Origin: Actinokineospora pegani
Lineage (GTDB): Bacteria; Actinomycetota; Actinomycetes; Mycobacteriales; Pseudonocardiaceae
Length of the DNA stretch: 64,000 bases
Assembly (NCBI RefSeq): GCF_009745975.1
Contig: NZ_WHOL01000056.1
Span: 1 to 64,000 of the forward strand
Direction of reading: 5' to 3'
Numbering within the stretch: the stretch's first letter is position 1; each line of letters begins with the position of its first letter. The translations under genes were made by a program, and so were the position numbers. The notes under the pieces were generated by a model. That model saw nothing but the letters and a program-made list of their open reading frames with translations. It was not told the DNA's origin and ran no database searches. Shown piece by piece: positions 1-64,000 of the stretch.

Positions 1-50
1 CTCACCCGAACCCTCCACCACACCCGCCCAACCAGGAAAAACACTAAGTA

Positions 51-66
51 AGTGGCATTGACCAGT
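51..66. promoter_or_regulatory. DasR-like operator candidate
   Basis: The 16-mer AGTGGCATTGACCAGT matches the DasR (GntR family) consensus ANTGGTCTAGACCANT at 11 of 14 defined positions, recalled from Streptomyces work. DasR represses N-acetylglucosamine and chitin genes. No such gene is visible to the right, so a target would lie left of the window. A chance match cannot be excluded. Confidence 0.3.
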
Positions 67-158
67 GGTGTGGCGGGGTTTGGTGTCGCGCGGGGTGGTG
101 GTGAGGGTGCGCGGGTCACGGCCAGTGGTGGTGTGCGGTGACGGGTGCTGACGCGTCG

Positions 159-360
159 TCAACCGTTGAGATGGCCGAGGGTTTCCTTGATCTTCTCGGG
201 TGTCGACGTCGGCTGCCTCCGGCATGAGGTGGCAGATCGCGTAGTGGGCTGACAGCAGCGCTCGGATCTTCTGTCGCACTGTCTCAGGGCTGGGTTGTGG
301 GGCCGCCGCGGTGGGGGAGGGCCGAGAGAGGGCGGCTTGGGTGATCCCAGCGTTGTGGGC
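159..360 (-). pseudogene. IS4-type transposase C-terminal relic
   Basis: Translated on the minus strand, residues around 210-300 read SPETVRQKIRALLSAHYAIC followed by HLMPEAADVD. This resembles the conserved C-terminal helix of IS4-family transposases (typically VRQEIWALLLTHYAIRHLM). A shift of frame near position 200 then continues as TPEKIKETLGHLNG and a stop. There is no upstream catalytic (DDE) region and no clear terminal inverted repeat, so only a frame-shifted tail of a mobile element remains. The rest of 1-405 holds no gene I can support. Family assignment rests on remembered motif similarity. Confidence 0.45.
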
Positions 361-405
361 ATTCGACTACGCCGCGCGAGTCGCGGGCGCCCTTCGCGAG
401 GTGGG

Positions 406-1110
406 TCAGCGGAGGAAGGCGAGGAGGGCCTGGGTGAACTCCTCCGGGGCCTCGCGGTGCACGTGGTGGCCGACGTTGATCTCCACGACGCGGGCGTCCG
501 GGATGGCGTTCGCCGACTCGTGGAGGCGGTCTTGGGGGACGTGGCTGGCTGGGCCGCCCGCGATCACGAGGGTGGGGGCGGTGATGGCGGGCAGCAGGTC
601 CCACCACCCGGGGGTGGGGGTGCCGACCTGGCGCAGGATGGGGGCCACCAGGCGCCAGTCGAAGTCGACGGGTTGTGACGGGGTGGCCGGGGGGGCGCCG
701 TGGGGTGGGTCTGGTGGGGTGTGCGGGGGTGGGGCCATGTCCTCGATGACCAGCCTGCGGACTCGGGTGGGGTGCCTGGCCGCGAGCAGGTGGGCGACGG
801 CTCCGCCCATGGAGTGGCCGACGAGGTCGACCTGGGGCAGCCCGCGGCGGTCGAGGAAGGCGAGGACGTCGGCGACCATCAGGTCGAGCGTGTAGGCCGT
901 CGCGGGGAGGCTGTCGCCGTGGCCGCGGGCGTCGAGGGCGATCGCCGCGTGGCCCGCGTCGGCCAGGGCGTCGGCGACCTTGTCCCACGTCGCGGCATTG
1001 CTGCCGAGGCCGTGCAGCAGCACCACGGGGTTCGCGGTGGGGTCGCCGGTCTCGCGGTGGCCGAGGACCACGGTGCCGACGGCGGTCGCCCCCGTGCGGA
1101 ACTGCGCCAT
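406..1110 (-). CDS. alpha/beta hydrolase
   Basis: A cytoplasmic alpha/beta-hydrolase fold protein of 234 residues with the full catalytic set. HGLGS provides the oxyanion hole, GHSMGG carries the nucleophilic serine (about residue 100), and the acid lies near APTLVIAGG. The histidine is in the late GHHVHREAP segment. A cap region rich in proline (PPPHTPPDPPHG) sits between the nucleophile and the acid. An upstream TTG at 1128 would add six residues, but the purine-rich GGAGAAAGG lies over that codon and is well placed as ribosome binding site for the ATG at 1110, so I start there. Substrate is not evident; small esters or epoxides are typical of the family. Transcribed alone, away from its neighbours. 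Confidence 0.8.
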   Translation of the reverse strand: MAQFRTGATAVGTVVLGHRETGDPTANPVVLLHGLGSNAATWDKVADALADAGHAAIALDARGHGDSLPATAYTLDLMVADVLAFLDRRGLPQVDLVGHSMGGAVAHLLAARHPTRVRRLVIEDMAPPPHTPPDPPHGAPPATPSQPVDFDWRLVAPILRQVGTPTPGWWDLLPAITAPTLVIAGGPASHVPQDRLHESANAIPDARVVEINVGHHVHREAPEEFTQALLAFLR

Positions 1111-1218
1111 GAGGGGGCCTTTCTCCAACTCAACGCCAGAGGAGGCGGTGAAAGGGTAACGTAGCCAAGTTTCGCTCAGCGTGTCGAGAATGTCGGCAGG
1201 ATCATCCCCCCGACCCGC

Positions 1219-1590
1219 CTAGCGCTTGGCCAGGCGGCGGCGCTGGGCGTCGAGATAGGCGCGGGCGCGGCGGGCGCCGCCGCGGCGGGTGATGGCGGCG
1301 TCGAGGGAGTCCAGGACGCGCACGACGCGGGCGGTGTCGGGGGTCCAGCCGAGCCGCGCGCACTCGGCCAGCCAGTCCGACGGGCTGGTGTGGCCCCTGA
1401 GCCGGTTGCAGCGGCGGCAGGCGGCCACCTCGTTCTCCAGCCACGACGGGCCGCCCTTGACGCGGGGGACCAGGTGGTCGGTGGTCGCCGGGACGCGCCC
1501 GGAGACGTCCAGGCCGCACCAGGCGCAGGTGGGGCCGTCGCGGGCCAGGATGAGGTCCATGCGGGCGCGGCGGTCCGGCTGGGCGGTCAC
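1219..1590 (-). CDS. HNH endonuclease family protein
   Basis: A 123-residue protein with a compact HNH nuclease core. CAWCG is the first zinc knuckle, TTDHLVPRVKGG holds the metal/catalytic histidine of the His-Asn-His motif, an asparagine follows in WLENEVAAC, and CRRCNRLRG is the second knuckle. The C-terminal third is basic and arginine-rich. The GTG start overlaps the stop of the upstream DUF72 gene in a GTGA, so the two are probably translationally coupled. HNH proteins of this size occur as phage nucleases, homing-type nucleases and genomic repair or restriction nucleases. The target cannot be read from the sequence. Conserved linkage to DUF72 would argue for a nucleic-acid role of both. 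Confidence 0.8.
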   Translation of the reverse strand: MTAQPDRRARMDLILARDGPTCAWCGLDVSGRVPATTDHLVPRVKGGPSWLENEVAACRRCNRLRGHTSPSDWLAECARLGWTPDTARVVRVLDSLDAAITRRGGARRARAYLDAQRRRLAKR

Positions 1591-2471
1591 AGGCGGGCGG
1601 CGAGGGACTGGGCGTCGCGGGGCGCTTTGACCTTCATGTCGTTGTCGAAGTACACGTAGACGTCGCGGCCCGAGGTGGCGACGGGGGCGCGGGCGGCCAC
1701 GGCGAACTCGGAGCGGACGTCGCGCCCGTCGCGCCAGGTGCGGATCTTGCCCGCCCAGGCGTCCAGCGCCGAGTCGGTGTAGCCGCTGGCGTAGAGCTCC
1801 ACGTCGCCGTGCAGGCGGACGTAGGCGAAATCGGCGGTGATGTCCTCGAACCGCGGCCAGGTGCCCGCCGTGTCCGCGGTGACGCACGCGACCCCGTGCG
1901 CGCGCAGCACCTCGGCGAACCCCGGCACGGCGAACCCGGGGTGGCGCACCTCGATGGCGTGCCGCAGCGGCCGGTCCTCGTCCGCCCGCGGCCACGAGCG
2001 CCCGTCGAGCCGGTGGTCGTGCTCCTCGGCCAGCCGGGCGGCCTCCCCGGTCGAGCGGGGTAGCTGCCCCAGGAACCCGTGCAGCACGTCGGCGTCGAAG
2101 GGCAGCGTCGCGGGCGTCTGCCACAGCACCGGGCCCAGCTTGCGACCCAGCGCCAGCACCCCGGAGGCGAAGAAGTTGGCCAGCGGCGTCCGCGCGTCCT
2201 TGAGGCGCTTCATGTGGGTGATGAACCGCGGCCCCTTCACCGCGAACACGAAGTCCTCCGGCGTGCTGTCGCGCCAGCGTTGGAAGCTCTCCGGGCGTTG
2301 CAGCGAGTAGAACGAGCCGTTGACCTCGACCGTGTTCACCTTGCGCGACAGGTACGCGAGCTCTTCCCGCTGCACCAGGCCCTTCGGGTAGAACTCACCG
2401 CGCCAGGGCGGGTAGACCCACCCGGACGTCCCCACGCGGACCGTTCCCGGCATGGCTCCATGGTGCGCCAT
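1587..2471 (-). CDS. DUF72 family protein (YecE-like)
   Basis: A 294-residue member of the DUF72/YecE TIM-barrel family. Diagnostic segments are GTSGWVYPPWRGEFYP (about 14-29), NTVEVNGSFY (about 46-55), FVFAVKGPRFITH, LGPVLWQTPATLPFD, AIEVRHPGF and the terminal VYVYFDNDMK. The family has no settled function; structures show a barrel with a conserved pocket. It is the second of two tandem paralogues (the other ends 6 bp upstream) and its stop overlaps the HNH gene start. Three in-frame ATGs lie close together (2471, 2453 and between); none has a strong ribosome binding site, so the first is kept. Compared with its neighbour it carries an internal insertion around residues 150-165 (RLAEEHDHRLDGRSWPRADE). 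Confidence 0.85.
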   Translation of the reverse strand: MAHHGAMPGTVRVGTSGWVYPPWRGEFYPKGLVQREELAYLSRKVNTVEVNGSFYSLQRPESFQRWRDSTPEDFVFAVKGPRFITHMKRLKDARTPLANFFASGVLALGRKLGPVLWQTPATLPFDADVLHGFLGQLPRSTGEAARLAEEHDHRLDGRSWPRADEDRPLRHAIEVRHPGFAVPGFAEVLRAHGVACVTADTAGTWPRFEDITADFAYVRLHGDVELYASGYTDSALDAWAGKIRTWRDGRDVRSEFAVAARAPVATSGRDVYVYFDNDMKVKAPRDAQSLAARL

Positions 2472-2477
2472 GGCTGC

Positions 2478-3260
2478 TCACAGCCGCTCGACGAGCCGCC
2501 GGGCGTCGGTGGGCGCGTGCCCGTCCATCGTGTTGTCGAAGTAGACGAACACCGGTCCGGACGCCGCCCACGCGCGAACCCGCTCGCCCCACTCGTCCAG
2601 CGCGGCGTCGGAGTAGGCGCCCCGGTACAGCTCGCTCTCACCGTGCAGGCGCAGGTAGCGGAAGGCGGCGGTGTCGGAGTCCAGGCACGGCCACGGCCCC
2701 GCGCTGTCGGCCAGCACCAGCGCGACCCCGTGCGCGGTGAGCTGCTCGCCGAACCGGTCGTCGTGGAAACCGCGGTGGCGGACCTCCAGGGCGTGGCTGA
2801 ACCCGTCGCCGCCCAGCTCGTCGAGCAGCCCCAGGAACCCCTCCACCCGGTCGGCGTCGTAGGGCAGCGACGCGGGGGTCTGCCACAGCACGGGCCCCAG
2901 CTTCGCGCCCAGCTCGGCGACCCCGGAGTCGAAGAACCGGGCGAGGGGGTCGCGCACGTCGCGCAGCCTGCGCTCGTGGGTGACCTCGCGCGGCCCCTTC
3001 ACCGCGAACACGAACCCCTCCGGCGCCGCGTCGCGCCACCGCGCGTAGTCGGCGGGCTTGCGCGGCCCGTAGAACGTGCCGTTGACCTCGATCGTCCCGA
3101 CGCGCTGGGCCAGGTAGGCCAGTTCCGCCCGCTGCGGCAGCCGGGGCGGGTAGAACTGGCCCCGCCAGTTCGGGTACACCCACCCCGACGTTCCCACCCG
3201 GACGTTGTCGACCACCACCCCATGGTGGCAAAAACGATCACGCACCGCAGGGCGAGACAC
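2478..3260 (-). CDS. DUF72 family protein, tandem paralogue
   Basis: Second DUF72/YecE protein, up to 260 residues, clearly homologous to the gene just downstream: GTSGWVYPNWRGQFYP, TIEVNGTFYGPRKP, FVFAVKGPREVTH, LGPVLWQTPASLPYD, ALEVRHRGF and VFVYFDNTMDGHAP. It ends 6 bp before the second copy, so the pair and the HNH gene probably form one transcript. The furthest upstream start is GTG at 3260; homology begins only at about residue 19, and a GTG cluster at 3218 is an equally likely start that would remove 14 residues. Function is unknown for the family. Tandem duplication suggests the two copies have diverged in substrate or partner. Confidence 0.85.
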   Translation of the reverse strand: MSRPAVRDRFCHHGVVVDNVRVGTSGWVYPNWRGQFYPPRLPQRAELAYLAQRVGTIEVNGTFYGPRKPADYARWRDAAPEGFVFAVKGPREVTHERRLRDVRDPLARFFDSGVAELGAKLGPVLWQTPASLPYDADRVEGFLGLLDELGGDGFSHALEVRHRGFHDDRFGEQLTAHGVALVLADSAGPWPCLDSDTAAFRYLRLHGESELYRGAYSDAALDEWGERVRAWAASGPVFVYFDNTMDGHAPTDARRLVERL

Positions 3261-3266
3261 CCGCGC

Positions 3267-3308
3267 AAAGCGCTGTGCCCCCGGCCGGGGCCGGGGGCAC
3301 AGCGCTTT
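3267..3308. terminator. strong hairpin terminator (bidirectional)
   Basis: Perfect 16-bp inverted repeat, arm AAAGCGCTGTGCCCCC at 3267-3282 and its complement at 3293-3308, around a 10-nt loop that is itself self-complementary. It lies just after the fadB stop and before the DUF72 start, so it would end fadB transcripts. No U-tract follows, as is common in actinobacteria. Confidence 0.8.
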
Positions 3309-3317
3309 CGAGCGGAC

Positions 3318-5426
3318 TTACGCGACCGGGACGGAGGCGACGCCCGGGGCCAGGAACGGCTTGCCGTTGACCTTCTCCGAGATGCCCTCGCGGTCCAGGA
3401 ACGGGGTGATGCCGCCCAGCCAGAACGGCCAGCCGCCACCGAGGATCATGCACAGGTCGATGTCCTGCGCCTCGGCGACCACGCCCTCGTCGAGCATGAT
3501 CCGGATTTCCTCGGCCACGCCCTCCAGCACGCGCTGCAGCACCTGCTCGCCGGTCAGCTCGACCGAGCCGAACTCCCAGAGCGCCTGCACCTCCGGGTCG
3601 ACGGACTGGTTGCCCTTGTCGTCCCAGACGTAGACCGACGACTTGCCCGCGTCGACGAACTTCTTCATGTTCGGGCTGGCGCCGAAGCGGTCCGGGAACG
3701 CGCCGTGCATGGTCTCCGCGACGTGCAGCGCGACCGGCGCGCCGACGAGCTGCAGCAGCACCAGCGGGCTCATCGGCAGGCCCAGGCCCTCGGTGGCCTT
3801 GTCGGCCACCTCGAACGGGGTGCCCTCGTCGATCGCCTTGACGACCTCGCCCATGAAGCGGGTGAGCAGCCGGTTGACCACGAACGCCGGGGCGTCCTTG
3901 ACCAGCACCGAGGACTTCTTCAGCGACTTGCCCACGGAGAACGCCGTCGCCAGGGTGGCGTCGTCGGTCTTCTCCGCGCGCACGATCTCCAGCAGCGGCA
4001 TGACCGCGACCGGGTTGAAGAAGTGGAAGCCCACGACGCGCTCGGGGTGCTTGAGGCCCGCGGCCATGTCGGTGATCGACAGCGACGAGGTGTTGGTGGC
4101 CAGCACGCACTCCGGGCCGACGTGCTCCTCGACCTCGGCGAACACCTTCTGCTTGACGCCCAGCTCCTCGAACACGGCCTCGATCACGAAGTCCGCGTCG
4201 GCGAACGCCGCCTTGTCCAGCGAGCCGGAGACCAGCGCCTTGAGCCGGTTCGCGCCGTCGGCGGACAGGCGGCCCTTGGCCTGCAGCTTGTCGATCTCGG
4301 TGTGCACGTAGGACACACCCTTGTCGACCCGCGCCTGGTCGATGTCGGTCAGCACGACCGGCACCTTGAGCTGGCGGGCGAACAGCAGCGCCATCTGCGA
4401 GGCCATCAGACCGGCGCCGACGATGCCGACCTTGCCCACCTTGCGCGCCAGCGACTTGTCCGGGGCGCCCGCGGGCTTCTTGGCGCGCTTCTGCACCAGG
4501 TTGAACGAGTACAGCCCGGCCCGCAGCGGGTCGGTCATGAGCACGTCGGCCAGCGCCTTGGTCTCGGCCGCGTACCCCTTGTCGAGGTCGTTGTCGCGGG
4601 CCAGCTCCAGCAGCTCCAGGGCCTTCTCCGCGCCCGGGGACGCGCCCTTGGTCTTGCCGTGCACGATCGCCTTGGCGCGCGCGACCGCGGCGTCCCAGCC
4701 CGCGCCGCGGTCGATCTCCCGGCGCGGGACGGTCACCGTGCCGTTGACGACCTCGGCGGCCCAGAGCAGCGACTGCTCCAGGTAGTCCGCCGAGCCCAGC
4801 AGCACGTCGGTGATGCCCAGCTCGAGGGCCTGCTTCGGCTTGAGCATGCGGTTCTGCGCGAGCGCGTTCTCGAAGATCACCGTCACGGCCGCGTCCGGGC
4901 CGATCAGGTTCGGCAGCAGCTGCGTGCCGCCCCAGCCCGGGAACAGGCCGAGGAAGACCTCGGGCAGCGCGATGGCCGCGGTGTTGTCCGACAGGGTGCG
5001 GTAGTGGCAGGACAGCGCCAGCTCGAGGCCGCCGCCCATGACCGCGCCGTTGATGAACCCGAACGTCGGGATCTTCGACTCGGTGAACCGGCGGAACACG
5101 TCGTGGCCGGTCTGGGCGATGTCGAGCGCCAGCGAGCGGTCGCTGATCTGCTCCACACCGGACAGGTCCGCGCCGACGGCGAAGATGAACGGCTTGCCGG
5201 TGACGGCGATGGCGGCCGGGTCCAGCTCCAGCGCGGCGTCGAACGCGGCGTTGAGGCTGACCAGCGACTGCGGCCCGAAGGTCGACGGGCGGGTGTGGTC
5301 GAAGCCGTTGTCGATCGTGATGAGCGCGACCGGCTTGTCCAGGCCGGGGACCTTCACCGCACGGGTGACGGCCTTGGTCACGACCTCGTCCGGGAAGGCC
5401 TTCTCGGCCTGCTCCTGGGTCAGCAT
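3318..5426 (-). CDS. fadB: 3-hydroxyacyl-CoA dehydrogenase/enoyl-CoA hydratase (FadB)
   Basis: Bifunctional beta-oxidation enzyme of 702 residues. The N-terminal crotonase domain (about 20-200) hydrates enoyl-CoA; its oxyanion loops and two glutamates are seen in INGAVMGGGLELALSC and IALPEVFLGLFPGWGGTQLLP (E135 and E156). The NAD-binding 3-hydroxyacyl-CoA dehydrogenase domain starts near residue 330 with KVGIVGAGLMASQMALLFA, followed by NTSSLSITDMA and the catalytic GFHFFNPVAVMPLLE. A C-terminal dehydrogenase domain completes it. Start ATG at 5426 overlaps the fadA stop by one base (TGATG), so hydratase/dehydrogenase and thiolase are made together, matching the FadA-FadB trifunctional complex. 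Expression is probably set by the operators upstream of fadA. The strong hairpin at 3267-3308 ends the transcript. Confidence 0.95.
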   Translation of the reverse strand: MLTQEQAEKAFPDEVVTKAVTRAVKVPGLDKPVALITIDNGFDHTRPSTFGPQSLVSLNAAFDAALELDPAAIAVTGKPFIFAVGADLSGVEQISDRSLALDIAQTGHDVFRRFTESKIPTFGFINGAVMGGGLELALSCHYRTLSDNTAAIALPEVFLGLFPGWGGTQLLPNLIGPDAAVTVIFENALAQNRMLKPKQALELGITDVLLGSADYLEQSLLWAAEVVNGTVTVPRREIDRGAGWDAAVARAKAIVHGKTKGASPGAEKALELLELARDNDLDKGYAAETKALADVLMTDPLRAGLYSFNLVQKRAKKPAGAPDKSLARKVGKVGIVGAGLMASQMALLFARQLKVPVVLTDIDQARVDKGVSYVHTEIDKLQAKGRLSADGANRLKALVSGSLDKAAFADADFVIEAVFEELGVKQKVFAEVEEHVGPECVLATNTSSLSITDMAAGLKHPERVVGFHFFNPVAVMPLLEIVRAEKTDDATLATAFSVGKSLKKSSVLVKDAPAFVVNRLLTRFMGEVVKAIDEGTPFEVADKATEGLGLPMSPLVLLQLVGAPVALHVAETMHGAFPDRFGASPNMKKFVDAGKSSVYVWDDKGNQSVDPEVQALWEFGSVELTGEQVLQRVLEGVAEEIRIMLDEGVVAEAQDIDLCMILGGGWPFWLGGITPFLDREGISEKVNGKPFLAPGVASVPVA

Positions 5427-6655
5427 CAGTTGTCGCCCCCGTTCCAGTTCGGGTTCTCCCAGATCACGGTGCCGCCCATGCCGATGCCGATGCACATCGA
5501 GGTCAGGCCGTAGCGGACCTCGGGGTGCTCGGCGAACTGGCGGGAGAGCTGGGTCATCAGCCGCACGCCCGAGGAGGCCAGCGGGTGCCCGCAGGCGATG
5601 GCGCCGCCCCACATGTTGACGCGCGGGTCGTCGTCGTCGATGCCGAAGTGGTCGAGGAACGCCAGCACCTGCACGGCGAACGCCTCGTTCAGCTCGAACA
5701 GGCCGATGTCTGAGATGGACAGACCGGCGCGCTTGAGGGCCTTCTCCGTGGCCGGGACCGGGCCGATGCCCATGACCTCGGGCTCGACGCCGACGAAGGA
5801 GTAGCCGACCAGGCGCATGCCGACGGGCAGGCCCAGCTCCTTGGCGGTCTCCTCCTCGGCCAGGATGCAGCCGGTCGCGCCGTCGTTGAGGCCGGCGGCG
5901 TTGCCCGCGGTCACCCGGCCGTGCGGGCGGAACGGGGTCTTGAGCGCGCCGAGCTGCTCGACGGTGGTGCCGGGGCGGGGCGGCTCGTCCTCGGTGGCCA
6001 GGCCCCAGCCCAGCTCCGCGGAGCGGGTGGAGACGGGGACCAGCTCGGGGCCGATCTTGCCCGCCTTGACCGCGTCGGCGTACTTCTCCTGCGAGCGCGC
6101 GGCGTAGGCGTCGCAGCGCGCCTTGGTGAGCTGCGGGAACCGGTCGTGCACGTTCTCCGCGGTCTGGCCCATGACCAGCGCGGTCGGGTCGACGAGCTTG
6201 TCGGCCACGATCCGCGGGTTGGGGTCGACGCCCTCGCCCATCGGGTGGCGGCCCATGTGCTCGACGCCGCCCGCGATGGCGATGTCGTACGCGCCGAAGG
6301 CGATGCCGCCGGCGAGCGTGGTCACCGAGGTCATCGCGCCCGCGCACATGCGGTCGATGGAGTAGCCCGGGACGGTCTTGGGCAGGCCCGAGAGCAGCGC
6401 GGCGGTGCGCCCGATCGTCAGGCCCTGGTCGCCGATCTGGGTCGTGGCCGCGACGGCGACCTCGTCCACCCGCTCCGGGGGCAGCTCGGGGTGGCGGCGC
6501 AGGAGTTCGCGGATGACCTTCACGACCAGGTCGTCGGCGCGGGTCTCCGCGTAGATGCCCTTCGGGCCAGCCTTCCCGAACGGCGTGCGCACACCGTCGA
6601 CGAAGACCACGTTCCGAACGGCGCGCGCGGCTGCGTCTGCAGCGGGTGCGGCCAC
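5426..6655 (-). CDS. fadA: acetyl-CoA C-acyltransferase (thiolase, FadA)
   Basis: Thiolase of 409 residues performing the last, chain-shortening step of fatty-acid beta-oxidation. The acylated cysteine lies in SIDRMCAGAMTSV (C104), NEAFAVQ marks the active-site loop, the catalytic histidine is in GGAIACGHPLASSG, and the second cysteine in SMCIGIGMGG. The GTG start at 6655 has an AAAGGAGC ribosome binding site 8 nt upstream. First gene of a two-gene operon with fadB. Two palindromic operators flank a TAGAGT -10-like hexamer in the 75-bp upstream gap, so the operon is likely repressed when substrate is absent. Ordinary length for the family. Confidence 0.95.
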   Translation of the reverse strand: MAAPAADAAARAVRNVVFVDGVRTPFGKAGPKGIYAETRADDLVVKVIRELLRRHPELPPERVDEVAVAATTQIGDQGLTIGRTAALLSGLPKTVPGYSIDRMCAGAMTSVTTLAGGIAFGAYDIAIAGGVEHMGRHPMGEGVDPNPRIVADKLVDPTALVMGQTAENVHDRFPQLTKARCDAYAARSQEKYADAVKAGKIGPELVPVSTRSAELGWGLATEDEPPRPGTTVEQLGALKTPFRPHGRVTAGNAAGLNDGATGCILAEEETAKELGLPVGMRLVGYSFVGVEPEVMGIGPVPATEKALKRAGLSISDIGLFELNEAFAVQVLAFLDHFGIDDDDPRVNMWGGAIACGHPLASSGVRLMTQLSRQFAEHPEVRYGLTSMCIGIGMGGTVIWENPNWNGGDN

Positions 6656-6678
6656 GAGGGTGCTCCTTTGTGGGGTTG

Positions 6679-6725
6679 GCTACCAGTTGGTAACCCCACT
6701 CTAGCGCTTGTTACCCGACGGTAAC
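6679..6725. promoter_or_regulatory. fadAB promoter with two palindromic operators
   Basis: Two copies of one dyad: GCTACC-AGTT-GGTAAC at 6679-6694 and the perfect GTTACC-CGAC-GGTAAC at 6710-6725, 31 bp centre to centre (about three helical turns). On the minus strand a -10-like TAGAGT (6698-6703) lies between them, so a bound repressor would cover both the -35 region and the start site. The motif differs from the sites in front of the adjacent tetR gene, so another regulator, perhaps a fatty-acid-responsive TetR or GntR protein encoded elsewhere, is implied. Confidence 0.65.
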
Positions 6726-6730
6726 TACGG

Positions 6731-7435
6731 CTACGACCCTATGGCGTGAGACACATTCGGGCGATTCGCGGCCGGGTGCAGCCCGAGGAAGCGGGCCATG
6801 TCGTCGACGGCGTGGGCGAAGAAGTGGTCGGCCGGGTCCGCGCTGCCCACGAGCTGGCCGAACAGCTCGAAGCTGAGCATCCCGAACAACTGCGTCCACG
6901 CGGTCATCAGCCGCGCCATCGCCCCCGGCGGCAGCGTCGAGCCGATGCCCGCCAGCACCTGGGTGAGCTGGGCGCGCAGCGCCTCGGGCAGGTCCTCGTC
7001 GGCGAGGTCGGCGGCCTCGGCCACGCGCACCAGGGTCAGCGGGACCCGGGCGGCGGGGGCGACGGTGTCGACGGGGGCGCGGTAGCCGGGGATGGGCGAG
7101 CCGAAGATCAGCTCGTACTCGTGCCGGTTGGCCAGCGCCCAGGCCCGCGCCGCCGCGCAGACCGCGTGCCACCACGCGGCGGGCTCGTCCGGCTCGACCG
7201 CCTCCACGGCCGCGCCCAGCGCGTCGTAGGCGTCGATGATCAGCGCGGTCAGCAGGTCGTCGCGGCTGGGGAAGTAGCGGTAGATCGCCGACGAGGCCAT
7301 GCCCAGCGCCCTGGCCACGGCCCGCAGCGATAGCTGCGAGGGTCCGTCGGTGGCGAGCTGGCGGCGGGCCTCGTCCTTGATCGCCGACGTCAGCTCTGCC
7401 CTGGCGCGCTCGCGCGCGGTCTGCCCGGCTCCCAT
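6731..7435 (-). CDS. TetR family transcriptional regulator
   Basis: A 234-residue TetR-type repressor. The N-terminal helix-turn-helix (about 15-60) reads AIKDEARRQLATDGPSQLSL then VARALGMASSAIYRYFPSRD, the family signature. The C-terminal ligand domain contains WWHAVCAAARAWALANRHEY and matches the WHG-type TetR C-terminal region. Start ATG at 7435 faces the divergent oxidoreductase gene; three copies of a GAGAGC-N3-GCTCTC dyad fill the shared 126-bp gap, so it probably represses both itself and that gene. It ends only 6 bp before the fadAB operators, and read-through into fadA is possible. The inducer is unknown; a hydrophobic compound acted on by the neighbouring oxidoreductase is a reasonable guess. 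Confidence 0.9.
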   Translation of the reverse strand: MGAGQTARERARAELTSAIKDEARRQLATDGPSQLSLRAVARALGMASSAIYRYFPSRDDLLTALIIDAYDALGAAVEAVEPDEPAAWWHAVCAAARAWALANRHEYELIFGSPIPGYRAPVDTVAPAARVPLTLVRVAEAADLADEDLPEALRAQLTQVLAGIGSTLPPGAMARLMTAWTQLFGMLSFELFGQLVGSADPADHFFAHAVDDMARFLGLHPAANRPNVSHAIGS

Positions 7436-7453
7436 GGGGCGAGTGTGACACAA

Positions 7454-7545
7454 CGAGAGCGGTGATCTCAAATGAGAGCAGTGCTCTTGACAGCGCCCGC
7501 CCGGCCCCGCTTCACTGGTCCAGCACACCGAGAGCACCGCTCTCG
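7454..7545. promoter_or_regulatory. three TetR-type operators in a divergent promoter
   Basis: Three dyads with the same geometry lie between the regulator and the oxidoreductase: 7454-7470 CGAGAGC-GGT-GATCTCA (imperfect), 7473-7489 TGAGAGC-AGT-GCTCTTG, and 7529-7545 CGAGAGC-ACC-GCTCTCG (perfect 7-bp arms). A TTGACA -35-like hexamer for the rightward gene (7487-7492) overlaps the middle site. Autoregulation by the TetR protein is the simplest reading. Confidence 0.75.
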
Positions 7546-7564
7546 CTGATCCCGGGAGACGATG

Positions 7565-8047
7565 ATGACCATGGCCGAGCAGACCCCCCAGCAGGACCAC
7601 TCCAAGCGCTACCTCAAGCCCGGCGCGTTCACCCGCCACGGGTTCAACGGGCTCGTCGGCTTCCTGGTCAAGCGCGGGGTCAACGTCTGGGGCTCGCGCA
7701 TCCTGTCCGTGCGCGGCCGCAAGTCCGGCGAGATGCGCTCGACCCCGGTCAACCTGCTCGTCTTCGAGGGCGAGAGCTACCTGCTCTCCCCGCGCGGCCA
7801 CAGCCAGTGGGTCCGCAACCTGCGCGTGGTGGGCGAGGGCGAACTCCGCGTCGGCAAGCGCGTCCAGCGCTTCACCGCCGTCGAGCTCGACGACGCCGTC
7901 AAGCCCCCGCTCCTGCGCGCCTACCTCAAGCGCTGGGCCTTCGAGGTCGGCGCGTTCTTCGACGGCGTCAGCCACAAGTCCTCGGCAGACGAGCTGCTCG
8001 CCGTCGCGCCCAAGCACCCGGCCTTCAAGATCACCTTCGTGGAATAG
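7565..8047 (+). CDS. nitroreductase family deazaflavin (F420)-dependent oxidoreductase
   Basis: A 160-residue protein of the DDN/DUF385 split-barrel family, which uses the deazaflavin F420 (or related flavins) to reduce or bind small hydrophobic compounds. Recognisable segments are FLVKRGVNVWGSRILSVRGR, KSGEMRSTPVNLLVFEGESY, LLSPRGHSQWVRNLRV and the terminal AVAPKHPAFKI. ATGs at 7562, 7565 and 7571 are in frame; GGGAG at 7554-7558 gives the best spacing to 7565. It is divergent from, and likely controlled by, the TetR regulator. Its natural substrate cannot be inferred. F420 use is a family property, not shown by the sequence itself. Confidence 0.85.
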   Translation: MTMAEQTPQQDHSKRYLKPGAFTRHGFNGLVGFLVKRGVNVWGSRILSVRGRKSGEMRSTPVNLLVFEGESYLLSPRGHSQWVRNLRVVGEGELRVGKRVQRFTAVELDDAVKPPLLRAYLKRWAFEVGAFFDGVSHKSSADELLAVAPKHPAFKITFVE

Positions 8048-8052
8048 CCAAC

Positions 8053-8205
8053 AGGCCGTGCTTTGGAAGTCCATGTCCGCGATAGCCGCGCCGGATGTGG
8101 CCCCTGACGGCACGGGGCGAAGGCATCAGCACAACACCTCCGCCCCGCACCGCCAGGAACCACCCCGATCACGACTCTCATCGAACGAGACTCCCAAACA
8201 CGGCC
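8053..8205. terminator. terminator hairpin inside a larger inverted repeat
   Basis: Between two convergent genes a hairpin with 15-nt arms (8109-8123 and 8137-8151, three mismatches) is a good bidirectional terminator. It is enclosed by a second, longer-range inverted repeat: AGGCCGTGCTTTGG at 8053-8066 and CCAAACACGGCCT at 8193-8205, which match as complements except for one bulged base. The outer arm abuts the rnd stop codon. Confidence 0.6.
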
Positions 8206-9449
8206 TAGCCCGCTGACGCGCGCAGGGCGGTGGACAGGGCCTCGGCGACCAGGGCCGTCTGCCAGGTCCGGGCCCCGCCCGCGCGCAGGGTCGCGGTGAC
8301 GGTGTCGACGTCGGTGTCGGCGGGCGGGGTCCAGCAGGTCCGGCGGAGCAGGTCCGGCTGCAGGAGGTTCTCCATCGGCAGCCGGTGCTCCTCGGCGATC
8401 TTGCCCAGCGCGGCGCGCGCCGCGGCCAGGCGGGCCGCCGCCTCGGGGTCCTTGTCCGCCCAGCGGTTGGGGGGCGGGGGGCCGTCGGTGGGCGGTGAGG
8501 GGTCGGGCAGGTCGCTCTTGGGGAGCTGGGCGGCGGTGCGCAGCGCGCGCATCCACAGGGCGACCTGGCGGCGCTGGGCGCGGCCCTTGAAGACCGGCAG
8601 TTGCAGCAGCGAGCCCTCGTCCGGCGGGTTGGCCGACGCCGCCTGGATGATGGCGCTGTCGGGCAGGACCCGGCCGGGGGCGATGTCGCGGTCGCGGGCC
8701 AGGCCGTCGCGGGCCTCCCAGAGGGCGCGGATGGCGGCGAGGCCGCGCGGGGTGCGCACGCTGTGGATGCCCGAGGTGCGCCGCCACGGCTCCTTGCGCG
8801 GGGCGGCGGGCGGGGCGGTCCGCAGGGCCTCGAACTCCTCCAGCGCCCACTCCAGCTTGCCCTGGGCGCGCAGCTCGGCCTCGAGCGCGTCGCGCAGCGG
8901 CACCAGCAGCTCCACGTCCAGCGCGGCGTAGTTCAGCCAGTCCACCGGCAGCGGGCGGCGCGACCAGTCCGCGGCGCCGTGGCCCTTCTCCAGGTGGTAG
9001 CCCAGCAGCAGCTCGACCAGGGTGCCCAGGGCGACCCGCTCGAAGCCCGCGAGCCTGCCCGCGAGCTCGGTGTCGAACAGCTTGGCCGGGCGCAGGTCCA
9101 GCTCCGACAGGCACGGCAGGTCCTGCGACGCGGCGTGCAGCACCCACTCGTCGCTGCCCAGGGCCTCGACGAGGGGGTCGACGCGGTTGTCCACGGCGAT
9201 GGGGTCGATCAGGAAGGTGCCCGCCCCCTCGCGCTTGACCTGCACCAGGTAGGCGCGTTGGGAGTAGCGGTAGCCGGAGGCGCGCTCGGTGTCCACGGCG
9301 ATCGGGCCACTGCCCGCGCTGATGCGCCGGGACGCGCGCTCGAGGGTCTCGAGGTCGGCCACGACGTCCGGGGTGCCTGCCACGGGCTCGGTGAGCGGCA
9401 CCGGGGCGGTTGGGTCAATCCCGGTTGGTTCCGAGGCGGGGGTTGTCAC
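8205..9449 (-). CDS. rnd: ribonuclease D family 3'-5' exonuclease with HRDC domain
   Basis: A 414-residue DEDDy exonuclease. Exo I is AVDTERASGY (D53, E55), Exo II is HAASQDLPCL (D110) and Exo III is LNYAALDVELL (Y174, D178). An HRDC-type nucleic-acid-binding domain follows at about 215-290 (RGLAAIRALWEARDGLARDR, DIAPGRVLPDSAI), then an actinobacterial C-terminal extension. RNase D enzymes trim the 3' ends of tRNA precursors and other structured RNA. The N-terminal ~30 residues are proline- and threonine-rich and probably disordered. Transcribed alone; it ends in the convergent terminator region. Confidence 0.9.
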   Translation of the reverse strand: MTTPASEPTGIDPTAPVPLTEPVAGTPDVVADLETLERASRRISAGSGPIAVDTERASGYRYSQRAYLVQVKREGAGTFLIDPIAVDNRVDPLVEALGSDEWVLHAASQDLPCLSELDLRPAKLFDTELAGRLAGFERVALGTLVELLLGYHLEKGHGAADWSRRPLPVDWLNYAALDVELLVPLRDALEAELRAQGKLEWALEEFEALRTAPPAAPRKEPWRRTSGIHSVRTPRGLAAIRALWEARDGLARDRDIAPGRVLPDSAIIQAASANPPDEGSLLQLPVFKGRAQRRQVALWMRALRTAAQLPKSDLPDPSPPTDGPPPPNRWADKDPEAAARLAAARAALGKIAEEHRLPMENLLQPDLLRRTCWTPPADTDVDTVTATLRAGGARTWQTALVAEALSTALRASAG

Positions 9450-9516
9450 GGCCGATCACCCTACGGCACGGCACGTGTTCTTCGCGTGCAGATCAACGGC
9501 GGCGCGCTGAGATCAG

Positions 9517-9564
9517 CAGCGGTTGTGTGGCGGGGCCATGCCCAGCCCCGCCACACAACCGCTG
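9517..9564. terminator. terminator of the response-regulator gene
   Basis: Perfect 19-bp inverted repeat: CAGCGGTTGTGTGGCGGGG at 9517-9535 and its complement at 9546-9564, with a 10-nt loop. It begins 4 bp after the minus-strand stop at 9569. No T-run follows. Confidence 0.85.
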
Positions 9565-9568
9565 TTGT

Positions 9569-10285
9569 CTAGCGGATGACGCCCGCCCGCATGGCGAGTG
9601 CCACCATCTGCGCCCGGTCGCCGGTGCCCAACTTGCGGCCTATCCGCGACAGGTGCGACTTCACCGTCAGAGCCGAGAGGTTGAGCGCCTCACCGATCTC
9701 CTTGTTCGACTGCCCGTCTGCGACGAGCTGCAGCACCTCGACCTCGCGCGCCGAGAGCTCGCGCGGGGTGTTGTCGGTGCCGGGGACCCGGGTTCCCGTG
9801 GCGAGGACCGGCGCGACGCTCGGGTCGGCGTAGACGCCACCCTCGAGCACCCGGCGGACCCCGTCGGTCACCACCACGGGTGAGGCGGACTTCAGCAGGT
9901 AGGCCTGAGCGCCTGCCTGGAAGGCCGACCGCACCGCGTACGGGTCGTCGGACGAGGCGAGCACGACGATGCGCGGCCAACCATGGCTGCGCAGCTCCGT
10001 GACCAGCTCGATCCCGCTGCCGTCCGGCAACCCGAGGTCCAGGATCGCGAGATCGCACGGCCCGGTGGCCTGCGCTCGCGCCCTCGCCTCGGCCACCGTG
10101 GCGGCCTCGTGCACTGTGCCCGCACCCATCTGGGTCAAGCGGGCTGCTATCGCCTCCCTCAACAGTGGGTGGTCATCGACCACCAGCACTGAGAACAGCT
10201 CCTCCCGCGGGTGCGGGACCATGTTCGCTGGCAAAGAGCCAGCTGGCGTGGTTCGGACGGCCTGACCTAAGCCGACGGCAGCCAC
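9569..10285 (-). CDS. LuxR/NarL-type response regulator (orphan)
   Basis: A 238-residue two-component response regulator. The receiver domain begins near residue 31 with FSVLVVDDHPLLREA; the acidic pocket is D37/D38, the phosphorylated aspartate is D83 in LAILDLGLPDGSG, the switch serine is in VVLASSDD and the lysine is K132 in YLLKSASPV. A LuxR-type helix-turn-helix follows at about 177-225 (LSAREVEVLQLVADGQSNKE, then LSALTVKSHLSRIGRKLG). GTG start with GGGAGG 7-8 nt upstream. About 30 residues precede the receiver, which is unusual. No histidine kinase is nearby, so its partner is elsewhere. A dyad 48-87 bp upstream of the start may be its own binding site. Confidence 0.9.
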   Translation of the reverse strand: MAAVGLGQAVRTTPAGSLPANMVPHPREELFSVLVVDDHPLLREAIAARLTQMGAGTVHEAATVAEARARAQATGPCDLAILDLGLPDGSGIELVTELRSHGWPRIVVLASSDDPYAVRSAFQAGAQAYLLKSASPVVVTDGVRRVLEGGVYADPSVAPVLATGTRVPGTDNTPRELSAREVEVLQLVADGQSNKEIGEALNLSALTVKSHLSRIGRKLGTGDRAQMVALAMRAGVIR

Positions 10286-10332
10286 GTCACTACCTCCCTC
10301 GAGTCGGTCGTTGCCCCCCGACCGGCACTGGG

Positions 10333-10372
10333 ACTTTCGACCAAACAGCCGCGCCGCCGTTGGACCGAAAGT
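10333..10372. promoter_or_regulatory. dyad upstream of the response-regulator gene
   Basis: Inverted repeat ACTTTCGACCAAAC (10333-10346) and GTTGGACCGAAAGT (10359-10372), 12-nt spacer; the outer ACTTTCG/CGAAAGT arms are perfect. Its place in the leader or promoter of the minus-strand regulator suits autoregulation, but the binding protein is not known. Confidence 0.4.
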
Positions 10373-10527
10373 GGTGTCGACGAAGGCAGCCTAGCCGCCC
10401 AAGCGGGTTAGCGGGACGATCAATCGGGTAAGTATCCGAAAGGGTCGTGACTGAGGGCCGTTCTTGTAACACGATCGGGTGAGCACCTGACTGGTGACGT
10501 AACGGATCGGACTCGGCACTCGATGAA

Positions 10528-11697
10528 ATGGGGTCACCGGTAGTGCACACCTCCGAGGGTGACTCGGCCGCCCGCGCGCTGCTGGCCGCCACACCGCTGA
10601 TCGACGGTCACAACGACTTGCCCTGGGCCCTGCGCGAGCTGTTCGGCGCGGACCCCACCGCCGCCGCCACCGGCCGCGACCTCACCCTCGACCAACCCGA
10701 CCTGCACACCGACCTGGCCAAACTCGCCAGGGGACAGGTCGGCGGCCAGTTCTGGTCGGTCTACGTGCCCTGCTCCCTGACCGGCCACTCAGCGGTGACC
10801 GCCGTGCTCGAGCAGATCGAGCTGGTGCACGAGCTGATCGCCCGCCACCCCGACCGGCTCGCCCTGGCCACCACCGCTGACCAGGTCGAACAGGTCTTCG
10901 CCTCGGGCCGGACCGCCTCGCTGCTCGGAGCCGAGGGCGGGCACTGCATCGCGGAGTCCCTCGGGGCCCTGCGCGCACTGCACCGGCTGGGTGTGCGATA
11001 TCTGACCTTGACACACAACGACAGCCTCTCCTGGGCCGACTCGGCCACCGACGAACCGCGGGCGGGCGGGCTCTCGGAGTTCGGCGAGCGGGTGGTCGCC
11101 GAGATGAACCGGCTCGGCATGCTCGTCGACCTCTCCCACGTCGCCGACACGACCATGCGCGCCGCCCTCGAGGTCACCACGGCCCCCGTGGTGTTCAGCC
11201 ACTCGTCCTGCCGGGCGGTGACCGACCACCCCCGCAACGTCCCCGATGACGTGCTCGAACTGATCCCGGGCAACGGTGGCGTCCTCATGGTGACCTTCGT
11301 GCCCCGGTTCGTCAGCGGCGCGATAGCCGAGTGGGACGCCGAACTCGCCGCCGCCATGGCCGCCGCGGGCGCCAAGCACGCCGACCTCGCCGACCGACGG
11401 CGGTTCCTGGCCTCGTGGAGCGGTCGGCACAGGCAGCCCAGAGCCACGATCGAGGACGTGCTCGCCCACCTCGACCACGCCCGCGAGGTCGTCGGCGTCG
11501 ACCACCTCGGCATCGGCGGCGACTACGACGGCTGCGCCGAACTCCCCGTCGGGCTCCGCGACGTCGGCTCCTACCCCGCCCTGTTCGACGGGCTGCTGGC
11601 TCGCGGGTGGAGCGCGGAGGACTGCGCGAAGGTTGCGGGGCGTAACGTCCTACGTGTGCTCCGCTCGGCCGAAGCGGTGGCGGACCCCCGCTGTTAA
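10528..11697 (+). CDS. membrane dipeptidase-type peptidase (M19)
   Basis: A 389-residue M19 metallo-dipeptidase. The binuclear zinc ligands are recognisable: DGHNDLPW (H28, D30), the bridging glutamate in [11 protein letters not shown], the histidines in VDLSHV and FSHSSCRAV, and the aspartate in GIGGDYDGC. These enzymes hydrolyse dipeptides, often with relaxed stereochemistry at the C-terminal residue. I see no signal peptide, so it is likely cytoplasmic despite the family name. The start is uncertain: ATG at 10528 or GTG at 10543, neither with a strong ribosome binding site. It stands alone between a divergent regulator and a secreted carboxypeptidase. Confidence 0.9.
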
Positions 11698-11884
11698 CTG
11701 GCAAAAGTTAACGCGCCAGATCATCACGATCGCACAGGCGGACCGGGCGGCCGACCTGGGCCGAACGGCGCAACACCACCACCTACCGGTGAACTGGCAA
11801 CGGGGAAGGACCCGAGGCCGCCTCGGACGTGGCAGCGTGCCCTCGGAGCCGGCGTGGGACCGGGCTCCGGAAGGAGTCCCGCCA

Positions 11885-14341
11885 GTGATGCCAAGACGCG
11901 CGCTCGCCGCAGGCCTCGGCGCGGTCGTCGTCGCCGGGCTCGGCGCCGCCACCGCCCCGACCGCCTCGGCCCAGGACGCCACCCTGCGCGCGAACCAGGC
12001 GGTCGCCCGCCAGTGCTTCGCCGAACCGCTGCCCCGGGGCGCGGCCGGGGTCGACCGCCGCGAGGTGACCTCCTCGGTCGACGGGCTGCTGCAGGCCAGG
12101 CTCACCCCGCGCGGCGCGCACCAGGGCGACTGGGACCTCTCGGTGTTCGACGCCGCCAGCGGCGCCGTCGTCGCCGCCTCAGCCGGGCTGCGCGAGGTGG
12201 AGCTGGCCGAGGGGTTCGTCGCCAAGGGCCAGGAGCTCGTCGTCCAGGGCTGCCGCCACGCGGGCGGCTCGAAGGCGGTGACCCTCAGCGTGGACTTCCT
12301 CGCGCTGACCCCCCAAGGCGCGCCGACCACCCCGGCCCAGGTCGTACGGGTGCGGACCCCGACCAAGGCCGACAAGGACAAGCTGCTCGCCCTCGACCTG
12401 GACCTGACCGAGAAGGCCGACGCCACCGGCGTCGAGGTCGTCCTCGCCGACGACACCGACCGCGAGACCCTCGCGGGCAGCGGCCTGCGCAGCACCGTCG
12501 TCCAGACGGACCTGTCCGCCCGCTCGGTGGCCAACGCCAAGCAGGACCGCGCCTACAGGGACAACACGCCCAGGTCCGCCCTGCCCTCGGGCCGCACCGC
12601 CTACCGGCACCTCTACGACTACGAGTACGAGGCCAAGGAGCTGGCCCGCGCCAACCCCGGCCTGGTGCGCGCCTTCACCCTGCCCGAGCCCAGTTGGGAG
12701 GGCCGCGACATCGTCGCCCTCGAGATCGCCGCAGCACCGGCCACCCCCAACGACGGCAAGGCGACCAACGTCGTCATGGGCGTGCACCACGCCCGCGAGT
12801 GGCCCGCGGGCGAGCACGCCATGGAGTGGGCCCACGAGCTGGTCAACGGCCACAAGGCGGGCGGCGCCACCAAGGCCCTGGTCGGCAGGACGCGCAACGT
12901 CGTGGTCCCGGTGGTCAACGTGGACGGCTTCGCCACCTCCCGCGAGGCCGAGCCCCAGGGCGACTACAGCCGCTTCGACTACGAGATGAAGCGCAAGAAC
13001 TGCAACGTCAACGACTCCCCGCCGCAGCTGCGCACCGGCACGTGCGCGGCCAACCCGGCGGGCCGCGAGCGCGGCACCGACCCCAACCGCAACTACGCGG
13101 GCTTCTGGGGCGGCGCGGGCGCGTCGACGACCTGGAGCAACGACACCTACCGCGGCTCCGAGCCGTTCTCCGAGCCCGAGACCCGCAACGTGCGCTGGCT
13201 GGTCTCCAACCGCCAGGTCACCAACCTGCTCACCCTGCACACCTACTCGAACCTGGTGCTGCGCGTGCCCGGCGTCGCCGACGTGCGCCCGCCGCTCGAC
13301 GAACCCGCCTACAAGGCCCTCGGCGACAAGATGGCCTCCCGCAACGGCTACACCAGCCAGCCGTCCTGGGCGCTCTACGACACCACCGGCTCCACCGAGG
13401 ACTGGTCGTACTTCGCCACCGGCGGCTGGGGCTTCACCTTCGAGATCGGCGCCACCGAGTTCCACCCGCCGTTCGAGACCGGCGTCGTCGCCGAGTACGC
13501 GGGCCTGGCCCCGGCGGCGGGCGCGGGCAAGGGCGGCAACCGGCAGGCGTTCCTGGACATGCTGGCCAACGCCGCCGACCCGGCCGCGCACTCCACCCTC
13601 GTCGGCTCGGCCCCCAAGGGCCACCAGCTGACCCTGCGCAAGGCCTTCCAGACCCCGACCTCACCGGTGGTCAACCCCGACGGCACGGTCAGCCCGCCCC
13701 ACTACGTCGCCGACACGCTCACCTCGAAGCTGGACTCGACCGGCGGCCGGTTCTCCTGGGCGGTCAACCCCTCCACCCGGCCCTACGTCGCGGGCCGCTA
13801 CGGCCGCGACCCGCAGGGCCCGCCGCAGGCCGCCACCACCCTGGCCAACCCGCCCGGCGTGCCCGCGGAGAACACCGACTTCCCCAACGACGCCACCGCC
13901 GAGCGCATCCCGTTCCGGGTCGAGGGCCTGCCCCAGGTCGACAACGGCCGCTTCGCCGTCACCATCGACTGGGCCACCCCCGACACCGACTGGGACCTCT
14001 ACGTCCTCGACGCCGCGGGCAACGTGGTCGCCACCTCGCTCAGCGGCGGCACGACCACCGAGCGCGCGGTGCTCCACGACCCGCCCGCCGGGGAGTACGT
14101 CGCCGTGGTGGTCAACTACGCCCAGGCCGACCCCGCCGCGCCAGACGACTACACCAACCCGCGCGTCGAGTTCGCCTCGCCGGTCCCGCCCACCTACGGG
14201 CCCAAGGAGCCCTACCAGCTCTCCTGCGCCGACAAGCGCGGCCGCGTGGTGGGCCTGGCCGACGTCTACGTCGACCGCGGGCAGACCGTGGACGTCGGCC
14301 AGGTGTGCTCGGGCACCGCCCGCGCGGCCAAACGGCGCTGA
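11885..14341 (+). CDS. secreted zinc carboxypeptidase (M14) with flanking beta domains
   Basis: A large exported metallopeptidase (~818 residues). The signal peptide is [20 protein letters not shown] followed by TAPTASAQD. The M14 domain starts near residue 225; zinc ligands lie in [12 protein letters not shown] (HxxE at about 302-305) and in the later [12 protein letters not shown], and the catalytic glutamate is in [13 protein letters not shown]. The [14 protein letters not shown] segment is the substrate-binding region. Before and after it are beta-rich modules with the similar sequences [13 protein letters not shown] and [13 protein letters not shown], like bacterial pre-peptidase C-terminal domains. 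GTG at 11885 (AAGGAG 8 nt upstream) or ATG at 11888 can start it. Probably degrades peptides outside the cell. Much longer than a bare carboxypeptidase because of these modules. Confidence 0.92.
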
Positions 14342-14354
14342 CACCCGGGTGATG

Positions 14355-14397
14355 GCGGCGGGCTCCCCCCTTGCGGTAAACCGGGGGAGCCCGCCGC
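14355..14397 (+). terminator. terminator after the carboxypeptidase gene
   Basis: Perfect 15-bp inverted repeat, GCGGCGGGCTCCCCC at 14355-14369 and its complement at 14383-14397, loop of 13 nt, 13 bp after the stop codon. It also sits just before the asparaginase start, separating the two transcripts. Confidence 0.8.
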
Positions 14398-14415
14398 TGC
14401 CACCCGAGGACCCCC

Positions 14416-15405
14416 GTGCCCAAGCTCCTCCTGATCGCCACCGGCGACAGCCTGGCCCAAGTCCGCCACAGCACCCCGCCACGCGTGGCCGACGCCGCCG
14501 AACTGCTCGCCCTCGCACCCGCCGACACCGACGCCCGCGGCCTCGACCTCACCGTCGAGCCGTCCTGGGACACCACCCCGGGCAGCCAGCTCGCCATCGC
14601 CCGCCACGTCCGCTCCGCCCTGCTCGACGACGCCCACGACGCCGTGGTCGTCTCCCACGGCCTCGACACCGTCGAGGAGACCGCGTTCCTCACCGACCTG
14701 GTCCTCGCCGAGGCCGCCGACCTCGGCTCCGTCGTGTTCACCGGCGCCCTGCGCGCCCTCGACGACCCCGCCACCGACGGCCCGCCCAACCTGCGCGCCG
14801 CCTTCACCGCCGCCCTCGACCCGGTGACCGCCGGCCTCGGCGCACTGCTCTGCGCCGACGGCGAGCTGCACGCCGCCCGCTGGGCCACCCTCGCCGACAC
14901 GACCAGACCGCCCGCCCTGTCCTCGGCCCCGCACGACCGCCTCGGCCGGGTCGAGGGCGGCGGCGCGGTCCTCGAACGCCGGGCCCCACCCCGGCCCCCG
15001 GTCGCGCGAGACCTGCCGGAGACCGACGTCGCGCTGGTCAAGACCTACCCGGGGATGCCCGTCTCGGTGCTCACCGCCGTGGTCGACGCCGGGGCGCGCG
15101 GACTGGTCGTCGAGGGCACCGGGGCGGGCAACCTGCCCGTCGAGCTGCTCCTGCCGCTGCGCGAGATCATCTCCTGGGACATCCCGGTCGTGCTGGCCTC
15201 GCGGGCCGCCACCACCGGCCCGCCCGCCGTCCCACCCGCAGGCGGCGCACTGCCGGTGGCGGCGCTCGGCCTGGCCGCGCGGGTCGGGGTGCTCAGCGCG
15301 GGCGGGCTGCGACCCGGCCACGCGCGGATGGCCCTGATGGCCGCCCTGGGCTCCGGCGGCGGGGTGAAGGCCGCGCGGGACTACTTCGCCGCGCTCTGCC
15401 CCTGA
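14416..15405 (+). CDS. asparaginase/glutaminase family protein, atypical first motif
   Basis: A 329-residue protein of the L-asparaginase I/II fold. The second catalytic region is recognisable as VVSHGLDTVEETAF (usual form THGTDTxEETA), and EGTGAGNLP matches the conserved C-terminal motif. The N-terminal motif, normally TGGT with the nucleophilic threonine, reads IATGDSLA: the first threonine and glycine are kept, but the following Gly-Thr is Asp-Ser. The 'T' of THG is also serine. It may have altered specificity or be inactive. GTG start 18 bp after the terminator hairpin. Its 3' end overlaps the convergent DUF3000 gene by 25 bp. Confidence 0.75.
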   Translation: MPKLLLIATGDSLAQVRHSTPPRVADAAELLALAPADTDARGLDLTVEPSWDTTPGSQLAIARHVRSALLDDAHDAVVVSHGLDTVEETAFLTDLVLAEAADLGSVVFTGALRALDDPATDGPPNLRAAFTAALDPVTAGLGALLCADGELHAARWATLADTTRPPALSSAPHDRLGRVEGGGAVLERRAPPRPPVARDLPETDVALVKTYPGMPVSVLTAVVDAGARGLVVEGTGAGNLPVELLLPLREIISWDIPVVLASRAATTGPPAVPPAGGALPVAALGLAARVGVLSAGGLRPGHARMALMAALGSGGGVKAARDYFAALCP

Positions 15406-15959
15406 CCACCGCGCTGGGTGAACAGCGCCACCCCCTCCGGGGGCAGGCCCACGACACTGGCCATCAGGTCGCAGAACGCCTCGCCGTGCGGGCCGAGGCC
15501 GCCGGTCGGGGTCCACGACGCGCGCAGCTCGAGGTCGTCGGTGCGGGCCGGGCCCGCGATGTCGCCGAACCGGGCCGAGGACGTGTCGGTGACCGTGCCG
15601 CCCAGCGCGCTGAACTCCGCCTCGGCCGCGGCGAGCGCGTCGGTCAGCCACGACCAGCCCACGTTGGGCAGCAGCGGGTCGTCGGCCAGCTCCACGTCCA
15701 GCTCGGCCCGCACGTACGCCACCACCCGCAGCACCCCGTTCCAGGCCTCCTGGCCCTCCGGGTCGTGCAGCAGGATCAACCTCCCGGTGGCGTGGACGTC
15801 GGCCGGGCCGGTCGCCTCGGCGGTCAGCGCGTACGCGAACGGGGCCAGCCGCTGCGGCGGGCGGACCTCCGCGAGCGCCAGCTCCGAACGGGGCCGGAGC
15901 GACTTCAGCGCCGCGACGGCCTGGACGAACAGTTCAGGCGCGGTCGACGTACCAGTCAC
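15381..15959 (-). CDS. DUF3000 family protein
   Basis: A 192-residue actinobacterial protein matching DUF3000 as I remember it, from segments such as [48 protein letters not shown] and [16 protein letters not shown]. Function is unknown. No signal peptide or membrane segment is visible. Start is GTG at 15959. It lies divergent from hemE across 145 bp, a neighbourhood often seen for this family in actinobacteria, but no role in haem synthesis has been shown. Overlaps the 3' end of the asparaginase-like gene tail to tail by 25 bp. Confidence 0.75.
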
Positions 15960-16104
15960 GACTGGTGACTGTAGGACCACCCGAGTCAGTGAGTGGGAGG
16001 GCGCGCCGAGGGCGAGCGACCCGATTGCGCCACCGACCGTGGAGCGACTGGCCGGTAACCCGGCGCGGCGGGCGGCCCCGGGGCCGTGGGACCATGGCGG
16101 GGCC

Positions 16105-17208
16105 ATGACTGATCTGACGCACCCGGCCCCGGCCAGCTCCATCGAGCCCGCCGCCCGCCGGGACCTCGCGGACGCGCCCTTCCTCGTCGCCGCGCGCGGT
16201 GGCGTGCCCAGCCGGGTCCCGGTCTGGTTCATGCGCCAAGCGGGCCGCTCACTGCCGGAGTACCGGGAACTGCGCGCGGGCACCCGCATGCTGCAAGCCT
16301 GCTTCGAGCCGGAACTGGTCCGCGAGATCACCCTGCAACCCATCCGCAGGCACGACGTCGACGCCGCCATCCTGTTCAGCGACATCGTCGTGCCGCTGCG
16401 CGCCGCGGGCATCGAGCTCGACATCGTCCCCGGCACCGGCCCCGTCGTCGACCACCCCGTGCGCACCCTCGCCGACGTCCAGGCCCTGCCGGTCCTGCAC
16501 CCCGAGCAGGTCGACCCGGTCGCCGACGCGGTGCGCCTGCTCGTCGCCGACCTCGGCGACACCCCGCTCATCGGGTTCACCGGAGCCCCGTTCACCCTCG
16601 CCTCCTACCTGGTCGAGGGCGGGCCCAGCCGCAACCACGAGCGCACCAAGGCGCTCATGTACGCCGACCCCGACACCTGGCACACCCTGCTCGACCGGCT
16701 CGCCGACACCGCCCTGACCTTCCTGCGCGCCCAGATCGCCGCGGGCGTCGACGCCGTGCAGGTCTTCGACTCCTGGGCCGGGGCGCTGTCGACCCGCGAC
16801 TACCGCGAGTACGTCCTCCCGCACTCGGCCAAGGTCCTCGGCGGCCTCGCCGACGCGGGCGTGCCGCGCGTCCACTTCGGCGTGGGCACCGGCGCGCTGC
16901 TCGGCTCGATGCGCGAGGCGGGCGCCGACGTCGTCGGCGTCGACTGGCGCACCCCCCTCGACGAGGCCGTGCGCCGCGTCGAGCACGAGACCGACCGCGG
17001 CGGCGTCGTCGTGCAGGGCAACCTCGACCCGGCGACGCTGTTCGCGGGCGACGACGTGGTGCGCCGCGAGGCCACCCGCATCGTCGACGAGGGCCGCGCC
17101 GCCGCCGGGCACATCTTCAACCTCGGCCACGGCGTGCTCCCCGACACCGACCCGGACGCGCTGACCCGCCTGGTCGCCCACCTGCACACCCTCACACCAG
17201 GCCGATGA
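16105..17208 (+). CDS. hemE: uroporphyrinogen decarboxylase
   Basis: Uroporphyrinogen III decarboxylase, 367 residues, converts uroporphyrinogen III to coproporphyrinogen III. The signature [15 protein letters not shown] (about 39-53, with the substrate-binding arginines) and the catalytic aspartate in [10 protein letters not shown] (D93) are present, as are [24 protein letters not shown] and [16 protein letters not shown]. First gene of a haem run: its stop overlaps the start of hemY in an ATGA, and chdC follows. Together these form most of the coproporphyrin-dependent haem branch used by actinobacteria. The ferrochelatase gene is not in the window. Confidence 0.96.
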
Positions 17209-18632
17209 CCCCGCCGGTGCGCCCGCCGCGGGTCGCCGTCGTCGGCGCCGGGATCTCCGGCCTGACCGCCGCGCACCGGCTGCGCGACCTGCTCGGGCCC
17301 ACCGCCGCGATCACCGTCGTGGAGCAGACCGACCGCCCCGGCGGCAAGCTGCACACCACCGAGGTGGGCGGCCTGCGCGTCGACGTCGGCGCCGAGGCCT
17401 ACCTGCACCGCCGCCCCGAGGTCACCGACCTGCTGGCCGAGCTGGGCCTGGCCGCCCGGGCCACGCACCCGGCCAAGGCCCGCTCCACCGTCCGCGCGGG
17501 CGGCGTCACCCGGCTCATCCCCGGCGGCACCGTCATGGGCGTGCCCACCACCGCCGGCGCCGTGGCCGACCTGCTCACCGACGACGCCCGCGCGCGGGTC
17601 GCCGCCGAACCCGACCTGCCCGGCCTGGACTGGACCGGCGACGCCGCCCTCGGCCCGCTGCTGCGCGCCCGCTTCGGCGACGAACTCACCGACCGCCTCG
17701 TCGACCCCCTGCTCGGCGGCGTCTACGCGGGCGCGGTCGACGGCCTCGGCCTGCGCGCCACCATGCCCGGCCTGGCCACCGCCCTCGACGACGGCGCCAC
17801 CTCGCTCACCGCGGCCGCCGCCGCGAGCGCCCCCACCCCCTCCGGCGGCCCCGTCTTCGGCACCGTCGACACCGGCCTGGGCACCCTCGTCGACGCCCTC
17901 GTCGCCACCGCCGCGGCCGACCTGCGCCTGGGCACGACGGTCCGGCGACTGGAGCGCACCGCCGCGGGCTGGCGGCTGCACCTGGGCGCCAACACCCCCG
18001 CCCACGCCCCGGACCACCCCGCCCTCGACGCCGACGCGGTCATCCTCGCCGTGCCCGCCCCCGCCGCCCGCAAACTCCTCGACGGCGTGGTCCCCGCGGC
18101 CTCGGCCGCCTACGGCCAGGTCGAGGTCGCCTCCATGGCCGTCGTCGCCCTCGTGCTGCCCCCCGGGACCGAGCTGCCCGGCACCAACGGCGTGCTCCTC
18201 TCGGCGGGGGAGCGCAAGCTCGACGGCACCCCCTTCGCCGCCAAGGCGTTCACCTTCTCCCACACCAAGTGGCCGCACCTGCGCGCCGCCGGACCGGTCC
18301 TGGTCCGCGGCTCGGTCGGCCGCCACCACGACCCCGGCGCCCTGCGCGCCGACGACGACGAACTGGTCCGCCTCGTCCGCGCCGACTTCACCGAGCTGAC
18401 CGGCGTCGGCGCCCCGCCCATCGACACCGCCGTCCGCCGCTGGGGCGGCGGCCTGCCCCAGTACGGGGTCGGGCACACCGCGCTCGTCGAGCGCGTCGAA
18501 CGCGCCGTCGCCGCCGAACCGGGCCTGGCCGTGGCCGGGGCGACCCTGCACGGCGTCGGCCTCCCCGCCTGCGTGGCCACCGGGGACGCCGCCGCGCGCC
18601 GCGTCGCCGAGCACGTGACCGGGAACGCCTGA
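17205..18632 (+). CDS. hemY: protoporphyrinogen/coproporphyrinogen III oxidase
   Basis: FAD-dependent oxidase, 475 residues, oxidising coproporphyrinogen III to coproporphyrin III in the actinobacterial pathway (CgoX in the newer nomenclature). The dinucleotide-binding motif is [17 protein letters not shown] (about 10-26), followed by [14 protein letters not shown] and the family segment [32 protein letters not shown] and the C-terminal [20 protein letters not shown], which binds the FAD, complete the fold. Starts inside the hemE stop (ATGA), so the two are translationally coupled. A 44-bp gap separates it from chdC. Confidence 0.93.
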
Positions 18633-18676
18633 CTCCTGCTGGAACCGCTCCCGACCGGGGTGCGACTATTGAGGGC

Positions 18677-19369
18677 ATGGCGCGCCTGAACTATGCCGAG
18701 TTGAACGACACCATCCGCTACACCATGTGGTCGGTCTTCCGCGTCGAGGCGGGGAAGCTCCCGGAGGACCGGGGCGACGCCGCCGCCGCGACGACCGAGT
18801 ACCTGGACGCCCTCGAGGGGAAGGGGGTGGTGGTGCGCGGGGTCTACGACGTGGCCGGGCTGCGCGCGGACGCGGACTACATGATCTGGTGGCACGCGGA
18901 GTCGATCGAGGAGCTGCAAGCCGCCTACACCGGCTTCCGCCGCACCCCGCTGGGCCGGGTCTCCGACCCGGTCTGGTCGCAGGTCGCGCTGCACCGCCCC
19001 GCGGAGTTCAACCGCAGCCACATCCCCGCCTTCCTCGCGGGCGAGGAGGCGCGCAAGTACATCTGCGTCTACCCCTTCGTCCGCTCCTACGAGTGGTACC
19101 TCCTGCCCGACGACGAGCGCCGCAAGCTCCTCGCCGACCACGGCAAGGAGGCCCGCGACTACCCGGACGTGCGCGCCAACACCGTCGCCTCCTTCGCCCT
19201 GGGCGACTACGAGTGGATGCTCGCCTTCGAGGCCGACGAGCTGCACCGCATCGTCGACCTGATGCGCCACCTGCGCGGCACCGAGGCCCGCCTGCACGTG
19301 CGCGAGGAGACCCCCTTCTACACCGGCACCCGCGTGCCCCCGGCCGAACTGGTCGCCAACCTGCCGTGA
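18677..19369 (+). CDS. chdC: coproheme decarboxylase ChdC (HemQ)
   Basis: A 230-residue chlorite-dismutase-like protein that makes haem b by decarboxylating two propionates of coproheme. The reactive tyrosine region is [16 protein letters not shown] (Y132 likely catalytic) and the proximal iron-ligand histidine is in [15 protein letters not shown] (H155). The N-terminal half contains [10 protein letters not shown] and [17 protein letters not shown] at 18677 is preceded by GAGGG. It is third in the haem run after hemE and hemY and confirms that this organism uses the coproporphyrin branch. The next gene, a CoA-transferase, starts inside its stop codon (GTGA). Confidence 0.95.
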
Positions 19370-20748
19370 CCCCCCACCGCGTCGCCGAACTCGCCGAACG
19401 GTGCGTTCGCGGCGTGACCGAGGCGGCGGCCGCGGTGCTGGCCGAGCGCGGGACCACCCCCGGCCCCGTCTCCGTCGACCCGCTGCACGCCCTCGAGTCC
19501 TTCCGCAGCGAACGCCACCTGCTCGCCGACGGGGCCCCCGTCGGCGAGCTGTGGGCCCCGCTGTCGGGCAACTACCGCACCGCCGACGGCTGGGTCCGCC
19601 TGCACTGCAACTACCCGCACCACGAGGCGGCCGCCCGCGGGCTGTACGGAGACGATCTCGCCCCGGTGCTGGCCACCCTGCCCGCCGAACAGGTCGAGTG
19701 GGACGTCCTGGCCGCCGGGGGAGCCGCCGCCGCCCTGCGCACCCCCCAACGCTGGCAGGCCACCCGCCAGGCCACCGCCCTCACCACCGAGCCCCTGGTG
19801 GACCTCCGCCGAGTCGGCGGCGGCCCACCCCGCCCCTGGCCCCCCGCCGACCGCCCCCTGACCGGCATCCGCGTCCTGGACCTCACCCACGTCATCGCAG
19901 GCCCAGTGGCCTCCCGCGTCCTAGCCGCCCACGGCGCCCACGTCCTCCACGTCGGCGCGGCCCACCTCCCGACGATCACCCCCTTGGTCATCGACACCGG
20001 CTTCGGCAAGCGCTCAACCCACATGGACCTCCGAGACCGGGCCTGGCGCCTGGCCCTGCGCTCCCTCCTGGCCGACGCGGACGTCCTGGTCCAGTCCTAC
20101 CGCCCAGGCTCACTGGCAGCCAAGGGCTTCGGCGAGGCAGACCTCCCCGACAACAAAGTCCTCGTCAGCCTCTCCGCCTACGGCCACACCGGCCCCTGGC
20201 AAACCAGAAGAGGCTTCGACAGCCTCATCCAACTGGCCACCGGCCTCGCCTGGCGCCCCGACGGACCCCCTGCCGCCCTCCCCGCCCAGGCCCTCGACCA
20301 CGCCACCGGCTGGCTGGCCGCCCAGGGCGTGTTGACGGCGTTGCGGCGGCGGGCGGTGGAAGGTGGTTCTTGGCACGTGCGGGTGTCGCTGGCCCGCACC
20401 GCGCAATGGCTGGATTCGTTGGGTAGCAATGTTTCGACGACGCCAACCCCTGCCGAAGGGTTTGTCGAATCGTTGGGGTGCAACACTTCTGCGAATCACG
20501 CCGAACTCGACGCCCATGTCAAGTCCTTGTCGCACAACGATTCCGTGCATCGGGTTGATCCTTCGACACAAAACGGCCCCGGGGGCGTCGGCGGACGCGA
20601 GGAGTCGCTGGCCCACCTCATGGCGGAGACCCCCAGCGACTTCGGCCTGATCCGCCACGTGCGCATGCCCGGCGAGCTGCCCGGCTCGCCCCCGCACTGG
20701 GACCACGGGCCACGCAAGCCGGGAGCTGATCCCGCGCAGTGGTGGTGA
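19366..20748 (+). CDS. class III CoA-transferase (CaiB/BaiF family)
   Basis: A 460-residue family III CoA-transferase-like protein. The CaiB-type nucleotide-like segment [20 protein letters not shown] starts near residue 165. Further family features are [63 protein letters not shown] and [12 protein letters not shown]. These enzymes move CoA between carboxylic acids or racemise acyl-CoA. GTG start overlaps the chdC stop, so it is co-translated with haem genes, although a metabolic link is not known. Residues about 348-405 are an insertion-like, lower-GC stretch with repeated DNA (separate entry); the C-terminal VPP-like end continues after it in frame. The insertion may impair function. Confidence 0.85.
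20410..20580 (+). other. lower-GC, repeat-bearing insertion inside the CoA-transferase gene
   Basis: Base composition and codon choice change abruptly here. The encoded stretch ([16 protein letters not shown] and on to [13 protein letters not shown]) is serine-, asparagine- and threonine-rich, unlike the rest of the protein. The core GA(A)TTCGTTGGG/GAATCGTTGGGG occurs as direct copies at 20413 and 20467 (54 bp apart) and inverted at 20527-20544 (TTGTCGCACAACGATTCC). This suggests a small repetitive element inserted in frame and kept open. Confidence 0.55.
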
Positions 20749-21497
20749 CCCAGGCCGCTCACCCGTTGCGGTTTGGGCCGGCGCGGGGGCACCCTCGGTA
20801 GTTCGCCCTGTCGTGGGCTGGGTTCGGCGGGGGTGCTCCCAGCGGCTTGCCCCGTCGTGGGTTGGGGCCCGTACGCGGCTGCGTTGCGGGTTGGGTTCGG
20901 CGCGTGGGTGCCTACGGCGGTTCGCCCCGGTGCGGGTTGGGTTCGGCGCGCGAGTGTTCCCGGCGGATCGCCCTGTCGCAGGTTAGGCCCGGCAGGGGGT
21001 GTCCCCGGCGGCTGGCCCCGTCGCGGGATGGCCTGGCACGCAAGTCATCCCGGCGGCTGACCCATCGCGGGCGCGGCTTCCGCGTGGCGGGCGGGCCTAG
21101 TGTCGGCTGCGCGTTCGTCCGCTCGCTGCCCCAGCGGCGGGTGTGGTTCGGCGTGCGGGTGCCCCTCTGCCTCGCCCATCCCGGCCGGTGGTGCCCCCGG
21201 AGGCTCAACCCACCACACGCGCGGCCCCACGCGACGCGAGTGCGCGCCTCGCGCGACGACCGGCCCCCAGAGCGACCCGGCGCGGGTGCGGGTCCCGCGC
21301 GGCGGTGGGCGACCCAGGGGTGCTCGCTCAGCGGGAGAGGGCTCGAGCTGGCACTCCGCCCGTCTGCGGGACCCGATGCCACGGACCGCCCACTTGCCTT
21401 CGCGCCCCTTCCGAATTCAGGCTACCCGCGACCCCCGACAGTTTCCGCCCTCCGCCGCCAAAGCATCCACAACTCCCGAGTCCGTCCACAGCACCGC
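20749..21497. repeat. gene-free stretch with degenerate ~45-bp tandem repeats
   Basis: No gene is supported in this 749-bp interval. From about 20769 to 21060 there is a degenerate tandem array with a period of 44-46 bp. Units open with GGGTTGGGTTCGGCGCG and close with a CGGCGG-T-CGCCC-GTCGC-like end; units beginning near 20770, 20813, 20902, 20931, 20975 and 21020 are recognisable. A weaker copy lies near 21139 (GGGTGTGGTTCGGCGTGCGG). The period is a multiple of three, so translations show 15-residue repeats, but no frame has coding character. 21070-21497 shows nothing else. Confidence 0.6.
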
Positions 21498-22544
21498 CTA
21501 CTCCGACCGTGCCTTGGACGGCTGGACGCGCTTGGGCTCGCCCGCCATCTTCGGGTACTCCGGTGGGTAGGGCAGGTCGCCCGCGTCCTGCTCGTCCGAC
21601 AGCTCCAGCAGGGGGTCCAGCGAGAACGCCGCCTCCGCGATGCCCGCGTGCAGGTCGCCCACCTCCGCGAAGCGGGTGGGCATCGAGTGGATGGTGAAGT
21701 CCTCCGGTCGGGCGTCGGCCACCTCCTCCCACAGCAGCGGGGCCGAGACCTGGGCGTGGGGGGTGGGGCGGATGGAGTACGCCGACGCGATCGTGCGGTC
21801 GCGGGCCATCTGGTTGAAATCGATGAAGACGCGTTCGCCGCGGTCTTCCTTCCACCAGCTCAGGGTGACCTGGTCGGGCATGCGCCGTTCCAGTTCGCGG
21901 CCGAAGGCGATCACCGCTCGGCGGGCCTCGACGAAGGTCCAGCGTGGTTCGATCGGCACGTAGAGGTGCAGGCCGCGGCCGCCGGAGGTCTTGGGGAAGG
22001 CTCGCATCCCGAGTTCCCCCAGCAGGGAGCGTGCCTCGGCGGCGACGCGCGCGGCGTGGGAGAAGTCCGTGCCGGGCTGCGGGTCGAGGTCGATGCGGAG
22101 CTGGTCGGGGTGGTCTGGGTGGTCGCGGCGGACCGGCCAGGGGTGGAAGGTCAGGGTGCCCAGGTTGGCGGCCCAGGCGACGACCGCCAGTTCGGTGGGG
22201 CAGACCTCGTCGGCGGGGCGGCCGCTGGGGAAGGTGATGCGGGCGGTCTCGACGTAGTCGGGGGCGCCCTTGGGGGCGCGCTTCTGGTAGAACGCGTCGC
22301 CGGAGTGGTCTTGGCGGGTGGAGAGCTTGGCGCCCTCGGTGACGCCGCCGGGCCAGCGCTCCAGGGTCGTGGGGCGGTCGCGCAGGGCGGCGAGGATGCC
22401 GGGGCCCACGGCCAGGAAGTACTCCACGACCTGGAGCTTGGTCACGCCCAAGCCGGGGAAGTACGGCTTGTCGGGGCTGGACACCCTGACCTTGCGGACC
22501 CCCTCGGGGCCCTCGACGTCGATCTCGACCGCGGGAGTCGCCAT
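21498..22544 (-). CDS. stand-alone LigD-type DNA polymerase/primase domain protein
   Basis: A 348-residue archaeo-eukaryotic primase-like polymerase equal to the polymerase domain of NHEJ protein LigD, without ligase or nuclease domains. Metal-binding aspartates are in LRIDLDPQPG, the nucleotide site in KTSGGRGLHLYVP and the third acidic residue in RVFIDFNQMARDRTIASAY. The N-terminal part (SSPDKPYFPGLGVTKLQVVE) and HPWPVRRDHPDHPDQ are typical. Such polymerases fill gaps and add nucleotides at broken ends, often preferring ribonucleotides. The ATP-dependent ligase LigC lies 9 kb away, but no Ku gene is in the window. Divergent from hisS across 120 bp. Confidence 0.92.
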   Translation of the reverse strand: MATPAVEIDVEGPEGVRKVRVSSPDKPYFPGLGVTKLQVVEYFLAVGPGILAALRDRPTTLERWPGGVTEGAKLSTRQDHSGDAFYQKRAPKGAPDYVETARITFPSGRPADEVCPTELAVVAWAANLGTLTFHPWPVRRDHPDHPDQLRIDLDPQPGTDFSHAARVAAEARSLLGELGMRAFPKTSGGRGLHLYVPIEPRWTFVEARRAVIAFGRELERRMPDQVTLSWWKEDRGERVFIDFNQMARDRTIASAYSIRPTPHAQVSAPLLWEEVADARPEDFTIHSMPTRFAEVGDLHAGIAEAAFSLDPLLELSDEQDAGDLPYPPEYPKMAGEPKRVQPSKARSE

Positions 22545-22664
22545 GCGCGCAATCTACGGCCGACCACCGACAACCGCGAGAGAAACCGCTCGTCAGCGCT
22601 CGCTACGCTCAGGAGCAACACAGCCAGCACCGCAACACCCACCCCCGACTTGAGGACCTGACCG

Positions 22665-23936
22665 GTGAAGATGGACAACAGCCCCGCCCGGGGCACCCGT
22701 GACCTGCTGCCCGCGACCGTGGCCGTGCGCGACCACGTCCTGGCGACCATCACGGCCGTCTACCACCGCTACGGCTACCACCGGATCGAGACGCCCGCCC
22801 TCGAGAGCATCGAGCGGCTCTCCGGCGGGCAGGGCGGCGAGAACGAGAAGCTCATCTACCGGGTCCTGCGCCGCGGCCTCGACGAGACCGTCGCAGCGGG
22901 CGCCGAGCTCAAGGACCTGGTCGACCTCGGCCTGCGCTACGACCTGACCGTCCCGCTGACCCGGTTCTACGGCAACAACCACGCCACTCTGCCGACCCCG
23001 TTCCGCTCGTTCCAGGTCGGCCCGGTCTGGCGCGCCGAGCGCCCGCAGAAGGGCCGCTACCGCCAGTTCCACCAGTGCGACATCGACATGATCGGCGAGG
23101 AGAGCGTGCTCGCCGAGGTGGAGCTGATCGAGGCCACCACCGAGGCGCTGGCCGCCACCGGCCTCGCCGGGACCACCGTGCGCGTGTCCGACCGCCGGTT
23201 CCTCACCGCGCTGGCCGACGCCGCCGGGGTGCCCGAGGCCGAGCAGGGCGGGCTGTTCATCACCCTCGACAAGCTCGACAAGGTCGGCTGGGACGGGGTG
23301 CGCGCCGAGTTGGTGTCCCGGGGCCTGGACACCGGGAAGGTCGACGGTCTCCAGGCCACCATCACCGGCCTGACCGGCGTCGACCCGGCCAAGCTCGGCG
23401 CCACCCTGGCCGACGCCGTCCCCGGCCTGCCCGACGAGGTCGTCGCCGACCTGGCCCAGACCGCCGACGCGCTCGCCGCCGTGTCCGCCACCCGGCCGGT
23501 GAGCTGGGAGTTCGACCCGACGCTGGTGCGCGGGATGGGCTACTACACCGGGCAGATCTTCGAGGTCACCCACCCGGCCTCGTCCGGGTCGGTGGCCGGT
23601 GGCGGGCGCTACGACCGGCTCGTGGGCCGCTCCCTGGGCCGCGAGGTGCCCGCCTGCGGGTTCTCCATCGGCTTCGAGCGCATCGTCGACCTCATCGACG
23701 CCACCCCGACCGGCGAGGCGGTGGCCGTGCTCTACGAGGCCGACGTGCCGCTGACCGCGGTGACCGCGCGGGCCCGCGCGCTGCGCGCCGAGGGCGTGTC
23801 GGCGTCGCCGGTGCGCAGGCGGGGGAAATTCGGCGCGCAGCTCGGCAGGCTCAAGGAGTGGGGTTTCACCTCGTTCACGCAGGTCCGCGCCGACGACCAG
23901 GGCGATTCGGAACTGCGCGACCTGGGCGAGGGCTGA
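22665..23936 (+). CDS. hisS: histidyl-tRNA synthetase-type class II enzyme
   Basis: A 423-residue class II aminoacyl-tRNA synthetase of the HisRS type. GTRDLLP opens the catalytic domain, motif 2 is FRSFQVGPVWRAERPQKGRY followed by RQFHQCDIDMIG, the histidine loop is LVRGMGYYTGQIFEV, GGGRYDRLVG follows, and motif 3 is ACGFSIGFERI. An anticodon-binding domain of normal size closes the protein, favouring a true HisRS over the regulatory paralogue HisZ. In canonical enzymes the histidine loop usually reads LVRGLDYYT; here it is GMGYYT, so this may be a second, divergent HisRS. GTG at 22665 is preferred (GAGGA 8 nt upstream) over ATG at 22671. Confidence 0.88.
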   Translation: MKMDNSPARGTRDLLPATVAVRDHVLATITAVYHRYGYHRIETPALESIERLSGGQGGENEKLIYRVLRRGLDETVAAGAELKDLVDLGLRYDLTVPLTRFYGNNHATLPTPFRSFQVGPVWRAERPQKGRYRQFHQCDIDMIGEESVLAEVELIEATTEALAATGLAGTTVRVSDRRFLTALADAAGVPEAEQGGLFITLDKLDKVGWDGVRAELVSRGLDTGKVDGLQATITGLTGVDPAKLGATLADAVPGLPDEVVADLAQTADALAAVSATRPVSWEFDPTLVRGMGYYTGQIFEVTHPASSGSVAGGGRYDRLVGRSLGREVPACGFSIGFERIVDLIDATPTGEAVAVLYEADVPLTAVTARARALRAEGVSASPVRRRGKFGAQLGRLKEWGFTSFTQVRADDQGDSELRDLGEG

Positions 23937-24003
23937 GCGGGGCGGCGGCGAGGCGGTCGCCACGGGAGCCGACATCTCGGTCCCGGAGAGCTACCCTCGG
24001 TGC

Positions 24004-24342
24004 ATGGTCTCGACAGGAACCCAGGGACTCCCGGAGGACGACTGGGGCCCGGAGCGGCGCGCGGGGCGGCGGGACCGCTTCCAGGACGACCTGGTCGGCC
24101 TGGACCCGGACGACCCCGACGCGCTGGCGTTCGCCGAGCACCTCGACCGGATGGAGCGGGTGCGCAACGGGTACACCGTCGAGGGGTACCTCGGCGGGGT
24201 CCAGGACTTCGCCGAGAGCGCGAACCGCCTCGGCGGCCACCGCAGGCTCACCGCGGGAATCCTCGCGGCGCTGATCCTGTTGGGAGTGGTAGTGGCCGCG
24301 TGGGACTCCGTGCTGTTCATCCTCGGCGTCCTGTTCGGCTGA
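24004..24342 (+). CDS. small single-pass membrane protein, unknown function
   Basis: A 112-residue protein with an acidic soluble N-terminal part and a hydrophobic C-terminus. Residues about 84-110 (LTAGILAALILLGVVVAAW and on) form one or two short membrane segments that end at the C-terminus, so it may be tail-anchored. No known domain is recognised. It lies 67 bp after hisS and 47 bp before msrB on the same strand and may be part of that transcript. ATG at 24004. Confidence 0.65.
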   Translation: MVSTGTQGLPEDDWGPERRAGRRDRFQDDLVGLDPDDPDALAFAEHLDRMERVRNGYTVEGYLGGVQDFAESANRLGGHRRLTAGILAALILLGVVVAAWDSVLFILGVLFG

Positions 24343-24389
24343 ACGCGGCCCCGAACCGTCTTCGGGAGAGCCAGCTTGGAGGAGAGATC

Positions 24390-24821
24390 GTGGTCGGCAT
24401 GAAGCCCGTCGTCGGCGCCACCCCGCGGGTGGTCAAGTCGGATCAGGAATGGCGTGTGCAGCTCGACCCGCGCGAGTACGCGGTGCTGCGCCAGGCGGGC
24501 ACCGAGCCCGCCTTCACCGGCGAGTACACCGACACCAAGACCGAGGGCGTCTACGCGTGCCGCGCCTGCGGGGCCGAGCTGTTCCGCAGCGACACCAAGT
24601 TCGAGTCGCACTGCGGCTGGCCGTCGTTCTTCTCCCCGCTGGCGGGGGAGAGCGTCGTGCTGCGCGAGGACCGGGAGTTCGGCATGGTCCGCACCGAGGT
24701 GCTCTGCGCGAGCTGCCACAGCCACCTCGGGCACGTGTTCGAGGGCGAGGGCTACCCCACCCCGACCGACCAGCGCTACTGCATCAACTCGATCTCGCTG
24801 CGGTTGATCGAAGCGGGTTGA
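24390..24821 (+). CDS. msrB: peptide-methionine (R)-S-oxide reductase
   Basis: MsrB of 143 residues; it reduces the R form of oxidised methionine in proteins. Zinc is held by CRACG and CASCHSHLGH; the catalytic cysteine is in QRYCINSISLR. GWPSF and the conserved HLGHVFEGE loop bind the substrate. The GTG at 24390 is preferred because GGAGGAG lies 5 nt upstream; the ATG at 24399 would be 14 nt away. The stop codon lies inside a 15-bp direct repeat (GGTTGATCGAAGCGG twice), so the last residues are repeated in the untranslated tail. A terminator hairpin follows at 24863. Confidence 0.95.
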   Translation: MVGMKPVVGATPRVVKSDQEWRVQLDPREYAVLRQAGTEPAFTGEYTDTKTEGVYACRACGAELFRSDTKFESHCGWPSFFSPLAGESVVLREDREFGMVRTEVLCASCHSHLGHVFEGEGYPTPTDQRYCINSISLRLIEAG

Positions 24822-24862
24822 TCGAAGCGGGGTGATCGCGCGAGCGGTCAGTGGTCGACCCT

Positions 24863-24892
24863 TCCGGGGGCGGCGGGAAAGCCGTCCCCGGA
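24863..24892 (+). terminator. terminator after msrB
   Basis: Inverted repeat TCCGGGGGCGGC (24863-24874) and GCCGTCCCCGGA (24881-24892), 11 of 12 pairs, six-nt loop, followed by A-rich sequence. It lies 41 bp past the msrB stop. Confidence 0.7.
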
Positions 24893-25080
24893 AAACCTAA
24901 ATCCACCCCACCGGACCCTTAAATCTAGCTCAAGCCTCCTTGTGCCCGTGGTCAGCGCGGTTGAGCATTGTGCACCCGCCGGAACACATCCGGTGACCAC
25001 GAAGGGGAGATGGCGATTCTCGGGCGTTGACCGACGGTGGTGGGCGACCGGCTCCGCTTTCTCCCTGGACAGGGGAAGAA

Positions 25081-25980
25081 ATGGGAGAGACGTGGGGGAT
25101 CGCCGGACCTGACTTCCTGCGCGGTTACGCCGTCGCCCTGGCGTTCGCGGCGCTGGCCTGGACGGCGGTGCGGCTGATCGCCCGTTCCGGCCCGCGCGGG
25201 ACCTGCGCCGACGCCGTGCCGCACAGCCTGCTCACGCTCGACGAGCTGGCCTACCTCGCGGGCGGGCCGCGCAGGCTCGTGGAGGTGTCGCTGGCGCGGG
25301 TGCTCGACGCCGGGCTGGTGCGGCCCAGCCGCGCCGGTCGGGTCCGGGTCGTGGCGGGGGCCTCGACCGTGCACGACGTGGACAGCGCCCTGCTGTCGGA
25401 TGCCGGGGGCTACCGGTACCGGACAGTGGGCTCGCTGGTCGACCAGGTCGGTCGGAGCGCGCCGGTGCGCGACATCGGCGCCGCCCTGACCCGCAAGGGG
25501 TTGCTGGTCGACCGGGGTTTCTGGAACGGGCCGGGCGCCGCCCTGCCGTTCGCGCTGTTGTTCGCGGTCGGGACGGCGCGGGTGGCCGCCGGTGCGGCGG
25601 GGGGCCGCCCGGTCGCGCCGCTCGTGCTGCTCCTCGGGGTCACCGCCGCGGTCGGCGTCGTGCTCGCCAGGCGGGCGCTGCCGCTGCGGACCCACGCGGG
25701 GGACCGGGTGCTGGCCGAGGCCACGGCGGCCAGGGTCGGCGACTTCGGGCCGGGGGCGGCGCTGCTCGGCGGGGTGGCCGGGCTCGTCGCCCTCGGCGGC
25801 CTCGCCGCGCACCCGGACGCCGAGGTCAGCTCCGCGCTCGAGCCGGTGTGGCAGGCCGCGTCGGGCACGAGCTGGTCGCCGTACTCCGGCGGCGAGAACC
25901 CCACGGGGGCCTCCTGCGGGGGACCCGCGTCCGGCGGCAGCCGCGGAGGGGACGGCTGCGGCGGCGGGTGCGGGGCCTGA
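25081..25980 (+). CDS. TIGR04222-like membrane protein with Cys/Gly-rich tail
   Basis: A 299-residue membrane protein. A membrane segment lies near residues 13-33 ([20 protein letters not shown]), others at about 148-200 and 225-245. The soluble part between them ([29 protein letters not shown]) matches TIGR04222 proteins as I remember them. The last 22 residues are almost only Gly, Ser and Cys, with cysteines at 279, 293 and 297 (ending [10 protein letters not shown]). The next gene encodes a DUF692/MNIO enzyme, a family that modifies cysteines in peptide substrates, so the tail may be its target. ATG at 25081 with GGGGAAG upstream. Separate from msrB by a terminator. Confidence 0.75.
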
Positions 25981-26020
25981 TCGGCTGATCGGGTCCGGCC
26001 CGGGGGGAGCGGGGAGCACA

Positions 26021-26830
26021 ATGGGCGGCATGGGAGAGCTCGGGATCGGCATCGGCTGGCGGTCGGAGATCGACCTGACCGTGGAGCGGCTGCCGGGGGT
26101 CGACTTCGTCGAGGTGGTCGCGGAGAACCTGCACCGCGACCACCTGCCGGACTCGATCGCGGTCCTGCGCGAGCGCGGGACCCCGGTGCTCCCCCATGCC
26201 GTCTCGCTCTCGTTGGGCGGGGCCGACCCGGTGGACATGGACCGCGTCGAGCACCTCGCCGCCGTGGCCCGGTTGACCGACGCGCCCCTGGTGAGCGACC
26301 ACGTCTGCTTCGTCCGCGCGGGCGGGCTCGACTCCGGTCACCTGATGCCGGTGCCGCGCACCCGCGAGGCGCTGGACGTGCTGGTGGCCAACGTGCTGGC
26401 CGCCCAGTCGGTCCTCGAGGTGCCGCTGGCGCTGGAGAACATCGCCGCTCTGCTGAGCTGGCCCGACGCCGAGCTGACCGAGGCGCGGTTCCTCACCGAG
26501 CTGACCGAGCGCACCGGCTGCGGGCTGCTGATCGATGTCGCCAACATGTGGGCCAACGCCCGCAACCTCGGCGAGGACCCGGAGGCGCTGCTCGACGGCC
26601 TCCCGCTGGAGCGCTTGGCCTACGTGCACGTGGCGGGCGGTGTGGTGCGCGACGGCGTCTACCACGACACGCACGCCCACCCGGTGCCCCAGGAGGTGCT
26701 GGACCTGCTGGGCCTGCTGTGCGACCGCGTCTCCCCGCCGGGCGTCCTCTTGGAACGCGACGACCACTACCCCTCGGACTCGGCGCTGGCGGCGGAGCTG
26801 GAGGCCATCCGCGCGGTGGTGCGCCGGTGA
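26021..26830 (+). CDS. DUF692 / MNIO family multinuclear iron oxidative enzyme
   Basis: A 269-residue TIM-barrel protein of the DUF692 (MNIO, MbnB/BufB/TglH-like) family, non-haem multi-iron oxygenases that rework cysteine or other residues of ribosomal peptides. All expected metal ligands are visible: H59 ([11 protein letters not shown]), H94 (VSDHVCF), E139 (LALENIAA), D172 ([13 protein letters not shown]), H203 (YVHVAGG), D216 and H218 (HDTHAHPVP) and E245 (LLERDDHYP). It follows the Cys-tailed membrane protein by 40 bp and overlaps the helper gene by GTGA. ATG at 26021 is used; ATG at 26030 is also possible. The substrate is not known. Confidence 0.9.
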
Positions 26831-27144
26831 CCGGCGCGCGCGAGCGGCTGGCCGCCCAGCAGTCGGCCCTGCTGCACGCCCTGCTCGCAGGCGGGCCCGC
26901 GCCCGCGGGGTTCGACGAGGCGGCGCTGCGGGTCGAGGCGGACGCGCTGCTGGCCAAGCGGCGGCGGGTCGTCGCGACGATCACCCCGGAGACCGCGCAA
27001 GCGTGCGGGGCTGAGTTCGCCGCCCTGTTCGCCGAGTACGCCAGGGCGAACCCGCGCCGGGCGGGATCGCGGGCGCGGGAGGACGCGGCGGCGTTCACCG
27101 CGTTCATCGCCGCGCGCGAGCGCCGCTGGTGGCGGCGGCGCTGA
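26827..27144 (+). CDS. small MNIO-partner protein (SCO6045-like)
   Basis: A 105-residue, arginine- and alanine-rich helical protein whose GTG start overlaps the stop of the MNIO gene. [20 protein letters not shown] and [20 protein letters not shown] resemble the Streptomyces SCO6045-type proteins found beside DUF692 genes, from memory. In characterised MNIO systems a small partner protein binds the peptide and presents it to the enzyme; tight coupling here suggests the same job. No membrane segment or signal peptide. It ends in a run of basic residues (RERRWWRRR). Confidence 0.7.
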
Positions 27145-27165
27145 CCGGTCGGCGATGCGGCCTGC

Positions 27166-27792
27166 TCAGCCCAGGTCGCGCAGGGCGCGCTGGGCTGTCT
27201 CAAGCTGCTCCTTGAGTTCCAGCACCCGTTGCTCCGCCCGCTCCTTGGCCGCCAGCAGCGCCACGTTGACCGCCTCGCCGACCTCCGCGGGCAGGAACCT
27301 CGACAGCTTGCCCACATCGCCCGCGGGCACCGGCGCCCACTTCACCGTCCTCCGCTTGCCCACCAGCACATCCACCGACCAGTCGCCCTCCGGCGTCGCG
27401 TGCAGCGTCACCGTGATCTCCACCGGCTGCGCGGTCTTGCGCGTCGCGCGCTTGGCGGGCGGCGGTGGTTCGGCCCCGGCCTCGATGCCGACCACGACCG
27501 CGGGAGCGGGAGCGGCAGGCGCGGGCGCCGGGCGCGGCGCGGCCTTGCGCGGGGGCGTCGCGGGCTTGTCCTGGGTGAGCTCGCCCGGGGAGAACGACAG
27601 CACGTCGCGCGAGCCCGCGGGGCGGACCTGGATGAAGTCGCCGTCGGGTGGGTCGTCGAAGGCGACGACCTTGCCCGCGGCGCCCGGGTCGACGCCGACC
27701 GCGGCCCCGGTGAACCAGACCGGTGTCGGCTTGCCCGCCGCCAGGGCCGCGCGCAGCCCCTCGATGTCCTCCGCCGTCAGCGCCTTCGCCAC
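27166..27792 (-). CDS. DUF6319-like hypothetical protein
   Basis: A 208-residue cytoplasmic protein in three parts. The N-terminal module (about 1-75) contains KPTPVWFTGAAVGVDPGAAG and GDFIQVRPAGSRDVLSFSPG. A proline/alanine-rich linker (about 78-112) follows. The C-terminal module (about 118-208) carries VGKRRTVKWAPVPAGDVGKL and ends in a helical, probably coiled-coil segment (AAKERAEQRVLELKEQLETA). I recall this as the actinobacterial DUF6319 family, with no known function. GTG start with AGGAGGAG upstream. It is convergent with the MNIO operon (21 bp between stops), so it is not part of it. Confidence 0.7.
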   Translation of the reverse strand: MAKALTAEDIEGLRAALAAGKPTPVWFTGAAVGVDPGAAGKVVAFDDPPDGDFIQVRPAGSRDVLSFSPGELTQDKPATPPRKAAPRPAPAPAAPAPAVVVGIEAGAEPPPPAKRATRKTAQPVEITVTLHATPEGDWSVDVLVGKRRTVKWAPVPAGDVGKLSRFLPAEVGEAVNVALLAAKERAEQRVLELKEQLETAQRALRDLG

Positions 27793-27920
27793 GTGGTGCT
27801 CCTCCTGGGTGTGAGTCGATCACCAGTGTGCCCGCGCCCACCGACAATCCGGCAGCCGGGCGTCACCCATTGGCGTGGTCCGGTTCGCCCGGCCCGCGGC
27901 GCGCTCCTAGCGTCCCTGAG

Positions 27921-28154
27921 ATGATGACGACGGTCCGGTACCTGTGGTGGCGAAGCTGCTACGACGGGGTCCTGCACGCCTTCCCGGTCGGGCGCAACGA
28001 CCGGCTGGCGCACCGCCACTACCGGGCGAGCTGCACCCACGCGGCCCCTCCCGACCTGGCGGGGGTCGACGAGGGCGGGCCGCGGTGCACGCTGTGTTCG
28101 CTCATCATTTCCAGCGGAGCCGTTGTGCCCGCGCCGCGGTCGCTCGCACAGTAG
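27921..28154 (+). CDS. small Cys/His-containing protein, unknown
   Basis: A 77-residue protein with no recognised family. Visible features are a Trp/Tyr-rich start (MMTTVRYLWWRSCYDG), then RASCTHAAPP and RCTLCSLI, which could hold a zinc ion (C, H, CxxC). The ATG pair at 27921 and 27924 has no clear ribosome binding site. It ends 4 bp before the secreted nuclease gene and may be co-transcribed with it. Confidence 0.5.
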   Translation: MMTTVRYLWWRSCYDGVLHAFPVGRNDRLAHRHYRASCTHAAPPDLAGVDEGGPRCTLCSLIISSGAVVPAPRSLAQ

Positions 28155-28158
28155 TCAC

Positions 28159-28950
28159 GTGCGCGCCCTGCTGGCAGCCCTGCTGCTCCTGGTCACCACC
28201 GCCCTGCCCGCCGCCGCCCACCCGCCCGCGCGGCTGCGGGCGATGACCTTCAACATCCACACCGGTGTCGGCGCGGACGGCGCCCTCGCCCTCGACCGCA
28301 CCGCGGCGGCCATCCGCGCCGCCCGCCCGGACGTCGTCGGCCTGCAGGAGGTCGACGTGCGCTGGTCCGAGCGCAGCGGGTTCGCCGACCAGGCCCGCGA
28401 GCTGGGCCGCCGGACCGGGATGCGGGTGTTCTTCGCGCCGATCTACGACCTGCCCGGCGAACCGCACCGCCGTCGGTACGGGGTCGCCGTGCTCAGCGCG
28501 CTGCCGGTGCTGCTGACCCGCAACCACGAGATCACCCGCTTGTCCACACAGGACCCGGCACTGCCGCCGACCCCGATGCCCGGCTTCGCCGAGGTCGTCG
28601 TGCGCACCCGCGCGGGCCTGGCCCACGTCTACAGCACCCACCTCGACTACCGGCCGGACCCGGCCGTCCGCGCCGCGCAGGTCCACGACATGCTCCGCGT
28701 CCTCGCGCGCACCCGTGCGCCCCAGGTCCTCCTGGGCGACCTCAACGCCGAGGCGGGCGCGCCCGAGCTCGCCCCCCTGTGGACCGCCTTGGGCCCCGTC
28801 CCGTCCGCGCCGACCTACCCCGCCACCGCGCCCACGGCCGCCATCGACCACATCGCGGTGTCGAGGGGCGTGCGGACGCGCGCGGTGTCCGTTCCGGACA
28901 CCCGGGCCTCCGACCACCGGCCGGTCGTCGCCGACCTGGTCCTGCCCTGA
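28159..28950 (+). CDS. secreted endonuclease/exonuclease/phosphatase family protein
   Basis: A 263-residue exported protein of the EEP (DNase I/exonuclease III-like) superfamily. The signal peptide is VRALLAALLLLVTTALPAAA. Catalytic motifs are MTFNIHTGV (metal-site Asn), VVGLQEVD (Glu), STHLDYRP (His), LLGDLNAE (Asp-x-Asn), AIDHIAVS and the final SDHRPVVADL (Asp-His). All key residues are present, so it should be active on nucleic acid, phospholipid or a phosphoester outside the cell; which one cannot be told. GTG start at 28159 gives a good export signal. Confidence 0.88.
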   Translation: MRALLAALLLLVTTALPAAAHPPARLRAMTFNIHTGVGADGALALDRTAAAIRAARPDVVGLQEVDVRWSERSGFADQARELGRRTGMRVFFAPIYDLPGEPHRRRYGVAVLSALPVLLTRNHEITRLSTQDPALPPTPMPGFAEVVVRTRAGLAHVYSTHLDYRPDPAVRAAQVHDMLRVLARTRAPQVLLGDLNAEAGAPELAPLWTALGPVPSAPTYPATAPTAAIDHIAVSRGVRTRAVSVPDTRASDHRPVVADLVLP

Positions 28951-28970
28951 CCGCGGCCCGGGGCCGTCAG
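28947..28970. terminator. weak bidirectional hairpin between convergent genes
   Basis: CTGACCGCGGCC and GGGCCGTCAG form an imperfect stem whose arms contain or touch both stop codons of the convergent genes at 28950 and 28967. A modest terminator candidate. Confidence 0.35.
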
Positions 28971-29182
28971 TCCTGGGACACGTCCTGGTCAACCTCGCGC
29001 AACCGGTACTCGCACCCGTACTCCACCGCGTAGTGCAGGTCGTAGTGGTGCACGATCTTCGGGCCGCCGTGCAGGTGCACGTGGGTCACGGTCGCCTTGG
29101 GCTCGGCCGGGAGCTGCGGCAGCGTGTCCACGCGCCCGTCGAGGGGACCACCGACGTACCGGACCAGGTAGGGGTCCGACAT
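28967..29182 (-). CDS. small hypothetical protein
   Basis: A 71-residue acidic protein: MSDPYLVRYVGGPLDGRVDT is followed by a His/Tyr-rich C-terminal half (GGPKIVHHYDLHYAVEYGCE). The opening resembles a motif seen in small actinobacterial proteins of unknown function. ATG at 29182 has GGGAGG about 6 nt upstream, which rules out longer versions. No membrane segment. The following 182 bp (29183-29364) hold no gene. Confidence 0.65.
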   Translation of the reverse strand: MSDPYLVRYVGGPLDGRVDTLPQLPAEPKATVTHVHLHGGPKIVHHYDLHYAVEYGCEYRLREVDQDVSQD

Positions 29183-29364
29183 GGAGCGCCTCCCTCGGGT
29201 CCGTCGCGGATCGTCCCGGTGCCGGGACGACTGCCAGCAGTGTAGGCGCGCGCACCGCCGATTCCAGGGGGCTGAACCGGGTCGGGAGAGGTCATCCACC
29301 GATCGGAGCAGCGGGTGCGGCGGTCCGGAGGCGGTTGGTCACAGAACGGGTGCCACGCGGGATG

Positions 29365-30906
29365 TCACGGAGGGCAGACCGTGCCGTCGCGGGGGGCCTT
29401 GCCGTCGACGAGGAACGCGCGGGCGGCCTCGGTGGCGCAGGCCGAGGGCCCCAGCGCGCCGTGGCCGACGCCCTGCCAGGTCACCAGCGCGGCGGTGGCG
29501 AGCTGCTGGGCGGCGCGCTCGGTGCCGCGCAGCGGGGTGACCGGGTCGGTCGCCGTGGCGATCACGACGATCGGCGGGGCGGTGCGGGCGCTGGGCTGCG
29601 GCAGCTCCTGCGACGGGATCGGCCACGGGCTGCACAGCGCCAGCCGCTGGGCCAGCAGACCGCCGAAGAACGGGTAGCGGGTGTTCCACTCCTCGGCCGC
29701 GACCGTCAGCTCCCGGGTGGACAGCCGCGACTTGGTGTCGTTGCACGTGGTGATCAGCGTGCCGTCGAAGGTCGCGGGCCAGACGTCGCCCTCGGTGAGG
29801 ACGGGGTCGACCAGCGCGTTGACGCCCGCCCCGACGCCGCCGCGCAGGTCGGCCAGCGCCTTGGACAGCGCGGGCCACGCCTGCCGGTCGGCCAGCCCCG
29901 CCAGCACGGCCCGCAGCACCACACCCGGCCCCAGTTCGACGCCGTCCCCGGTGACCACGGGGGTGGACCCGGCGGTGGCCAGCACCTCGGTCAGCGCGGT
30001 CCTGGCGTCGCCCAGCTCGCACGAGCGGGCCCGGCAGTCGTCGGCGAACGCGGTGAAGGCCGCCTCCGCGCCCGCGGCGACGCCCTCCAGGCCGACCTTG
30101 GCGTCCGGGTTGGGGTCGGGCAGGCCGTCGAGCACGATGCGGCCGACCTTGTCCGGGTGGCGTTCGGCGAACACCGACAGCACCCGCGCGCCCTCGCCGT
30201 GCCCGATGGCGTGCAGCCTGGGCATCCCCAGCGCTGTGCGGAGCACCTCGGCGTCGCCCGCCGCCCGCCAGGTGTCCAGCGCGGGCAGCCGCGCCTCAAG
30301 GCCGATCAGGCACTGCTGGCCCGCGGTGCGCGCCTGGTCGACGACGGCCTCGAGGTCGTCGGGCTCGGTCGAGCGCGGGTCGATCCCGACGACGCTGTAG
30401 CGGGTGTCCTCCGGCACGCAGCGCGCGGGCTCGCTGCGCCCGGTGCCGCGGCGGTCCACCCCCACCAGCGAGAACCGGCTCATCAGCTCCGGCGGGAGGG
30501 CGGCGGCGAGTTGGGCGGCGTAGGCCGTGCCGGGCAGGCCGTCGACGTCGTTGAACACCAGGACGGGCACCGGGCCGGAGCCGACCTTGACCAGGCTCAG
30601 CCGGGCCAGGCCCTGACCGGGCAGGTAGGGCGAGTCGAGGATGCTGTTGACCCGCGCGCAGGCGGTCGGCAGGGTGGTCGGCGGCAGCGCGCCGGCGATC
30701 TCCGGGGTGCAGTCCGACCACCGGACGCGGGCGTTCTCGGGGGTCCCCAACTCGGGGACGGGGGTGGGCTCGTTCACGGCGCTGGTCCGCGGCGGCTGGC
30801 CCTGCTCCCCGTCGTTGACCACGATCCCGGGGCGGGTGGACGGACCGGCCGTGCAGGCGGCGAGCAGGGCGATCGGGGCCAACCAGGTCCAGCGTCCGAC
30901 CCTCAC
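29365..30906 (-). CDS. alpha/beta-hydrolase lipoprotein lacking the nucleophilic serine
   Basis: A 513-residue exported lipoprotein of the tripeptidyl-aminopeptidase-like alpha/beta-hydrolase group. The N-terminus has a lipobox (IALLAACTAG, Cys18). Family segments are FSLVGVDRRGTGRSEP, IVVIATATDPVTP (acid) and TWQGVGHGALGPSACA (histidine) with the C-terminal TAP-like domain. At the nucleophile elbow, where GxSxG is expected (usually GYSYGT), the sequence is GHGEG at 235-239: the serine is glycine. Acid and histidine are kept. It is probably a binding protein or pseudoenzyme. GTG start. Four or more cysteines may form disulphides outside the cell. Confidence 0.85.
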   Translation of the reverse strand: MRVGRWTWLAPIALLAACTAGPSTRPGIVVNDGEQGQPPRTSAVNEPTPVPELGTPENARVRWSDCTPEIAGALPPTTLPTACARVNSILDSPYLPGQGLARLSLVKVGSGPVPVLVFNDVDGLPGTAYAAQLAAALPPELMSRFSLVGVDRRGTGRSEPARCVPEDTRYSVVGIDPRSTEPDDLEAVVDQARTAGQQCLIGLEARLPALDTWRAAGDAEVLRTALGMPRLHAIGHGEGARVLSVFAERHPDKVGRIVLDGLPDPNPDAKVGLEGVAAGAEAAFTAFADDCRARSCELGDARTALTEVLATAGSTPVVTGDGVELGPGVVLRAVLAGLADRQAWPALSKALADLRGGVGAGVNALVDPVLTEGDVWPATFDGTLITTCNDTKSRLSTRELTVAAEEWNTRYPFFGGLLAQRLALCSPWPIPSQELPQPSARTAPPIVVIATATDPVTPLRGTERAAQQLATAALVTWQGVGHGALGPSACATEAARAFLVDGKAPRDGTVCPP

Positions 30907-31022
30907 GCGATGCCCGTCCCTCTCCCCGCACAGTGCTGCCTACTGCCCGGGAGCGTGTCAGCAGGTAGGTGAGAACACGGTGAACACCCAGACATAGGAT
31001 GTCTCGGACGATGGGGGTGCGG

Positions 31023-31916
31023 ATGAACGAGGGTGTGGCGCCGGGGTGGCAGGGGCGGTTGGCGGCGACCTCGCGGTTGATCGGGTCCATCCCGCCGACC
31101 GCGCAGGTCCTCGTCGGGATCGTCAGCGTTCAGGTCGGCGCCGCGCTGGCGAAGCAGTTGTTCGCTGCTGCGGGGGCCACCGGTGTTGTCGCCCTGCGGC
31201 TTGTCTTCGCCGCGCTGATCCTGCTCGCGATCTGGCGGCCGTCGTTGCGCGTCACCCGGCGCACTGTGGGTGTCGTGGCGGGGTACGGCGCGGTGCTGGC
31301 GGCGATGAACATTCTGTTCTATCTCGCCCTGGAGCGCATTCCGCTGGGGATCGCGGTCACCGTCGAGTTCCTTGGTCCGATGATGCTCGCGCTCGCGGGG
31401 TCTCGTCGGTGGCTCGACGCGGTTTGGGCTGTTCTGGCGGGGGCGGGGGTGTTGCTTCTCGCTCGCGGTGGTGACGCGGAGTTGTCGCTGCTGGGGCTGT
31501 TCTTCGCCTTCGCCGCGGGGGTGTGTTGGGCGGGGTACATCTTGCTGGGGGCCGCCCTGGGGAAGCAGAGTGCTGATGGGAGCGGGTTGGCGTTGGCGAT
31601 GGGGGTGGCTGGGCTGATCGCGTTGCCGGTGGGGGTGGTGGGGGCGGGGCCTGACCTGTTGAGTCCGGTGGTGTTGGTGGTGGGGTTGGGGGTCGCGTTG
31701 TTGTCCTCGGTGATTCCGTACACGTTGGAGTTGGAGGCGTTGCGGAAGATCCCGCCTCGGGTGTTCGGTATTTTGATGAGTTTGGAGCCCGCGGTGGCGG
31801 CTGTGGCCGGGGTGGTGGTGCTGGGGGAGGTTCTGGTGGTTGATCAGTGGGTTGCCATTTGTTGTGTGGTGGGGGCTTCGGTGGGGGCCACCCGGTTCTC
31901 TCGGCCCGTTGTGTAG
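31023..31916 (+). CDS. EamA family transporter (RhtA-like exporter)
   Basis: A 297-residue inner-membrane protein with ten membrane segments in two EamA repeats, similar to RhtA-type threonine/homoserine exporters. Segments such as ALRLVFAALILLAIW, LFFAFAAGVCWAGYILLG and RVFGILMSLEPAVAAVAGVV are characteristic (the last is the family's C-terminal repeat signature). In-frame ATGs lie at 30999, 31011 and 31023; only the last has a GGGGG run at a proper distance, and TAGGAT at 30995-31000 could be a -10 box, which would exclude the first. Probably exports amino acids or related metabolites. Its stop is 10 bp from the convergent ligC stop. Confidence 0.88.
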   Translation: MNEGVAPGWQGRLAATSRLIGSIPPTAQVLVGIVSVQVGAALAKQLFAAAGATGVVALRLVFAALILLAIWRPSLRVTRRTVGVVAGYGAVLAAMNILFYLALERIPLGIAVTVEFLGPMMLALAGSRRWLDAVWAVLAGAGVLLLARGGDAELSLLGLFFAFAAGVCWAGYILLGAALGKQSADGSGLALAMGVAGLIALPVGVVGAGPDLLSPVVLVVGLGVALLSSVIPYTLELEALRKIPPRVFGILMSLEPAVAAVAGVVVLGEVLVVDQWVAICCVVGASVGATRFSRPVV

Positions 31917-31925
31917 GTGGGGGTG

Positions 31926-33017
31926 TCAGGCTGGGTCCTCTTTGGCCCTGACCTTGCCCTTGAGGACCGAGTCCAGGTCGTAGCGGGCGGGTTCCTCCAG
32001 TTGCTCGTAGGTGCACGAGTCGGGGGTGCGGTCTGGGCGCCAGCGGCGGAACTGGGCGGTGTGGCGGAAGCGGCTCGGGTAGGCGCCCTCGGTGTGCTCG
32101 TAGGCGACTTCGACGACGCGTTCCAGGCGGAGGGGGACCCAGGGTTGGTCCGTGGTGCGCCAGCGGCTCACGGCGCCGGGGAGGCGGGAGGCGCCGTGGT
32201 CGTCGGTGTGCCAGGGGTGGTCCTCGGCGCCGCCGGGGATCAGTTCGGCCATCTCCTGGGCCAGTTCGCGGCGGCGGGTGGCGGTGAAGGAGCCCGCGAC
32301 GCCGACGTGGTTGAGGGCGCCGGTGTTGTCGTAGAGGCCCAGCATGAGGGAGCCGACCGCCTCGCCCGGTTCGGTGTCCTTGTACCAGCGGATGCCGGAG
32401 ACCACGCAGTCGGCGGTGCGGGTGTGCTTGAACTTCAGCATCGTGCGCTTGTTGGGCGTGTACGGGCCGTTGGGCTTGCCCATCACGCCGTCCAGGCCCG
32501 CGCCCTCGAAGATCGTGAACCACTGGCGGGCCAGGTCGGAGTCGGTGGTGGCCGGGGTCAGGTGCACCGAGTCCGAAAGGGACAGCAAGCCCTCGAGGAC
32601 GCGGCGGCGGTCGACGGCGGGGGTGTCCAGGAGGACGTCGTCGTCCAGGGCCAGGACGTCGAAGGCGATGAAGCGGGACGGGGTCTTCTCGGCCAGCAGG
32701 TCCACGCGGGTCTTGGCGGGGTGGATGCGCTCGGAGAGGGCGTCGAAGTCCAGGCGGCCGTCGCGGTCGACGACGAGTTCGCCGTCGAGCACCACCCGGT
32801 TCGGCAGTGCGGCCAGCAGCGCCGTCACCGCCTCGGGGAAGTACCGGTTCAGCGGCTTGCCCGAGCGCGATTGCAGCGTCACCTCCGGCCCGTCGCGGAA
32901 CACCAGGCAGCGGAAGCCGTCCCACTTGGGCTCGAACACCAGGTCCGCGTCATCCGGGATGGACTTGGCGGGCTTGGCCAGCATCGGTTGGACCGGCGGG
33001 GTCAGCGGTAGCGACAC
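31926..33017 (-). CDS. ligC: ATP-dependent DNA ligase LigC
   Basis: A 363-residue ATP-dependent DNA ligase of the mycobacterial LigC type. The adenylated lysine is in FEPKWDGFRCLV (K31), with later nucleotidyl-transferase motifs in LDGELVV (III), FIAFDVLAL (IIIa), LDGVMGKPNGPYTP (IV) and MLKFKHTRTADCVV (V). An OB-fold domain follows (HVGVAGSFTATRRRELA to VVEVAYEHTEGAYPSRFRHT). It closes breaks after base-excision or end-joining repair. It lies 27 bp after the Asp23-type operon on the same strand and could be its last gene. Together with the stand-alone LigD polymerase at 21.5 kb it suggests a split end-joining set. Confidence 0.93.
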   Translation of the reverse strand: MSLPLTPPVQPMLAKPAKSIPDDADLVFEPKWDGFRCLVFRDGPEVTLQSRSGKPLNRYFPEAVTALLAALPNRVVLDGELVVDRDGRLDFDALSERIHPAKTRVDLLAEKTPSRFIAFDVLALDDDVLLDTPAVDRRRVLEGLLSLSDSVHLTPATTDSDLARQWFTIFEGAGLDGVMGKPNGPYTPNKRTMLKFKHTRTADCVVSGIRWYKDTEPGEAVGSLMLGLYDNTGALNHVGVAGSFTATRRRELAQEMAELIPGGAEDHPWHTDDHGASRLPGAVSRWRTTDQPWVPLRLERVVEVAYEHTEGAYPSRFRHTAQFRRWRPDRTPDSCTYEQLEEPARYDLDSVLKGKVRAKEDPA

Positions 33018-33044
33018 GGTCCCATCCTGCCCCGGCGACCCTGC

Positions 33045-33641
33045 TCAGCGCACCCGCTGGCGCTCCGCCGCGCCCATCTCCACCCGCACCGCCGTCGGCA
33101 GCGACTCGACGCCGAGCGACTCGCGGGCCCGGGTGAGCACGGAGGCGTCCAACTCGCGCCACACGTCCTTGACCCGCGCCCCCTCGGCGAGCCAGACGCT
33201 GAGCCGCAGCGCCGGGGTCTCCGGGTCGCCGACCACCGTGGCCCGCGCGCGGTCCACCCCGCTGACCTGCTCGGCGTCGGCGGAGATGGCCTCGGCGATG
33301 GCGCCCGCGGTGACCACCAGGCCGGAGCCGACGGACTCGTCGAGCGCCAGGTCCGGGTGCCGCTCCGGGCGCAGGGTGCGCAGCACCAGCAGCACTCCGA
33401 GCACCGCCAGCAGCACCCCGGCGGCGATCGCCACACCGCGCGCCAGGTTCGGCCAGTCGCCCAGGGTCTGCATGGCGATCGGGTCCAGCACCGGGCGCAG
33501 CGCCCGGAACGAGCCCACCCACCCCGCCCCGACGACCAGCGCGAGGACGCCCAGCGCCAGCGCGAGGACGCCGACGAGCGTGATGACCACCCGTTCGGTG
33601 CGGTAGGAGCGGGCCAGGGCGGCGACCGAGGGCGGTGTCAT
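33045..33641 (-). CDS. Asp23-like membrane protein (AmaP type)
   Basis: A 198-residue protein with two N-terminal membrane segments (VVITLVGVLALALGVLALVV and GVAIAAGVLLAVLGVLLVL, about 19-100) and a soluble C-terminal domain. The latter (SGLVVTAGAIAEAISADAEQ through SVWLAEGARVKDVWRELDAS) has the beta-strand pattern of Asp23/Gls24 envelope proteins. This layout matches AmaP, the membrane anchor of Asp23 in Firmicutes, by analogy. Its ATG overlaps the stop of the preceding gene (ATGA). Last of the envelope-stress genes before ligC. Confidence 0.7.
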   Translation of the reverse strand: MTPPSVAALARSYRTERVVITLVGVLALALGVLALVVGAGWVGSFRALRPVLDPIAMQTLGDWPNLARGVAIAAGVLLAVLGVLLVLRTLRPERHPDLALDESVGSGLVVTAGAIAEAISADAEQVSGVDRARATVVGDPETPALRLSVWLAEGARVKDVWRELDASVLTRARESLGVESLPTAVRVEMGAAERQRVR

Positions 33642-34180
33642 GAGCGGTCCCGGGGTGAGTCGACGACGACGGTGATCTTGGGTTGGTTGCCCAGCGGCAG
33701 GTCGGCCAGCGTGTCGCGCACGACCTCGAGCAGCCGGGGCCGCAACTCCTGCTCGGACTCCAGGCCGCTGGTCGCGCGCACCCGCACCTTGCGGGCGGTG
33801 GCGGTGACCGACGCGCCGGTGACGTTGTCCTCCGCGCGCACCCGCACCCCGACGATCCGGGCCAGCGAGCGCGGCGAGGTCCGCACGGTGATCCCGGGCG
33901 CGGGGTCCAGCAGCGCGACGTCCTTGCGCCGCGCGGTCATCGAGACCAGCAGCAGGACCAGGCCCGCGCCCGCGAGGACCCCCGCGACGACGCGCACGTC
34001 GGTGCTCTGCCACGTCATGTCGGCGACCCGGTCGCGCACGGTCGGCCACGGCACCAGCAGCGGGCCGTCGACCGGCCGCGCCCAGGTCCAGGCGACCTCG
34101 ACGGCCAGCAGCGCGCCCCCGGCGACCAGCGCCAGGCCGAGCAGGCAGGTCAGCACCCGCACCAGCACGCGCACGGTCAC
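33638..34180 (-). CDS. DUF6286-like membrane protein of the Asp23 cluster
   Basis: A 180-residue protein with two membrane segments: about 5-30 (VLVRVLTCLLGLALVAGGAL) and about 62-82 (VRVVAGVLAGAGLVLLLVSM). The soluble C-terminal part (ALLDPAPGITVRTSPRSLAR, SVTATARKVRVRATSG) resembles the alkaline-shock-type fold seen in DUF6286 proteins of actinobacterial Asp23 clusters, from memory. GTG start overlaps the preceding gene (GTGA) and its stop overlaps the next. Likely an anchor or scaffold for the Asp23 proteins at the membrane. Confidence 0.65.
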   Translation of the reverse strand: MTVRVLVRVLTCLLGLALVAGGALLAVEVAWTWARPVDGPLLVPWPTVRDRVADMTWQSTDVRVVAGVLAGAGLVLLLVSMTARRKDVALLDPAPGITVRTSPRSLARIVGVRVRAEDNVTGASVTATARKVRVRATSGLESEQELRPRLLEVVRDTLADLPLGNQPKITVVVDSPRDRS

Positions 34181-34521
34181 TCCACCCTGGGGCGGGTCGC
34201 GGGCAGCAGCGCCGACACGGTGACGTCCACGCCCAACACCCGGTACGAGGTGATCCGCTCGACCTCCTCGGACACCTTGGCGCGCACGTCCGAGACGACC
34301 TCGCGCACCTTGGCCGGGTAGTGCAGCGCCAGGTCGACGCGCAGCGACACCGTGTCGCCCGCCCCGGTCACCGTGGCCGACGACCCGTGCGAGCCGATCA
34401 GCTTGCGCCTGACCGAGGTGGTGCCCGGCGCGGTGTCCGCGGCGTGTTCGGCGATCTTGCGCACGACCACGGGGTCGATGCGCAGCGCCCCCCGGTCGTC
34501 CCGGTCGTCTTGGTCGGTCAC
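34177..34521 (-). CDS. Asp23/Gls24 family envelope stress protein
   Basis: A 114-residue Asp23/Gls24 domain protein. IDPVVVRKIAEHAADTAPGT opens the domain, VSLRVDLALHYPAKVREVVS is the central strand-helix unit and ITSYRVLGVDVTVSALLPAT the final strands. Such proteins form membrane-associated assemblies that protect the cell envelope under alkaline or wall stress in Firmicutes; the actinobacterial role is inferred. GTG start overlaps the stop of the small membrane gene before it. One of at least three Asp23-type proteins in this operon. Confidence 0.85.
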   Translation of the reverse strand: MTDQDDRDDRGALRIDPVVVRKIAEHAADTAPGTTSVRRKLIGSHGSSATVTGAGDTVSLRVDLALHYPAKVREVVSDVRAKVSEEVERITSYRVLGVDVTVSALLPATRPRVE

Positions 34522-34700
34522 TTGTCCCGCCCGCGGCCGCCGCCGAACATGTCGGACACGTCCAGCTCGCCGTCGAGCACCCGGCCCACGACGAGGCCGA
34601 CGAAGCCGACCGCCAGCGCGATGATGAAGGCCAGGAAGCCCTGTGAGGCGGCCAAGCCGAGGATGAGACCGGCGATGATGCCGGTCTGGGTTGCGTTCAT
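34518..34700 (-). CDS. small membrane protein (DUF2273-like)
   Basis: A 60-residue protein, mostly one hydrophobic hairpin (IIAGLILGLAASQGFLAFII then ALAVGFVGLVVGRVL) with a short charged C-terminus (DMFGGGRGRDK). DUF2273-type small membrane proteins accompany Asp23 genes in many Gram-positives, and position and size fit. ATG with GAGGGAG upstream. Its stop overlaps the next Asp23 gene start (GTGA). 26 bp separate it from the HPD-motif gene. Confidence 0.75.
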   Translation of the reverse strand: MNATQTGIIAGLILGLAASQGFLAFIIALAVGFVGLVVGRVLDGELDVSDMFGGGRGRDK

Positions 34701-34726
34701 GTCTCCCTCACGGTGCCCGACCCGGG

Positions 34727-34984
34727 TCAGCGGACCCGGGGCTTGCGGAAGCGCCTGCTGTGCCAGCGGCGCACCCGGTCTGTCATCGCGCGCAGGCCAC
34801 GGGACCTGTGCACGCCTACGATTGGCCCGTCCAGCCGGGGGTCCGCACTGTCGAGTGTGGACCCACCGGCGGTCGAGCGCAGCGCGGCGAGCCCGGCGAC
34901 GAACTCGTCCGGGTCGCCGCCGACGTCGGGGTGGGCACGGCGGACGAACTCGCGGATGGCCGCCTTGTCCTCCCGGCCGCTCAT
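34727..34984 (-). CDS. small protein with J-domain-like HPD motif
   Basis: An 85-residue protein. IREFVRRAHPDVGGDPDEFV (about 10-29) resembles the end of helix II, the HPD tripeptide and helix III start of a DnaJ J-domain, though a complete four-helix J-domain would not fit. The C-terminal part is strongly basic (RVRRWHSRRFRKPRVR) and could bind membrane or nucleic acid. ATG overlaps the stop of the preceding gene (ATGA). Its constant place in an Asp23 operon suggests chaperone recruitment to the assembly, but this is inference from the motif alone. Confidence 0.6.
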   Translation of the reverse strand: MSGREDKAAIREFVRRAHPDVGGDPDEFVAGLAALRSTAGGSTLDSADPRLDGPIVGVHRSRGLRAMTDRVRRWHSRRFRKPRVR

Positions 34985-35310
34985 CCGGCCGCCGCGGGCG
35001 GTCCGGTGGCGAGGTCGGCCACGTGCACGTCCACCGGCACCGGTCCGAGCAGCGCCCGCACCCGGTCGCGCACCCGTCCGGCCACAGCCGGGACTTGCGT
35101 ACCCCAGGCCAGCACGACCGAGACCTCCACGCCGCCAGCGCCCACCCGGACCCCGACGACCCGGCGTCCGGGCAGTGCGGTGGCGACGGTGTCGAACGCG
35201 CCGCCGTCCAGCGCCACCACATCGGGGTCGGCGAGCACCGCGGCGCCGATGGCCGCGGCCGCCTCGCCGGTCAGCGGCGTCGGGTCCGGCGGGGTCACGG
35301 CGCTGGTCAC
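34981..35310 (-). CDS. short Asp23-like protein
   Basis: A 109-residue, Ala/Val-rich protein with alternating strand pattern: RRVVGVRVGAGGVEVSVVLA and VPAVAGRVRDRVRALLGPVP then VDVHVADL. This is the core beta-alpha-alpha-beta pattern of Asp23/Gls24 domains, in a shortened form. No signal peptide. GTG start overlaps the upstream Asp23 gene stop, and its own stop overlaps the HPD gene start, so all three are translationally coupled. Confidence 0.65.
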   Translation of the reverse strand: MTSAVTPPDPTPLTGEAAAAIGAAVLADPDVVALDGGAFDTVATALPGRRVVGVRVGAGGVEVSVVLAWGTQVPAVAGRVRDRVRALLGPVPVDVHVADLATGPPAAAG

Positions 35311-35789
35311 TCCACTCGGGACGTGACCGGCGTGGGCTCCTCGTCGCCCTCGTCGGGCAGGTGGATGTCGTTGACCGCGATGTTGACCTCGATCACCTCG
35401 AGGCCGGTCATCCGCTCCACGGCGTTGATCACGTTGCGGCGCACGGCGCGCGCGAGTTCGACGATGCCCACGCCGTACTCGACGACGACGTCGAGGTCGA
35501 TGGCGGCCTGCTTCTCGCCGACCTCGACCGACACCCCGGAGGTGGACACGGTGCCCGCGCCGGGGATGCGCTCGCGGATCGCGCCGAACGCGCGCGACAC
35601 GCCGCCGCCCATCGCGTGGACGCCGGTCACCTCTTTCGTGGCCATGCCCGCGATCTTCTGCACGACGTTCGAGGCGATGGTGGTCTTGCCCTGGCTCTGG
35701 TCGTCGGCCAGGCGGGCGGGGGCCTGCCCCACGCGCGAGGTGGTGGGCTCCGTGGCCGTGTTGGCTTGGGTCGTGCTCGTGTTTGCCAT
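35307..35789 (-). CDS. Asp23/Gls24 family envelope stress protein
   Basis: A 160-residue Asp23/Gls24 protein, the most canonical of the cluster. A polar, Thr-rich N-terminus (~40 residues) precedes the domain: GKTTIASNVVQKIAGMATKE, GVSVEVGEKQAAIDLDVVVE, YGVGIVELARAVRRNVINAV and GLEVIEVNIAVNDIHLPDEG are typical. ATG at 35789 has GGAAGGGA about 9 nt upstream. The 135 bp in front of it is the widest gap in the cluster and the likely place for a second promoter, but I see no clear promoter sequence there. Confidence 0.9.
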   Translation of the reverse strand: MANTSTTQANTATEPTTSRVGQAPARLADDQSQGKTTIASNVVQKIAGMATKEVTGVHAMGGGVSRAFGAIRERIPGAGTVSTSGVSVEVGEKQAAIDLDVVVEYGVGIVELARAVRRNVINAVERMTGLEVIEVNIAVNDIHLPDEGDEEPTPVTSRVE

Positions 35790-35924
35790 CGTCGGCAGTC
35801 CCTTCCGTTCACATGGGTTCCGGCGTCCGCGAGTGTCGCTCCGGGCGCCGCACACATCAGATGCCCCGCCCTCCCGGAAACTCTCGCAAGGTCACCCGAA
35901 TGGGGGATGCGACACGATCCTGGC

Positions 35925-36497
35925 TCAGTCCACGACGTCGACGACCTCCACCGTGACCTCCGGCAGGCGGTCGGCCAGGTGGGCGGACAGCGCCAGGCGG
36001 ACGTGCGCGCGCAACCCCTCGGCCACCTCGACGGCGGCCACGCCGAAGCGGACTGCCAGTCCGAAGGAGACGGTGCCGTCCCGCACGGTCGTGGACCGCG
36101 CCCGGCCGCCGCCGGTCGCGGCCAGGAACTCCCGCGCGGCCTCCCGCGCCACGAACGCGACGACCTGCTCGGACACCCGCAGCACCCCGCCCTCCTGCGG
36201 CACCTCGACCGACCCGACCGCGCCGCGCGCGGACCGCACGGCCGCCAGCGCCCGACCCGCCAGGCCGGGCGGGGGCGGCACGGGGATCTCGGCGGCGGCT
36301 CGCACCAGCGACCACTCCGCCGCGGCCTCCGACAGCGCGGGCGCGCAGTACGGGCAGTGCTCGGCGTGCGCGGACAGCCCCGGGTCGACCGCTGGGCCGC
36401 CCACCGCCACGGCGACCAGGTCGTCCCACTCGCGCCCGCAGGGCAGCGCCCCGGTGCGGGCCCCCGCTGGGCCTCCCGTCCCGCTCGTGCCGTTCAT
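35925..36497 (-). CDS. zinc-binding anti-sigma factor fused to an Asp23-like domain
   Basis: A 190-residue protein in two parts. Near residue 45 HAEHCPYC forms the H-x3-C-x2-C of zinc-binding anti-sigma (ZAS) domains, with helices around it. The C-terminal half (about 95-190) has the Asp23 pattern: VLRVSEQVVAFVAREAAREF, STTVRDGTVSFGLAVRFGVA, AVEVAEGLRAHVRLALSAHL and PEVTVEVVDVVD. No membrane segment is visible, unlike many anti-sigma factors. It starts inside the stop of the ECF sigma gene (ATGA), the usual order for a sigma/anti-sigma pair. It could release sigma when Asp23 partners or the envelope change. Anti-sigma activity is inferred. Confidence 0.7.
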   Translation of the reverse strand: MNGTSGTGGPAGARTGALPCGREWDDLVAVAVGGPAVDPGLSAHAEHCPYCAPALSEAAAEWSLVRAAAEIPVPPPPGLAGRALAAVRSARGAVGSVEVPQEGGVLRVSEQVVAFVAREAAREFLAATGGGRARSTTVRDGTVSFGLAVRFGVAAVEVAEGLRAHVRLALSAHLADRLPEVTVEVVDVVD

Positions 36498-36997
36498 CGC
36501 AGCTCCCTCAGCTTGACGAGCAGGGCCGCGCGGGCCCGGTGCAGGCGCTTGTGCAGCACCGGGACGCTCAGTTCCAGCACGGCGGCGACCTCCTCGTAGG
36601 TCATGCCCTCCAGTTCGCGCAGCACCAGCGGCACCCGCTGCGAGGGCTCCAGCGCCGCGATCGCCCGGTGCACCGCCGCGGCCCGCTCGCCCAGCAGCGC
36701 CCATGCCTCCGGCGACGGCCGGTCGTCGGCGGGCTCGGGCACGCCGTCCAGCGGCACCGTGGGCCTGCGCCTGCGCAGGTGGGCCATGGCGGTGTTGGTG
36801 ACGACCCGGTACAGCCAGGTCGACACGGCGGAGTCGCCGCGGAAGGACGCCCGGCCGCGCCAGGCGGCGATCCAGGCGTCCTGCACGATGTCCTCGGCCT
36901 CGGCCGGGTCGCCGCACAGCCGCAGCGCCACCCGGTACATCCGGTCGGTGTGGGCGCGCACGACCCCGTCGAAGGCCGCCGCGCCCAGGCCGGTCAC
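36494..36997 (-). CDS. ECF sigma factor
   Basis: A 167-residue sigma-70 factor of the extracytoplasmic function class. Region 2 (about 15-70) includes RMYRVALRLCGDPAEAEDIV and QDAWIAAWRGRASFRG with VSTWLYRVVTNTAMAHLRRR. Region 4 (about 110-165) includes LEPSQRVPLVLRELEGMTYE and VAAVLELSVPVLHKRLHRAR. GTG start overlaps the stop of the reductase gene before it, and its stop overlaps the anti-sigma/Asp23 gene. It likely drives this operon as its own regulator, as is common for ECF loci; I could not identify a matching promoter. Confidence 0.9.
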   Translation of the reverse strand: MTGLGAAAFDGVVRAHTDRMYRVALRLCGDPAEAEDIVQDAWIAAWRGRASFRGDSAVSTWLYRVVTNTAMAHLRRRRPTVPLDGVPEPADDRPSPEAWALLGERAAAVHRAIAALEPSQRVPLVLRELEGMTYEEVAAVLELSVPVLHKRLHRARAALLVKLRELR

Positions 36998-37752
36998 CGG
37001 CCCCGTTTCCGGTAGCGCAACATCAGGAACCCGTCGTCGGCCAGCGCCGAGGCCAGCTCCATCCGCAGCGGCGCCGCGCCGGGCCCGGTCGCGATCCGCC
37101 CGGAGCCGCCACCGGCGAGCAGCGGGGCGACGGTCAGGTTCACCTGGTCGACCAGGTCCGCGGCGATCAGGTCCCCGAACAGCCGGGGCCCGCCCTCGCA
37201 GTCCACCCGGTTGAGGCCGCGCGCGGCCAGCGCGGCCAGCGCCGCGGCCGGGTCGAAGCCGTCCTCGCCCGCGACGACCACGTCCGCCCCGGCGTCGGCG
37301 AGCCGGGCCCTGGCCGCCGGGTCGGACGACCCGGCGGTGATGACGATGGGCGCCACGACGGTGTCGGTCAGCAGCGGCGAGTCCGGCGGCACCGAGCAGC
37401 GCGGGGTCACCACCGCGATGGGCGGCACCTCGGACAGGCCCAGGCGCGCCCGCCGGTCGGTGCGGGTCTCGGTGCGCTTGAGGCCCCGGTAGCCCTCCGC
37501 GCGCGCGGTGCCCCAGCCGACGAGGACCACGTCGGCGAGGTCGCGGCCGAGGGCGAAGACCTTCTTGTCCGCCGGGCTCGACAGGCCGCCGGACACCCCG
37601 TCGACGGCCACGGCGCCGTCCGCGCTGGTCACGAAGTTCACCTGGACGAAGGGGGCGTCGAGGCCCGCCGGGTAGTCGTAGAGCGCTTCCAGGGTCGTGT
37701 CGTCCACCACATCGGGGGTCTGGTCGGGGAGAGGGGGCCACAGCCTGTGCAC
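36994..37752 (-). CDS. RibD C-terminal (pyrimidine reductase) family protein
   Basis: A 252-residue dihydrofolate-reductase-fold protein of the RibD C-terminal family. FVQVNFVTSADGAVAVDGVS opens the NADPH site, followed by SPADKKVFALGRDLADVVLV (GWGTARAEGY), GGPRLFGDLIAADLVDQVNL and the C-terminal RYRKRGR. The riboflavin-type enzyme reduces a pyrimidinone intermediate using NADPH; as no deaminase domain or rib genes are here, the true substrate is open. GTG start at 37752. It is divergent from zapE across only 33 bp and its stop overlaps the ECF sigma start, making it the first gene of the long minus-strand run. Confidence 0.85.
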   Translation of the reverse strand: MHRLWPPLPDQTPDVVDDTTLEALYDYPAGLDAPFVQVNFVTSADGAVAVDGVSGGLSSPADKKVFALGRDLADVVLVGWGTARAEGYRGLKRTETRTDRRARLGLSEVPPIAVVTPRCSVPPDSPLLTDTVVAPIVITAGSSDPAARARLADAGADVVVAGEDGFDPAAALAALAARGLNRVDCEGGPRLFGDLIAADLVDQVNLTVAPLLAGGGSGRIATGPGAAPLRMELASALADDGFLMLRYRKRGR

Positions 37753-37785
37753 GTGCCCAGCCAAGCACGCCGTTACGCTCCCGGC

Positions 37786-38832
37786 ATGTCCGCAGGCAGG
37801 CTCACCGACCGAACGCCTCAGATCAGCCCGGACGAGCTGATCGCCGCGCTGGCCCCGCCGCCGCGCTTCGGCGAGGTCCGGTTCGACACCTACGTGCCCA
37901 ACCCCGACGAGCCCAGCCAGGCGGCCGCGGTGGAGTCCGGGCGGGCCTTCGCCGCCGAGGTCGGCTCCGGCGGCGGGGAGCGCTCGTTGCTGCGCAGGGT
38001 GTTCGGCGGCCGGTCGGCCGGGTCGTCCACGGGCAAGCCGGGGCTCTACCTCGACGGCGGGTTCGGCGTCGGCAAGACCCACCTGCTGGCCTCGCTGTGG
38101 CACGAGGTCCCCGGGCCCAAGGCGTTCGGCACGTTCGTCGAGGTCACCAACCTCGTCGGCGCGCTGGGGTTCCGGGAGGCGGTGACCCGGCTGTCCGGGC
38201 ACCGGCTGCTGGCCATCGACGAGTTCGAGCTCGACGACCCGGGCGACACCATGCTGGTGACCCGGCTGCTGTCGGAGCTGACCGACGCGGGCGTGCACGT
38301 GGCGGCCACCTCGAACACGCTGCCGGACAAGCTGGGGGAGGGGCGGTTCGCCGCCGAGGACTTCCTGCGCGAGATCCAGGCGCTGTCGGCCCGGTTCACC
38401 GTCGTGCGCGTCGACGGGCCCGACTACCGCCACCGCGGCCTGCCCGACGCCCCGGCCCCGATGTCCGACGCGGACCTGGCCGCGAGCGCCGAACGGGTCG
38501 AAGGGGCCACTCTGGACGACTTCGGTGCCCTGTGCGAGCACTTGGCGCGGTTGCACCCTTCGCGCTACGGCAAACTCGTCGACGGCGTGGCGGCGGTGCA
38601 CCTGCGGGGGGTGGCCCCGCTGGGCGGGCAGGACGTGGCGTTGCGGCTGGTGGCCTTCGCCGACCGCCTCTACGACCGGGCGGTGCCGGTGGTCGTGTCC
38701 GGGCGGCCGGTGTCGGAGCTGTTCACCGACGAGATGCTGCGCGGCGGCTATCGCAAGAAGTACCTGCGGGCGGTCAGCAGGCTGGTGGCGCTGTCGCGGG
38801 ACGCGGCGTCGTTGCCGGGCCCCCGCGACTGA
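37786..38832 (+). CDS. zapE: cell division protein ZapE (AFG1-like ATPase)
   Basis: A 348-residue AFG1/ZapE-type P-loop ATPase. Walker A is GGFGVGKTHLLASLW (about 88-102), Walker B is LLAIDEFELDD, sensor/arginine regions are VAATSNTLPD and HRGLPDAPAPM, and the C-terminal RGVAPLGGQDVALRLVAFAD and YRKKYLRAVSRLVAL are family features. In E. coli ZapE acts on FtsZ at constriction under low oxygen; its mitochondrial relative works in protein quality control. The region between about 60 and 85 is a polar insertion before the ATP site. ATG at 37786. A small hairpin follows the stop. Confidence 0.9.
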   Translation: MSAGRLTDRTPQISPDELIAALAPPPRFGEVRFDTYVPNPDEPSQAAAVESGRAFAAEVGSGGGERSLLRRVFGGRSAGSSTGKPGLYLDGGFGVGKTHLLASLWHEVPGPKAFGTFVEVTNLVGALGFREAVTRLSGHRLLAIDEFELDDPGDTMLVTRLLSELTDAGVHVAATSNTLPDKLGEGRFAAEDFLREIQALSARFTVVRVDGPDYRHRGLPDAPAPMSDADLAASAERVEGATLDDFGALCEHLARLHPSRYGKLVDGVAAVHLRGVAPLGGQDVALRLVAFADRLYDRAVPVVVSGRPVSELFTDEMLRGGYRKKYLRAVSRLVALSRDAASLPGPRD

Positions 38833-38869
38833 GCGCCGGGCTGGGGTACCGCCAGGTCGTGTTCCGGAA

Positions 38870-38888
38870 GTCCGTTCGAAACACGGAC
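38870..38888. terminator. short hairpin between convergent genes
   Basis: GTCCGT-N7-ACGGAC, 6-bp stem with 7-nt loop, between the zapE stop and the stop of the small minus-strand gene, whose stop codon touches it. Weak on its own. Confidence 0.35.
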
Positions 38889-39076
38889 TAAGTCCGGCGG
38901 GTCGGCGAGGACTTGTGCTCGTCGATCAGCGCCCACACCGACTTCCCGGTGGTGCTCCCCGCCGCGCGCGAGCCCGCTTGCCTGCGGGCTCGGGGCACGG
39001 GGTCGCCGGTGTCGAAAGCGCGCCCCGGGGCGCTGAGTTCCTGGCTGATCTGGTCGTAGATGGGTGTGTCGGTCAC
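38888..39076 (-). CDS. small hypothetical protein
   Basis: A 62-residue polar protein: VTDTPIYDQISQELSAPGRA, then an Arg-rich middle and a C-terminus KSVWALIDEHKSSPTRRT. No family recognised; similarly short proteins beginning TDTPIYDQ seem common in Pseudonocardiales. The GTG at 39076 is preferred because GGAAAGG lies 6 nt upstream, while the ATG at 39082 directly abuts it. Lone gene between convergent zapE and a PAP2 gene. Confidence 0.55.
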   Translation of the reverse strand: MTDTPIYDQISQELSAPGRAFDTGDPVPRARRQAGSRAAGSTTGKSVWALIDEHKSSPTRRT

Positions 39077-39164
39077 CGCCATCCTTTCCGTCGCGAAAGG
39101 CCGCACTGCCAGGCTACGCACCGTACGCCGTCGGTTTCACGGCGCCACACGGTGGGCCCCCTGG

Positions 39165-39848
39165 CTACTTCGTGTGAACGAAATCGGGGGGCCGGCTACT
39201 CTTCGACACCTTCTCCGCTGACGAGGGCACCCGGTCGACCACCCACGCGAGGACGATGACCGTGCCGGTCGCCCAGAACACCGCGCCCACGGTGTCGCTC
39301 GGGTAGTGGTAGTCCAGGCCGACGATCGCCCCGGCCGCCACTGCGGTCAGCGCCACGGCGGCCGTCCCGGCGCCCAGTGCGGCCAGCGCCCGCCTGCCCG
39401 GCGCGGCGTTGCCCGCGATGACCACCGCGACAACCGCCAGGACCGCCGCCATCGTGCCGGTGTGGCCGCTCGGGTAGGCGAGGTAGTCGTTGTGCGTGCG
39501 GTCGAACAGCGGCTTGAGCACCCACGTGTTGAGCGCCGCGGTGACCACGGGACCGGCGACGGCCAGCACCGCCACCCTCGGCCTGCCCGCGCGCAGCGCC
39601 ACCACCACCAGCACCAGCACGATCACCGCGATCGACACCGAGCGGGTCGCGTACGACAGCGGCGTCAGCGCGCCGGGCAGGTGGGTGAACAGCCGCCCGG
39701 TGGCCCGGGACAGCGCCAAGTCCACCGGGCCCGCGCTCGTCTGGCCCGCGACCGCCAGGCCCAGGCCGAGCACGACCGCGTAGCAGGCGGCGACGACCGC
39801 GGCCGCCGCCGCGCCCGCGCCCTCGGGCAGCAGCCGGTGTCGCTCCAC
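39165..39848 (-). CDS. PAP2 family phosphatase
   Basis: An integral membrane protein of about 227 residues in the type 2 phosphatidic-acid phosphatase family. Motif 1 is KPLFDRTHN, motif 2 is AYPSGHTGTM with the catalytic histidine, and motif 3 is GLDYHYPSDTVGA with the nucleophile-activating histidine and aspartate. Six hydrophobic segments surround them. Such enzymes dephosphorylate lipid phosphates or undecaprenyl pyrophosphate on the outer face. Starts at GTG 39848 or 39857; neither has a clear ribosome binding site. The C-terminal tail is basic (SSAEKVSKSSRPPDF). 23 bp from the PPK2 gene, so they may be co-transcribed. Confidence 0.85.
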   Translation of the reverse strand: MERHRLLPEGAGAAAAAVVAACYAVVLGLGLAVAGQTSAGPVDLALSRATGRLFTHLPGALTPLSYATRSVSIAVIVLVLVVVALRAGRPRVAVLAVAGPVVTAALNTWVLKPLFDRTHNDYLAYPSGHTGTMAAVLAVVAVVIAGNAAPGRRALAALGAGTAAVALTAVAAGAIVGLDYHYPSDTVGAVFWATGTVIVLAWVVDRVPSSAEKVSKSSRPPDFVHTK

Positions 39849-39871
39849 GCCGCCCACTATGCCCGAACGGG

Positions 39872-40708
39872 TCAGCCCAGGGGGTCGGCGTCGGTGAGCC
39901 TCGCCAGCTCCGCGGCCACGTCGTAGGTCGGCGCGGGCGGGACCGGCGCGAGGTCCTCCAGCGTCTCCAGCAGCAGGTTCGCCACCGCCCAGTTGCGGTA
40001 CCACTTGCGGTCGGCCGGGACGGCGTACCAGGGGGCCGCGTCGGTCGCGCACCGGCGCATGGCCTCTTCGTAGGCGTGCTCGTAGTCCGACCACCGCGCC
40101 CGCGCGGCGACGTCGGCCGGGGAGTACTTCCACTGCTTGGCCGGGTTGGTGAGCCGGGCGATCAGCCGCTTGCGCTGCTCCCCGGCGGACAGGTGCAGGA
40201 AGACCTTGACCAGGGTGGTGCCGGACTCGGTCAGCGACGCCTCGAAGTCGTTGATCTCGTCGTAGCGGGCCCGCCAGACCTCCTCCGGGACGATCTCGTC
40301 GACCCTGGCGACGAGGACGTCCTCGTAGTGCGAGCGGTCGAACACGCCGATGTAGCCCGGCTTGGGCAACCGCTTGCGGACGCGCCACAGGAAGTCGTGG
40401 CGCAGTTCGGCCCGCGTCGGCGCCCCGAACCCGGTCACGAGCAGGCCCTGGGGGTTGACCAGGCCGCAGACGTGCCGGACGACACCGCCCTTGCCGGAGG
40501 TGTCCATGCCCTGCAGCACCAGCAGGACCGACCGCCGCTTCTCGGCCCACAGCGCCTCTTGCAGCTCGCCGAGCCTGGTCTTGATCGCGGTCACCGCCTC
40601 GGCGGCCTCGGCCTTGCCGGTCGGGCCCACCGGGGTGTCGCGCGGTCCGGGCAGCACGCCGTCGCCCGGTCGCAACCGCAGCGTGTCCCGCACTCCTGCC
40701 TTCGCCAT
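39872..40708 (-). CDS. ppk2: polyphosphate kinase 2 family protein
   Basis: A 278-residue PPK2-family kinase, which moves phosphate between polyphosphate and nucleotides. Walker A is VLQGMDTSGKGGVVRHVC (about 64-81); Walker B with the acidic residue is YIGVFDRSHYEDVLVARV (about 120); the lid is NPAKQWKYSPADVAARARWS followed by DYEHAYEEAM, and PWYAVPADRKWYRNWAV is the conserved C-terminal segment. One-domain type, so class I or III; the nucleotide preference cannot be read. ATG at 40708. It is divergent from the ornithine aminotransferase gene across 125 bp containing GCAAT repeats. Confidence 0.9.
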   Translation of the reverse strand: MAKAGVRDTLRLRPGDGVLPGPRDTPVGPTGKAEAAEAVTAIKTRLGELQEALWAEKRRSVLLVLQGMDTSGKGGVVRHVCGLVNPQGLLVTGFGAPTRAELRHDFLWRVRKRLPKPGYIGVFDRSHYEDVLVARVDEIVPEEVWRARYDEINDFEASLTESGTTLVKVFLHLSAGEQRKRLIARLTNPAKQWKYSPADVAARARWSDYEHAYEEAMRRCATDAAPWYAVPADRKWYRNWAVANLLLETLEDLAPVPPAPTYDVAAELARLTDADPLG

Positions 40709-40732
40709 GCGGTGCAGAGTAACCCGACAGAC

Positions 40733-40788
40733 GCAATGATCGCCTGCCAACGTCGACCACCACGCAACGATTGCCCGTCAAAAGCAAT
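40733..40788. promoter_or_regulatory. GCAAT/ATTGC repeats in the ppk2-rocD divergent region
   Basis: GCAAT at 40733-40737 and 40784-40788 and the dyad GCAACGATTGC at 40764-40774 lie between the divergent starts. ATTGC and GCAAT also form an inverted repeat (40770-40774 with 40784-40788). Lrp/AsnC regulators, which often control ornithine and lysine aminotransferase genes, bind loose A/T-containing dyads like these. The regulator is not in the window. Confidence 0.35.
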
Positions 40789-40833
40789 GCTCGACGGCTG
40801 ATTCGCCTGGTGGTCTGGGCCTAGCCTGGGGGC

Positions 40834-42042
40834 ATGACCGCGACCGCCGCCACCCCCGGGACCGACCACCTCGCGCTGGCCGACGAGTGGAGCACGCACA
40901 ACTACCACCCGCTGCCGGTGGTGGTCGCCGAGGGCGAGGGCGCCTGGGTCACCGACGTGCGCGGCAGGCGCTTCCTCGACTTCCTGGCAGGCTACTCGGC
41001 GCTCAACTTCGGGCACCGCCACCCGGCGCTGCTCGCGGCGGCGGCCGAGCAGCTCGGCAGGCTCACGCTGACCAGCCGGGCGTTCCACCACGACCAGTTC
41101 GGCCCGTTCTGCCGGGAGCTGGCCGAGCTGACCGGCACCGAGATGGTGCTGCCGATGAACACCGGCGCCGAGGCCGTCGAGTCCGCGATCAAGGTCGCCC
41201 GCAAGTGGGCCTACCAGGTCAAGGGCGTGCCCGCCGACACCGCCGAGATCCTGGTGGTCGGCGACAACTTCCACGGCCGCACCACCACGATCATCTCCTT
41301 CTCCACCGACCCCACCGCCCGCGACGGCTTCGGCCCCTTCACCCCGGGCTTCCAGGTCCTTCCCCACGGCGACGCCGCGGCGCTGGCCGCCGCCATCACC
41401 GACCGCACCGCCGCGGTCCTGCTGGAGCCCATCCAGGGCGAGGCGGGCGTGAACGTCCCGCCACCGGGCTACCTCGCCGAGGTCCGCCGCCTCTGCGACG
41501 CCGAGAACGTGCTGCTCATCGCCGACGAGATCCAGTCCGGCCTCGCCCGCACCGGCGCCCTGTTCGCCCTCGACCACGAGGGCGTCCGCGCCGACCTCTA
41601 CACCCTCGGCAAGGCCCTGGGCGGCGGCATCCTCCCCGTCTCCGCCGTCGTGGGCCGCCGCGACGTCCTCGGCGTCCTGCGCCCCGGCGAGCACGGCTCG
41701 ACCTTCGGCGGCAACCCCCTGTCCTGCGCCGTCGCCCGCGCCGTCATCGTCCTGCTGGCCACCGGGGAGTTCCAGCACCGCTCCACCACCCTCGGCGCCC
41801 ACCTCCACACCCGCCTCAACGCCCTCGTCGGCAGGGGCGTCACCGCTGTCACCGGCCGCGGCCTGTGGGCCGGTGTCCAGCTCACGTCGCTGTCGGGCCG
41901 CGCGGCCTCGGAGGCATTGATGGAGCGCGGGGTGCTGTGCAAGGAGACCCACGGCAACACGTTGCGCATGGCCCCGCCTCTGGTCGTCACCGAGGCCGAG
42001 ATCGATCTCGCGGTGGACGCCCTCGCCGACGTCCTGGGCTGA
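40834..42042 (+). CDS. rocD: ornithine aminotransferase
   Basis: A 402-residue class III PLP aminotransferase matching ornithine-oxo-acid transaminase, which turns ornithine into glutamate semialdehyde in arginine/proline metabolism. Key segments are EGAWVTDVRGRRFLDFLAGY, LPMNTGAEAVESAIKVARKW, VVGDNFHGRTTTIISFS, LLEPIQGEAGVNVPPPGYL, LIADEIQSGLARTG and the PLP lysine in LYTLGKALGGGILPVS (about residue 259). GEHGSTFGGNPLSCA follows. Length is normal. Single gene with no other arginine-pathway gene nearby. The upstream GCAAT repeats may carry its regulation. Confidence 0.92.
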   Translation: MTATAATPGTDHLALADEWSTHNYHPLPVVVAEGEGAWVTDVRGRRFLDFLAGYSALNFGHRHPALLAAAAEQLGRLTLTSRAFHHDQFGPFCRELAELTGTEMVLPMNTGAEAVESAIKVARKWAYQVKGVPADTAEILVVGDNFHGRTTTIISFSTDPTARDGFGPFTPGFQVLPHGDAAALAAAITDRTAAVLLEPIQGEAGVNVPPPGYLAEVRRLCDAENVLLIADEIQSGLARTGALFALDHEGVRADLYTLGKALGGGILPVSAVVGRRDVLGVLRPGEHGSTFGGNPLSCAVARAVIVLLATGEFQHRSTTLGAHLHTRLNALVGRGVTAVTGRGLWAGVQLTSLSGRAASEALMERGVLCKETHGNTLRMAPPLVVTEAEIDLAVDALADVLG

Positions 42043-42108
42043 GGGCGTCCACACGGGGGAGTGACACCGCCGCGAGGCCGCTTCGCCCCCATACTGTCCT
42101 CGCGCCGA

Positions 42109-42351
42109 CTAGCGAATCCGCCTCTGCAGGACTGTGTGGACGGCGAGGGCTGCGGAAGCGGTCACGATCGGCACGACCAAGCTGGGCGTCAAGATCTCGG
42201 CAAGCACTTCAAGCACGCCCCAGGTGGGTGACTCCTGAGCTGCTGCGCCCACGAACGCCGCGATGCCGACGGCAAGCAGGTAGATCACGACAGTCCTGAC
42301 TGGGATGCCGCCGAACTTGGGCGGTTCGTCGGGGTCGTGTGCGCCGGTCAT
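42109..42351 (-). CDS. small two-segment membrane protein, unknown
   Basis: An 80-residue protein: a polar start (TGAHDPDEPPKFGGIPV), then two membrane segments, TVVIYLLAVGIAAFVGAAAQ and LTPSLVVPIVTASAALAVHT, and a basic end (VLQRRIR). Length and layout suggest a small phage-like or accessory membrane protein, but I recognise no family. ATG at 42351; divergent from cas3 across a 325-bp structured region. It is the last gene before the CRISPR-Cas locus on the left. Whether it belongs to the locus is unknown. Confidence 0.55.
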   Translation of the reverse strand: MTGAHDPDEPPKFGGIPVRTVVIYLLAVGIAAFVGAAAQESPTWGVLEVLAEILTPSLVVPIVTASAALAVHTVLQRRIR

Positions 42352-42373
42352 TTCGTGCTCTCCGTAACGGTGG

Positions 42374-42516
42374 GTGGCGTGCTGGGCCTTGCGTCATGCC
42401 CAAGCCCGGCACGCCACGGTTTCCACCCCGCTTGCGTGGGGATGACGCACGCTGTGACGCCAGCCTGTGGCGTGACGAGGGAACAGCCCGACGAGTTCAG
42501 CGAACTCGTCACGCCA
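42374..42516. promoter_or_regulatory. nested, mutually exclusive inverted repeats upstream of cas3
   Basis: The 325-bp gap 42352-42676 has no gene but a dense set of dyads sharing the core GTGGCGTGA in alternating orientation. A: 42374-42387 with 42404-42417 (13 of 14 pairs). B: ACGCCA 42457-42462 with TGGCGT 42468-42473. C: TGGCGTGACGAG 42468-42479 with its perfect complement 42505-42516. D: GACGAGTTC 42490-42498 with GAACTCGTC 42502-42510, perfect with a 3-nt loop. B, C and D compete for the same bases, as in an attenuator or switch. From 42517 to 42676 I see no convincing promoter. Confidence 0.6.
42419..42448 (+). repeat. solitary sequence resembling a type I-E CRISPR repeat
   Basis: GTTTCCACCCCGCTTGCGTGGGGATGACGC has the layout of an I-E repeat (CCCC-GC ... 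GGGG stem core with flanking pyrimidine-rich 5' end). It matches the array repeat only in the CCCCGC and GGGG blocks and a few flanking bases. No second copy or spacer lies beside it. It may be chance. Confidence 0.25.
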
Positions 42517-42676
42517 TAGGCCGGGCGTCGCAGCCACCGGCTGTGTCGCTGGTAATTCTGTCGCCTTTCTGTCCGTAGCCAGTGATCCTTTCGGCCCAGT
42601 ACGGTCTGCTGCTTGTAACGACAAGAGCACTGGGGCGGATTCGATTGTCACCAGTGATCAACGCGGAGGTGGGGGA

Positions 42677-45412
42677 GTGGGGGAGCTTGAGGACTGGGCC
42701 CACGTCTGGGCCAAGTCCGGCTTCGACCGGTACGAGTCGTCGGAGGAGTGGTTGCCGTTGTGGCAGCACCTCGACGACAGCGGGGGCGTGGCGGAGCTGC
42801 TTGTGCGCCACTGGATCTCGCCCATGGCGGTGGAGCGGATCGCGCGGGAGGTGCCGGGCGGGAGCGAGGGGGTCGTCCGGCTGGCCGGGTGGCTGGCGCG
42901 GGTTCACGACGTCGGCAAGGCCAGTCCTGCCTTCGTCGTCCAAGTCCCCGTGCTCGCGGACCTGCTGCACCGCGCGGGCGTGGAGGTCAAGCTCTCGATC
43001 GCCAACGACAAGGACCGGCCGCTGGTCAACCACGCCCTGGTCGGCCACGTCGCGGTGGTCGAGTGGCTTCAGGCCAGGGGGTTCTCGGGTCGCCTGGCGA
43101 AGCAGTGGGCCTCGATCGTGGGCAGCCACCACGGCACGGCTCCCGACACCATCGGTCTCCAACGCGTCCGCGAACGCCCCGACCTCGCCGGGACCGGTCG
43201 GTGGGCGGACATGCGTGCCGCATTGCTCGTCCGCGCCGCGCGGCACTTCCCCGACCTGGATGACTTCCGGGATGCGCGGCTCAGCCTCCCCTCCCAGGTC
43301 GTGCTCTGCGGCGTGGTGATCCTCGCCGACTGGATCGCCTCCAACTCCGCCTACTTCCCGTTGTGGCCGACGCCCGCGACGGCCGGTCAGCCCGACGACG
43401 GGGAGACGGCTCGCCGGGTCGAGCACGCCTGGCGCAAGCTGGCCCTGCCCGCCGGGTGGCGGGCCAAGCCGACGGGCGACAGCCCCGACACCCTCATGCG
43501 CGCACGGTTCCAGCGGCCCTCGGCCCGGCCCGTGCAGCGCGCCGCCGCCGAGCTGGCGCGCACGGACGAGCCCGGGATCATGGTCATCGAGGACGCCATG
43601 GGGTCGGGCAAGACCGAGGCCGCGCTCTTGGCGGTGGAGGAGCTGGCCGCGCGGGTCGGCGCTGACGGCTGCGTTGTCGCGCTGCCCACCCAGGCCACCT
43701 CCGACGCCATGTTCTCCCGGGTCCACGCCTGGCTCGACCTGGTGCCCAAGGGCGCGGCGGTGTCGTTCGCGTTGACCCACGGCAAAGCCCACCTCAACGA
43801 CGAGTACTCCGGTCTGGTGGGCCGGGGTCGGGTCGGCGCGGTCGACGACTGCGGTGGCGCCATCGCCCACGAGTGGCTCAGCGGGCGCAAGAAGTCCGCG
43901 CTGGCCTCGTTCGTCGTCGGCACGGTCGACCAGGTGCTGTTCGCGGGGCTGCGCACGCGGCACTTGATGCTGCGCCACCTCTCGCTCGCCGGGAAGGTCG
44001 TCGTGGTCGACGAGGTGCACGCCTATGACGTTTACATGTCCCGATATCTGGATCGCGTCCTGCACTGGCTGGGCGCTTACGGGGTGCCGGTCGTCCTGCT
44101 TTCGGCGACGCTGCCCGACGCCCGCCGCGCCGAGCTGCTGCGCGCCTACGCCGACGGCAAGGGCGTGGCCGTCACCCCGCCCCAGGGCAATCCCGGCTAC
44201 CCGGTCATCACCACCCTCTCCGGCGCCCACGCCATCGACTCGACCGCGGAGCCGAAGACCGTCGCGCTCGACCACCTCCCGGACGACCTCGACACGCTGA
44301 TCCGGCACCTCGACGACACGATGGCGGGCCGCGGCTGCGCCGTGGTCATCCGCAACACCGTCACGCGCGTGCAGGAGACAGCGGAGCGTCTGATCAAGGA
44401 GTACGGGGCGGACAACGTGACCGTCGCGCACGCGAGGTTCCTCGCCTGCCACCGCTCCGCGAACGACCGAGACCTGGTGCGGCGCTTCGGGCAGGGGGGC
44501 GACCGGCCGGACTTCCACATCGTCGTCGCCTCCCAGGTCGTCGAGCAGTCGTTGGACATCGATTTCGACCTGATGGTCACCGACCTGGCGCCCGTCGACC
44601 TCGTCCTGCAGCGGCTCGGCAGGCTCCACCGGCACGCCAGGCAGCGGCCGGGCCCGCTCGCCGACCCGAGGTGCGCGATCGTCGGCGTCGCCGACTGGGA
44701 CGCCGCCCCGGTCGTCGCCAACCCCAACGCCCGCCGGATCTACGGGGACCACACCCTGCTCCGCTCCGCGGCGCTGGTCGCGGGACGCCGCCACGTCCAG
44801 CTCCCCCAGGACATCGCCCCCCTGGTCCAAAAAGCCTACGGTCAGGACCCGGTGGGACCGGCGAGCTGGCAGACCGCCATGTCCACCGCTGCGGAGGCCG
44901 CCGCGGTGTCGGCCCGAAAGCGCTTCGACGCAGCAGGCTCCTACCTCGTCAAACCCGCGGGCGCCTTGCCCTCGCTGACGGGGTGGAACGACGACAGCGC
45001 GGGCGGGGCCAAAGAGGAGGCCAAGGGGCTGGCCCAGGTCCGCGACGGCGAGGAATCCCTGGAAGTCCTCGTCCTGCAGCGCGACGAGGCGGGTGGGCTG
45101 CTGCTGCCGGAATGGGACGAGGGCGCCTGGGAGGAGGTCGGGCGCCAGGTCCCGACGCACGACCAGGTCCCGGAGGACCAGGCCAAGGCCGCTTTGGCGT
45201 GCTCGCTGCGGCTCCCCCTCGCGCTCTGCCACCCCGGGGTCGTCGACGCGGTCATCGCCGAGCTCGAACGCCGCACGATCGAGAGCTTCGAGGTGACCCC
45301 GCTGCTGCGCGGTCAGCTCGTGCTCGTCCTCGACGCCGACATGACCGCCGAGCTGCACGGGTTCCGCCTGACCTACGACACCCGCCGAGGACTCACCCAT
45401 GACAAGCTCTGA
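42677..45412 (+). CDS. cas3: CRISPR-associated helicase/nuclease Cas3 (type I-E)
   Basis: A 911-residue Cas3 with an N-terminal HD nuclease and a superfamily 2 helicase. HD residues are in LARVHDVGKASPAF (H77-D78), NHALVGHVAVVEW and IVGSHHGTAPD. Helicase motifs are EDAMGSGKTEAALLAVEEL (Walker A, about 308), DEVHAYDVYMSR (DEVH box, about 444), LLSATLPDARR (motif III) and the later VVASQVVEQSLDIDFDLMV with QRLGRLHRH (motifs V and VI). It is recruited by Cascade to nick and unwind target DNA. GTG start with GGAGGT 6 nt upstream. Overlaps cas8e by 14 bp. All catalytic motifs look intact. Confidence 0.96.
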   Translation: MGELEDWAHVWAKSGFDRYESSEEWLPLWQHLDDSGGVAELLVRHWISPMAVERIAREVPGGSEGVVRLAGWLARVHDVGKASPAFVVQVPVLADLLHRAGVEVKLSIANDKDRPLVNHALVGHVAVVEWLQARGFSGRLAKQWASIVGSHHGTAPDTIGLQRVRERPDLAGTGRWADMRAALLVRAARHFPDLDDFRDARLSLPSQVVLCGVVILADWIASNSAYFPLWPTPATAGQPDDGETARRVEHAWRKLALPAGWRAKPTGDSPDTLMRARFQRPSARPVQRAAAELARTDEPGIMVIEDAMGSGKTEAALLAVEELAARVGADGCVVALPTQATSDAMFSRVHAWLDLVPKGAAVSFALTHGKAHLNDEYSGLVGRGRVGAVDDCGGAIAHEWLSGRKKSALASFVVGTVDQVLFAGLRTRHLMLRHLSLAGKVVVVDEVHAYDVYMSRYLDRVLHWLGAYGVPVVLLSATLPDARRAELLRAYADGKGVAVTPPQGNPGYPVITTLSGAHAIDSTAEPKTVALDHLPDDLDTLIRHLDDTMAGRGCAVVIRNTVTRVQETAERLIKEYGADNVTVAHARFLACHRSANDRDLVRRFGQGGDRPDFHIVVASQVVEQSLDIDFDLMVTDLAPVDLVLQRLGRLHRHARQRPGPLADPRCAIVGVADWDAAPVVANPNARRIYGDHTLLRSAALVAGRRHVQLPQDIAPLVQKAYGQDPVGPASWQTAMSTAAEAAAVSARKRFDAAGSYLVKPAGALPSLTGWNDDSAGGAKEEAKGLAQVRDGEESLEVLVLQRDEAGGLLLPEWDEGAWEEVGRQVPTHDQVPEDQAKAALACSLRLPLALCHPGVVDAVIAELERRTIESFEVTPLLRGQLVLVLDADMTAELHGFRLTYDTRRGLTHDKL

Positions 45413-47024
45413 GACCATCTTCGACCTGCTCGAGCAGCCCTGGATCTTGGCGCGGGCCAAGGGCGGCGCGACCGTCGAACTGTCCTTGTCGGAAATTTTT
45501 CGCGAGTCCGGAAATCTCCTCGGGCTGGTCGGCGAGGTGCCTACCCAGGTCTTCGCCACCACCCGTTTGCTGCTCGCCGTGTTGCGCCGGGCCATGCACC
45601 GGGCTGAGCGTCCGCTGGTCGACTTCGAGGACTGGCAGCCGCTGTGGTCGGCCTTCCCGCTGGTCGATGTGGAGGAGTACCTGGTCGAACACAGGGACAG
45701 GTTCGACCTGCTGCACCCCAGCACGCCCTTCATGCAGGTGGCGGACCTGCGCACGGCGAAGGGCGAGATGTCGGACCTGAGCAAGCTCATCGCCGATGTG
45801 CCCAACAACCGGCCGTTCTTCACCACCCGCATCGGCACGCCACTGCGCCTGAGCCTCGCGGAGGCGGCCAGGTGGGTCCTGCACTGCCAGGCGTTCGACT
45901 TCTCCGGTATCAAATCCGGCGCCGCTGACGACAAACGCGTCAAAGGCGGCAGGGGCTATCCAATCGGCCTCGCCTGGTCGGGGCAGCTCGGCGGCGTCCT
46001 CGCCGAGGGCAGGACGCTGCGCGAGACCTTGTTGCTCAACCTCATCCCGGACCACGTCTTCGGTGAGTTCGTCAGCGAGGACAGGCCTGTCTGGGAACGC
46101 GCCGCGCTGACCGGTGAGGAGGAGGTCGTCGGTGGGCGCACGCCGACCGGGCCTGTCGACCTCTACACCTGGCCGAGCAGGCGCATCCGGCTCGCCGTCG
46201 ACGGCGACCAGGTCACGGGTGTGCTGGTGTGCAACGGGGACAAGATCCTGCCGCAGAACCGGTTCGACTTCGAGCCGCACACCTCGTGGCGGCGCAGCAC
46301 CAACCAGGAGAAGCAGCTCAAGTCGGCCGTGCCGGTCTACATGCCGCTGGAGCACGACCCGTCCCGGGCGATCTGGCGCGGGCTCGCCGCCATGCTCCCC
46401 GCGGCCGTCCGCACGACTGGCGAGGTCCCGTCCCGGCGCGTGCCCGGGGTCCTGCGGTGGGTGGCCGAGCTGCGGCTCGAGGGTGTCCTCGCCCCCGACG
46501 CCCCGGTGGCCCTGCACACGATCGGGATGACCTACGGCAGCAACAACTCCGTCATCGACGAGGTCGTCGAGGACCGCCTGTCCGTGCCCGCCCTGCTCGT
46601 CGCGGAGGACGCCGTCGACCTGACCCGGGTCGTGCTGTCCTGCGTCTCCTCCGCCGAGTCCGCCGCCAAGGCGCTGGGCTCCTTGGCCGCGTCCCTGGCC
46701 GAAGCGAGCGGCGGCGAGTACGGGCCCGCCCGGTCGCGGGCGGTCGAGTCCGCCTACGACGCGCTCGACCCGTTGTTCCGCCGGTGGGTGCGCGACGACA
46801 TCAGGGAAGGCGTCGACGAGGACGATGTCCAACGGATCTTCCACCTCGCAGCCAAGCGCGCCGTGGCCCGCCTGGGCGCCGAGCTGGTCGAGGCGGCCCC
46901 CGCGACAGCCTGGTCCGGGCGCAAGAAGGACGGCCGCGCCCTGAGCGCCACCCACGCCTACAAGCGCTTCGACGGCGAGCTGCGGGCCGCCCTGCCCAAG
47001 GCCGACGACCCGACACCCGCCTGA
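45399..47024 (+). CDS. cas8e: Cascade large subunit Cas8e (Cse1/CasA)
   Basis: The 541-residue large subunit of the type I-E Cascade complex, which reads the PAM and recruits Cas3. FDLLEQPWILARAKGG opens the protein in family style, followed by VDFEDWQPLWSAFPLVDVEE, YLVEHRDRFDLLHPSTPFMQ, KLIADVPNNRPFFTTR and WVLHCQAFDFSGIKSG. The C-terminal four-helix bundle is at about 400-530. Starts 14 bp inside cas3. This family is very variable, so single residues are not interpreted; overall order of motifs and position are clear. Confidence 0.93.
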   Translation: MTSSETIFDLLEQPWILARAKGGATVELSLSEIFRESGNLLGLVGEVPTQVFATTRLLLAVLRRAMHRAERPLVDFEDWQPLWSAFPLVDVEEYLVEHRDRFDLLHPSTPFMQVADLRTAKGEMSDLSKLIADVPNNRPFFTTRIGTPLRLSLAEAARWVLHCQAFDFSGIKSGAADDKRVKGGRGYPIGLAWSGQLGGVLAEGRTLRETLLLNLIPDHVFGEFVSEDRPVWERAALTGEEEVVGGRTPTGPVDLYTWPSRRIRLAVDGDQVTGVLVCNGDKILPQNRFDFEPHTSWRRSTNQEKQLKSAVPVYMPLEHDPSRAIWRGLAAMLPAAVRTTGEVPSRRVPGVLRWVAELRLEGVLAPDAPVALHTIGMTYGSNNSVIDEVVEDRLSVPALLVAEDAVDLTRVVLSCVSSAESAAKALGSLAASLAEASGGEYGPARSRAVESAYDALDPLFRRWVRDDIREGVDEDDVQRIFHLAAKRAVARLGAELVEAAPATAWSGRKKDGRALSATHAYKRFDGELRAALPKADDPTPA

Positions 47025-47039
47025 CCCGAACGGAACACC

Positions 47040-47702
47040 ATGAGCACTGGAACAGAGCAGAGGTCAGTCAAGTCCACTGTGGACTCCTTCGTCGGGTCGA
47101 CGATCTCCGGGCTGCAACGGCAGTACCTCGCCAACGCCTCCGCCGGTGTTGCCGCCCTGGCCCGGCTGCGCCGTGCCGCGGGCAAGGCCCCCGGGGAGAT
47201 CGCCGACGTCTTCGAGTTCACCCTCTCCCCGGAGCTGGCGGTGGGTCGGGATGCCCGCGACGAGGACGCGCCGACGGCCGCGGAGGTCGCCGCGCACCAC
47301 GCCATCACCCTCTTCGCCCTGCACCAGCAGTCGCAGACGCGGCCGATGCACCTGCGCGGGGTGGGGTTCGGCTCGGCGTTGCGCAAGGTCGCTGCCCCCA
47401 AGGAGGGCGACACCCCCAAGACCGGTCTGGACACGCCGGTGGTCCGGCGGTTCGAGATGATCAGCACCGCCGACTCCCTGCCGGAGTTGGCCCACCACCT
47501 GCGCGGCGCCGTGCAGTTGCTGCGGTCGCGCCAGGTCCCCCTCGACTACGGCCAGTTCGCCGTCGACCTGCTCGACTGGCAGCTCGGCGGCAAGTCCAGG
47601 ACCTGGCTGCGCCTGCGCTGGGGCCGCGGCTTCCACTTCGCCCCCAAGGACAAGGACGCCGAGCCGGAGAAGGGCACCGGGGCCGACAAGACCACCGGCT
47701 GA
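47040..47702 (+). CDS. casB: Cascade small subunit Cse2 (CasB)
   Basis: A 220-residue mostly helical protein between cas8e and cas7e, the expected place and size for Cse2. ISGLQRQYLANASAGVAALA, LRRAAGKAPGEIADVF, HHAITLFALHQQSQTRPMHL and GRGFHFAPKDKD are typical. Two copies sit along the Cascade belly and stabilise crRNA and displaced strand. The C-terminus is charged and low in complexity (EPEKGTGADKTTG). Starts 15 bp after cas8e at ATG 47040. Confidence 0.92.
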   Translation: MSTGTEQRSVKSTVDSFVGSTISGLQRQYLANASAGVAALARLRRAAGKAPGEIADVFEFTLSPELAVGRDARDEDAPTAAEVAAHHAITLFALHQQSQTRPMHLRGVGFGSALRKVAAPKEGDTPKTGLDTPVVRRFEMISTADSLPELAHHLRGAVQLLRSRQVPLDYGQFAVDLLDWQLGGKSRTWLRLRWGRGFHFAPKDKDAEPEKGTGADKTTG

Positions 47703-47751
47703 CCGGCCACCGGTCGCCCACCACGTCAGCACCAGCGGAAGGAGCGGCACA

Positions 47752-48885
47752 GTGCCGCGCACGATCATCGACATCCACGTCATCCAGACCGTCCCGCCGA
47801 GCAACCTCAACCGGGACGACACGGGCAGCCCCAAGTCGGCCGTCTACGGCGGCACCCGCCGCGCCCGGGTCTCCAGCCAGGCGTGGAAGCGCGCCACCCG
47901 CGACGCCTTCGCCTCGCTGCTGGACAGCTCCGAGCTCGGGGTGCGGACCAAGCGCGTCGTCGAGCTGCTCGGCGACGAGATCGAGGAGCAGGACGGCTCC
48001 CTAGCAGGCCGCGGTCAGGACTTGGCCAAGGACCTGCTGGCCGCGGCGAAGATCAAGACCGGACCGGCGCGCAAGAAGGACCAGCCGGACGAGGTCGGCT
48101 ACTTGCTGTTCCTCAGCCGCAAGCAGGTGCAGAACTTGGCCGCGCTCGCCGTCGAGGCCGCGGCCGAGGCGGGCGAGGGCAAAGTCGCCTTCGACGGCAA
48201 GAAGGTCAAGGCCGTCGCCGACCGCGAGCACTCCATCGACGTGTCGCTGTTCGGCCGGATGGTCGCCGACGACACCGCCCTCAACGTCGAGGCCTCGGCG
48301 CAGGTCGCCCACGCCATCAGCGTGCACGCCGTGGCCAACGAGTTCGACTACTACACCGCGGTCGACGACCACAAGCGCGGCGACGACGAGGAGGACGCGG
48401 GCGCGGGCATGATCGGCACGGTCGAGTTCAACTCGTCGACCCTGTACCGGTACGCCAACGTCGACGTCGACCACCTGCGCGGCAACCTCGGCGACACCGA
48501 GGCCACCAAGCGCGCGGTCGCGGCGTTCCTGCGGGCGTTCGTCACCAGCATGCCCACGGGCAAGCAGAACACCTTCGCCAACCGCACCCTGCCCGACGCT
48601 GTGCTCGTCGTGGTCCGCGAGACCCAGCCGATCAACCTGGCGGGCGCGTTCGAGGCGGCCATCGGCGAGGGTGAGAAGGGCGGTCGCATCGCGGCGTCCA
48701 TCCTGAAGCTCGCGAAGCAGGCCGGGGAACTGCACGAGGCCTTCGGCGAGACCCCGGTCGCGAGTTGGTCGTTCGGTGTCGGCGAGCGGGTCGACCTGCT
48801 GCACGAGGTCGCGACCCGGTCCACCCTCGACGAGGTCGTGCGCGAGGTCGCCGAACTGGTCGAGCAGCGTCAGGAGCAGGCGTGA
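47752..48885 (+). CDS. cas7e: Cascade backbone Cas7e (Cse4/CasC)
   Basis: A 377-residue RAMP-type backbone subunit; six copies wrap the crRNA spacer. IDIHVIQTVPPSNLNRDDTG opens the protein, then YGGTRRARVSSQAWKRATRD (RNA-binding loop), EHSIDVSLFGRMVADDTALN, AHAISVHAVANEFDYYTAVD, MIGTVEFNSSTLYRYANVD and SMPTGKQNTFANRTLPDAV, all hallmarks of the family. GTG start with GGAAGGAG upstream; 49-bp gap after casB. Its stop overlaps cas5e (GTGA). Confidence 0.96.
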   Translation: MPRTIIDIHVIQTVPPSNLNRDDTGSPKSAVYGGTRRARVSSQAWKRATRDAFASLLDSSELGVRTKRVVELLGDEIEEQDGSLAGRGQDLAKDLLAAAKIKTGPARKKDQPDEVGYLLFLSRKQVQNLAALAVEAAAEAGEGKVAFDGKKVKAVADREHSIDVSLFGRMVADDTALNVEASAQVAHAISVHAVANEFDYYTAVDDHKRGDDEEDAGAGMIGTVEFNSSTLYRYANVDVDHLRGNLGDTEATKRAVAAFLRAFVTSMPTGKQNTFANRTLPDAVLVVVRETQPINLAGAFEAAIGEGEKGGRIAASILKLAKQAGELHEAFGETPVASWSFGVGERVDLLHEVATRSTLDEVVREVAELVEQRQEQA

Positions 48886-49622
48886 CGGCGCTGTTGCTGC
48901 GCTTCGCCGGGCCGTTGCAGGCGTGGGGGACCGGCAGCCGGTTCTCCCGTCGGGAGACCGACCGGGTGCCGTCCAAGAGCGGCGTGGTCGGTCTGCTCGC
49001 CGCCGCGAGCGGGTACCACCGGGCGGAGTTGGACGTGGGGCGCGCGGTCGACGAGATCGAGGCGCTGTTCAACCTGCGCATGGGTGTGCGGGTCGACCAG
49101 CCCGGCCGCATCGAGCGGGACTTCCAGACGGCCCGCACCCGCGACGGCAAGGACGCGATGCCGCTGTCGCACCGGTTCTACCTGTCCGACGCGGTGTTCC
49201 TCGTCGCGGTCGAGGGCGACAGGGCGCTGCTGGAGGGACTGCGCGACGCGCTGCGCCGCCCCGCGTACCCGCTCGCGCTGGGTAGGCGCTCGTGCCCGCC
49301 AGTCGGCAAGGTGGAGCACGGCCTGTGCGACGGCGACGTCCGGGCGGCGCTGACGACCGAGCCGTGGGCGGCCTCGAAGCGGGTCATGCGGCGGGCCAGC
49401 GCGTCGGAGCGGGTGGACCTCACCCTGGTCGTCGACTGCGCGGCGGACGACGACCTGGCGGTCCAGGTCCAGGACCAGCCCATCAGCTTCGACCCGGCCC
49501 ACCGCCGGTACGGCTGGCGCTCGGTGCGCGAGGAGTCCATCGAGGTCCTGAACCCCGAGTGGCGGCAGCCACAGCCCACCGACATCCACGACCCGTTCGG
49601 ATTGTTGGAGAGCGTGTCATGA
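48882..49622 (+). CDS. cas5e: Cascade subunit Cas5e (CasD)
   Basis: A 246-residue RAMP protein that caps the 5' handle of the crRNA. LLLRFAGPLQAWGTGSRFSR is the conserved N-terminal motif, followed by RVPSKSGVVGLLAAASGYHR and the hallmark FNLRMGVRVDQPG; LSHRFYLSDAVFLVAVEGD and YPLALGRRSCPPVG are also typical. GTG start overlaps the cas7e stop; its own stop overlaps the cas6e start (ATGA), so stoichiometry is probably set by translational coupling. Confidence 0.94.
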   Translation: MTALLLRFAGPLQAWGTGSRFSRRETDRVPSKSGVVGLLAAASGYHRAELDVGRAVDEIEALFNLRMGVRVDQPGRIERDFQTARTRDGKDAMPLSHRFYLSDAVFLVAVEGDRALLEGLRDALRRPAYPLALGRRSCPPVGKVEHGLCDGDVRAALTTEPWAASKRVMRRASASERVDLTLVVDCAADDDLAVQVQDQPISFDPAHRRYGWRSVREESIEVLNPEWRQPQPTDIHDPFGLLESVS

Positions 49623-50287
49623 CGGCGTTCCTCACCCGGTTCGAGGTCAACAAGGCCCGGCGCGGGGCCCGTGACCTCATGGGGTCGCTGCACCGCATGC
49701 ACGCCGCGGTGCTCGCGTCCTTCCCGGATTCGCACCGCGCCACGGTCGAGGGCGGCCGGGTGCTCTGGCGCCTCGACCACGGCGACCACAGCACCACCCT
49801 CTACATCGTCAGCCCGCACGAGCCCGACCTGACCCACCTCGTCGAGCAGGCGGGTTGGCCCACGACCCAGACCTGGGCCACCCGGGACTACTCGCCGCTG
49901 CTCGACCGGCTGTCGACGGGGGACCGCTTCGCCTTCCGACTGGCGGCCAACCCGACCCGCTCTCAACGCCGGGAGGACGACGACCGCTCCCAGCGGTACG
50001 CGCACGTCACCGTCGCCCAGCAGACCCAGTGGCTGCTCGACCGCGCCCTCCGCAACGGCTTCGCCCTCTGCGAGGCCGCCGAGAAGGAACCCGATGTGGC
50101 GGTGCGGGGCAGGCAGAGGTCGCAGTTCGCCCGTGGTGGGAAGACTGTCACGCTGTCCACCGCCGTGTTCGAGGGCAGGCTCGAGGTGACCGACCCCGAC
50201 CTGCTGCGCGCGGCGTTGGTCGGCGGCATCGGCCCGGCCAAGGGCTACGGGTGCGGCCTGCTGACCCTGGCGGCGGTCCCCGGGTGA
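49619..50287 (+). CDS. cas6e: crRNA endonuclease Cas6e (CasE)
   Basis: A 222-residue double-ferredoxin-fold ribonuclease that cuts the repeat hairpin of pre-crRNA and stays on the 3' handle. FLTRFEVNKARRGARDLMGS holds an early positive strip, LHRMHAAVLASFPDSHRATV contains the likely catalytic histidine, RFAFRLAANPTR is a core strand, and ALVGGIGPAKGYGCGLLTLA is the glycine-rich loop of Cas6e. ATG overlaps the cas5e stop. Its substrate is the CCCCGC-GTGA-GCGGGG hairpin of the repeats downstream. Confidence 0.94.
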   Translation: MTAFLTRFEVNKARRGARDLMGSLHRMHAAVLASFPDSHRATVEGGRVLWRLDHGDHSTTLYIVSPHEPDLTHLVEQAGWPTTQTWATRDYSPLLDRLSTGDRFAFRLAANPTRSQRREDDDRSQRYAHVTVAQQTQWLLDRALRNGFALCEAAEKEPDVAVRGRQRSQFARGGKTVTLSTAVFEGRLEVTDPDLLRAALVGGIGPAKGYGCGLLTLAAVPG

Positions 50288-51246
50288 GCGACATCCCCGG
50301 CGCCCGGCCGGTGCCGATCTCGCACCTGACCCGGGCCCAGGACCGGATGACGTTCGTCTACCTGGAGCACTGCGTCGTCCACCGCGACGCCAACGCGATC
50401 ACCGCCAAGGACGCCAGGGGCACCGTGCACATCCCGGCGGCGACGCTGGGCGCGCTGCTGCTCGGTCCGGGGACCAACGTCAGCCAGCAGGCGATGGTGC
50501 TGCCCGCGGAGAGCGGTTCCACGGCGGTGTGGGTCGGGGAGCGCGGCGTGCGCTACTACGCGCACGGCCGCACCCTCGCGCGTTCCTCGCGCCTGCTGGA
50601 ACGCCAGGCGGAGCTGGTGTCGAACCGGACCTCGCGGTTGCGCGTCGCACGGGCGATGTACGCGATGCGATTCCCCGACGAGGACACCACGGGGCTGACG
50701 ATGCAGCAGTTGCGCGGCCGCGAGGGCGCCCGGGTGCGGAGGATCTACCGCGACCACGCGAAGCGGACCGGGGTGCAGTGGGAGCGCCGCGACTACGACG
50801 TGACCGACTTCGACAGCGGGACCGCCATCAACAAGGCGCTCTCGGCGGCGAACACCAGCCTCTACGGCGTGGTGCGCGCCGTGGTCGTCGCGTTGGGCCT
50901 GGCCCCCGGGTTGGGGTTCGTCCACACCGGCAACATGCGGTCGTTCGTCTTCGACGTCGCGGACCTGTACAAGACCGAGATCACCATTCCGGTCGCCTTC
51001 GAGATCGCCGCCAAGGAGGTGGGCGACGTGGCGGCCGAGACCCGCCGCGCCGTGCGCGACCGCATGAAGGACGGGAGGTTCCTCGAGACCTGCGTCCAGG
51101 ACATCAAGTCGCTGCTCGCCGAGCCGGGTGGGCAGGACGTGGAGTACGGACCCGAGGCGTTCGAGGACCCCGACGTGGTCATGCTGTGGGACTACAACGG
51201 ACGCAACGTCGCCGCGGGCGTCTCCTACGACGAGGACGACCTGTGA
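50284..51246 (+). CDS. cas1: CRISPR integrase Cas1 (type I-E)
   Basis: A 320-residue Cas1e, the catalytic subunit of spacer integration. The metal-binding residues are the glutamate in LRGREGARVRRIYR, the histidine in LGFVHTGNMRSFVFDVADLY and the aspartate in the same segment. N-terminal beta domain includes RMTFVYLEHCVVHRDANAIT; NKALSAANTSLYGVVRAVVV is the conserved helical core. The I-E type C-terminus is acidic. GTG start overlaps the cas6e stop. All catalytic residues are present, so adaptation should work. Confidence 0.96.
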   Translation: MSDIPGARPVPISHLTRAQDRMTFVYLEHCVVHRDANAITAKDARGTVHIPAATLGALLLGPGTNVSQQAMVLPAESGSTAVWVGERGVRYYAHGRTLARSSRLLERQAELVSNRTSRLRVARAMYAMRFPDEDTTGLTMQQLRGREGARVRRIYRDHAKRTGVQWERRDYDVTDFDSGTAINKALSAANTSLYGVVRAVVVALGLAPGLGFVHTGNMRSFVFDVADLYKTEITIPVAFEIAAKEVGDVAAETRRAVRDRMKDGRFLETCVQDIKSLLAEPGGQDVEYGPEAFEDPDVVMLWDYNGRNVAAGVSYDEDDL

Positions 51247-51590
51247 CCGTCGTGGTGGTGGCGGCGTGCCCGGTCGGCCTGCGCGGCCACCTCACCCGCT
51301 GGCTGCTGGAGATCTCGCCGGGGGTCTTCGTGGGCCAGGTCAGCGCACGGGTGCGCTCCCTGATGTGGGAGCGCGTGGTGGAGATGGTGAAGTCCGGCCG
51401 CGCCATCATGGTCCATCACTCCAACAACGAACAGGGGTTGGAGTTCAGCGTCCACGGCAGCGAGTGGATACCTGAGGACTTCGAGGGCATCACCCTCATG
51501 CGCCGCCCGGCCCCGGCGGCTCCGGACGCGCCCGCCAAGGCGGCGGGATGGAGCAACGCGAGCAAGCGGCGCAAGTACGGGCGGCGCTAG
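51243..51590 (+). CDS. cas2: CRISPR adaptation protein Cas2 (type I-E)
   Basis: A 115-residue Cas2e. VVVVAACPVGLRGHLTRWLL opens the ferredoxin fold, followed by ISPGVFVGQVSARVRSLMWE and FSVHGSEWIPEDFEGITLMR, hallmarks of the I-E type. Cas2 bridges two Cas1 dimers and measures spacer length. GTG start overlaps the cas1 stop. The basic C-terminus (SNASKRRKYGRR) likely contacts DNA. Last cas gene; a decayed metabolic gene and the leader separate it from the array. Confidence 0.95.
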   Translation: MTVVVVAACPVGLRGHLTRWLLEISPGVFVGQVSARVRSLMWERVVEMVKSGRAIMVHHSNNEQGLEFSVHGSEWIPEDFEGITLMRRPAPAAPDAPAKAAGWSNASKRRKYGRR

Positions 51591-51611
51591 GTGCAGCGGA
51601 CCGGGAGGTCG

Positions 51612-52320
51612 TGAACGGTTCGACACACAATCGGATGATCGTGGCACGGGGATCTCGCGGGTTTGGTCTGGATTGCGATGTCGGCGTCGAAGCCCTTCGC
51701 CAACACACCGTTGACCCCGCTGCGGCTGGTCCGCTGTGCCGTGCAGGGCGAATGGCTGCTCCATGCCGACCTGTCGACCGGCTTCAGCTCGACGGAGAGC
51801 GCAGCACGCCGATCTCGGTCGGCGACGAGCTGGCCGCCCGCATCACCGAACTTGAGGCGGGCATCACCCAGGCCGGGGGTGGGCCCGCCGATCACCGCCG
51901 CACGCCAAGGACCAGGTCTCGTCCTACCTGGACACCCCAGCCCCACCGGAGCCAACCAGCCGCGCCCTGCAATCTCTCGCCCGACCCCACCCTCCTCGAG
52001 CACATCCAGCCCGGCACCCCTCTACAACGACAAGCTCTTGGCCCCACCCTGCCCGTCGTCCGCACCGACGCATTGAACTTGTTCGACACTGACTCCTGGC
52101 GTCGCCGCCGCTTCCGACGCGACATGGAGGCGGGCCTGATCGGCATCAATGTCCCATCCACGTGGACTACAGCTTCGGCGGCTGGGAGAACTCCTTGTTC
52201 GGCAACACTCATGCCTACGGCCTTGACGGCCTGCATTCCTCCACTCGCAACAGGTCGTCACCACTTGCTGGACTGACCTATCCACAGCGGGGAAGCTTGG
52301 GGTCTCTGCCGAGACGCGAC
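51612..52320 (+). pseudogene. decayed methylmalonate-semialdehyde dehydrogenase (mmsA) fragment
   Basis: Segments in all three plus frames line up, in order, with the C-terminal half of an MmsA-type CoA-acylating aldehyde dehydrogenase. Frame 2 holds STHNRMIVARG (cf. KNHMIV), GERSTPISVGDELAARI (cf. GERCMAISVAVG, the catalytic Cys now lost) and PTLLEHIQPGTPLQRQALGP then MEAGLIGINVP. Frame 3 holds VGPPITAAR. Frame 1 holds KDQVSSYLDTPAP and YSFGGWENSLFGNTHAYGLD, the well-conserved MmsA end. At least four frame changes and several losses. No intact gene lies between cas2 and the leader. Similarity is from remembered family sequence. Confidence 0.65.
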
Positions 52321-52433
52321 GGTCGGAGAACAGATCATCACTCCATGTGATCAGTCGGTCACTGAATTGTCGTGGAGGTAGAGAAGTGATGCTAAAATCG
52401 CGATGGCACGCGGATAACCGCAGGTCAAGAAGT
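52321..52433 (+). promoter_or_regulatory. CRISPR leader
   Basis: The AT-richer stretch before the first repeat, on the cas2 side. It contains TGATCAGTCGGTCACTGAAT, GGAGGTAGAGAAGTGATGCT and AAAATCGCGATGG. The array's repeats are exact here and decay at the far end, which marks this side as the leader. It should hold the array promoter and the integration signal; a TAAAAT element at 52393-52398 is a possible -10 box. Confidence 0.75.
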
Positions 52434-53805
52434 GTCTTCCCCGCGTGAGCGGGGCTGTTCCCTTGAGCGTCGTGCGCGTGCTGGGTCGCATCGGGTCTTC
52501 CCCGCGTGAGCGGGGCTGTTCCCGCGTTGGTGGTGGCGTTCGACGACCGGGTCAAGTCTTCCCCGCGTGAGCGGGGCTGTTCCCATGGCCATGAGTGTCT
52601 TGGCTTCGGCGCTGGTGTCTTCCCCGCGTGAGCGGGGCTGTTCCCCCGGTCAAAGAGCACTTGTCCGAGGGGTTAGAGTCTTCCCCGCGTGAGCGGGGCT
52701 GTTCCCAGCGCCGTCCAAGCATCGATCTCCGAGACGTCGTCTTCCCCGCGTGAGCGGGGCTGTTCCCATCCCGCCCGCGACCAAGACCGCGTTGGACGAG
52801 TCTTCCCCGCGTGAGCGGGGCTGTTCCCTACCTGTCGAACGTGCAGTCGAAGAAGTTGGAGTCTTCCCCGCGTGAGCGGGGCTGTTCCCTGTACGACCTC
52901 GATCGGGGTGGTCTTGCCGCTGTCTTCCCCGCGTGAGCGGGGCTGTTCCCCCTTGCAGCATCGAGAATCCGTCCGGGGCGGTGTCTTCCCCGCGTGAGCG
53001 GGGCTGTTCCACTCATCGCGTTGTGTTTCGTGATGCGACGCGACGTCTTCCCCGCGTGAGCGGGGCTGTTCCTCGGGGGGTCAGGTCGCGGTGGTGGGCC
53101 GACTCGTCTTCCCCGCGTGAGCGGGGCTGTTCCCAGGCTGTGCAACCCGAAACAACCGACGGTCTTGTCTTCCCCGCGTGAGCGGGGCTGTTCCCCCGGG
53201 CACCGGTATTCCGAGCCGGACACTCCTGTCTTCCCCGCGTGAGCGGGGCTGTTCCCTCCCGAAGGTGGACACCATGGCTTTCAACTTCGTCTTCCCCGCG
53301 TGAGCGGGGCTGTTCCCGGCGAGATCAGCCCGCCGTAGAAGGTGACCCAGTCTTCCCCGCGTGAGCGGGGCTGTTCCACTGACCACCTCCCTGCAGGAGC
53401 TGCTTGCCTTGGTCTTCCCCGCGTGAGCGGGGCTGTTCCCCTCGATCACCCCGTAGTCACGGGCGAGCTCTAGTCTTCCCCGCGTGAGCGGGGCTGTTCC
53501 CCCCACCGCGAGTCAGCTCAAGGCCGTGGTTTTGTCTTCCCCGCGTGAGCGGGGCTGTTCCGCACGCCAGCGGAAAGAATTTCGACATCACCAAGTCTTC
53601 CCCGCGTGAGCGGGGCTGTTCCCGGGTGCACGCCCACGAGAAGCCGGAGCGGGTGGTCTTCCCCGTGCGAGCGGGGCTGTTTCCGTCACCGCGGGATTGG
53701 GCCGGTTCGCCAAGAAGGCTTCCCATCCGAGCGACGCTGTTCTCCAAGCCCGCCATGCCCGCACGCAGGCCGTGCTACCTCCCCCGCGCGAGCGGGCCGT
53801 CCTCC
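52434..53805 (+). CRISPR. type I-E CRISPR array, 20 exact and 3 decayed repeats
   Basis: The 28-nt repeat starts GTCTTCCCCGCGTGAGCGGG and ends GCTGTTCC; its CCCCGC-GTGA-GCGGGG hairpin is the Cas6e site. Twenty identical copies begin at 52434 and then about every 61 bp up to 53595, giving 33-nt spacers with 34 nt after repeats 10 and 16. Repeats 21 (53656), 22 (near 53717) and 23 (near 53776) are progressively mutated, marking the trailer end. The base after the repeat is C in 16 of 20 copies (A, T, A and G in repeats 10, 11, 16 and 19). About 22 spacers in total, all different by eye. Transcription should run on the plus strand from the leader. Confidence 0.98.
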
Positions 53806-53935
53806 AACCCGGCTGGCCCGCACCAAACGCCCCAAGCCCCCACCACACCAGCCCGCCCCCGACGAGACAACGTAGATCGAATGCCCATGCCCCAAGCGGC
53901 TCAACCGCATAACCACCCGACCTACGCAAGAGCGC

Positions 53936-54799
53936 TCAGCTAAACCGGCTCAACACCTCCTTCGCGGTGTCGATCGGAATGCTGAAGCCGATCCCCACAC
54001 TGCCCGCCGACCCGTTCGAGGAAGTCACCGGCGAGTAGATCGCGGAGTTGATCCCGATGACGCGCCCAGCAGTATCAAACAGCGGACCCCCCGAGTTGCC
54101 CTGGTTGATCGAGGCGTCAGTCTGAATGGCCTTGTAGCTGACCGAGGACCCGCGGTCCGAGCTGATCGACACATCGCGGTCGAGAGCGCTGATGATGCCG
54201 GTGGTGACAGTGCCCTGCAGCCCGCCAGGGGAGCCGATGGCGATGACCTCGTCGCCGATGTGGGCCTCGGTGGAGTCGCCGAGGGTGGCGGTGGGGAGGG
54301 ATGAGACGCCCTCGGCTTGGAGGATGGCCAGGTCGGAGTTGGGGTCGGTGCCGACGACCGTGGCTTGGGCGGTGCGGCCGTCGGAGAAGGTCACTGTGAC
54401 CTCTCGGGCGCCTGCGACGACGTGGTTGTTGGTCAGGATGCGGCCGTCGGTGGTGAGGATGACTCCGGAGCCGAGGCCCTGGGCGTTGCCGGTGCGCACG
54501 GTGATCTGCACGACCGTCGGCATCACCTTGTCGACGACGGCGGCCACGTCGGTGGCCGTCGTGGAGGACGCGGGGGCGGCGATGGGCGCGGCCGTCGGTG
54601 CGGCGGCACCGTCGTGGCCGATCAGTGCGCCGGTGGCCCCGCCGACCAGGCCGGCGCCGAGCACGCCCGCCGCGACCAGGGCGACCGCGCCCCGGCGGAA
54701 CCGGGTCGGCGGCTTGGCGGCCTGCTGCTGGTAGAAGGGCTGCTGGGTCGGGGCGCCGTAGTGCGGCTGCTGGGGTTGGCGTGGTGCGGGGGTCGTCAT
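53936..54799 (-). CDS. membrane-anchored S1C serine protease (HtrA-like, no PDZ)
   Basis: A 287-residue trypsin-like protease of the DegP/HtrA group. A Gln/Pro-rich cytoplasmic start (about 1-38) and one membrane segment (RRGAVALVAAGVLGAGLVGG, about 42-62) place the catalytic domain outside the cell. The triad is H in LTNNHVVAG, D in DPNSDLAIL and S in QGNSGGPLF; the oxyanion loop follows. The protein ends with the protease domain (PIDTAKEVLSRFS), so the PDZ domain common in this group is absent. ATG at 54799 is chosen because the family-like start (TTPAPRQPQQ) begins there. Likely cell-surface quality control or signalling protease. Confidence 0.9.
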   Translation of the reverse strand: MTTPAPRQPQQPHYGAPTQQPFYQQQAAKPPTRFRRGAVALVAAGVLGAGLVGGATGALIGHDGAAAPTAAPIAAPASSTTATDVAAVVDKVMPTVVQITVRTGNAQGLGSGVILTTDGRILTNNHVVAGAREVTVTFSDGRTAQATVVGTDPNSDLAILQAEGVSSLPTATLGDSTEAHIGDEVIAIGSPGGLQGTVTTGIISALDRDVSISSDRGSSVSYKAIQTDASINQGNSGGPLFDTAGRVIGINSAIYSPVTSSNGSAGSVGIGFSIPIDTAKEVLSRFS

Positions 54800-54878
54800 G
54801 CCATGGACTCTGGGGCCGGAGGATGTGAGCAGCCTGTGCGCCAGCGGAGGAGAACCCAAGAACGGTTAGGTTGGGGCG

Positions 54879-56954
54879 GTGACGAGTGACACCTTCCTCC
54901 GCCTGCAGGCGCGCACCCAGCGCTTCACCCTCGGCTCCCCCCGCGACTTCCACATCGCCGCGGACGGCAGCCACGTCCTGTTCCTGCGGTCCTCCTCCGG
55001 CGAGGACCGCACGCACGCCCTCTGGGTGCAGGACCTCGCCACCGGGCAGGAGACCCGGCTCGCCGACCCGGCCGCGCTGCTCTCCGGCGGCGCCGAGGAG
55101 CTCTCCGCCGAGGAGCGGGCCCGCCGCGAGCGGTCCCGACAGCAGGGCGCGGGCGTCGTCGGGGTCGCCACCGACGCCGCCGCCCGGGTCGCCGCGTTCT
55201 CCCTGTCCGGTCGCCTGTTCGTGGCCGACGCGCTGACCCGGGAGACCCGCGAGCTGACCACCGACACGCCGATCATCGACCCGCGCCCCAACCCGGCGGG
55301 CACCCGCGTGGCCTACGTCGCCGGGGGTGCGCTGCGGGTCGTCGGCATCGACGGCGCCGACGACACCGTGCTCGCCGCGCCGGACAGCGACGAGGTGACC
55401 CACGGCCTCGCCGAGTTCATCGCCGCCGAGGAGATGAACCGCTCCCGGGGCTACTGGTGGTCCCCGGACGGCGAGCGGCTGCTGGTCGCGCGCGCCGACA
55501 AGACCCCGGTGCGCCGCTGGCACATCGCCGACCCGGCCAACCCCGCCGCGGCGCCCTCGGTCATCGCCTACCCGGCCGCGGGCACGCCCAACGTCGTGGT
55601 CACCCTCGAGGTCATCGGCCTCGACGGCGCCCGCGTCCCGGTCGACTGGGACACCGAGGCCCGGCCCTACCTGGTCACCGCGCACTGGTCCGGCCGCGGC
55701 CGCCCGCTGATCGCCGTGCAGTCCCGCGACCAGCGCACTGTCGAGGTCCGCGCGATCGACCCCGACACCGGGGCCACCGAGCTGGTCCACACCGAGACCG
55801 ACGACACCTGGGTGGAGGTCACCACCGGGGTCCCGGCGTGGTCCCCGGACGGCGAGCTGGTCCGGGTCGCCGCGCACGACGGCGCCAACCGGCTGTTCGT
55901 CGGCGACGCGTGCGTCAGCGGCGACCTGCAGGTGCGCTCGGTGCTGGACGTGGGCGACGACGTGCTGTTCACCGCCTCGGCCGAGGACCCCACGCAGGTG
56001 CACGTCTACACCTCCGGCCAGACCCCCACCCGGGTCTCGGTCGAGGACGGCGTGCACGCCGCGACCCGCTCGGGCGGCACGACCGTCGTCGTGTCCTGGT
56101 CGCTGGGCTGGTCGGGCCCCCAGGTCCGGGTGCTGCGCGACGGCGTGGAGGTCGGCCGGGTCACCAGCCTGGCCGTGCGGCCCGACCTCGTCCCGGAGGT
56201 GCGGCTGCTCACCGTCGGCGAGCGCGGGCTGCGCGCCGCCCTGCTCTACCCGACCGGGCACGTGCCCGGCACCAAGGTCCCCGTGCTGCTCGACCCCTAC
56301 GGCGGCCCGCACGCCCAGCGCGTGCTCTCCACCCGCAACGCCTACCTGATGCCGCAGTGGCTGGCCGACCAGGGCTTCGCCGTGCTCATCGCCGACGGCC
56401 GGGGCACCCCCGGGCGCGGGCCGGAGTGGGAGCGGGCCATCCACCACGACCTCGCGGGCGTGACGCTGGCCGACCAGGTCGACGCGCTGCGCGCGGTCGC
56501 CGCCGAGCACTCCGACCTGGACCTGGACCGGGTCGCCATCCGCGGCTGGTCCTACGGCGGGTACCTGTCGGCGCTGGCCGTGCTGCGCGCGCCCGAGGTC
56601 TTCCACGCCGCGATCTCCGGGGCCCCGGTGACCGACTGGACCCTCTACGACACGCACTACACCGAGCGGTACCTGGGCCACCCGGACGAGCAGCCGGAGG
56701 TCTACACGCGCAACTCGCTCATCGACGACGCCCCCGGCCTCGACCGGCCGCTGCTGCTGATCCACGGCCTCGCCGACGACAACGTGGTGGTCGCGCACTC
56801 GCTGCGGCTGTCGTCGGCGCTGGTCGCGGCGGGCCGCCCGCACACGCTGCTGCCGCTGCCCGGCGTCACGCACATGACGCCGCAGGAGGACGACGTCGCG
56901 GAGAACTTCATGACCCTGCAACTGCGCTGGCTCAAGGACGTCCTTGGCGCGTGA
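54879..56954 (+). CDS. S9 family dipeptidyl-peptidase-like serine peptidase
   Basis: A 691-residue prolyl-oligopeptidase family enzyme, DPP-IV type. The first ~430 residues form a beta-propeller; it contains LAEFIAAEEMNRSRGYWWSP, whose double Glu binds the substrate N-terminus in DPP-IV enzymes. The alpha/beta-hydrolase domain has GWSYGGYLSALAVL (nucleophile, about residue 559), HGLADDNVV (aspartate) and PGVTHMTPQED (histidine). It removes dipeptides, often after proline, from peptide N-termini. No signal peptide is seen, so it is probably cytoplasmic. GTG start. Its 3' end overlaps the convergent XRE gene by 23 bp. Confidence 0.93.
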   Translation: MTSDTFLRLQARTQRFTLGSPRDFHIAADGSHVLFLRSSSGEDRTHALWVQDLATGQETRLADPAALLSGGAEELSAEERARRERSRQQGAGVVGVATDAAARVAAFSLSGRLFVADALTRETRELTTDTPIIDPRPNPAGTRVAYVAGGALRVVGIDGADDTVLAAPDSDEVTHGLAEFIAAEEMNRSRGYWWSPDGERLLVARADKTPVRRWHIADPANPAAAPSVIAYPAAGTPNVVVTLEVIGLDGARVPVDWDTEARPYLVTAHWSGRGRPLIAVQSRDQRTVEVRAIDPDTGATELVHTETDDTWVEVTTGVPAWSPDGELVRVAAHDGANRLFVGDACVSGDLQVRSVLDVGDDVLFTASAEDPTQVHVYTSGQTPTRVSVEDGVHAATRSGGTTVVVSWSLGWSGPQVRVLRDGVEVGRVTSLAVRPDLVPEVRLLTVGERGLRAALLYPTGHVPGTKVPVLLDPYGGPHAQRVLSTRNAYLMPQWLADQGFAVLIADGRGTPGRGPEWERAIHHDLAGVTLADQVDALRAVAAEHSDLDLDRVAIRGWSYGGYLSALAVLRAPEVFHAAISGAPVTDWTLYDTHYTERYLGHPDEQPEVYTRNSLIDDAPGLDRPLLLIHGLADDNVVVAHSLRLSSALVAAGRPHTLLPLPGVTHMTPQEDDVAENFMTLQLRWLKDVLGA

Positions 56955-57807
56955 GGACCGTCCGAACAGGCCGGTCGTGGTCTGCGGCGATCCGGTTCAT
57001 CAGGTTCACCGAATCGGAGTCATCCAGCGCGGCGGCGGAGATGGTCGCGGTGATCGCGGTGAACACCTCGACCGGGCCCGGGGTGTCCAGGAAGCCCGAC
57101 GACCCCTCGTGCTCCAGGTACACCAGCGGGGTCGCCTCGCGGAAGCGCAGCACCGAGAACCGGCCCGGGTTGCGGTAGCCGCCGTGGCGGAACGGCACCA
57201 CCCGCACCGAGATGTGCGGCTCGGCGGCCCGCGAGACCAGCCAGCGGATCTGCTCGGCCATCGCCGCGCCGCCGCCCACCGGCCTGCGCAGCACCGCCTC
57301 GTCCAGCAGCGCCGCGTACCGGGGCGCGCTCAGCCGCGACAGCACCCCCTGCCTGGCCACCCTGGCCGACACCCGCTGCTCGGGCGCCTGCCGGTCCGGC
57401 GCGTCGGCCACCGCGTCGGCCTGGGTCAGCAACGCCCTGGCGTACGCGCCGGTCTGCAGCAGGGCGGGCACGGCGGTGGGCGCGAAGTCCAGCACGGCGC
57501 TGGCCTGCGCCTCGAACCTGGCCAGCACCGCGGGCTCGGGCGGCAGCCCGAGCCAGCCGGGCAGCGGCAGCTCCCCGGCCAGCTCCAGCACCGCGTGCCG
57601 GTCCCGGTCCGTCGCGCCGTAGACGGCGAGCATCCCGCCCAGCTCCTCGGTGGAGGCGGCCCGCTTGGCCTTCTCGGTGCGGTTGAGACTCGCCGAGGAG
57701 ATGCCCAGCGCCCGCGCCGCGACCCGGGTGGTCATCCCGGAGCGCGCCCGCAGGTCGGTCAGCTCACCGGCCAGCGCCCGCATCCGCGCGGGCAGTCGAT
57801 CGCTCAT
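56932..57807 (-). CDS. XRE family regulator with DUF5753 domain
   Basis: A 291-residue regulator typical of actinobacteria. The N-terminal helix-turn-helix (about 12-68) reads ELTDLRARSGMTTRVAARAL, GISSASLNRTEKAKRAAS. The C-terminal DUF5753 domain (about 100-285) contains YARALLTQADAV, RVSARVARQGVLSRLSAPRY, EQIRWLVSRAAEPHISVRVV and PFRHGGYRN. Related genes are often paired with small DUF397 proteins and control differentiation; no DUF397 gene is adjacent here. ATG at 57807. It overlaps the convergent peptidase gene by 23 bp. Confidence 0.9.
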   Translation of the reverse strand: MSDRLPARMRALAGELTDLRARSGMTTRVAARALGISSASLNRTEKAKRAASTEELGGMLAVYGATDRDRHAVLELAGELPLPGWLGLPPEPAVLARFEAQASAVLDFAPTAVPALLQTGAYARALLTQADAVADAPDRQAPEQRVSARVARQGVLSRLSAPRYAALLDEAVLRRPVGGGAAMAEQIRWLVSRAAEPHISVRVVPFRHGGYRNPGRFSVLRFREATPLVYLEHEGSSGFLDTPGPVEVFTAITATISAAALDDSDSVNLMNRIAADHDRPVRTVLTRQGRP

Positions 57808-57908
57808 GCGCTCAACTGTGGACACCCGGGCCGGGGCGGGCAACCAGCACCGGCGGGGGACGCGTTCGGGGGAGTGAAATCCGTCGGTGGGTTGTGCTAG
57901 GGCGTGTC

Positions 57909-58862
57909 CTAGTGCTTGGGGGACAACGCCCGCACCAGGTCCACCGGGTCCGCCCCGGTGGGCAGCACGGCGATGACCGGCGTGGTCAGCCCGTTGTCCA
58001 CGTAGGACTGGATCTTCTCCCGGCAGGCCGCGGGCGAGCCGTGCACGATCAGGTCGTCGACGACCTCGTCGGGGATGGCGGCGTTGGCGCCCTTGCGGTC
58101 GCCCGCGGCCCACAGCTCGTGCATGGGGCGCAACAGCTCGCCGCGGCCGAGCCAGTCGTGGAACGCGGCGTAGGCCGGGACGGTCAGGTAGCTGCTGATC
58201 AGCAGCCTGCCCAGGCCGCGCGCGGCGTCGGCGTCCTCGGTCGGGCAGACGAACACCCGCGCCACCAGCTCGGTGTCCGGCCCGGTCTCCGCGCGCACGG
58301 CAGGCACGTCGGACGGGGCCAGCCAGTTGGTGATCGCGCCGTCGGCCTCGCGGGCGGCCAGCCGCAGCATCCCGGGCCGCAGCGCGGCCACCATGATCCC
58401 CGGCGGGGTGTTCGGCGGGCGCTCGAGCCGGAACTTCGAGACCGAGAACGTGTCGTAGTCCGCGCTCACCTTCTCCCCCGCCAGCGCCGAGCGCAGGAAC
58501 CGCAGCGTGTCGCGGGTGCGCTTGAACGGCTCGGTGAACTCGGCGGCGTTCCAGCCCCGCACGATGGTCGGCGAGGACGTGCCGATGCCCAGGGTGAACC
58601 GGCCGGGGGCCAGCTCGGCGATCGTCGCCGCCTGCATCGCCAGCAGGCCGGGGCCGCGAGTGTAGACCGGCACGATCGCGGTGCCCAGCCGCAGCTCCGG
58701 CGCCCACTCGGCGGCCAGCGCCAGCGGCGTGAACGCGTCGGCGCCCGCGGTCTCGGCGGACCAGGCGTCGGTGTAGCCCAGGTCGGGCAGTTCCCTGACC
58801 AGGTCCCGGTGGGCGGCCAGGGGCACCCCCGTCAGCGGGAGCGTGATACCCCAACGACTCAT
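57909..58862 (-). CDS. LLM class F420-type oxidoreductase
   Basis: A 317-residue TIM-barrel protein of the luciferase-like monooxygenase class, of the type that uses F420 in actinobacteria. GITLPLTGVPLAAHRDLVRE opens the fold, followed by GYTDAWSAETAGADAFTPLA, LRLGTAIVPVYTRGPGLLAM, GRFTLGIGTSSPTIVRGWNA and ERPPNTPPGIMVAALRPGML. The C-terminal DEVVDDLIVHGSPAACREKI is conserved in F420-binding members. The physiological substrate is unknown. 102 bp separate it from the XRE gene and 54 bp from folC, all on the minus strand. F420 use is a family inference. Confidence 0.85.
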   Translation of the reverse strand: MSRWGITLPLTGVPLAAHRDLVRELPDLGYTDAWSAETAGADAFTPLALAAEWAPELRLGTAIVPVYTRGPGLLAMQAATIAELAPGRFTLGIGTSSPTIVRGWNAAEFTEPFKRTRDTLRFLRSALAGEKVSADYDTFSVSKFRLERPPNTPPGIMVAALRPGMLRLAAREADGAITNWLAPSDVPAVRAETGPDTELVARVFVCPTEDADAARGLGRLLISSYLTVPAYAAFHDWLGRGELLRPMHELWAAGDRKGANAAIPDEVVDDLIVHGSPAACREKIQSYVDNGLTTPVIAVLPTGADPVDLVRALSPKH

Positions 58863-58915
58863 CCGACCTCCTCGTCAGCGCCTGCCCCCCGACCCTACCG
58901 GGAAGTAGCGGGAAT

Positions 58916-60124
58916 TCACCCGACGAGCAGCGCCCGCGCCCGCCCTACCAGGTAGAGCGACCCCGTCACCAGCCGCACCGGTTCCGGCCTGGCCCGCAGC
59001 GCGTCCAGCGCGTCGACCAGCCCCGGGCGCGCCTCCACCGAGGCGAACCCCAGCCCCCGCGCCCGCTCGGCCAGATCCCCGGCGGGGACCGAGACCTTGC
59101 CCAGGTCCCCCACGACGGTGAAGTCCGGGACGATCAGGTGCGCGGTGACCGGCAGCAGGGCCCGCAGCGCGGCGTCGAGCTTGGCGGGCGGGGCGCTGAG
59201 CAGGTTGGCCAGGACCGCCGCGGACCGCACCCCGTCGACCGCCAGGCTCGCCCGCAGCGCGGTGAGCTTCTGCGGGTTGTGGGCGCCGTCGAGCAGCAGC
59301 CCCGCCACCCGCTCCAAGCGCCCGGGCGGCTGCGCCGAGACCAGCGCGGGCGGGTCCAGGTCGCGCCCGGCCACCAGCGACGCGGCGGTCCTGGCCACCG
59401 ACCAGTTCGCCCGCTGGAACAGCGGCAACTCCTCGGGCCCGTCCCCGCCCGCCACGACCAGCCGCGCGCCGACCCGCTCGGCGTGCGCGCGCACGACGGC
59501 CATCGCGGCCGGGTCCTGCGGGGCCAGCACGACGTCGTTGCCCGCGTGCGCGATCCCGGCCTTCTGCGCGGCGATCTCCGACAGCGTCTCGCCCAGGACC
59601 TCGGTGTGGTCCAGGCCGATCGCGGTGATCGCGCACACCTTGTCGGCCCTGGTGACCGTGTTCGTCCCGTCCAGCAGCCCGCCCAGGCCGGTCTCCACCA
59701 CCGCCACGTCCACGCCCACCTCGGCGAAGGACCAGAAGGCGAAGGCGATGAGCACCTCGAAGTAGGTCAGCGGCACCGCGGCCGCGGCCACCCTCGGCAG
59801 GAACCGCGAGAGCAGGTCCAGGAAATCGCGCTCCGGCAGCGGGGCCCCGCCCACCTGCACCCGCTCGGTCAGCGACGTCAGGTGCGGGGAGACGGTCAGC
59901 CCGGTGCGCAGCCCGGCGTCCTCGAGCATCGCGCGGGCGAAGTACGCGGTGGAGGTCTTGCCCGACGTGCCAGCCACGTGCAGCACCCGCACCGCGTCCT
60001 GTGGCGAGCCCACGGCCCGCAGGAAGGCGGTGAGCCGGTCGAGGTCGTACCCCGCGCGGAGGGACGTGGTGTTGGCGACGAACCGGAGCAGTTCGGCCTG
60101 CGCCTCGTCGAGGGAGGTCACCAT
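58916..60124 (-). CDS. folC: folylpolyglutamate synthase family (FolC)
   Basis: A 402-residue Mur-ligase-fold enzyme of the folylpolyglutamate/dihydrofolate synthase family, which adds glutamates to folates. The P-loop is HVAGTSGKTSTAYFARAML (about 49-67); TVSPHLTSLTERVQV is the folate-binding Omega loop region; VAVVETGLGGLLDGTNTV and ITAIGLDHTEVLGETLSEIA bind metal and ATP; LLLDGAHNPQKLTALRASL is the C-terminal signature. Somewhat shorter than the usual ~430-450 residues. ATG at 60124 with GGGAG about 6 nt upstream. Divergent from the cyclodeaminase-folD pair across 25 bp, which together make a folate one-carbon unit. Confidence 0.92.
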   Translation of the reverse strand: MVTSLDEAQAELLRFVANTTSLRAGYDLDRLTAFLRAVGSPQDAVRVLHVAGTSGKTSTAYFARAMLEDAGLRTGLTVSPHLTSLTERVQVGGAPLPERDFLDLLSRFLPRVAAAAVPLTYFEVLIAFAFWSFAEVGVDVAVVETGLGGLLDGTNTVTRADKVCAITAIGLDHTEVLGETLSEIAAQKAGIAHAGNDVVLAPQDPAAMAVVRAHAERVGARLVVAGGDGPEELPLFQRANWSVARTAASLVAGRDLDPPALVSAQPPGRLERVAGLLLDGAHNPQKLTALRASLAVDGVRSAAVLANLLSAPPAKLDAALRALLPVTAHLIVPDFTVVGDLGKVSVPAGDLAERARGLGFASVEARPGLVDALDALRARPEPVRLVTGSLYLVGRARALLVG

Positions 60125-60149
60125 GCCCGCTCCCGTACTATCCGGGGCC

Positions 60150-60770
60150 ATGAAGGAATCCACAATCGGGTCGTGGCTGGCCGACCTCGGCGATCGTACC
60201 CCGACACCGGGCGGGGGCGGCGCCGCGGCGCTGCTGGCCGCCACCGGGGCGTCGCTGGTCGGCATGGTCAGCTCCTACACGACCGGCGGCAAGTGGGCCG
60301 ACCGCGAGGAGGACATGCTCAAGGTCAAGGCGGAGGCGGACCTGCTGCGCGACCAGGCGCTGGCGCTGGCCGACGCCGACGCCGACGCGTTCGCCGCCGT
60401 GGGTTCGGCCTACGGGCTGCCGCGCGGCACCGACGAGGACAAGGCCGCGCGCCGCGAGGCGATCCAGGCCGCGCTCAAGGGAGCCGCGCAGCCGCCGGTC
60501 GACACCGGGGGCGTCGCCGCCCGCGTGGTGGAGCTGGCCGAGGGCCTGGTCGAGCGGGGCAACCCGAACGTGGTCTCCGACGTGGCCGTCGCCGCGTCCA
60601 GCGCCGCCGCGGCGCTGGAGTCGGCCATCGTGAACATCGAGATCAACGCTGGGTCCATCAAGGACACCGAGGTCGTCGACGGGCTGCGCGCCGAGGTCGA
60701 CAAGCTCACCGGGGCCATCGAGCGGGCCCGCCGGGTCGTCGAGCGCGTGCGGGAGGGCCTCCGTGGCTGA
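60150..60770 (+). CDS. formiminotetrahydrofolate cyclodeaminase-like protein
   Basis: A 206-residue protein matching the cyclodeaminase domain (FTCD C-terminal) family. SIGSWLADLGDRTPTPGGGG, AAALLAATGASLVGMVSSYT and ADADAFAAVGSAYGLPRG are typical, and NPNVVSDVAVAASSAAAALE the conserved helical segment. The enzyme releases ammonia from formiminotetrahydrofolate to form methenyl-THF, the substrate of FolD's cyclohydrolase, and folD follows with an 8-bp overlap. ATG at 60150; a TACTAT -10 box at 60136-60141 would place the transcript start near the ATG, so a leaderless mRNA is possible. ATG at 60123 is less likely. Confidence 0.88.
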   Translation: MKESTIGSWLADLGDRTPTPGGGGAAALLAATGASLVGMVSSYTTGGKWADREEDMLKVKAEADLLRDQALALADADADAFAAVGSAYGLPRGTDEDKAARREAIQAALKGAAQPPVDTGGVAARVVELAEGLVERGNPNVVSDVAVAASSAAAALESAIVNIEINAGSIKDTEVVDGLRAEVDKLTGAIERARRVVERVREGLRG

Positions 60771-61608
60771 GTCGCTGTCCGGCAAGGCCCTCGCGGCCCA
60801 GATCCGCGCGGACGTCACCGAACGCGCGGCCAAGCTGGCCGCCGACGGGACCACCCCGACCCTGGCCATCGTCGTGGCCACCGAGGACGAGGGCACGCTC
60901 TGGTACGTGCGCTCGATCGTCAAGGCCGCGGCCAAGGTCGGCGTCGAGGCGGTCATCCGCACCGTCGGGCCGACCGCCGAGGCCATCGCCGCCGAGCTGT
61001 CCGAGCGCGCGGCCGACGACGCCACGCACGGGATCATCCTGCAGACCCCGCTGCCCGACGGCGTGTCGCTGTCCGACCTGGCGCACCTGGTCCCCGCGGC
61101 CAAGGACGTCGACGGGGCGAGCCCGGTCAGCGCGGGCAACCTGGTCATCGGCACCCCGGCGTTCGCCCCCGCCACCGCCCAGGCGTGCCTGGAGCTGCTG
61201 GCCCACCACGGCGTCTACCTCACGGGCAAGCGGGCCGTGGTCGTCGGCCGCTCCGCCGTCGTCGGCAAGCCGGTCGCGCAACTGCTGCTGCGCGCCGACG
61301 CGACGGTCACCGTCACCCACTCCCGCACGGCCGACCTGCCCGCCGTGGCCCGCACCGCCGAGGTGCTGGTCGTGGCGATCGGCCGGGCGAACTTCGTCAG
61401 CGCCGACCACGTCGCCCCCGGCGCGGTCGTCGTCGACGTCGGCACCAACACCGCCGAGGACGGGTCGCTGGTCGGCGACGTGCAGGCGTCCTCGGTCGAG
61501 CCGGTCGCCGGGGCGCTCTCCCCGGTCCCCGGCGGGGTCGGTCCGGTCACCACCGCGCTGCTGCTGCGGCACACCGTGTCCGCCGCCGAGGGCGGGTTCG
61601 ACCGGTAG
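60763..61608 (+). CDS. folD: methylenetetrahydrofolate dehydrogenase/cyclohydrolase FolD
   Basis: A 281-residue bifunctional FolD that interconverts methylene-, methenyl- and formyl-THF. The catalytic lysine lies in LWYVRSIVKAAAKVGV (Y-x-x-x-K type motif), the folate pocket in GIILQTPLPDGVSL and DVDGASPVSAGNL, and the NADP site in VVVGRSAVVGKPVAQLLL. PVPGGVGPVTTALLL is the C-terminal signature. GTG start overlaps the cyclodeaminase gene by 8 bp, so ammonia release and methenyl-THF use are coupled in one operon. Length and motifs are ordinary. Confidence 0.95.
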   Translation: MAESLSGKALAAQIRADVTERAAKLAADGTTPTLAIVVATEDEGTLWYVRSIVKAAAKVGVEAVIRTVGPTAEAIAAELSERAADDATHGIILQTPLPDGVSLSDLAHLVPAAKDVDGASPVSAGNLVIGTPAFAPATAQACLELLAHHGVYLTGKRAVVVGRSAVVGKPVAQLLLRADATVTVTHSRTADLPAVARTAEVLVVAIGRANFVSADHVAPGAVVVDVGTNTAEDGSLVGDVQASSVEPVAGALSPVPGGVGPVTTALLLRHTVSAAEGGFDR

Positions 61609-61698
61609 CCGCGGCGGGTCGGTGGTGCGGGCCAGGGCATGTCCTAGGTCACCCTCGCCCGCTGGTGATCCACTCGTATTGTCGGGTGGGGCCGCCGG

Positions 61699-61717
61699 TA
61701 AGGGTAGCCTCACTTCC
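61699..61717. promoter_or_regulatory. iron box (IdeR/DmdR-type) upstream of siderophore genes
   Basis: TAAGGGTAGCCTCACTTCC matches the actinobacterial iron box TTAGGTTAGGCTCACCTAA at 13 of 19 positions, including the central TAG-CTCAC core. It lies 18 bp before the desA-like start. IdeR/DmdR bound to Fe2+ would repress the siderophore operon in iron-rich cells. Confidence 0.7.
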
Positions 61718-61734
61718 CGACTCGAAGGGGTCCG

Positions 61735-63081
61735 ATGACGCACGAGATCGCCGCGCTGGCCGAGCCGGACGCGGTCCGCGCGTTGGTGTCGGTCGCCCTG
61801 GACGCGCTCGCCGCCGGGGTGGCCGACCGCGGCGGCCCGCTGCCCCGGGGCGGCCCGGACGCGCTGGTCTCGGTCGACGACCCGCTGCCCGCCGCCGGCA
61901 TCGGCGCCGCGGCCGCGCTGGCCGGGCTGACCCGGCGGCTGGCCGCGGGCGCCGCCGACCCGGCCGACCCGTGGTGCGCCGCGCACCTGCACTGCCCGCC
62001 GCTGGCCGTGGCCGCCGCGGCCGACCTGGTCGCCAGCGTGCTCAACCCGTCGATGGACTCCTGGGACCAGGCGCCCGCGGCCAGCAGGCTCGAGGCCGAG
62101 CTGACCAGGGGCCTGGCCCGGCTCTGCCACCCCGGCGCCGCGGCCCCGGACGCGCTGGTGACCACCGGTGGGACCGAGTCGAACCTGCTCGGGCTGCTGC
62201 TGGCCCGGGAGAACCTGGGCCCGGTCACCGTGCTGTGCGGGCGCAACGCCCACCACAGCGTCGCCCGCGCCGCCTGGCTGCTCGGCCTGCGCGAACCGGT
62301 CGCGGTGGACTGCTCCGGCGACCGCGTCGACCCGGCCGCGCTGACCGCCGCGCTGGCCGGGGTCGACGGGCCGACCGCGGTCGTCGCGACGATGGGCACC
62401 ACCAACACCGGCGCGCTGGACCCGCTGCCGGAGATCACCGCCGCCGCCCGCGCCGCGGGCTCCTGGCTGCACGTCGACGCCGCCTACGCGGGCGCGCTGC
62501 TGTTCAGCGACCGCCGCCGCGACCTGGTCGCGGGGCTGGCCGGGGCCGACTCGGTGGCCATGGACCTGCACAAGTTCGGCTGGCAGCCGATCGCCGCCGG
62601 GCTGCTGACCTGCGCGGACGCGGGCGTGCTCGCCACCATGACCGCCCGCGCCGACTACCTGTCCGCCGACGACGACACCGAGGCGGGCCTGCCCGACCTG
62701 CTCGGCCGCTCGCTGCGCACGTCCCGGCGCCCGGACGCGTTCAAGATCGCCGTGACGCTGCGCGCGCTCGGCCGCTCCGGGGTCGGCGCGATGATCGACC
62801 ACTGCTGCGACACCGCCACCGCCGTCGCCGCCGAGATCGCCGACCGGCCCGACCTGCTGCTGTGGGGGCCGCCCGCGCTGTCGACCGTCGTGTTCCGCCC
62901 GTCGGAGGCCGCCGACGAGGCCGTCGCCCGGTTGCGGCGCGACCTGCTGCTGTCCGGGCGGGCGGTGCTGGGCCGGGCCACGCTCGACGGGCGGCTGTGG
63001 CTCAAGCTGACCCTGCTGCACCCGCACGCCACCGCCGACGGGTACCGGCCGCTGCTCGACCTGGTCGCGGGGGCGGCATGA
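61735..63081 (+). CDS. PLP-dependent decarboxylase, siderophore type (DesA-like)
   Basis: A 448-residue group II PLP decarboxylase similar to the lysine/diaminobutyrate decarboxylases that open hydroxamate siderophore pathways. HLHCPPLAVAAAADLVASVL, NPSMDSWDQAPAASRLE and VTTGGTESNLLGLLLAREN are family features; the PLP aspartate lies in WLHVDAAYAGALLF and the PLP lysine in SVAMDLHKFGWQPIAAG. ATG at 61735. Iron box directly upstream and an N-hydroxylase gene overlapping its stop (ATGA) point to a desferrioxamine-like route, in which it would make cadaverine from lysine. Substrate is inferred. Confidence 0.88.
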   Translation: MTHEIAALAEPDAVRALVSVALDALAAGVADRGGPLPRGGPDALVSVDDPLPAAGIGAAAALAGLTRRLAAGAADPADPWCAAHLHCPPLAVAAAADLVASVLNPSMDSWDQAPAASRLEAELTRGLARLCHPGAAAPDALVTTGGTESNLLGLLLARENLGPVTVLCGRNAHHSVARAAWLLGLREPVAVDCSGDRVDPAALTAALAGVDGPTAVVATMGTTNTGALDPLPEITAAARAAGSWLHVDAAYAGALLFSDRRRDLVAGLAGADSVAMDLHKFGWQPIAAGLLTCADAGVLATMTARADYLSADDDTEAGLPDLLGRSLRTSRRPDAFKIAVTLRALGRSGVGAMIDHCCDTATAVAAEIADRPDLLLWGPPALSTVVFRPSEAADEAVARLRRDLLLSGRAVLGRATLDGRLWLKLTLLHPHATADGYRPLLDLVAGAA

Positions 63082-64000
63082 CCGTGCGGGTCCTCGACCT
63101 GGCCGGGGTCGGCGCGGGTCCGTTCAACCTGTCGCTGGCCGCGCTGGCGTCGGGGACCGGGCTGGCCACGGCGTTGTTCGAGCGGGAGCCGGAGTTCCAC
63201 TGGCACCCGGGCATGATGATCGAGGGCGCCACGCTGCAGGTGCCGTTCCTGGCGGACCTGGTCAGCCTGGTCGAGCCCGCGCACCCGCTGTCGTTCCTGA
63301 GCTACCTGCGCGACCGCGACCGGTTGTTCCCGTTCTACTTCGCCGAGAAGTTCCACATCCCGCGCGCGGAGTACGACGACTACTGCCGCTGGGCGGCGCA
63401 CCGCTTGCCGTGCAACTTCTCCAGGAATGTTCGCACTGTCCGGTGGTCAGACAGGGATGAGTTGTTTGAGCTCGATGTGGACGGTGAGCGTGTTCTTGCG
63501 CGCGCGGTCGTCCTCGGTGTGGGAACAGGGGCACACGTTCCGGAACCGCTGCGGGGCATGGACCGTGTGACGCATTCCGCGCGGTACCTGGAATCCCGCG
63601 ACCGGTTGGTCGCCGCTGACGACGTCACCGTCATCGGCTCTGGGCAGTCTGGGGCCGAGGTGTTCCTGGACTTGTTGCGCAGACGCGCTGGTGGGGTGCG
63701 CTGGCTGACGCGCACCCGCGCGTTCGCGCCGATGGAGTACTCGAAGCTGGGGCTCGAGCAGTTCACCCCCGACTACACCCGCTACTTCCGTGGGCTGCCC
63801 ACCGCTGTCCGTGACGCTCTAGTCCCTTCGCAGTGGCAGCTCTACAAAGCAATCGATGCCGACACCATCGCTGAGATCCACGAAGAGCTCTATCGGCGCA
63901 CCGTCGGCGGCGGATGGCCCTCGGCCGTGCTCGCGCCGGGCGTCGAGGTCACCGCGGCCACCGCTGTCGACGACGGGCTTGAACTGGCATTGCGCCACGT
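63078..64000 (+). CDS. L-lysine/cadaverine N-hydroxylase (DesB-like), 3' end outside window
   Basis: The first 307 residues of a flavin N-hydroxylating monooxygenase of the lysine N6-hydroxylase/ornithine N5-oxygenase family. The FAD motif is DLAGVGAGPFNLSLAALASG (about 7-26), followed by FHWHPGMMIEGATLQVPFLA and LVSLVEPAHPLSFLSYL. The NADPH motif is VTVIGSGQSGAEVFLDLLRR, and YSKLGLEQFTPDYTRYF is the conserved later segment. It hydroxylates the amine made by the preceding enzyme. ATG overlaps the decarboxylase stop. Bases about 63400-63600 look less GC-rich than the rest. The gene continues past the window end; desC/desD-type genes are expected next. Confidence 0.92.
   Translation, partial: MTVRVLDLAGVGAGPFNLSLAALASGTGLATALFEREPEFHWHPGMMIEGATLQVPFLADLVSLVEPAHPLSFLSYLRDRDRLFPFYFAEKFHIPRAEYDDYCRWAAHRLPCNFSRNVRTVRWSDRDELFELDVDGERVLARAVVLGVGTGAHVPEPLRGMDRVTHSARYLESRDRLVAADDVTVIGSGQSGAEVFLDLLRRRAGGVRWLTRTRAFAPMEYSKLGLEQFTPDYTRYFRGLPTAVRDALVPSQWQLYKAIDADTIAEIHEELYRRTVGGGWPSAVLAPGVEVTAATAVDDGLELALRH

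Follow-up and report, generated by a model that had tools for sequence, protein, structure and literature searches.

A conserved actinomycete operon in which an MNIO enzyme and its probable partner protein may modify the cysteine-bearing tail of a TIGR04222 membrane protein

A stretch of 64,000 nucleotides from Actinokineospora pegani (the window) contains three consecutive genes on the forward strand that encode a TIGR04222-domain membrane protein of 299 amino acids (25081..25980), an MNIO (DUF692) enzyme of 266 amino acids (26030..26830) and a helper protein of 105 amino acids (26827..27144). The MNIO gene starts with the ATG at 26030 (an alternative start lies at 26021) and ends with the TGA stop codon at 26828-26830, and the helper gene starts with a GTG at 26827 that shares four bases (GTGA) with the end of the MNIO gene. 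A preliminary description of this DNA had noted a consecutive trio of a membrane protein, an MNIO enzyme and a 105-residue protein beginning inside the MNIO stop codon, and a Gly/Ser/Cys tail on the membrane protein with cysteines at residues 279, 293, and 297. The trio is confirmed by the coordinates, by the family scores and by its recurrence in other genomes (76 out of 76 linked clusters among the matches listed), the start of the third gene agrees with the four-base overlap, and the tail with its three cysteines is read directly from the sequence. The membrane protein matches the NCBIfam model TIGR04222 with 103.9 bits (cut-off 43). The genome contains four TIGR04222 matches, three of them over the cut-off, and a single MNIO gene, that of the window, and the nearest named relatives of this MNIO belong to Actinokineospora (at most 89% identity). 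A scan of the region for promoters and terminators, which is uninformative for this organism, found none.

MNIO enzymes are known as editors of small peptides. The MNIO of the window matches PF05114 with 272.7 bits (cut-off 25), which places it in the MNIO/DUF692 superfamily. All nine iron-binding residues described for TglH (PMC10880893) have the same residue in the window MNIO, eight of them by alignment (H91, E136, D169, N172, H200, D213, H215, and E242) and the ninth (H56) assigned by motif only, in agreement with the earlier claim that every metal ligand is present. The best NCBIfam model is MNIO_BufB (NF050167) with 194.2 bits, which is below the curated cut-off of 310 and leaves the enzyme outside the bufferin maturases (BufB) as defined by that model.

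The helper of the window matched no Pfam family over threshold (DUF2063 15.9 bits, cut-off 27.2), and DUF2063 was matched by nine out of 44 helper relatives at E ≤0.01 (best 5.7e-7); the helper alignment (A2) comprises the window helper together with 43 of the 82 helper matches (44 sequences). The structural model is a four-helix protein (pLDDT 90), for which Foldseek returned two PDB chains only, TglI (E 5.9) and MbnC (E 7.4), and VIA-align gave MbnC (Z 6.5) and TglI (Z 4.5) with a ribosomal protein in the third row (Z 3.1). Taken singly these matches are weak; both Foldseek matches are partner proteins of MNIO enzymes. A search of PDB sequences with the helper profile returned colicin B (E 0.57) and nothing else, and this was dismissed as a chance match. 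Natural fusions of the two proteins were found in a single open frame that covers MNIO and helper at one locus (L122) and at seven out of seven MNIO loci (L323-L329) of genus f5/g53, which belongs to the same class as the window but lies outside its order. Because both Foldseek matches are MNIO partners and because the helper is naturally fused to the MNIO, the helper is very probably the partner protein of the enzyme. It is too short to hold an RRE domain and it shows the features of a PME-type 2 partner (DUF2063-like, no Pfam signature, coded after the MNIO).

Operons composed of TIGR04222, MNIO, and PME-type 2 genes with Ser/Gly/Cys tails were described by Antoine et al. (2025, PMC12452194), who proposed the tail as substrate. 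The window protein, with a TIGR04222 score over the cut-off and its C-proximal cysteines 279, 293, and 297, has the features of these operons, and since that paper reports such clusters the window operon belongs to a described, experimentally uncharacterised group. According to the passages on TIGR04222 in that paper, more than 25% of the TIGR04222 proteins are without a C-proximal cysteine, one third of the TIGR04222 genomes are without an MNIO, at least 10% of the TIGR04222 clusters contain a PME-type 2 protein while many appear partnerless, and a 115-amino-acid Saccharothrix protein represents PME-type 2 as model A. The same passages contain no gene-by-gene test of cysteine tails against MNIO presence, and in a full-text search of the open PMC library TIGR04222 appeared in one other paper (PMC5183585), which mentions it once.

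The conservation of the operon was surveyed in 150 genomes of the family to which the window belongs, with TIGR04222 found in 88 and MNIO in 79 of them, and clusters were counted from 152 listed TIGR04222 places and 92 MNIO rows (one of three G050 pieces). Overall, 76 linked clusters spread over 24 genera were identified among the matches listed, and in each of them one to four TIGR04222 genes (T) stand before the MNIO gene (M) on one strand (40 TM, 26 TTM, 9 TTTM, and 1 TTTTM). As the arrangement recurs in every linked cluster, it is not a product of chance. A profile of the window helper located a helper gene directly 3' of the MNIO gene in 74 of these 76 clusters, mostly with a four-base overlap, and the helper of the remaining two was recovered by a six-frame search. 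For 16 further MNIO places, no TIGR04222 place was listed at a distance of up to 5 kb. A helper is present at four of them, two of which are at contig ends and another of which (G135) has an adjoining unlisted TIGR04222 gene, and the other 12, without helper, are mostly followed by frames of approximately 250-320 amino acids. Among 80 named loci with relatives of the window MNIO, the helper is present in 80 and TIGR04222 lies upstream in 78, the other two being cut by contig ends, and all 78 have a TIGR04222 copy with at least two tail cysteines.

On the level of whole genomes, 77 of the 150 family genomes contain both TIGR04222 and MNIO, five TIGR04222 only, two MNIO only and 66 neither. Across 296 genomes of the phylum, the corresponding numbers with TIGR04222 over the cut-off are 10, 1, 5, and 280 (Fisher p 2.7e-14, uncorrected for relatedness). 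The expected co-occurrence of the two genes is thus borne out and a lack of co-occurrence is rejected. Several loci (within L205-L246, mostly Lentzea) carry tandem arrays of at least three TIGR04222 frames with differing tails, containing up to 12 cysteines, before one MNIO.

Upstream of the trio, and outside the claimed unit, the window encodes an MsrB (SelR) domain on the same strand (24462..24821, PF01641 164.6 bits), a homologue of which was recognised by eye upstream and on the same strand in 67 out of 80 related loci. Homologues of a small membrane protein (24004-24342) were recognised by eye upstream and on the same strand at 58 of the 80 loci, and a large protein is encoded downstream of the MNIO on the same strand in 48 (e.g., L250, about 5734-8786). 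Approximately 6 kb upstream, within about 15400-19369, lie a HemQ-like gene (motif match) and genes that we take to be HemY and HemE homologues; genes of the chlorite-dismutase family (HemQ-like) and the amine-oxidase family (HemY-like) occur near 38 and 17 of the 80 related MNIO loci, respectively.

The Gly/Ser/Cys tail of the TIGR04222 protein comprises residues 262-299 (25864..25977, forward strand) and is the presumed modification site, with Cys 279, Cys 293, and Cys 297 encoded at 25915-25917, 25957-25959, and 25969-25971. The AlphaFold2 model of the protein (mean pLDDT 82.2) has low pLDDT in this segment. In an alignment of 63 of the 185 TIGR04222 frames (A1), the unit C293-G296 (Cys-Gly-Gly-Gly) is conserved in at least 90% of the 63 rows and the other cysteines vary in number and place; a lack of cysteine conservation, which would have refuted the earlier interpretation, is rejected for this one unit. 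Among the matches listed, Gly accounts for 35%, Ser for 19%, and Cys for 6.4% of the tail residues (Cys amounts to 0.3% within the domain), most cysteines stand behind SS or GG and ahead of GG, GS or SS, and the last cysteine is located two residues from the C-terminus in 68 out of 138 Cys-bearing tails.

Tails of this composition might reflect low-complexity drift in a GC-rich genome, with the operon as a mere syntenic block. A composition test for cysteine selection is weak, and the number of tail cysteines is not above the expectation for independent codon positions (508 observed, 688 expected), as drift would have it. Some relatives also have Gly-rich tails without cysteine; among 15 weak-scoring long-frame relatives, five (L274, L276, L279, L285, and L287), which are presumably DUF2207 proteins, end in such Gly-rich runs. 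DUF2207_C (PF20990) is matched by five out of 63 relatives at E ≤0.01 (best 6e-6), and the window protein itself has no match. However, the tails avoid Trp (16 observed, 161 expected) and Arg (35 observed, 197 expected) although the same bases give these residues, and Cys is avoided far less. Furthermore, the cysteines track the MNIO, whereas Gly-rich tails partly persist without it, and the C293 unit is conserved. Drift is consequently regarded as a very improbable explanation, and the Gly tail looks older than its cysteines.

The distribution of the cysteines was compared with that of the MNIO gene. Adjacency to the MNIO was rejected as a predictor of tail cysteines since at least two are present in 109 out of 123 linked and in 24 out of 29 unlinked TIGR04222 copies among the matches listed (four of the 29 come from genomes where a contig end splits the operon). 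Whether a genome contains an MNIO predicts the tail cysteines better, although not in every case. Of the 77 genomes in which a tail with two or more cysteines was listed, 75 contain an MNIO, and a copy of this kind occurs in 75 of the 76 listed clusters; the exception (L099) has one tail cysteine and an MNIO that is broken over three frames.

A search of 329 genomes (at least 97% complete) for TIGR04222 without MNIO identified 14 near-complete MNIO-less genomes with TIGR04222 over the cut-off, of which 12 have no tail cysteine and two (G602 and G493) have one, with the qualification that two of the 14 (G631 and G639) have long frames of approximately 690 amino acids whose ends are possibly not comparable and that a third (G633) is almost tailless. 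The contrast is cleanest within a single genus (g5): with one row per genome, 22 out of 22 MNIO-positive genomes have two to five tail cysteines, the eight MNIO-negative genomes have 0, 0, 0, 0, 0, 0, 1, and 3 (at least two in one of eight), and the genomes with a degenerate MNIO have 0, 1, and 3 (Mann-Whitney p 1.5e-4 without correction for relatedness; the contrast covers approximately four independent losses). Five more MNIO-positive genomes of this genus, with which 27 (22 + 5) of the 33 genomes with a non-degenerate MNIO match were covered, carry a linked copy with at least two cysteines in four out of four readable cases, the fifth (G629) being cut by a contig end. The TIGR04222 domain itself persists where the MNIO has been lost. 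In a wider set of 113 rows from the family, at least two tail cysteines are present in 93 out of 93 rows with a full-length MNIO and in three out of 17 MNIO-negative rows, a comparison that favours the MNIO-positive side because the copy with most cysteines was chosen at multi-copy loci of the 150-genome set.

In a phylogeny built from the TIGR04222 domain without the tail, MNIO status changes six times and cysteine status four times, and four independent pairs on supported branches give a mean of 3.3 concordant and no opposite pairs. In the 113-row tree 3.1 out of five pairs are concordant, 4.5 out of five without two fragmented assemblies, and never opposite. As there are so few independent pairs, the sign test p stays between 0.06 and 0.5 depending on the set. 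The two fragmented assemblies, in which no MNIO match was found, have three tail cysteines (G104, 370 contigs) and two copies with four cysteines each (G096, 480 contigs). A further genome (G597) retains three tail cysteines beside a fragmentary MNIO, and two MNIO-negative genomes (G148 and G177) contain fragmentary TIGR04222 frames only, with one and zero cysteines. In one genome (G621; loci L401 and L402) the MNIO-linked TIGR04222 has two tail cysteines and the best-scoring TIGR04222, which lies elsewhere, has none, a pattern that would fit loss of the operon and gain of a second one. The unlinked Cys-free copy of this genome has the same tail end as its MNIO-less relatives. Overall, the comparison of cysteine tails with the MNIO gene across many genomes, which the preliminary description had called for, finds that the two are mostly present and lost together, with the exceptions listed. 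As MNIO and tail cysteines are lost jointly, the tail is supported as the target of the enzyme, and on these comparative grounds the link between enzyme and tail is well supported. The proposal that the tail is the MNIO substrate accordingly gained support by comparison, and as an idea it had been published before (PMC12452194).

A different arrangement, in which the MNIO-helper pair is recruited by TIGR04222 as a scaffold in the membrane or a partner in transport, the substrate is encoded elsewhere and the tail cysteines bind metal unmodified, would account for several of these observations. The domain stays after cysteines and MNIO have disappeared, and 10 out of 36 multi-copy clusters among the matches listed have a Cys-free copy. 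Genus f5/g53 has five TIGR04222 proteins near the fused MNIO-helper frame, of which four lack tail cysteines and one has a Cys tail; because of these four, the MNIO of this genus must have another substrate or act elsewhere. However, a scaffold does not require tail cysteines to vanish with the MNIO, and yet in genus g5 they mostly do. Moreover, a screen of the f5/g53 loci for operon-strand reading frames with a Cys-rich Gly/Ser tail, using simple rules for reading frames and composition, gave no convincing candidate for a substitute. Three frames from this screen that run on the MNIO strand and either overlap the MNIO frame or adjoin it at two loci without a TIGR04222 match (L327 and L328) were judged spurious by eye. 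Taken together, a pure scaffold role is considered unlikely. By visual inspection, the fused MNIO-helper loci of f5/g53 also have nearby heme-type genes similar to those upstream of the trio.

Hydropathy analysis of the window membrane protein identifies four transmembrane segments on residues 18-34 (25132..25182, a helix on residues 9-36 in the model), 153-169 (25537..25587), 178-194 (25612..25662), and 226-242 (25756..25806), and a soluble domain on residues 37-150 (25189..25530), all on the forward strand. The fourth segment is marginal in part of the family: its 17-residue hydropathy is 2.02 in the window protein, and a value of 1.5 is reached by 55% of 141 relatives. With the same threshold, 150 relatives (excluding proteins without stop codon or with internal stops) have four hydrophobic segments in 76, three in 57, two in nine and five in eight cases. 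The frequency of Lys and Arg per 100 residues is 1.8 before segment 1, 14.5 in the soluble domain, 21.0 before segment 2, 7.9 between segments 2 and 3, 21.6 after segment 3, 11.0 in the 20 residues after segment 4, and 3.8 in the outer tail. Following the positive-inside rule, the N-terminus is predicted outside and the soluble domain inside, and four segments would place the tail outside. On the basis of this charge distribution the soluble domain looks cytoplasmic, and domain and tail would lie on opposite sides since three crossings separate them. The side of the tail is not certain because segment 4 is below the threshold in 45% of the relatives and the stretch that follows it is not poor in Lys and Arg.

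The soluble domain weakly resembles GOLPH3/GPP34 proteins. Foldseek returned no match at E 0.001, and its sole high-probability match was Vps74, the yeast GOLPH3 (probability 0.99 but E 0.24). VIA-align matched GOLPH3 (Z 8.2 over 136 residues, rmsd 5.5; 3kn1, Z 7.6) and Vps74 (Z 7.0-7.5), which proves little alone because unrelated helical chains score similarly (a designed protein 7.8, spectrin 7.5, ferritins 6.1-7.0). A profile comparison by hhalign with 20 GPP34 proteins, taken from 27 PF05719 loci of which the excluded seven are TIGR04222 genes, gave 91.6% on residues 69-146 with controls below 1%. The window protein itself does not match PF05719 (GPP34) in Pfam, and the seven Cys-tailed TIGR04222 genes, all from the genus of the window (L352-L358), match it with E 3.9e-7 to 2.3e-4 (two out of seven over the cut-off, best 32.1 bits against 29.1). 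A distant relationship between the TIGR04222 soluble domain and GOLPH3/GPP34 is therefore probable but unproven. An assignment of the domain to the RRE-type winged helices found no confirmation, structure comparison pointing instead to GOLPH3/Vps74 with only moderate support; a search of the PDB with the TIGR04222 profile gave weak matches to winged-helix regulators (E 0.09-0.4) and, through the Gly tail, to antibody linkers. The A. pegani genome also encodes a GPP34 protein (L334, C52:32963-33568) with a Ser/Gly-rich, Cys-free tail that resembles TIGR04222 tails.

Our preferred interpretation, which we hold to be likely though far from certain, is that the three genes form one unit in which the MNIO and its helper modify the tail cysteines of TIGR04222. 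The DUF2063-like four-helix helper, which has no RRE, would pair with the MNIO in the cytoplasm, and the pair would oxidise at least one of the C-terminal tail cysteines that lie in Ser/Gly-Cys-Gly units. By analogy to bufferins or oxazolins, the product would probably be a thiooxazole or an oxazolone/thioamide-type heterocycle. Oxidation would take place before the tail crosses the membrane, the last transmembrane segment would bring the tail to the outer face, and the exposed tail might form a brush, tethered to the membrane, with metal-binding or redox activity. In a more speculative extension, to which we give little credence at present, the GOLPH3-like cytoplasmic domain would hold the MNIO-helper pair at the inner face in place of an RRE, and the enzyme would modify the tail before its export, serving several paralogues of a genome in trans. 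The operon would then represent a membrane-anchored system for protein modification and not a pathway to a peptide natural product.

One role that is compatible with tail modification is that of a surface buffer for copper or other metals, analogous to the periplasmic bufferins. The enzyme belongs to the same superfamily, with MNIO_BufB as its best, sub-threshold NCBIfam model, and metal or other stress roles have been suggested for such products in general (PMC12452194, in the part concerned). On the other hand, the recurrent neighbours (MsrB, the small membrane protein, the large protein and heme-pathway-type genes) included no recognisable copper gene, and we put this role forward tentatively, as something that may be true but that we do not expect. 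If the tail is edited, MNIO chemistry would reach membrane proteins of approximately 300 residues throughout an actinomycete family, and each genome would offer several possible target paralogues. Sister species that have the enzyme and others that lack it are singled out by the shared loss of MNIO and tail cysteines.

Compared with the clusters of Antoine et al. (PMC12452194), in the passages concerned, the window operon is alike in its protein families, its main gene order and the proposed site, a C-proximal cysteine segment. It differs in that a helper accompanies 76 out of 76 listed family clusters whereas many clusters in that paper are partnerless, and in that the charge distribution suggests a cytoplasmic soluble domain whereas the paper refers to "large periplasmic domain(s)". 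The words GOLPH3, GPP34, and Vps74 are absent from its main text. New in the present analysis are the T(1-4)-M order with helper in all 76 clusters among the matches listed, the largely shared loss of MNIO and tail cysteines, the fold and the fusion of the helper, and the predicted cytoplasmic, weakly GOLPH3-like domain. The bufferin system (BufA/BufB/BufC) shares the combination of an MNIO with a DUF2063-type partner and the cysteines of an exported product. In that system, the precursor carries a Sec signal peptide and the partner is of PME-type 1 (DUF2063 plus RRE; PMC12452194, in part), unlike the window unit with its large membrane protein, its 105-amino-acid partner without RRE and an MNIO under the BufB cut-off. 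TglHI (3-thiaglutamate) and MbnBC (methanobactin) likewise combine an MNIO with a partner protein, and the helper fold weakly matches both TglI and MbnC. The substrate of MbnBC, the methanobactin precursor, is a short peptide. TglHI also acts on a short peptide (PMC10880893), whereas the presumed substrate in the window is the tail of a membrane protein, and TglI has an RRE domain, for which the window helper is too short.
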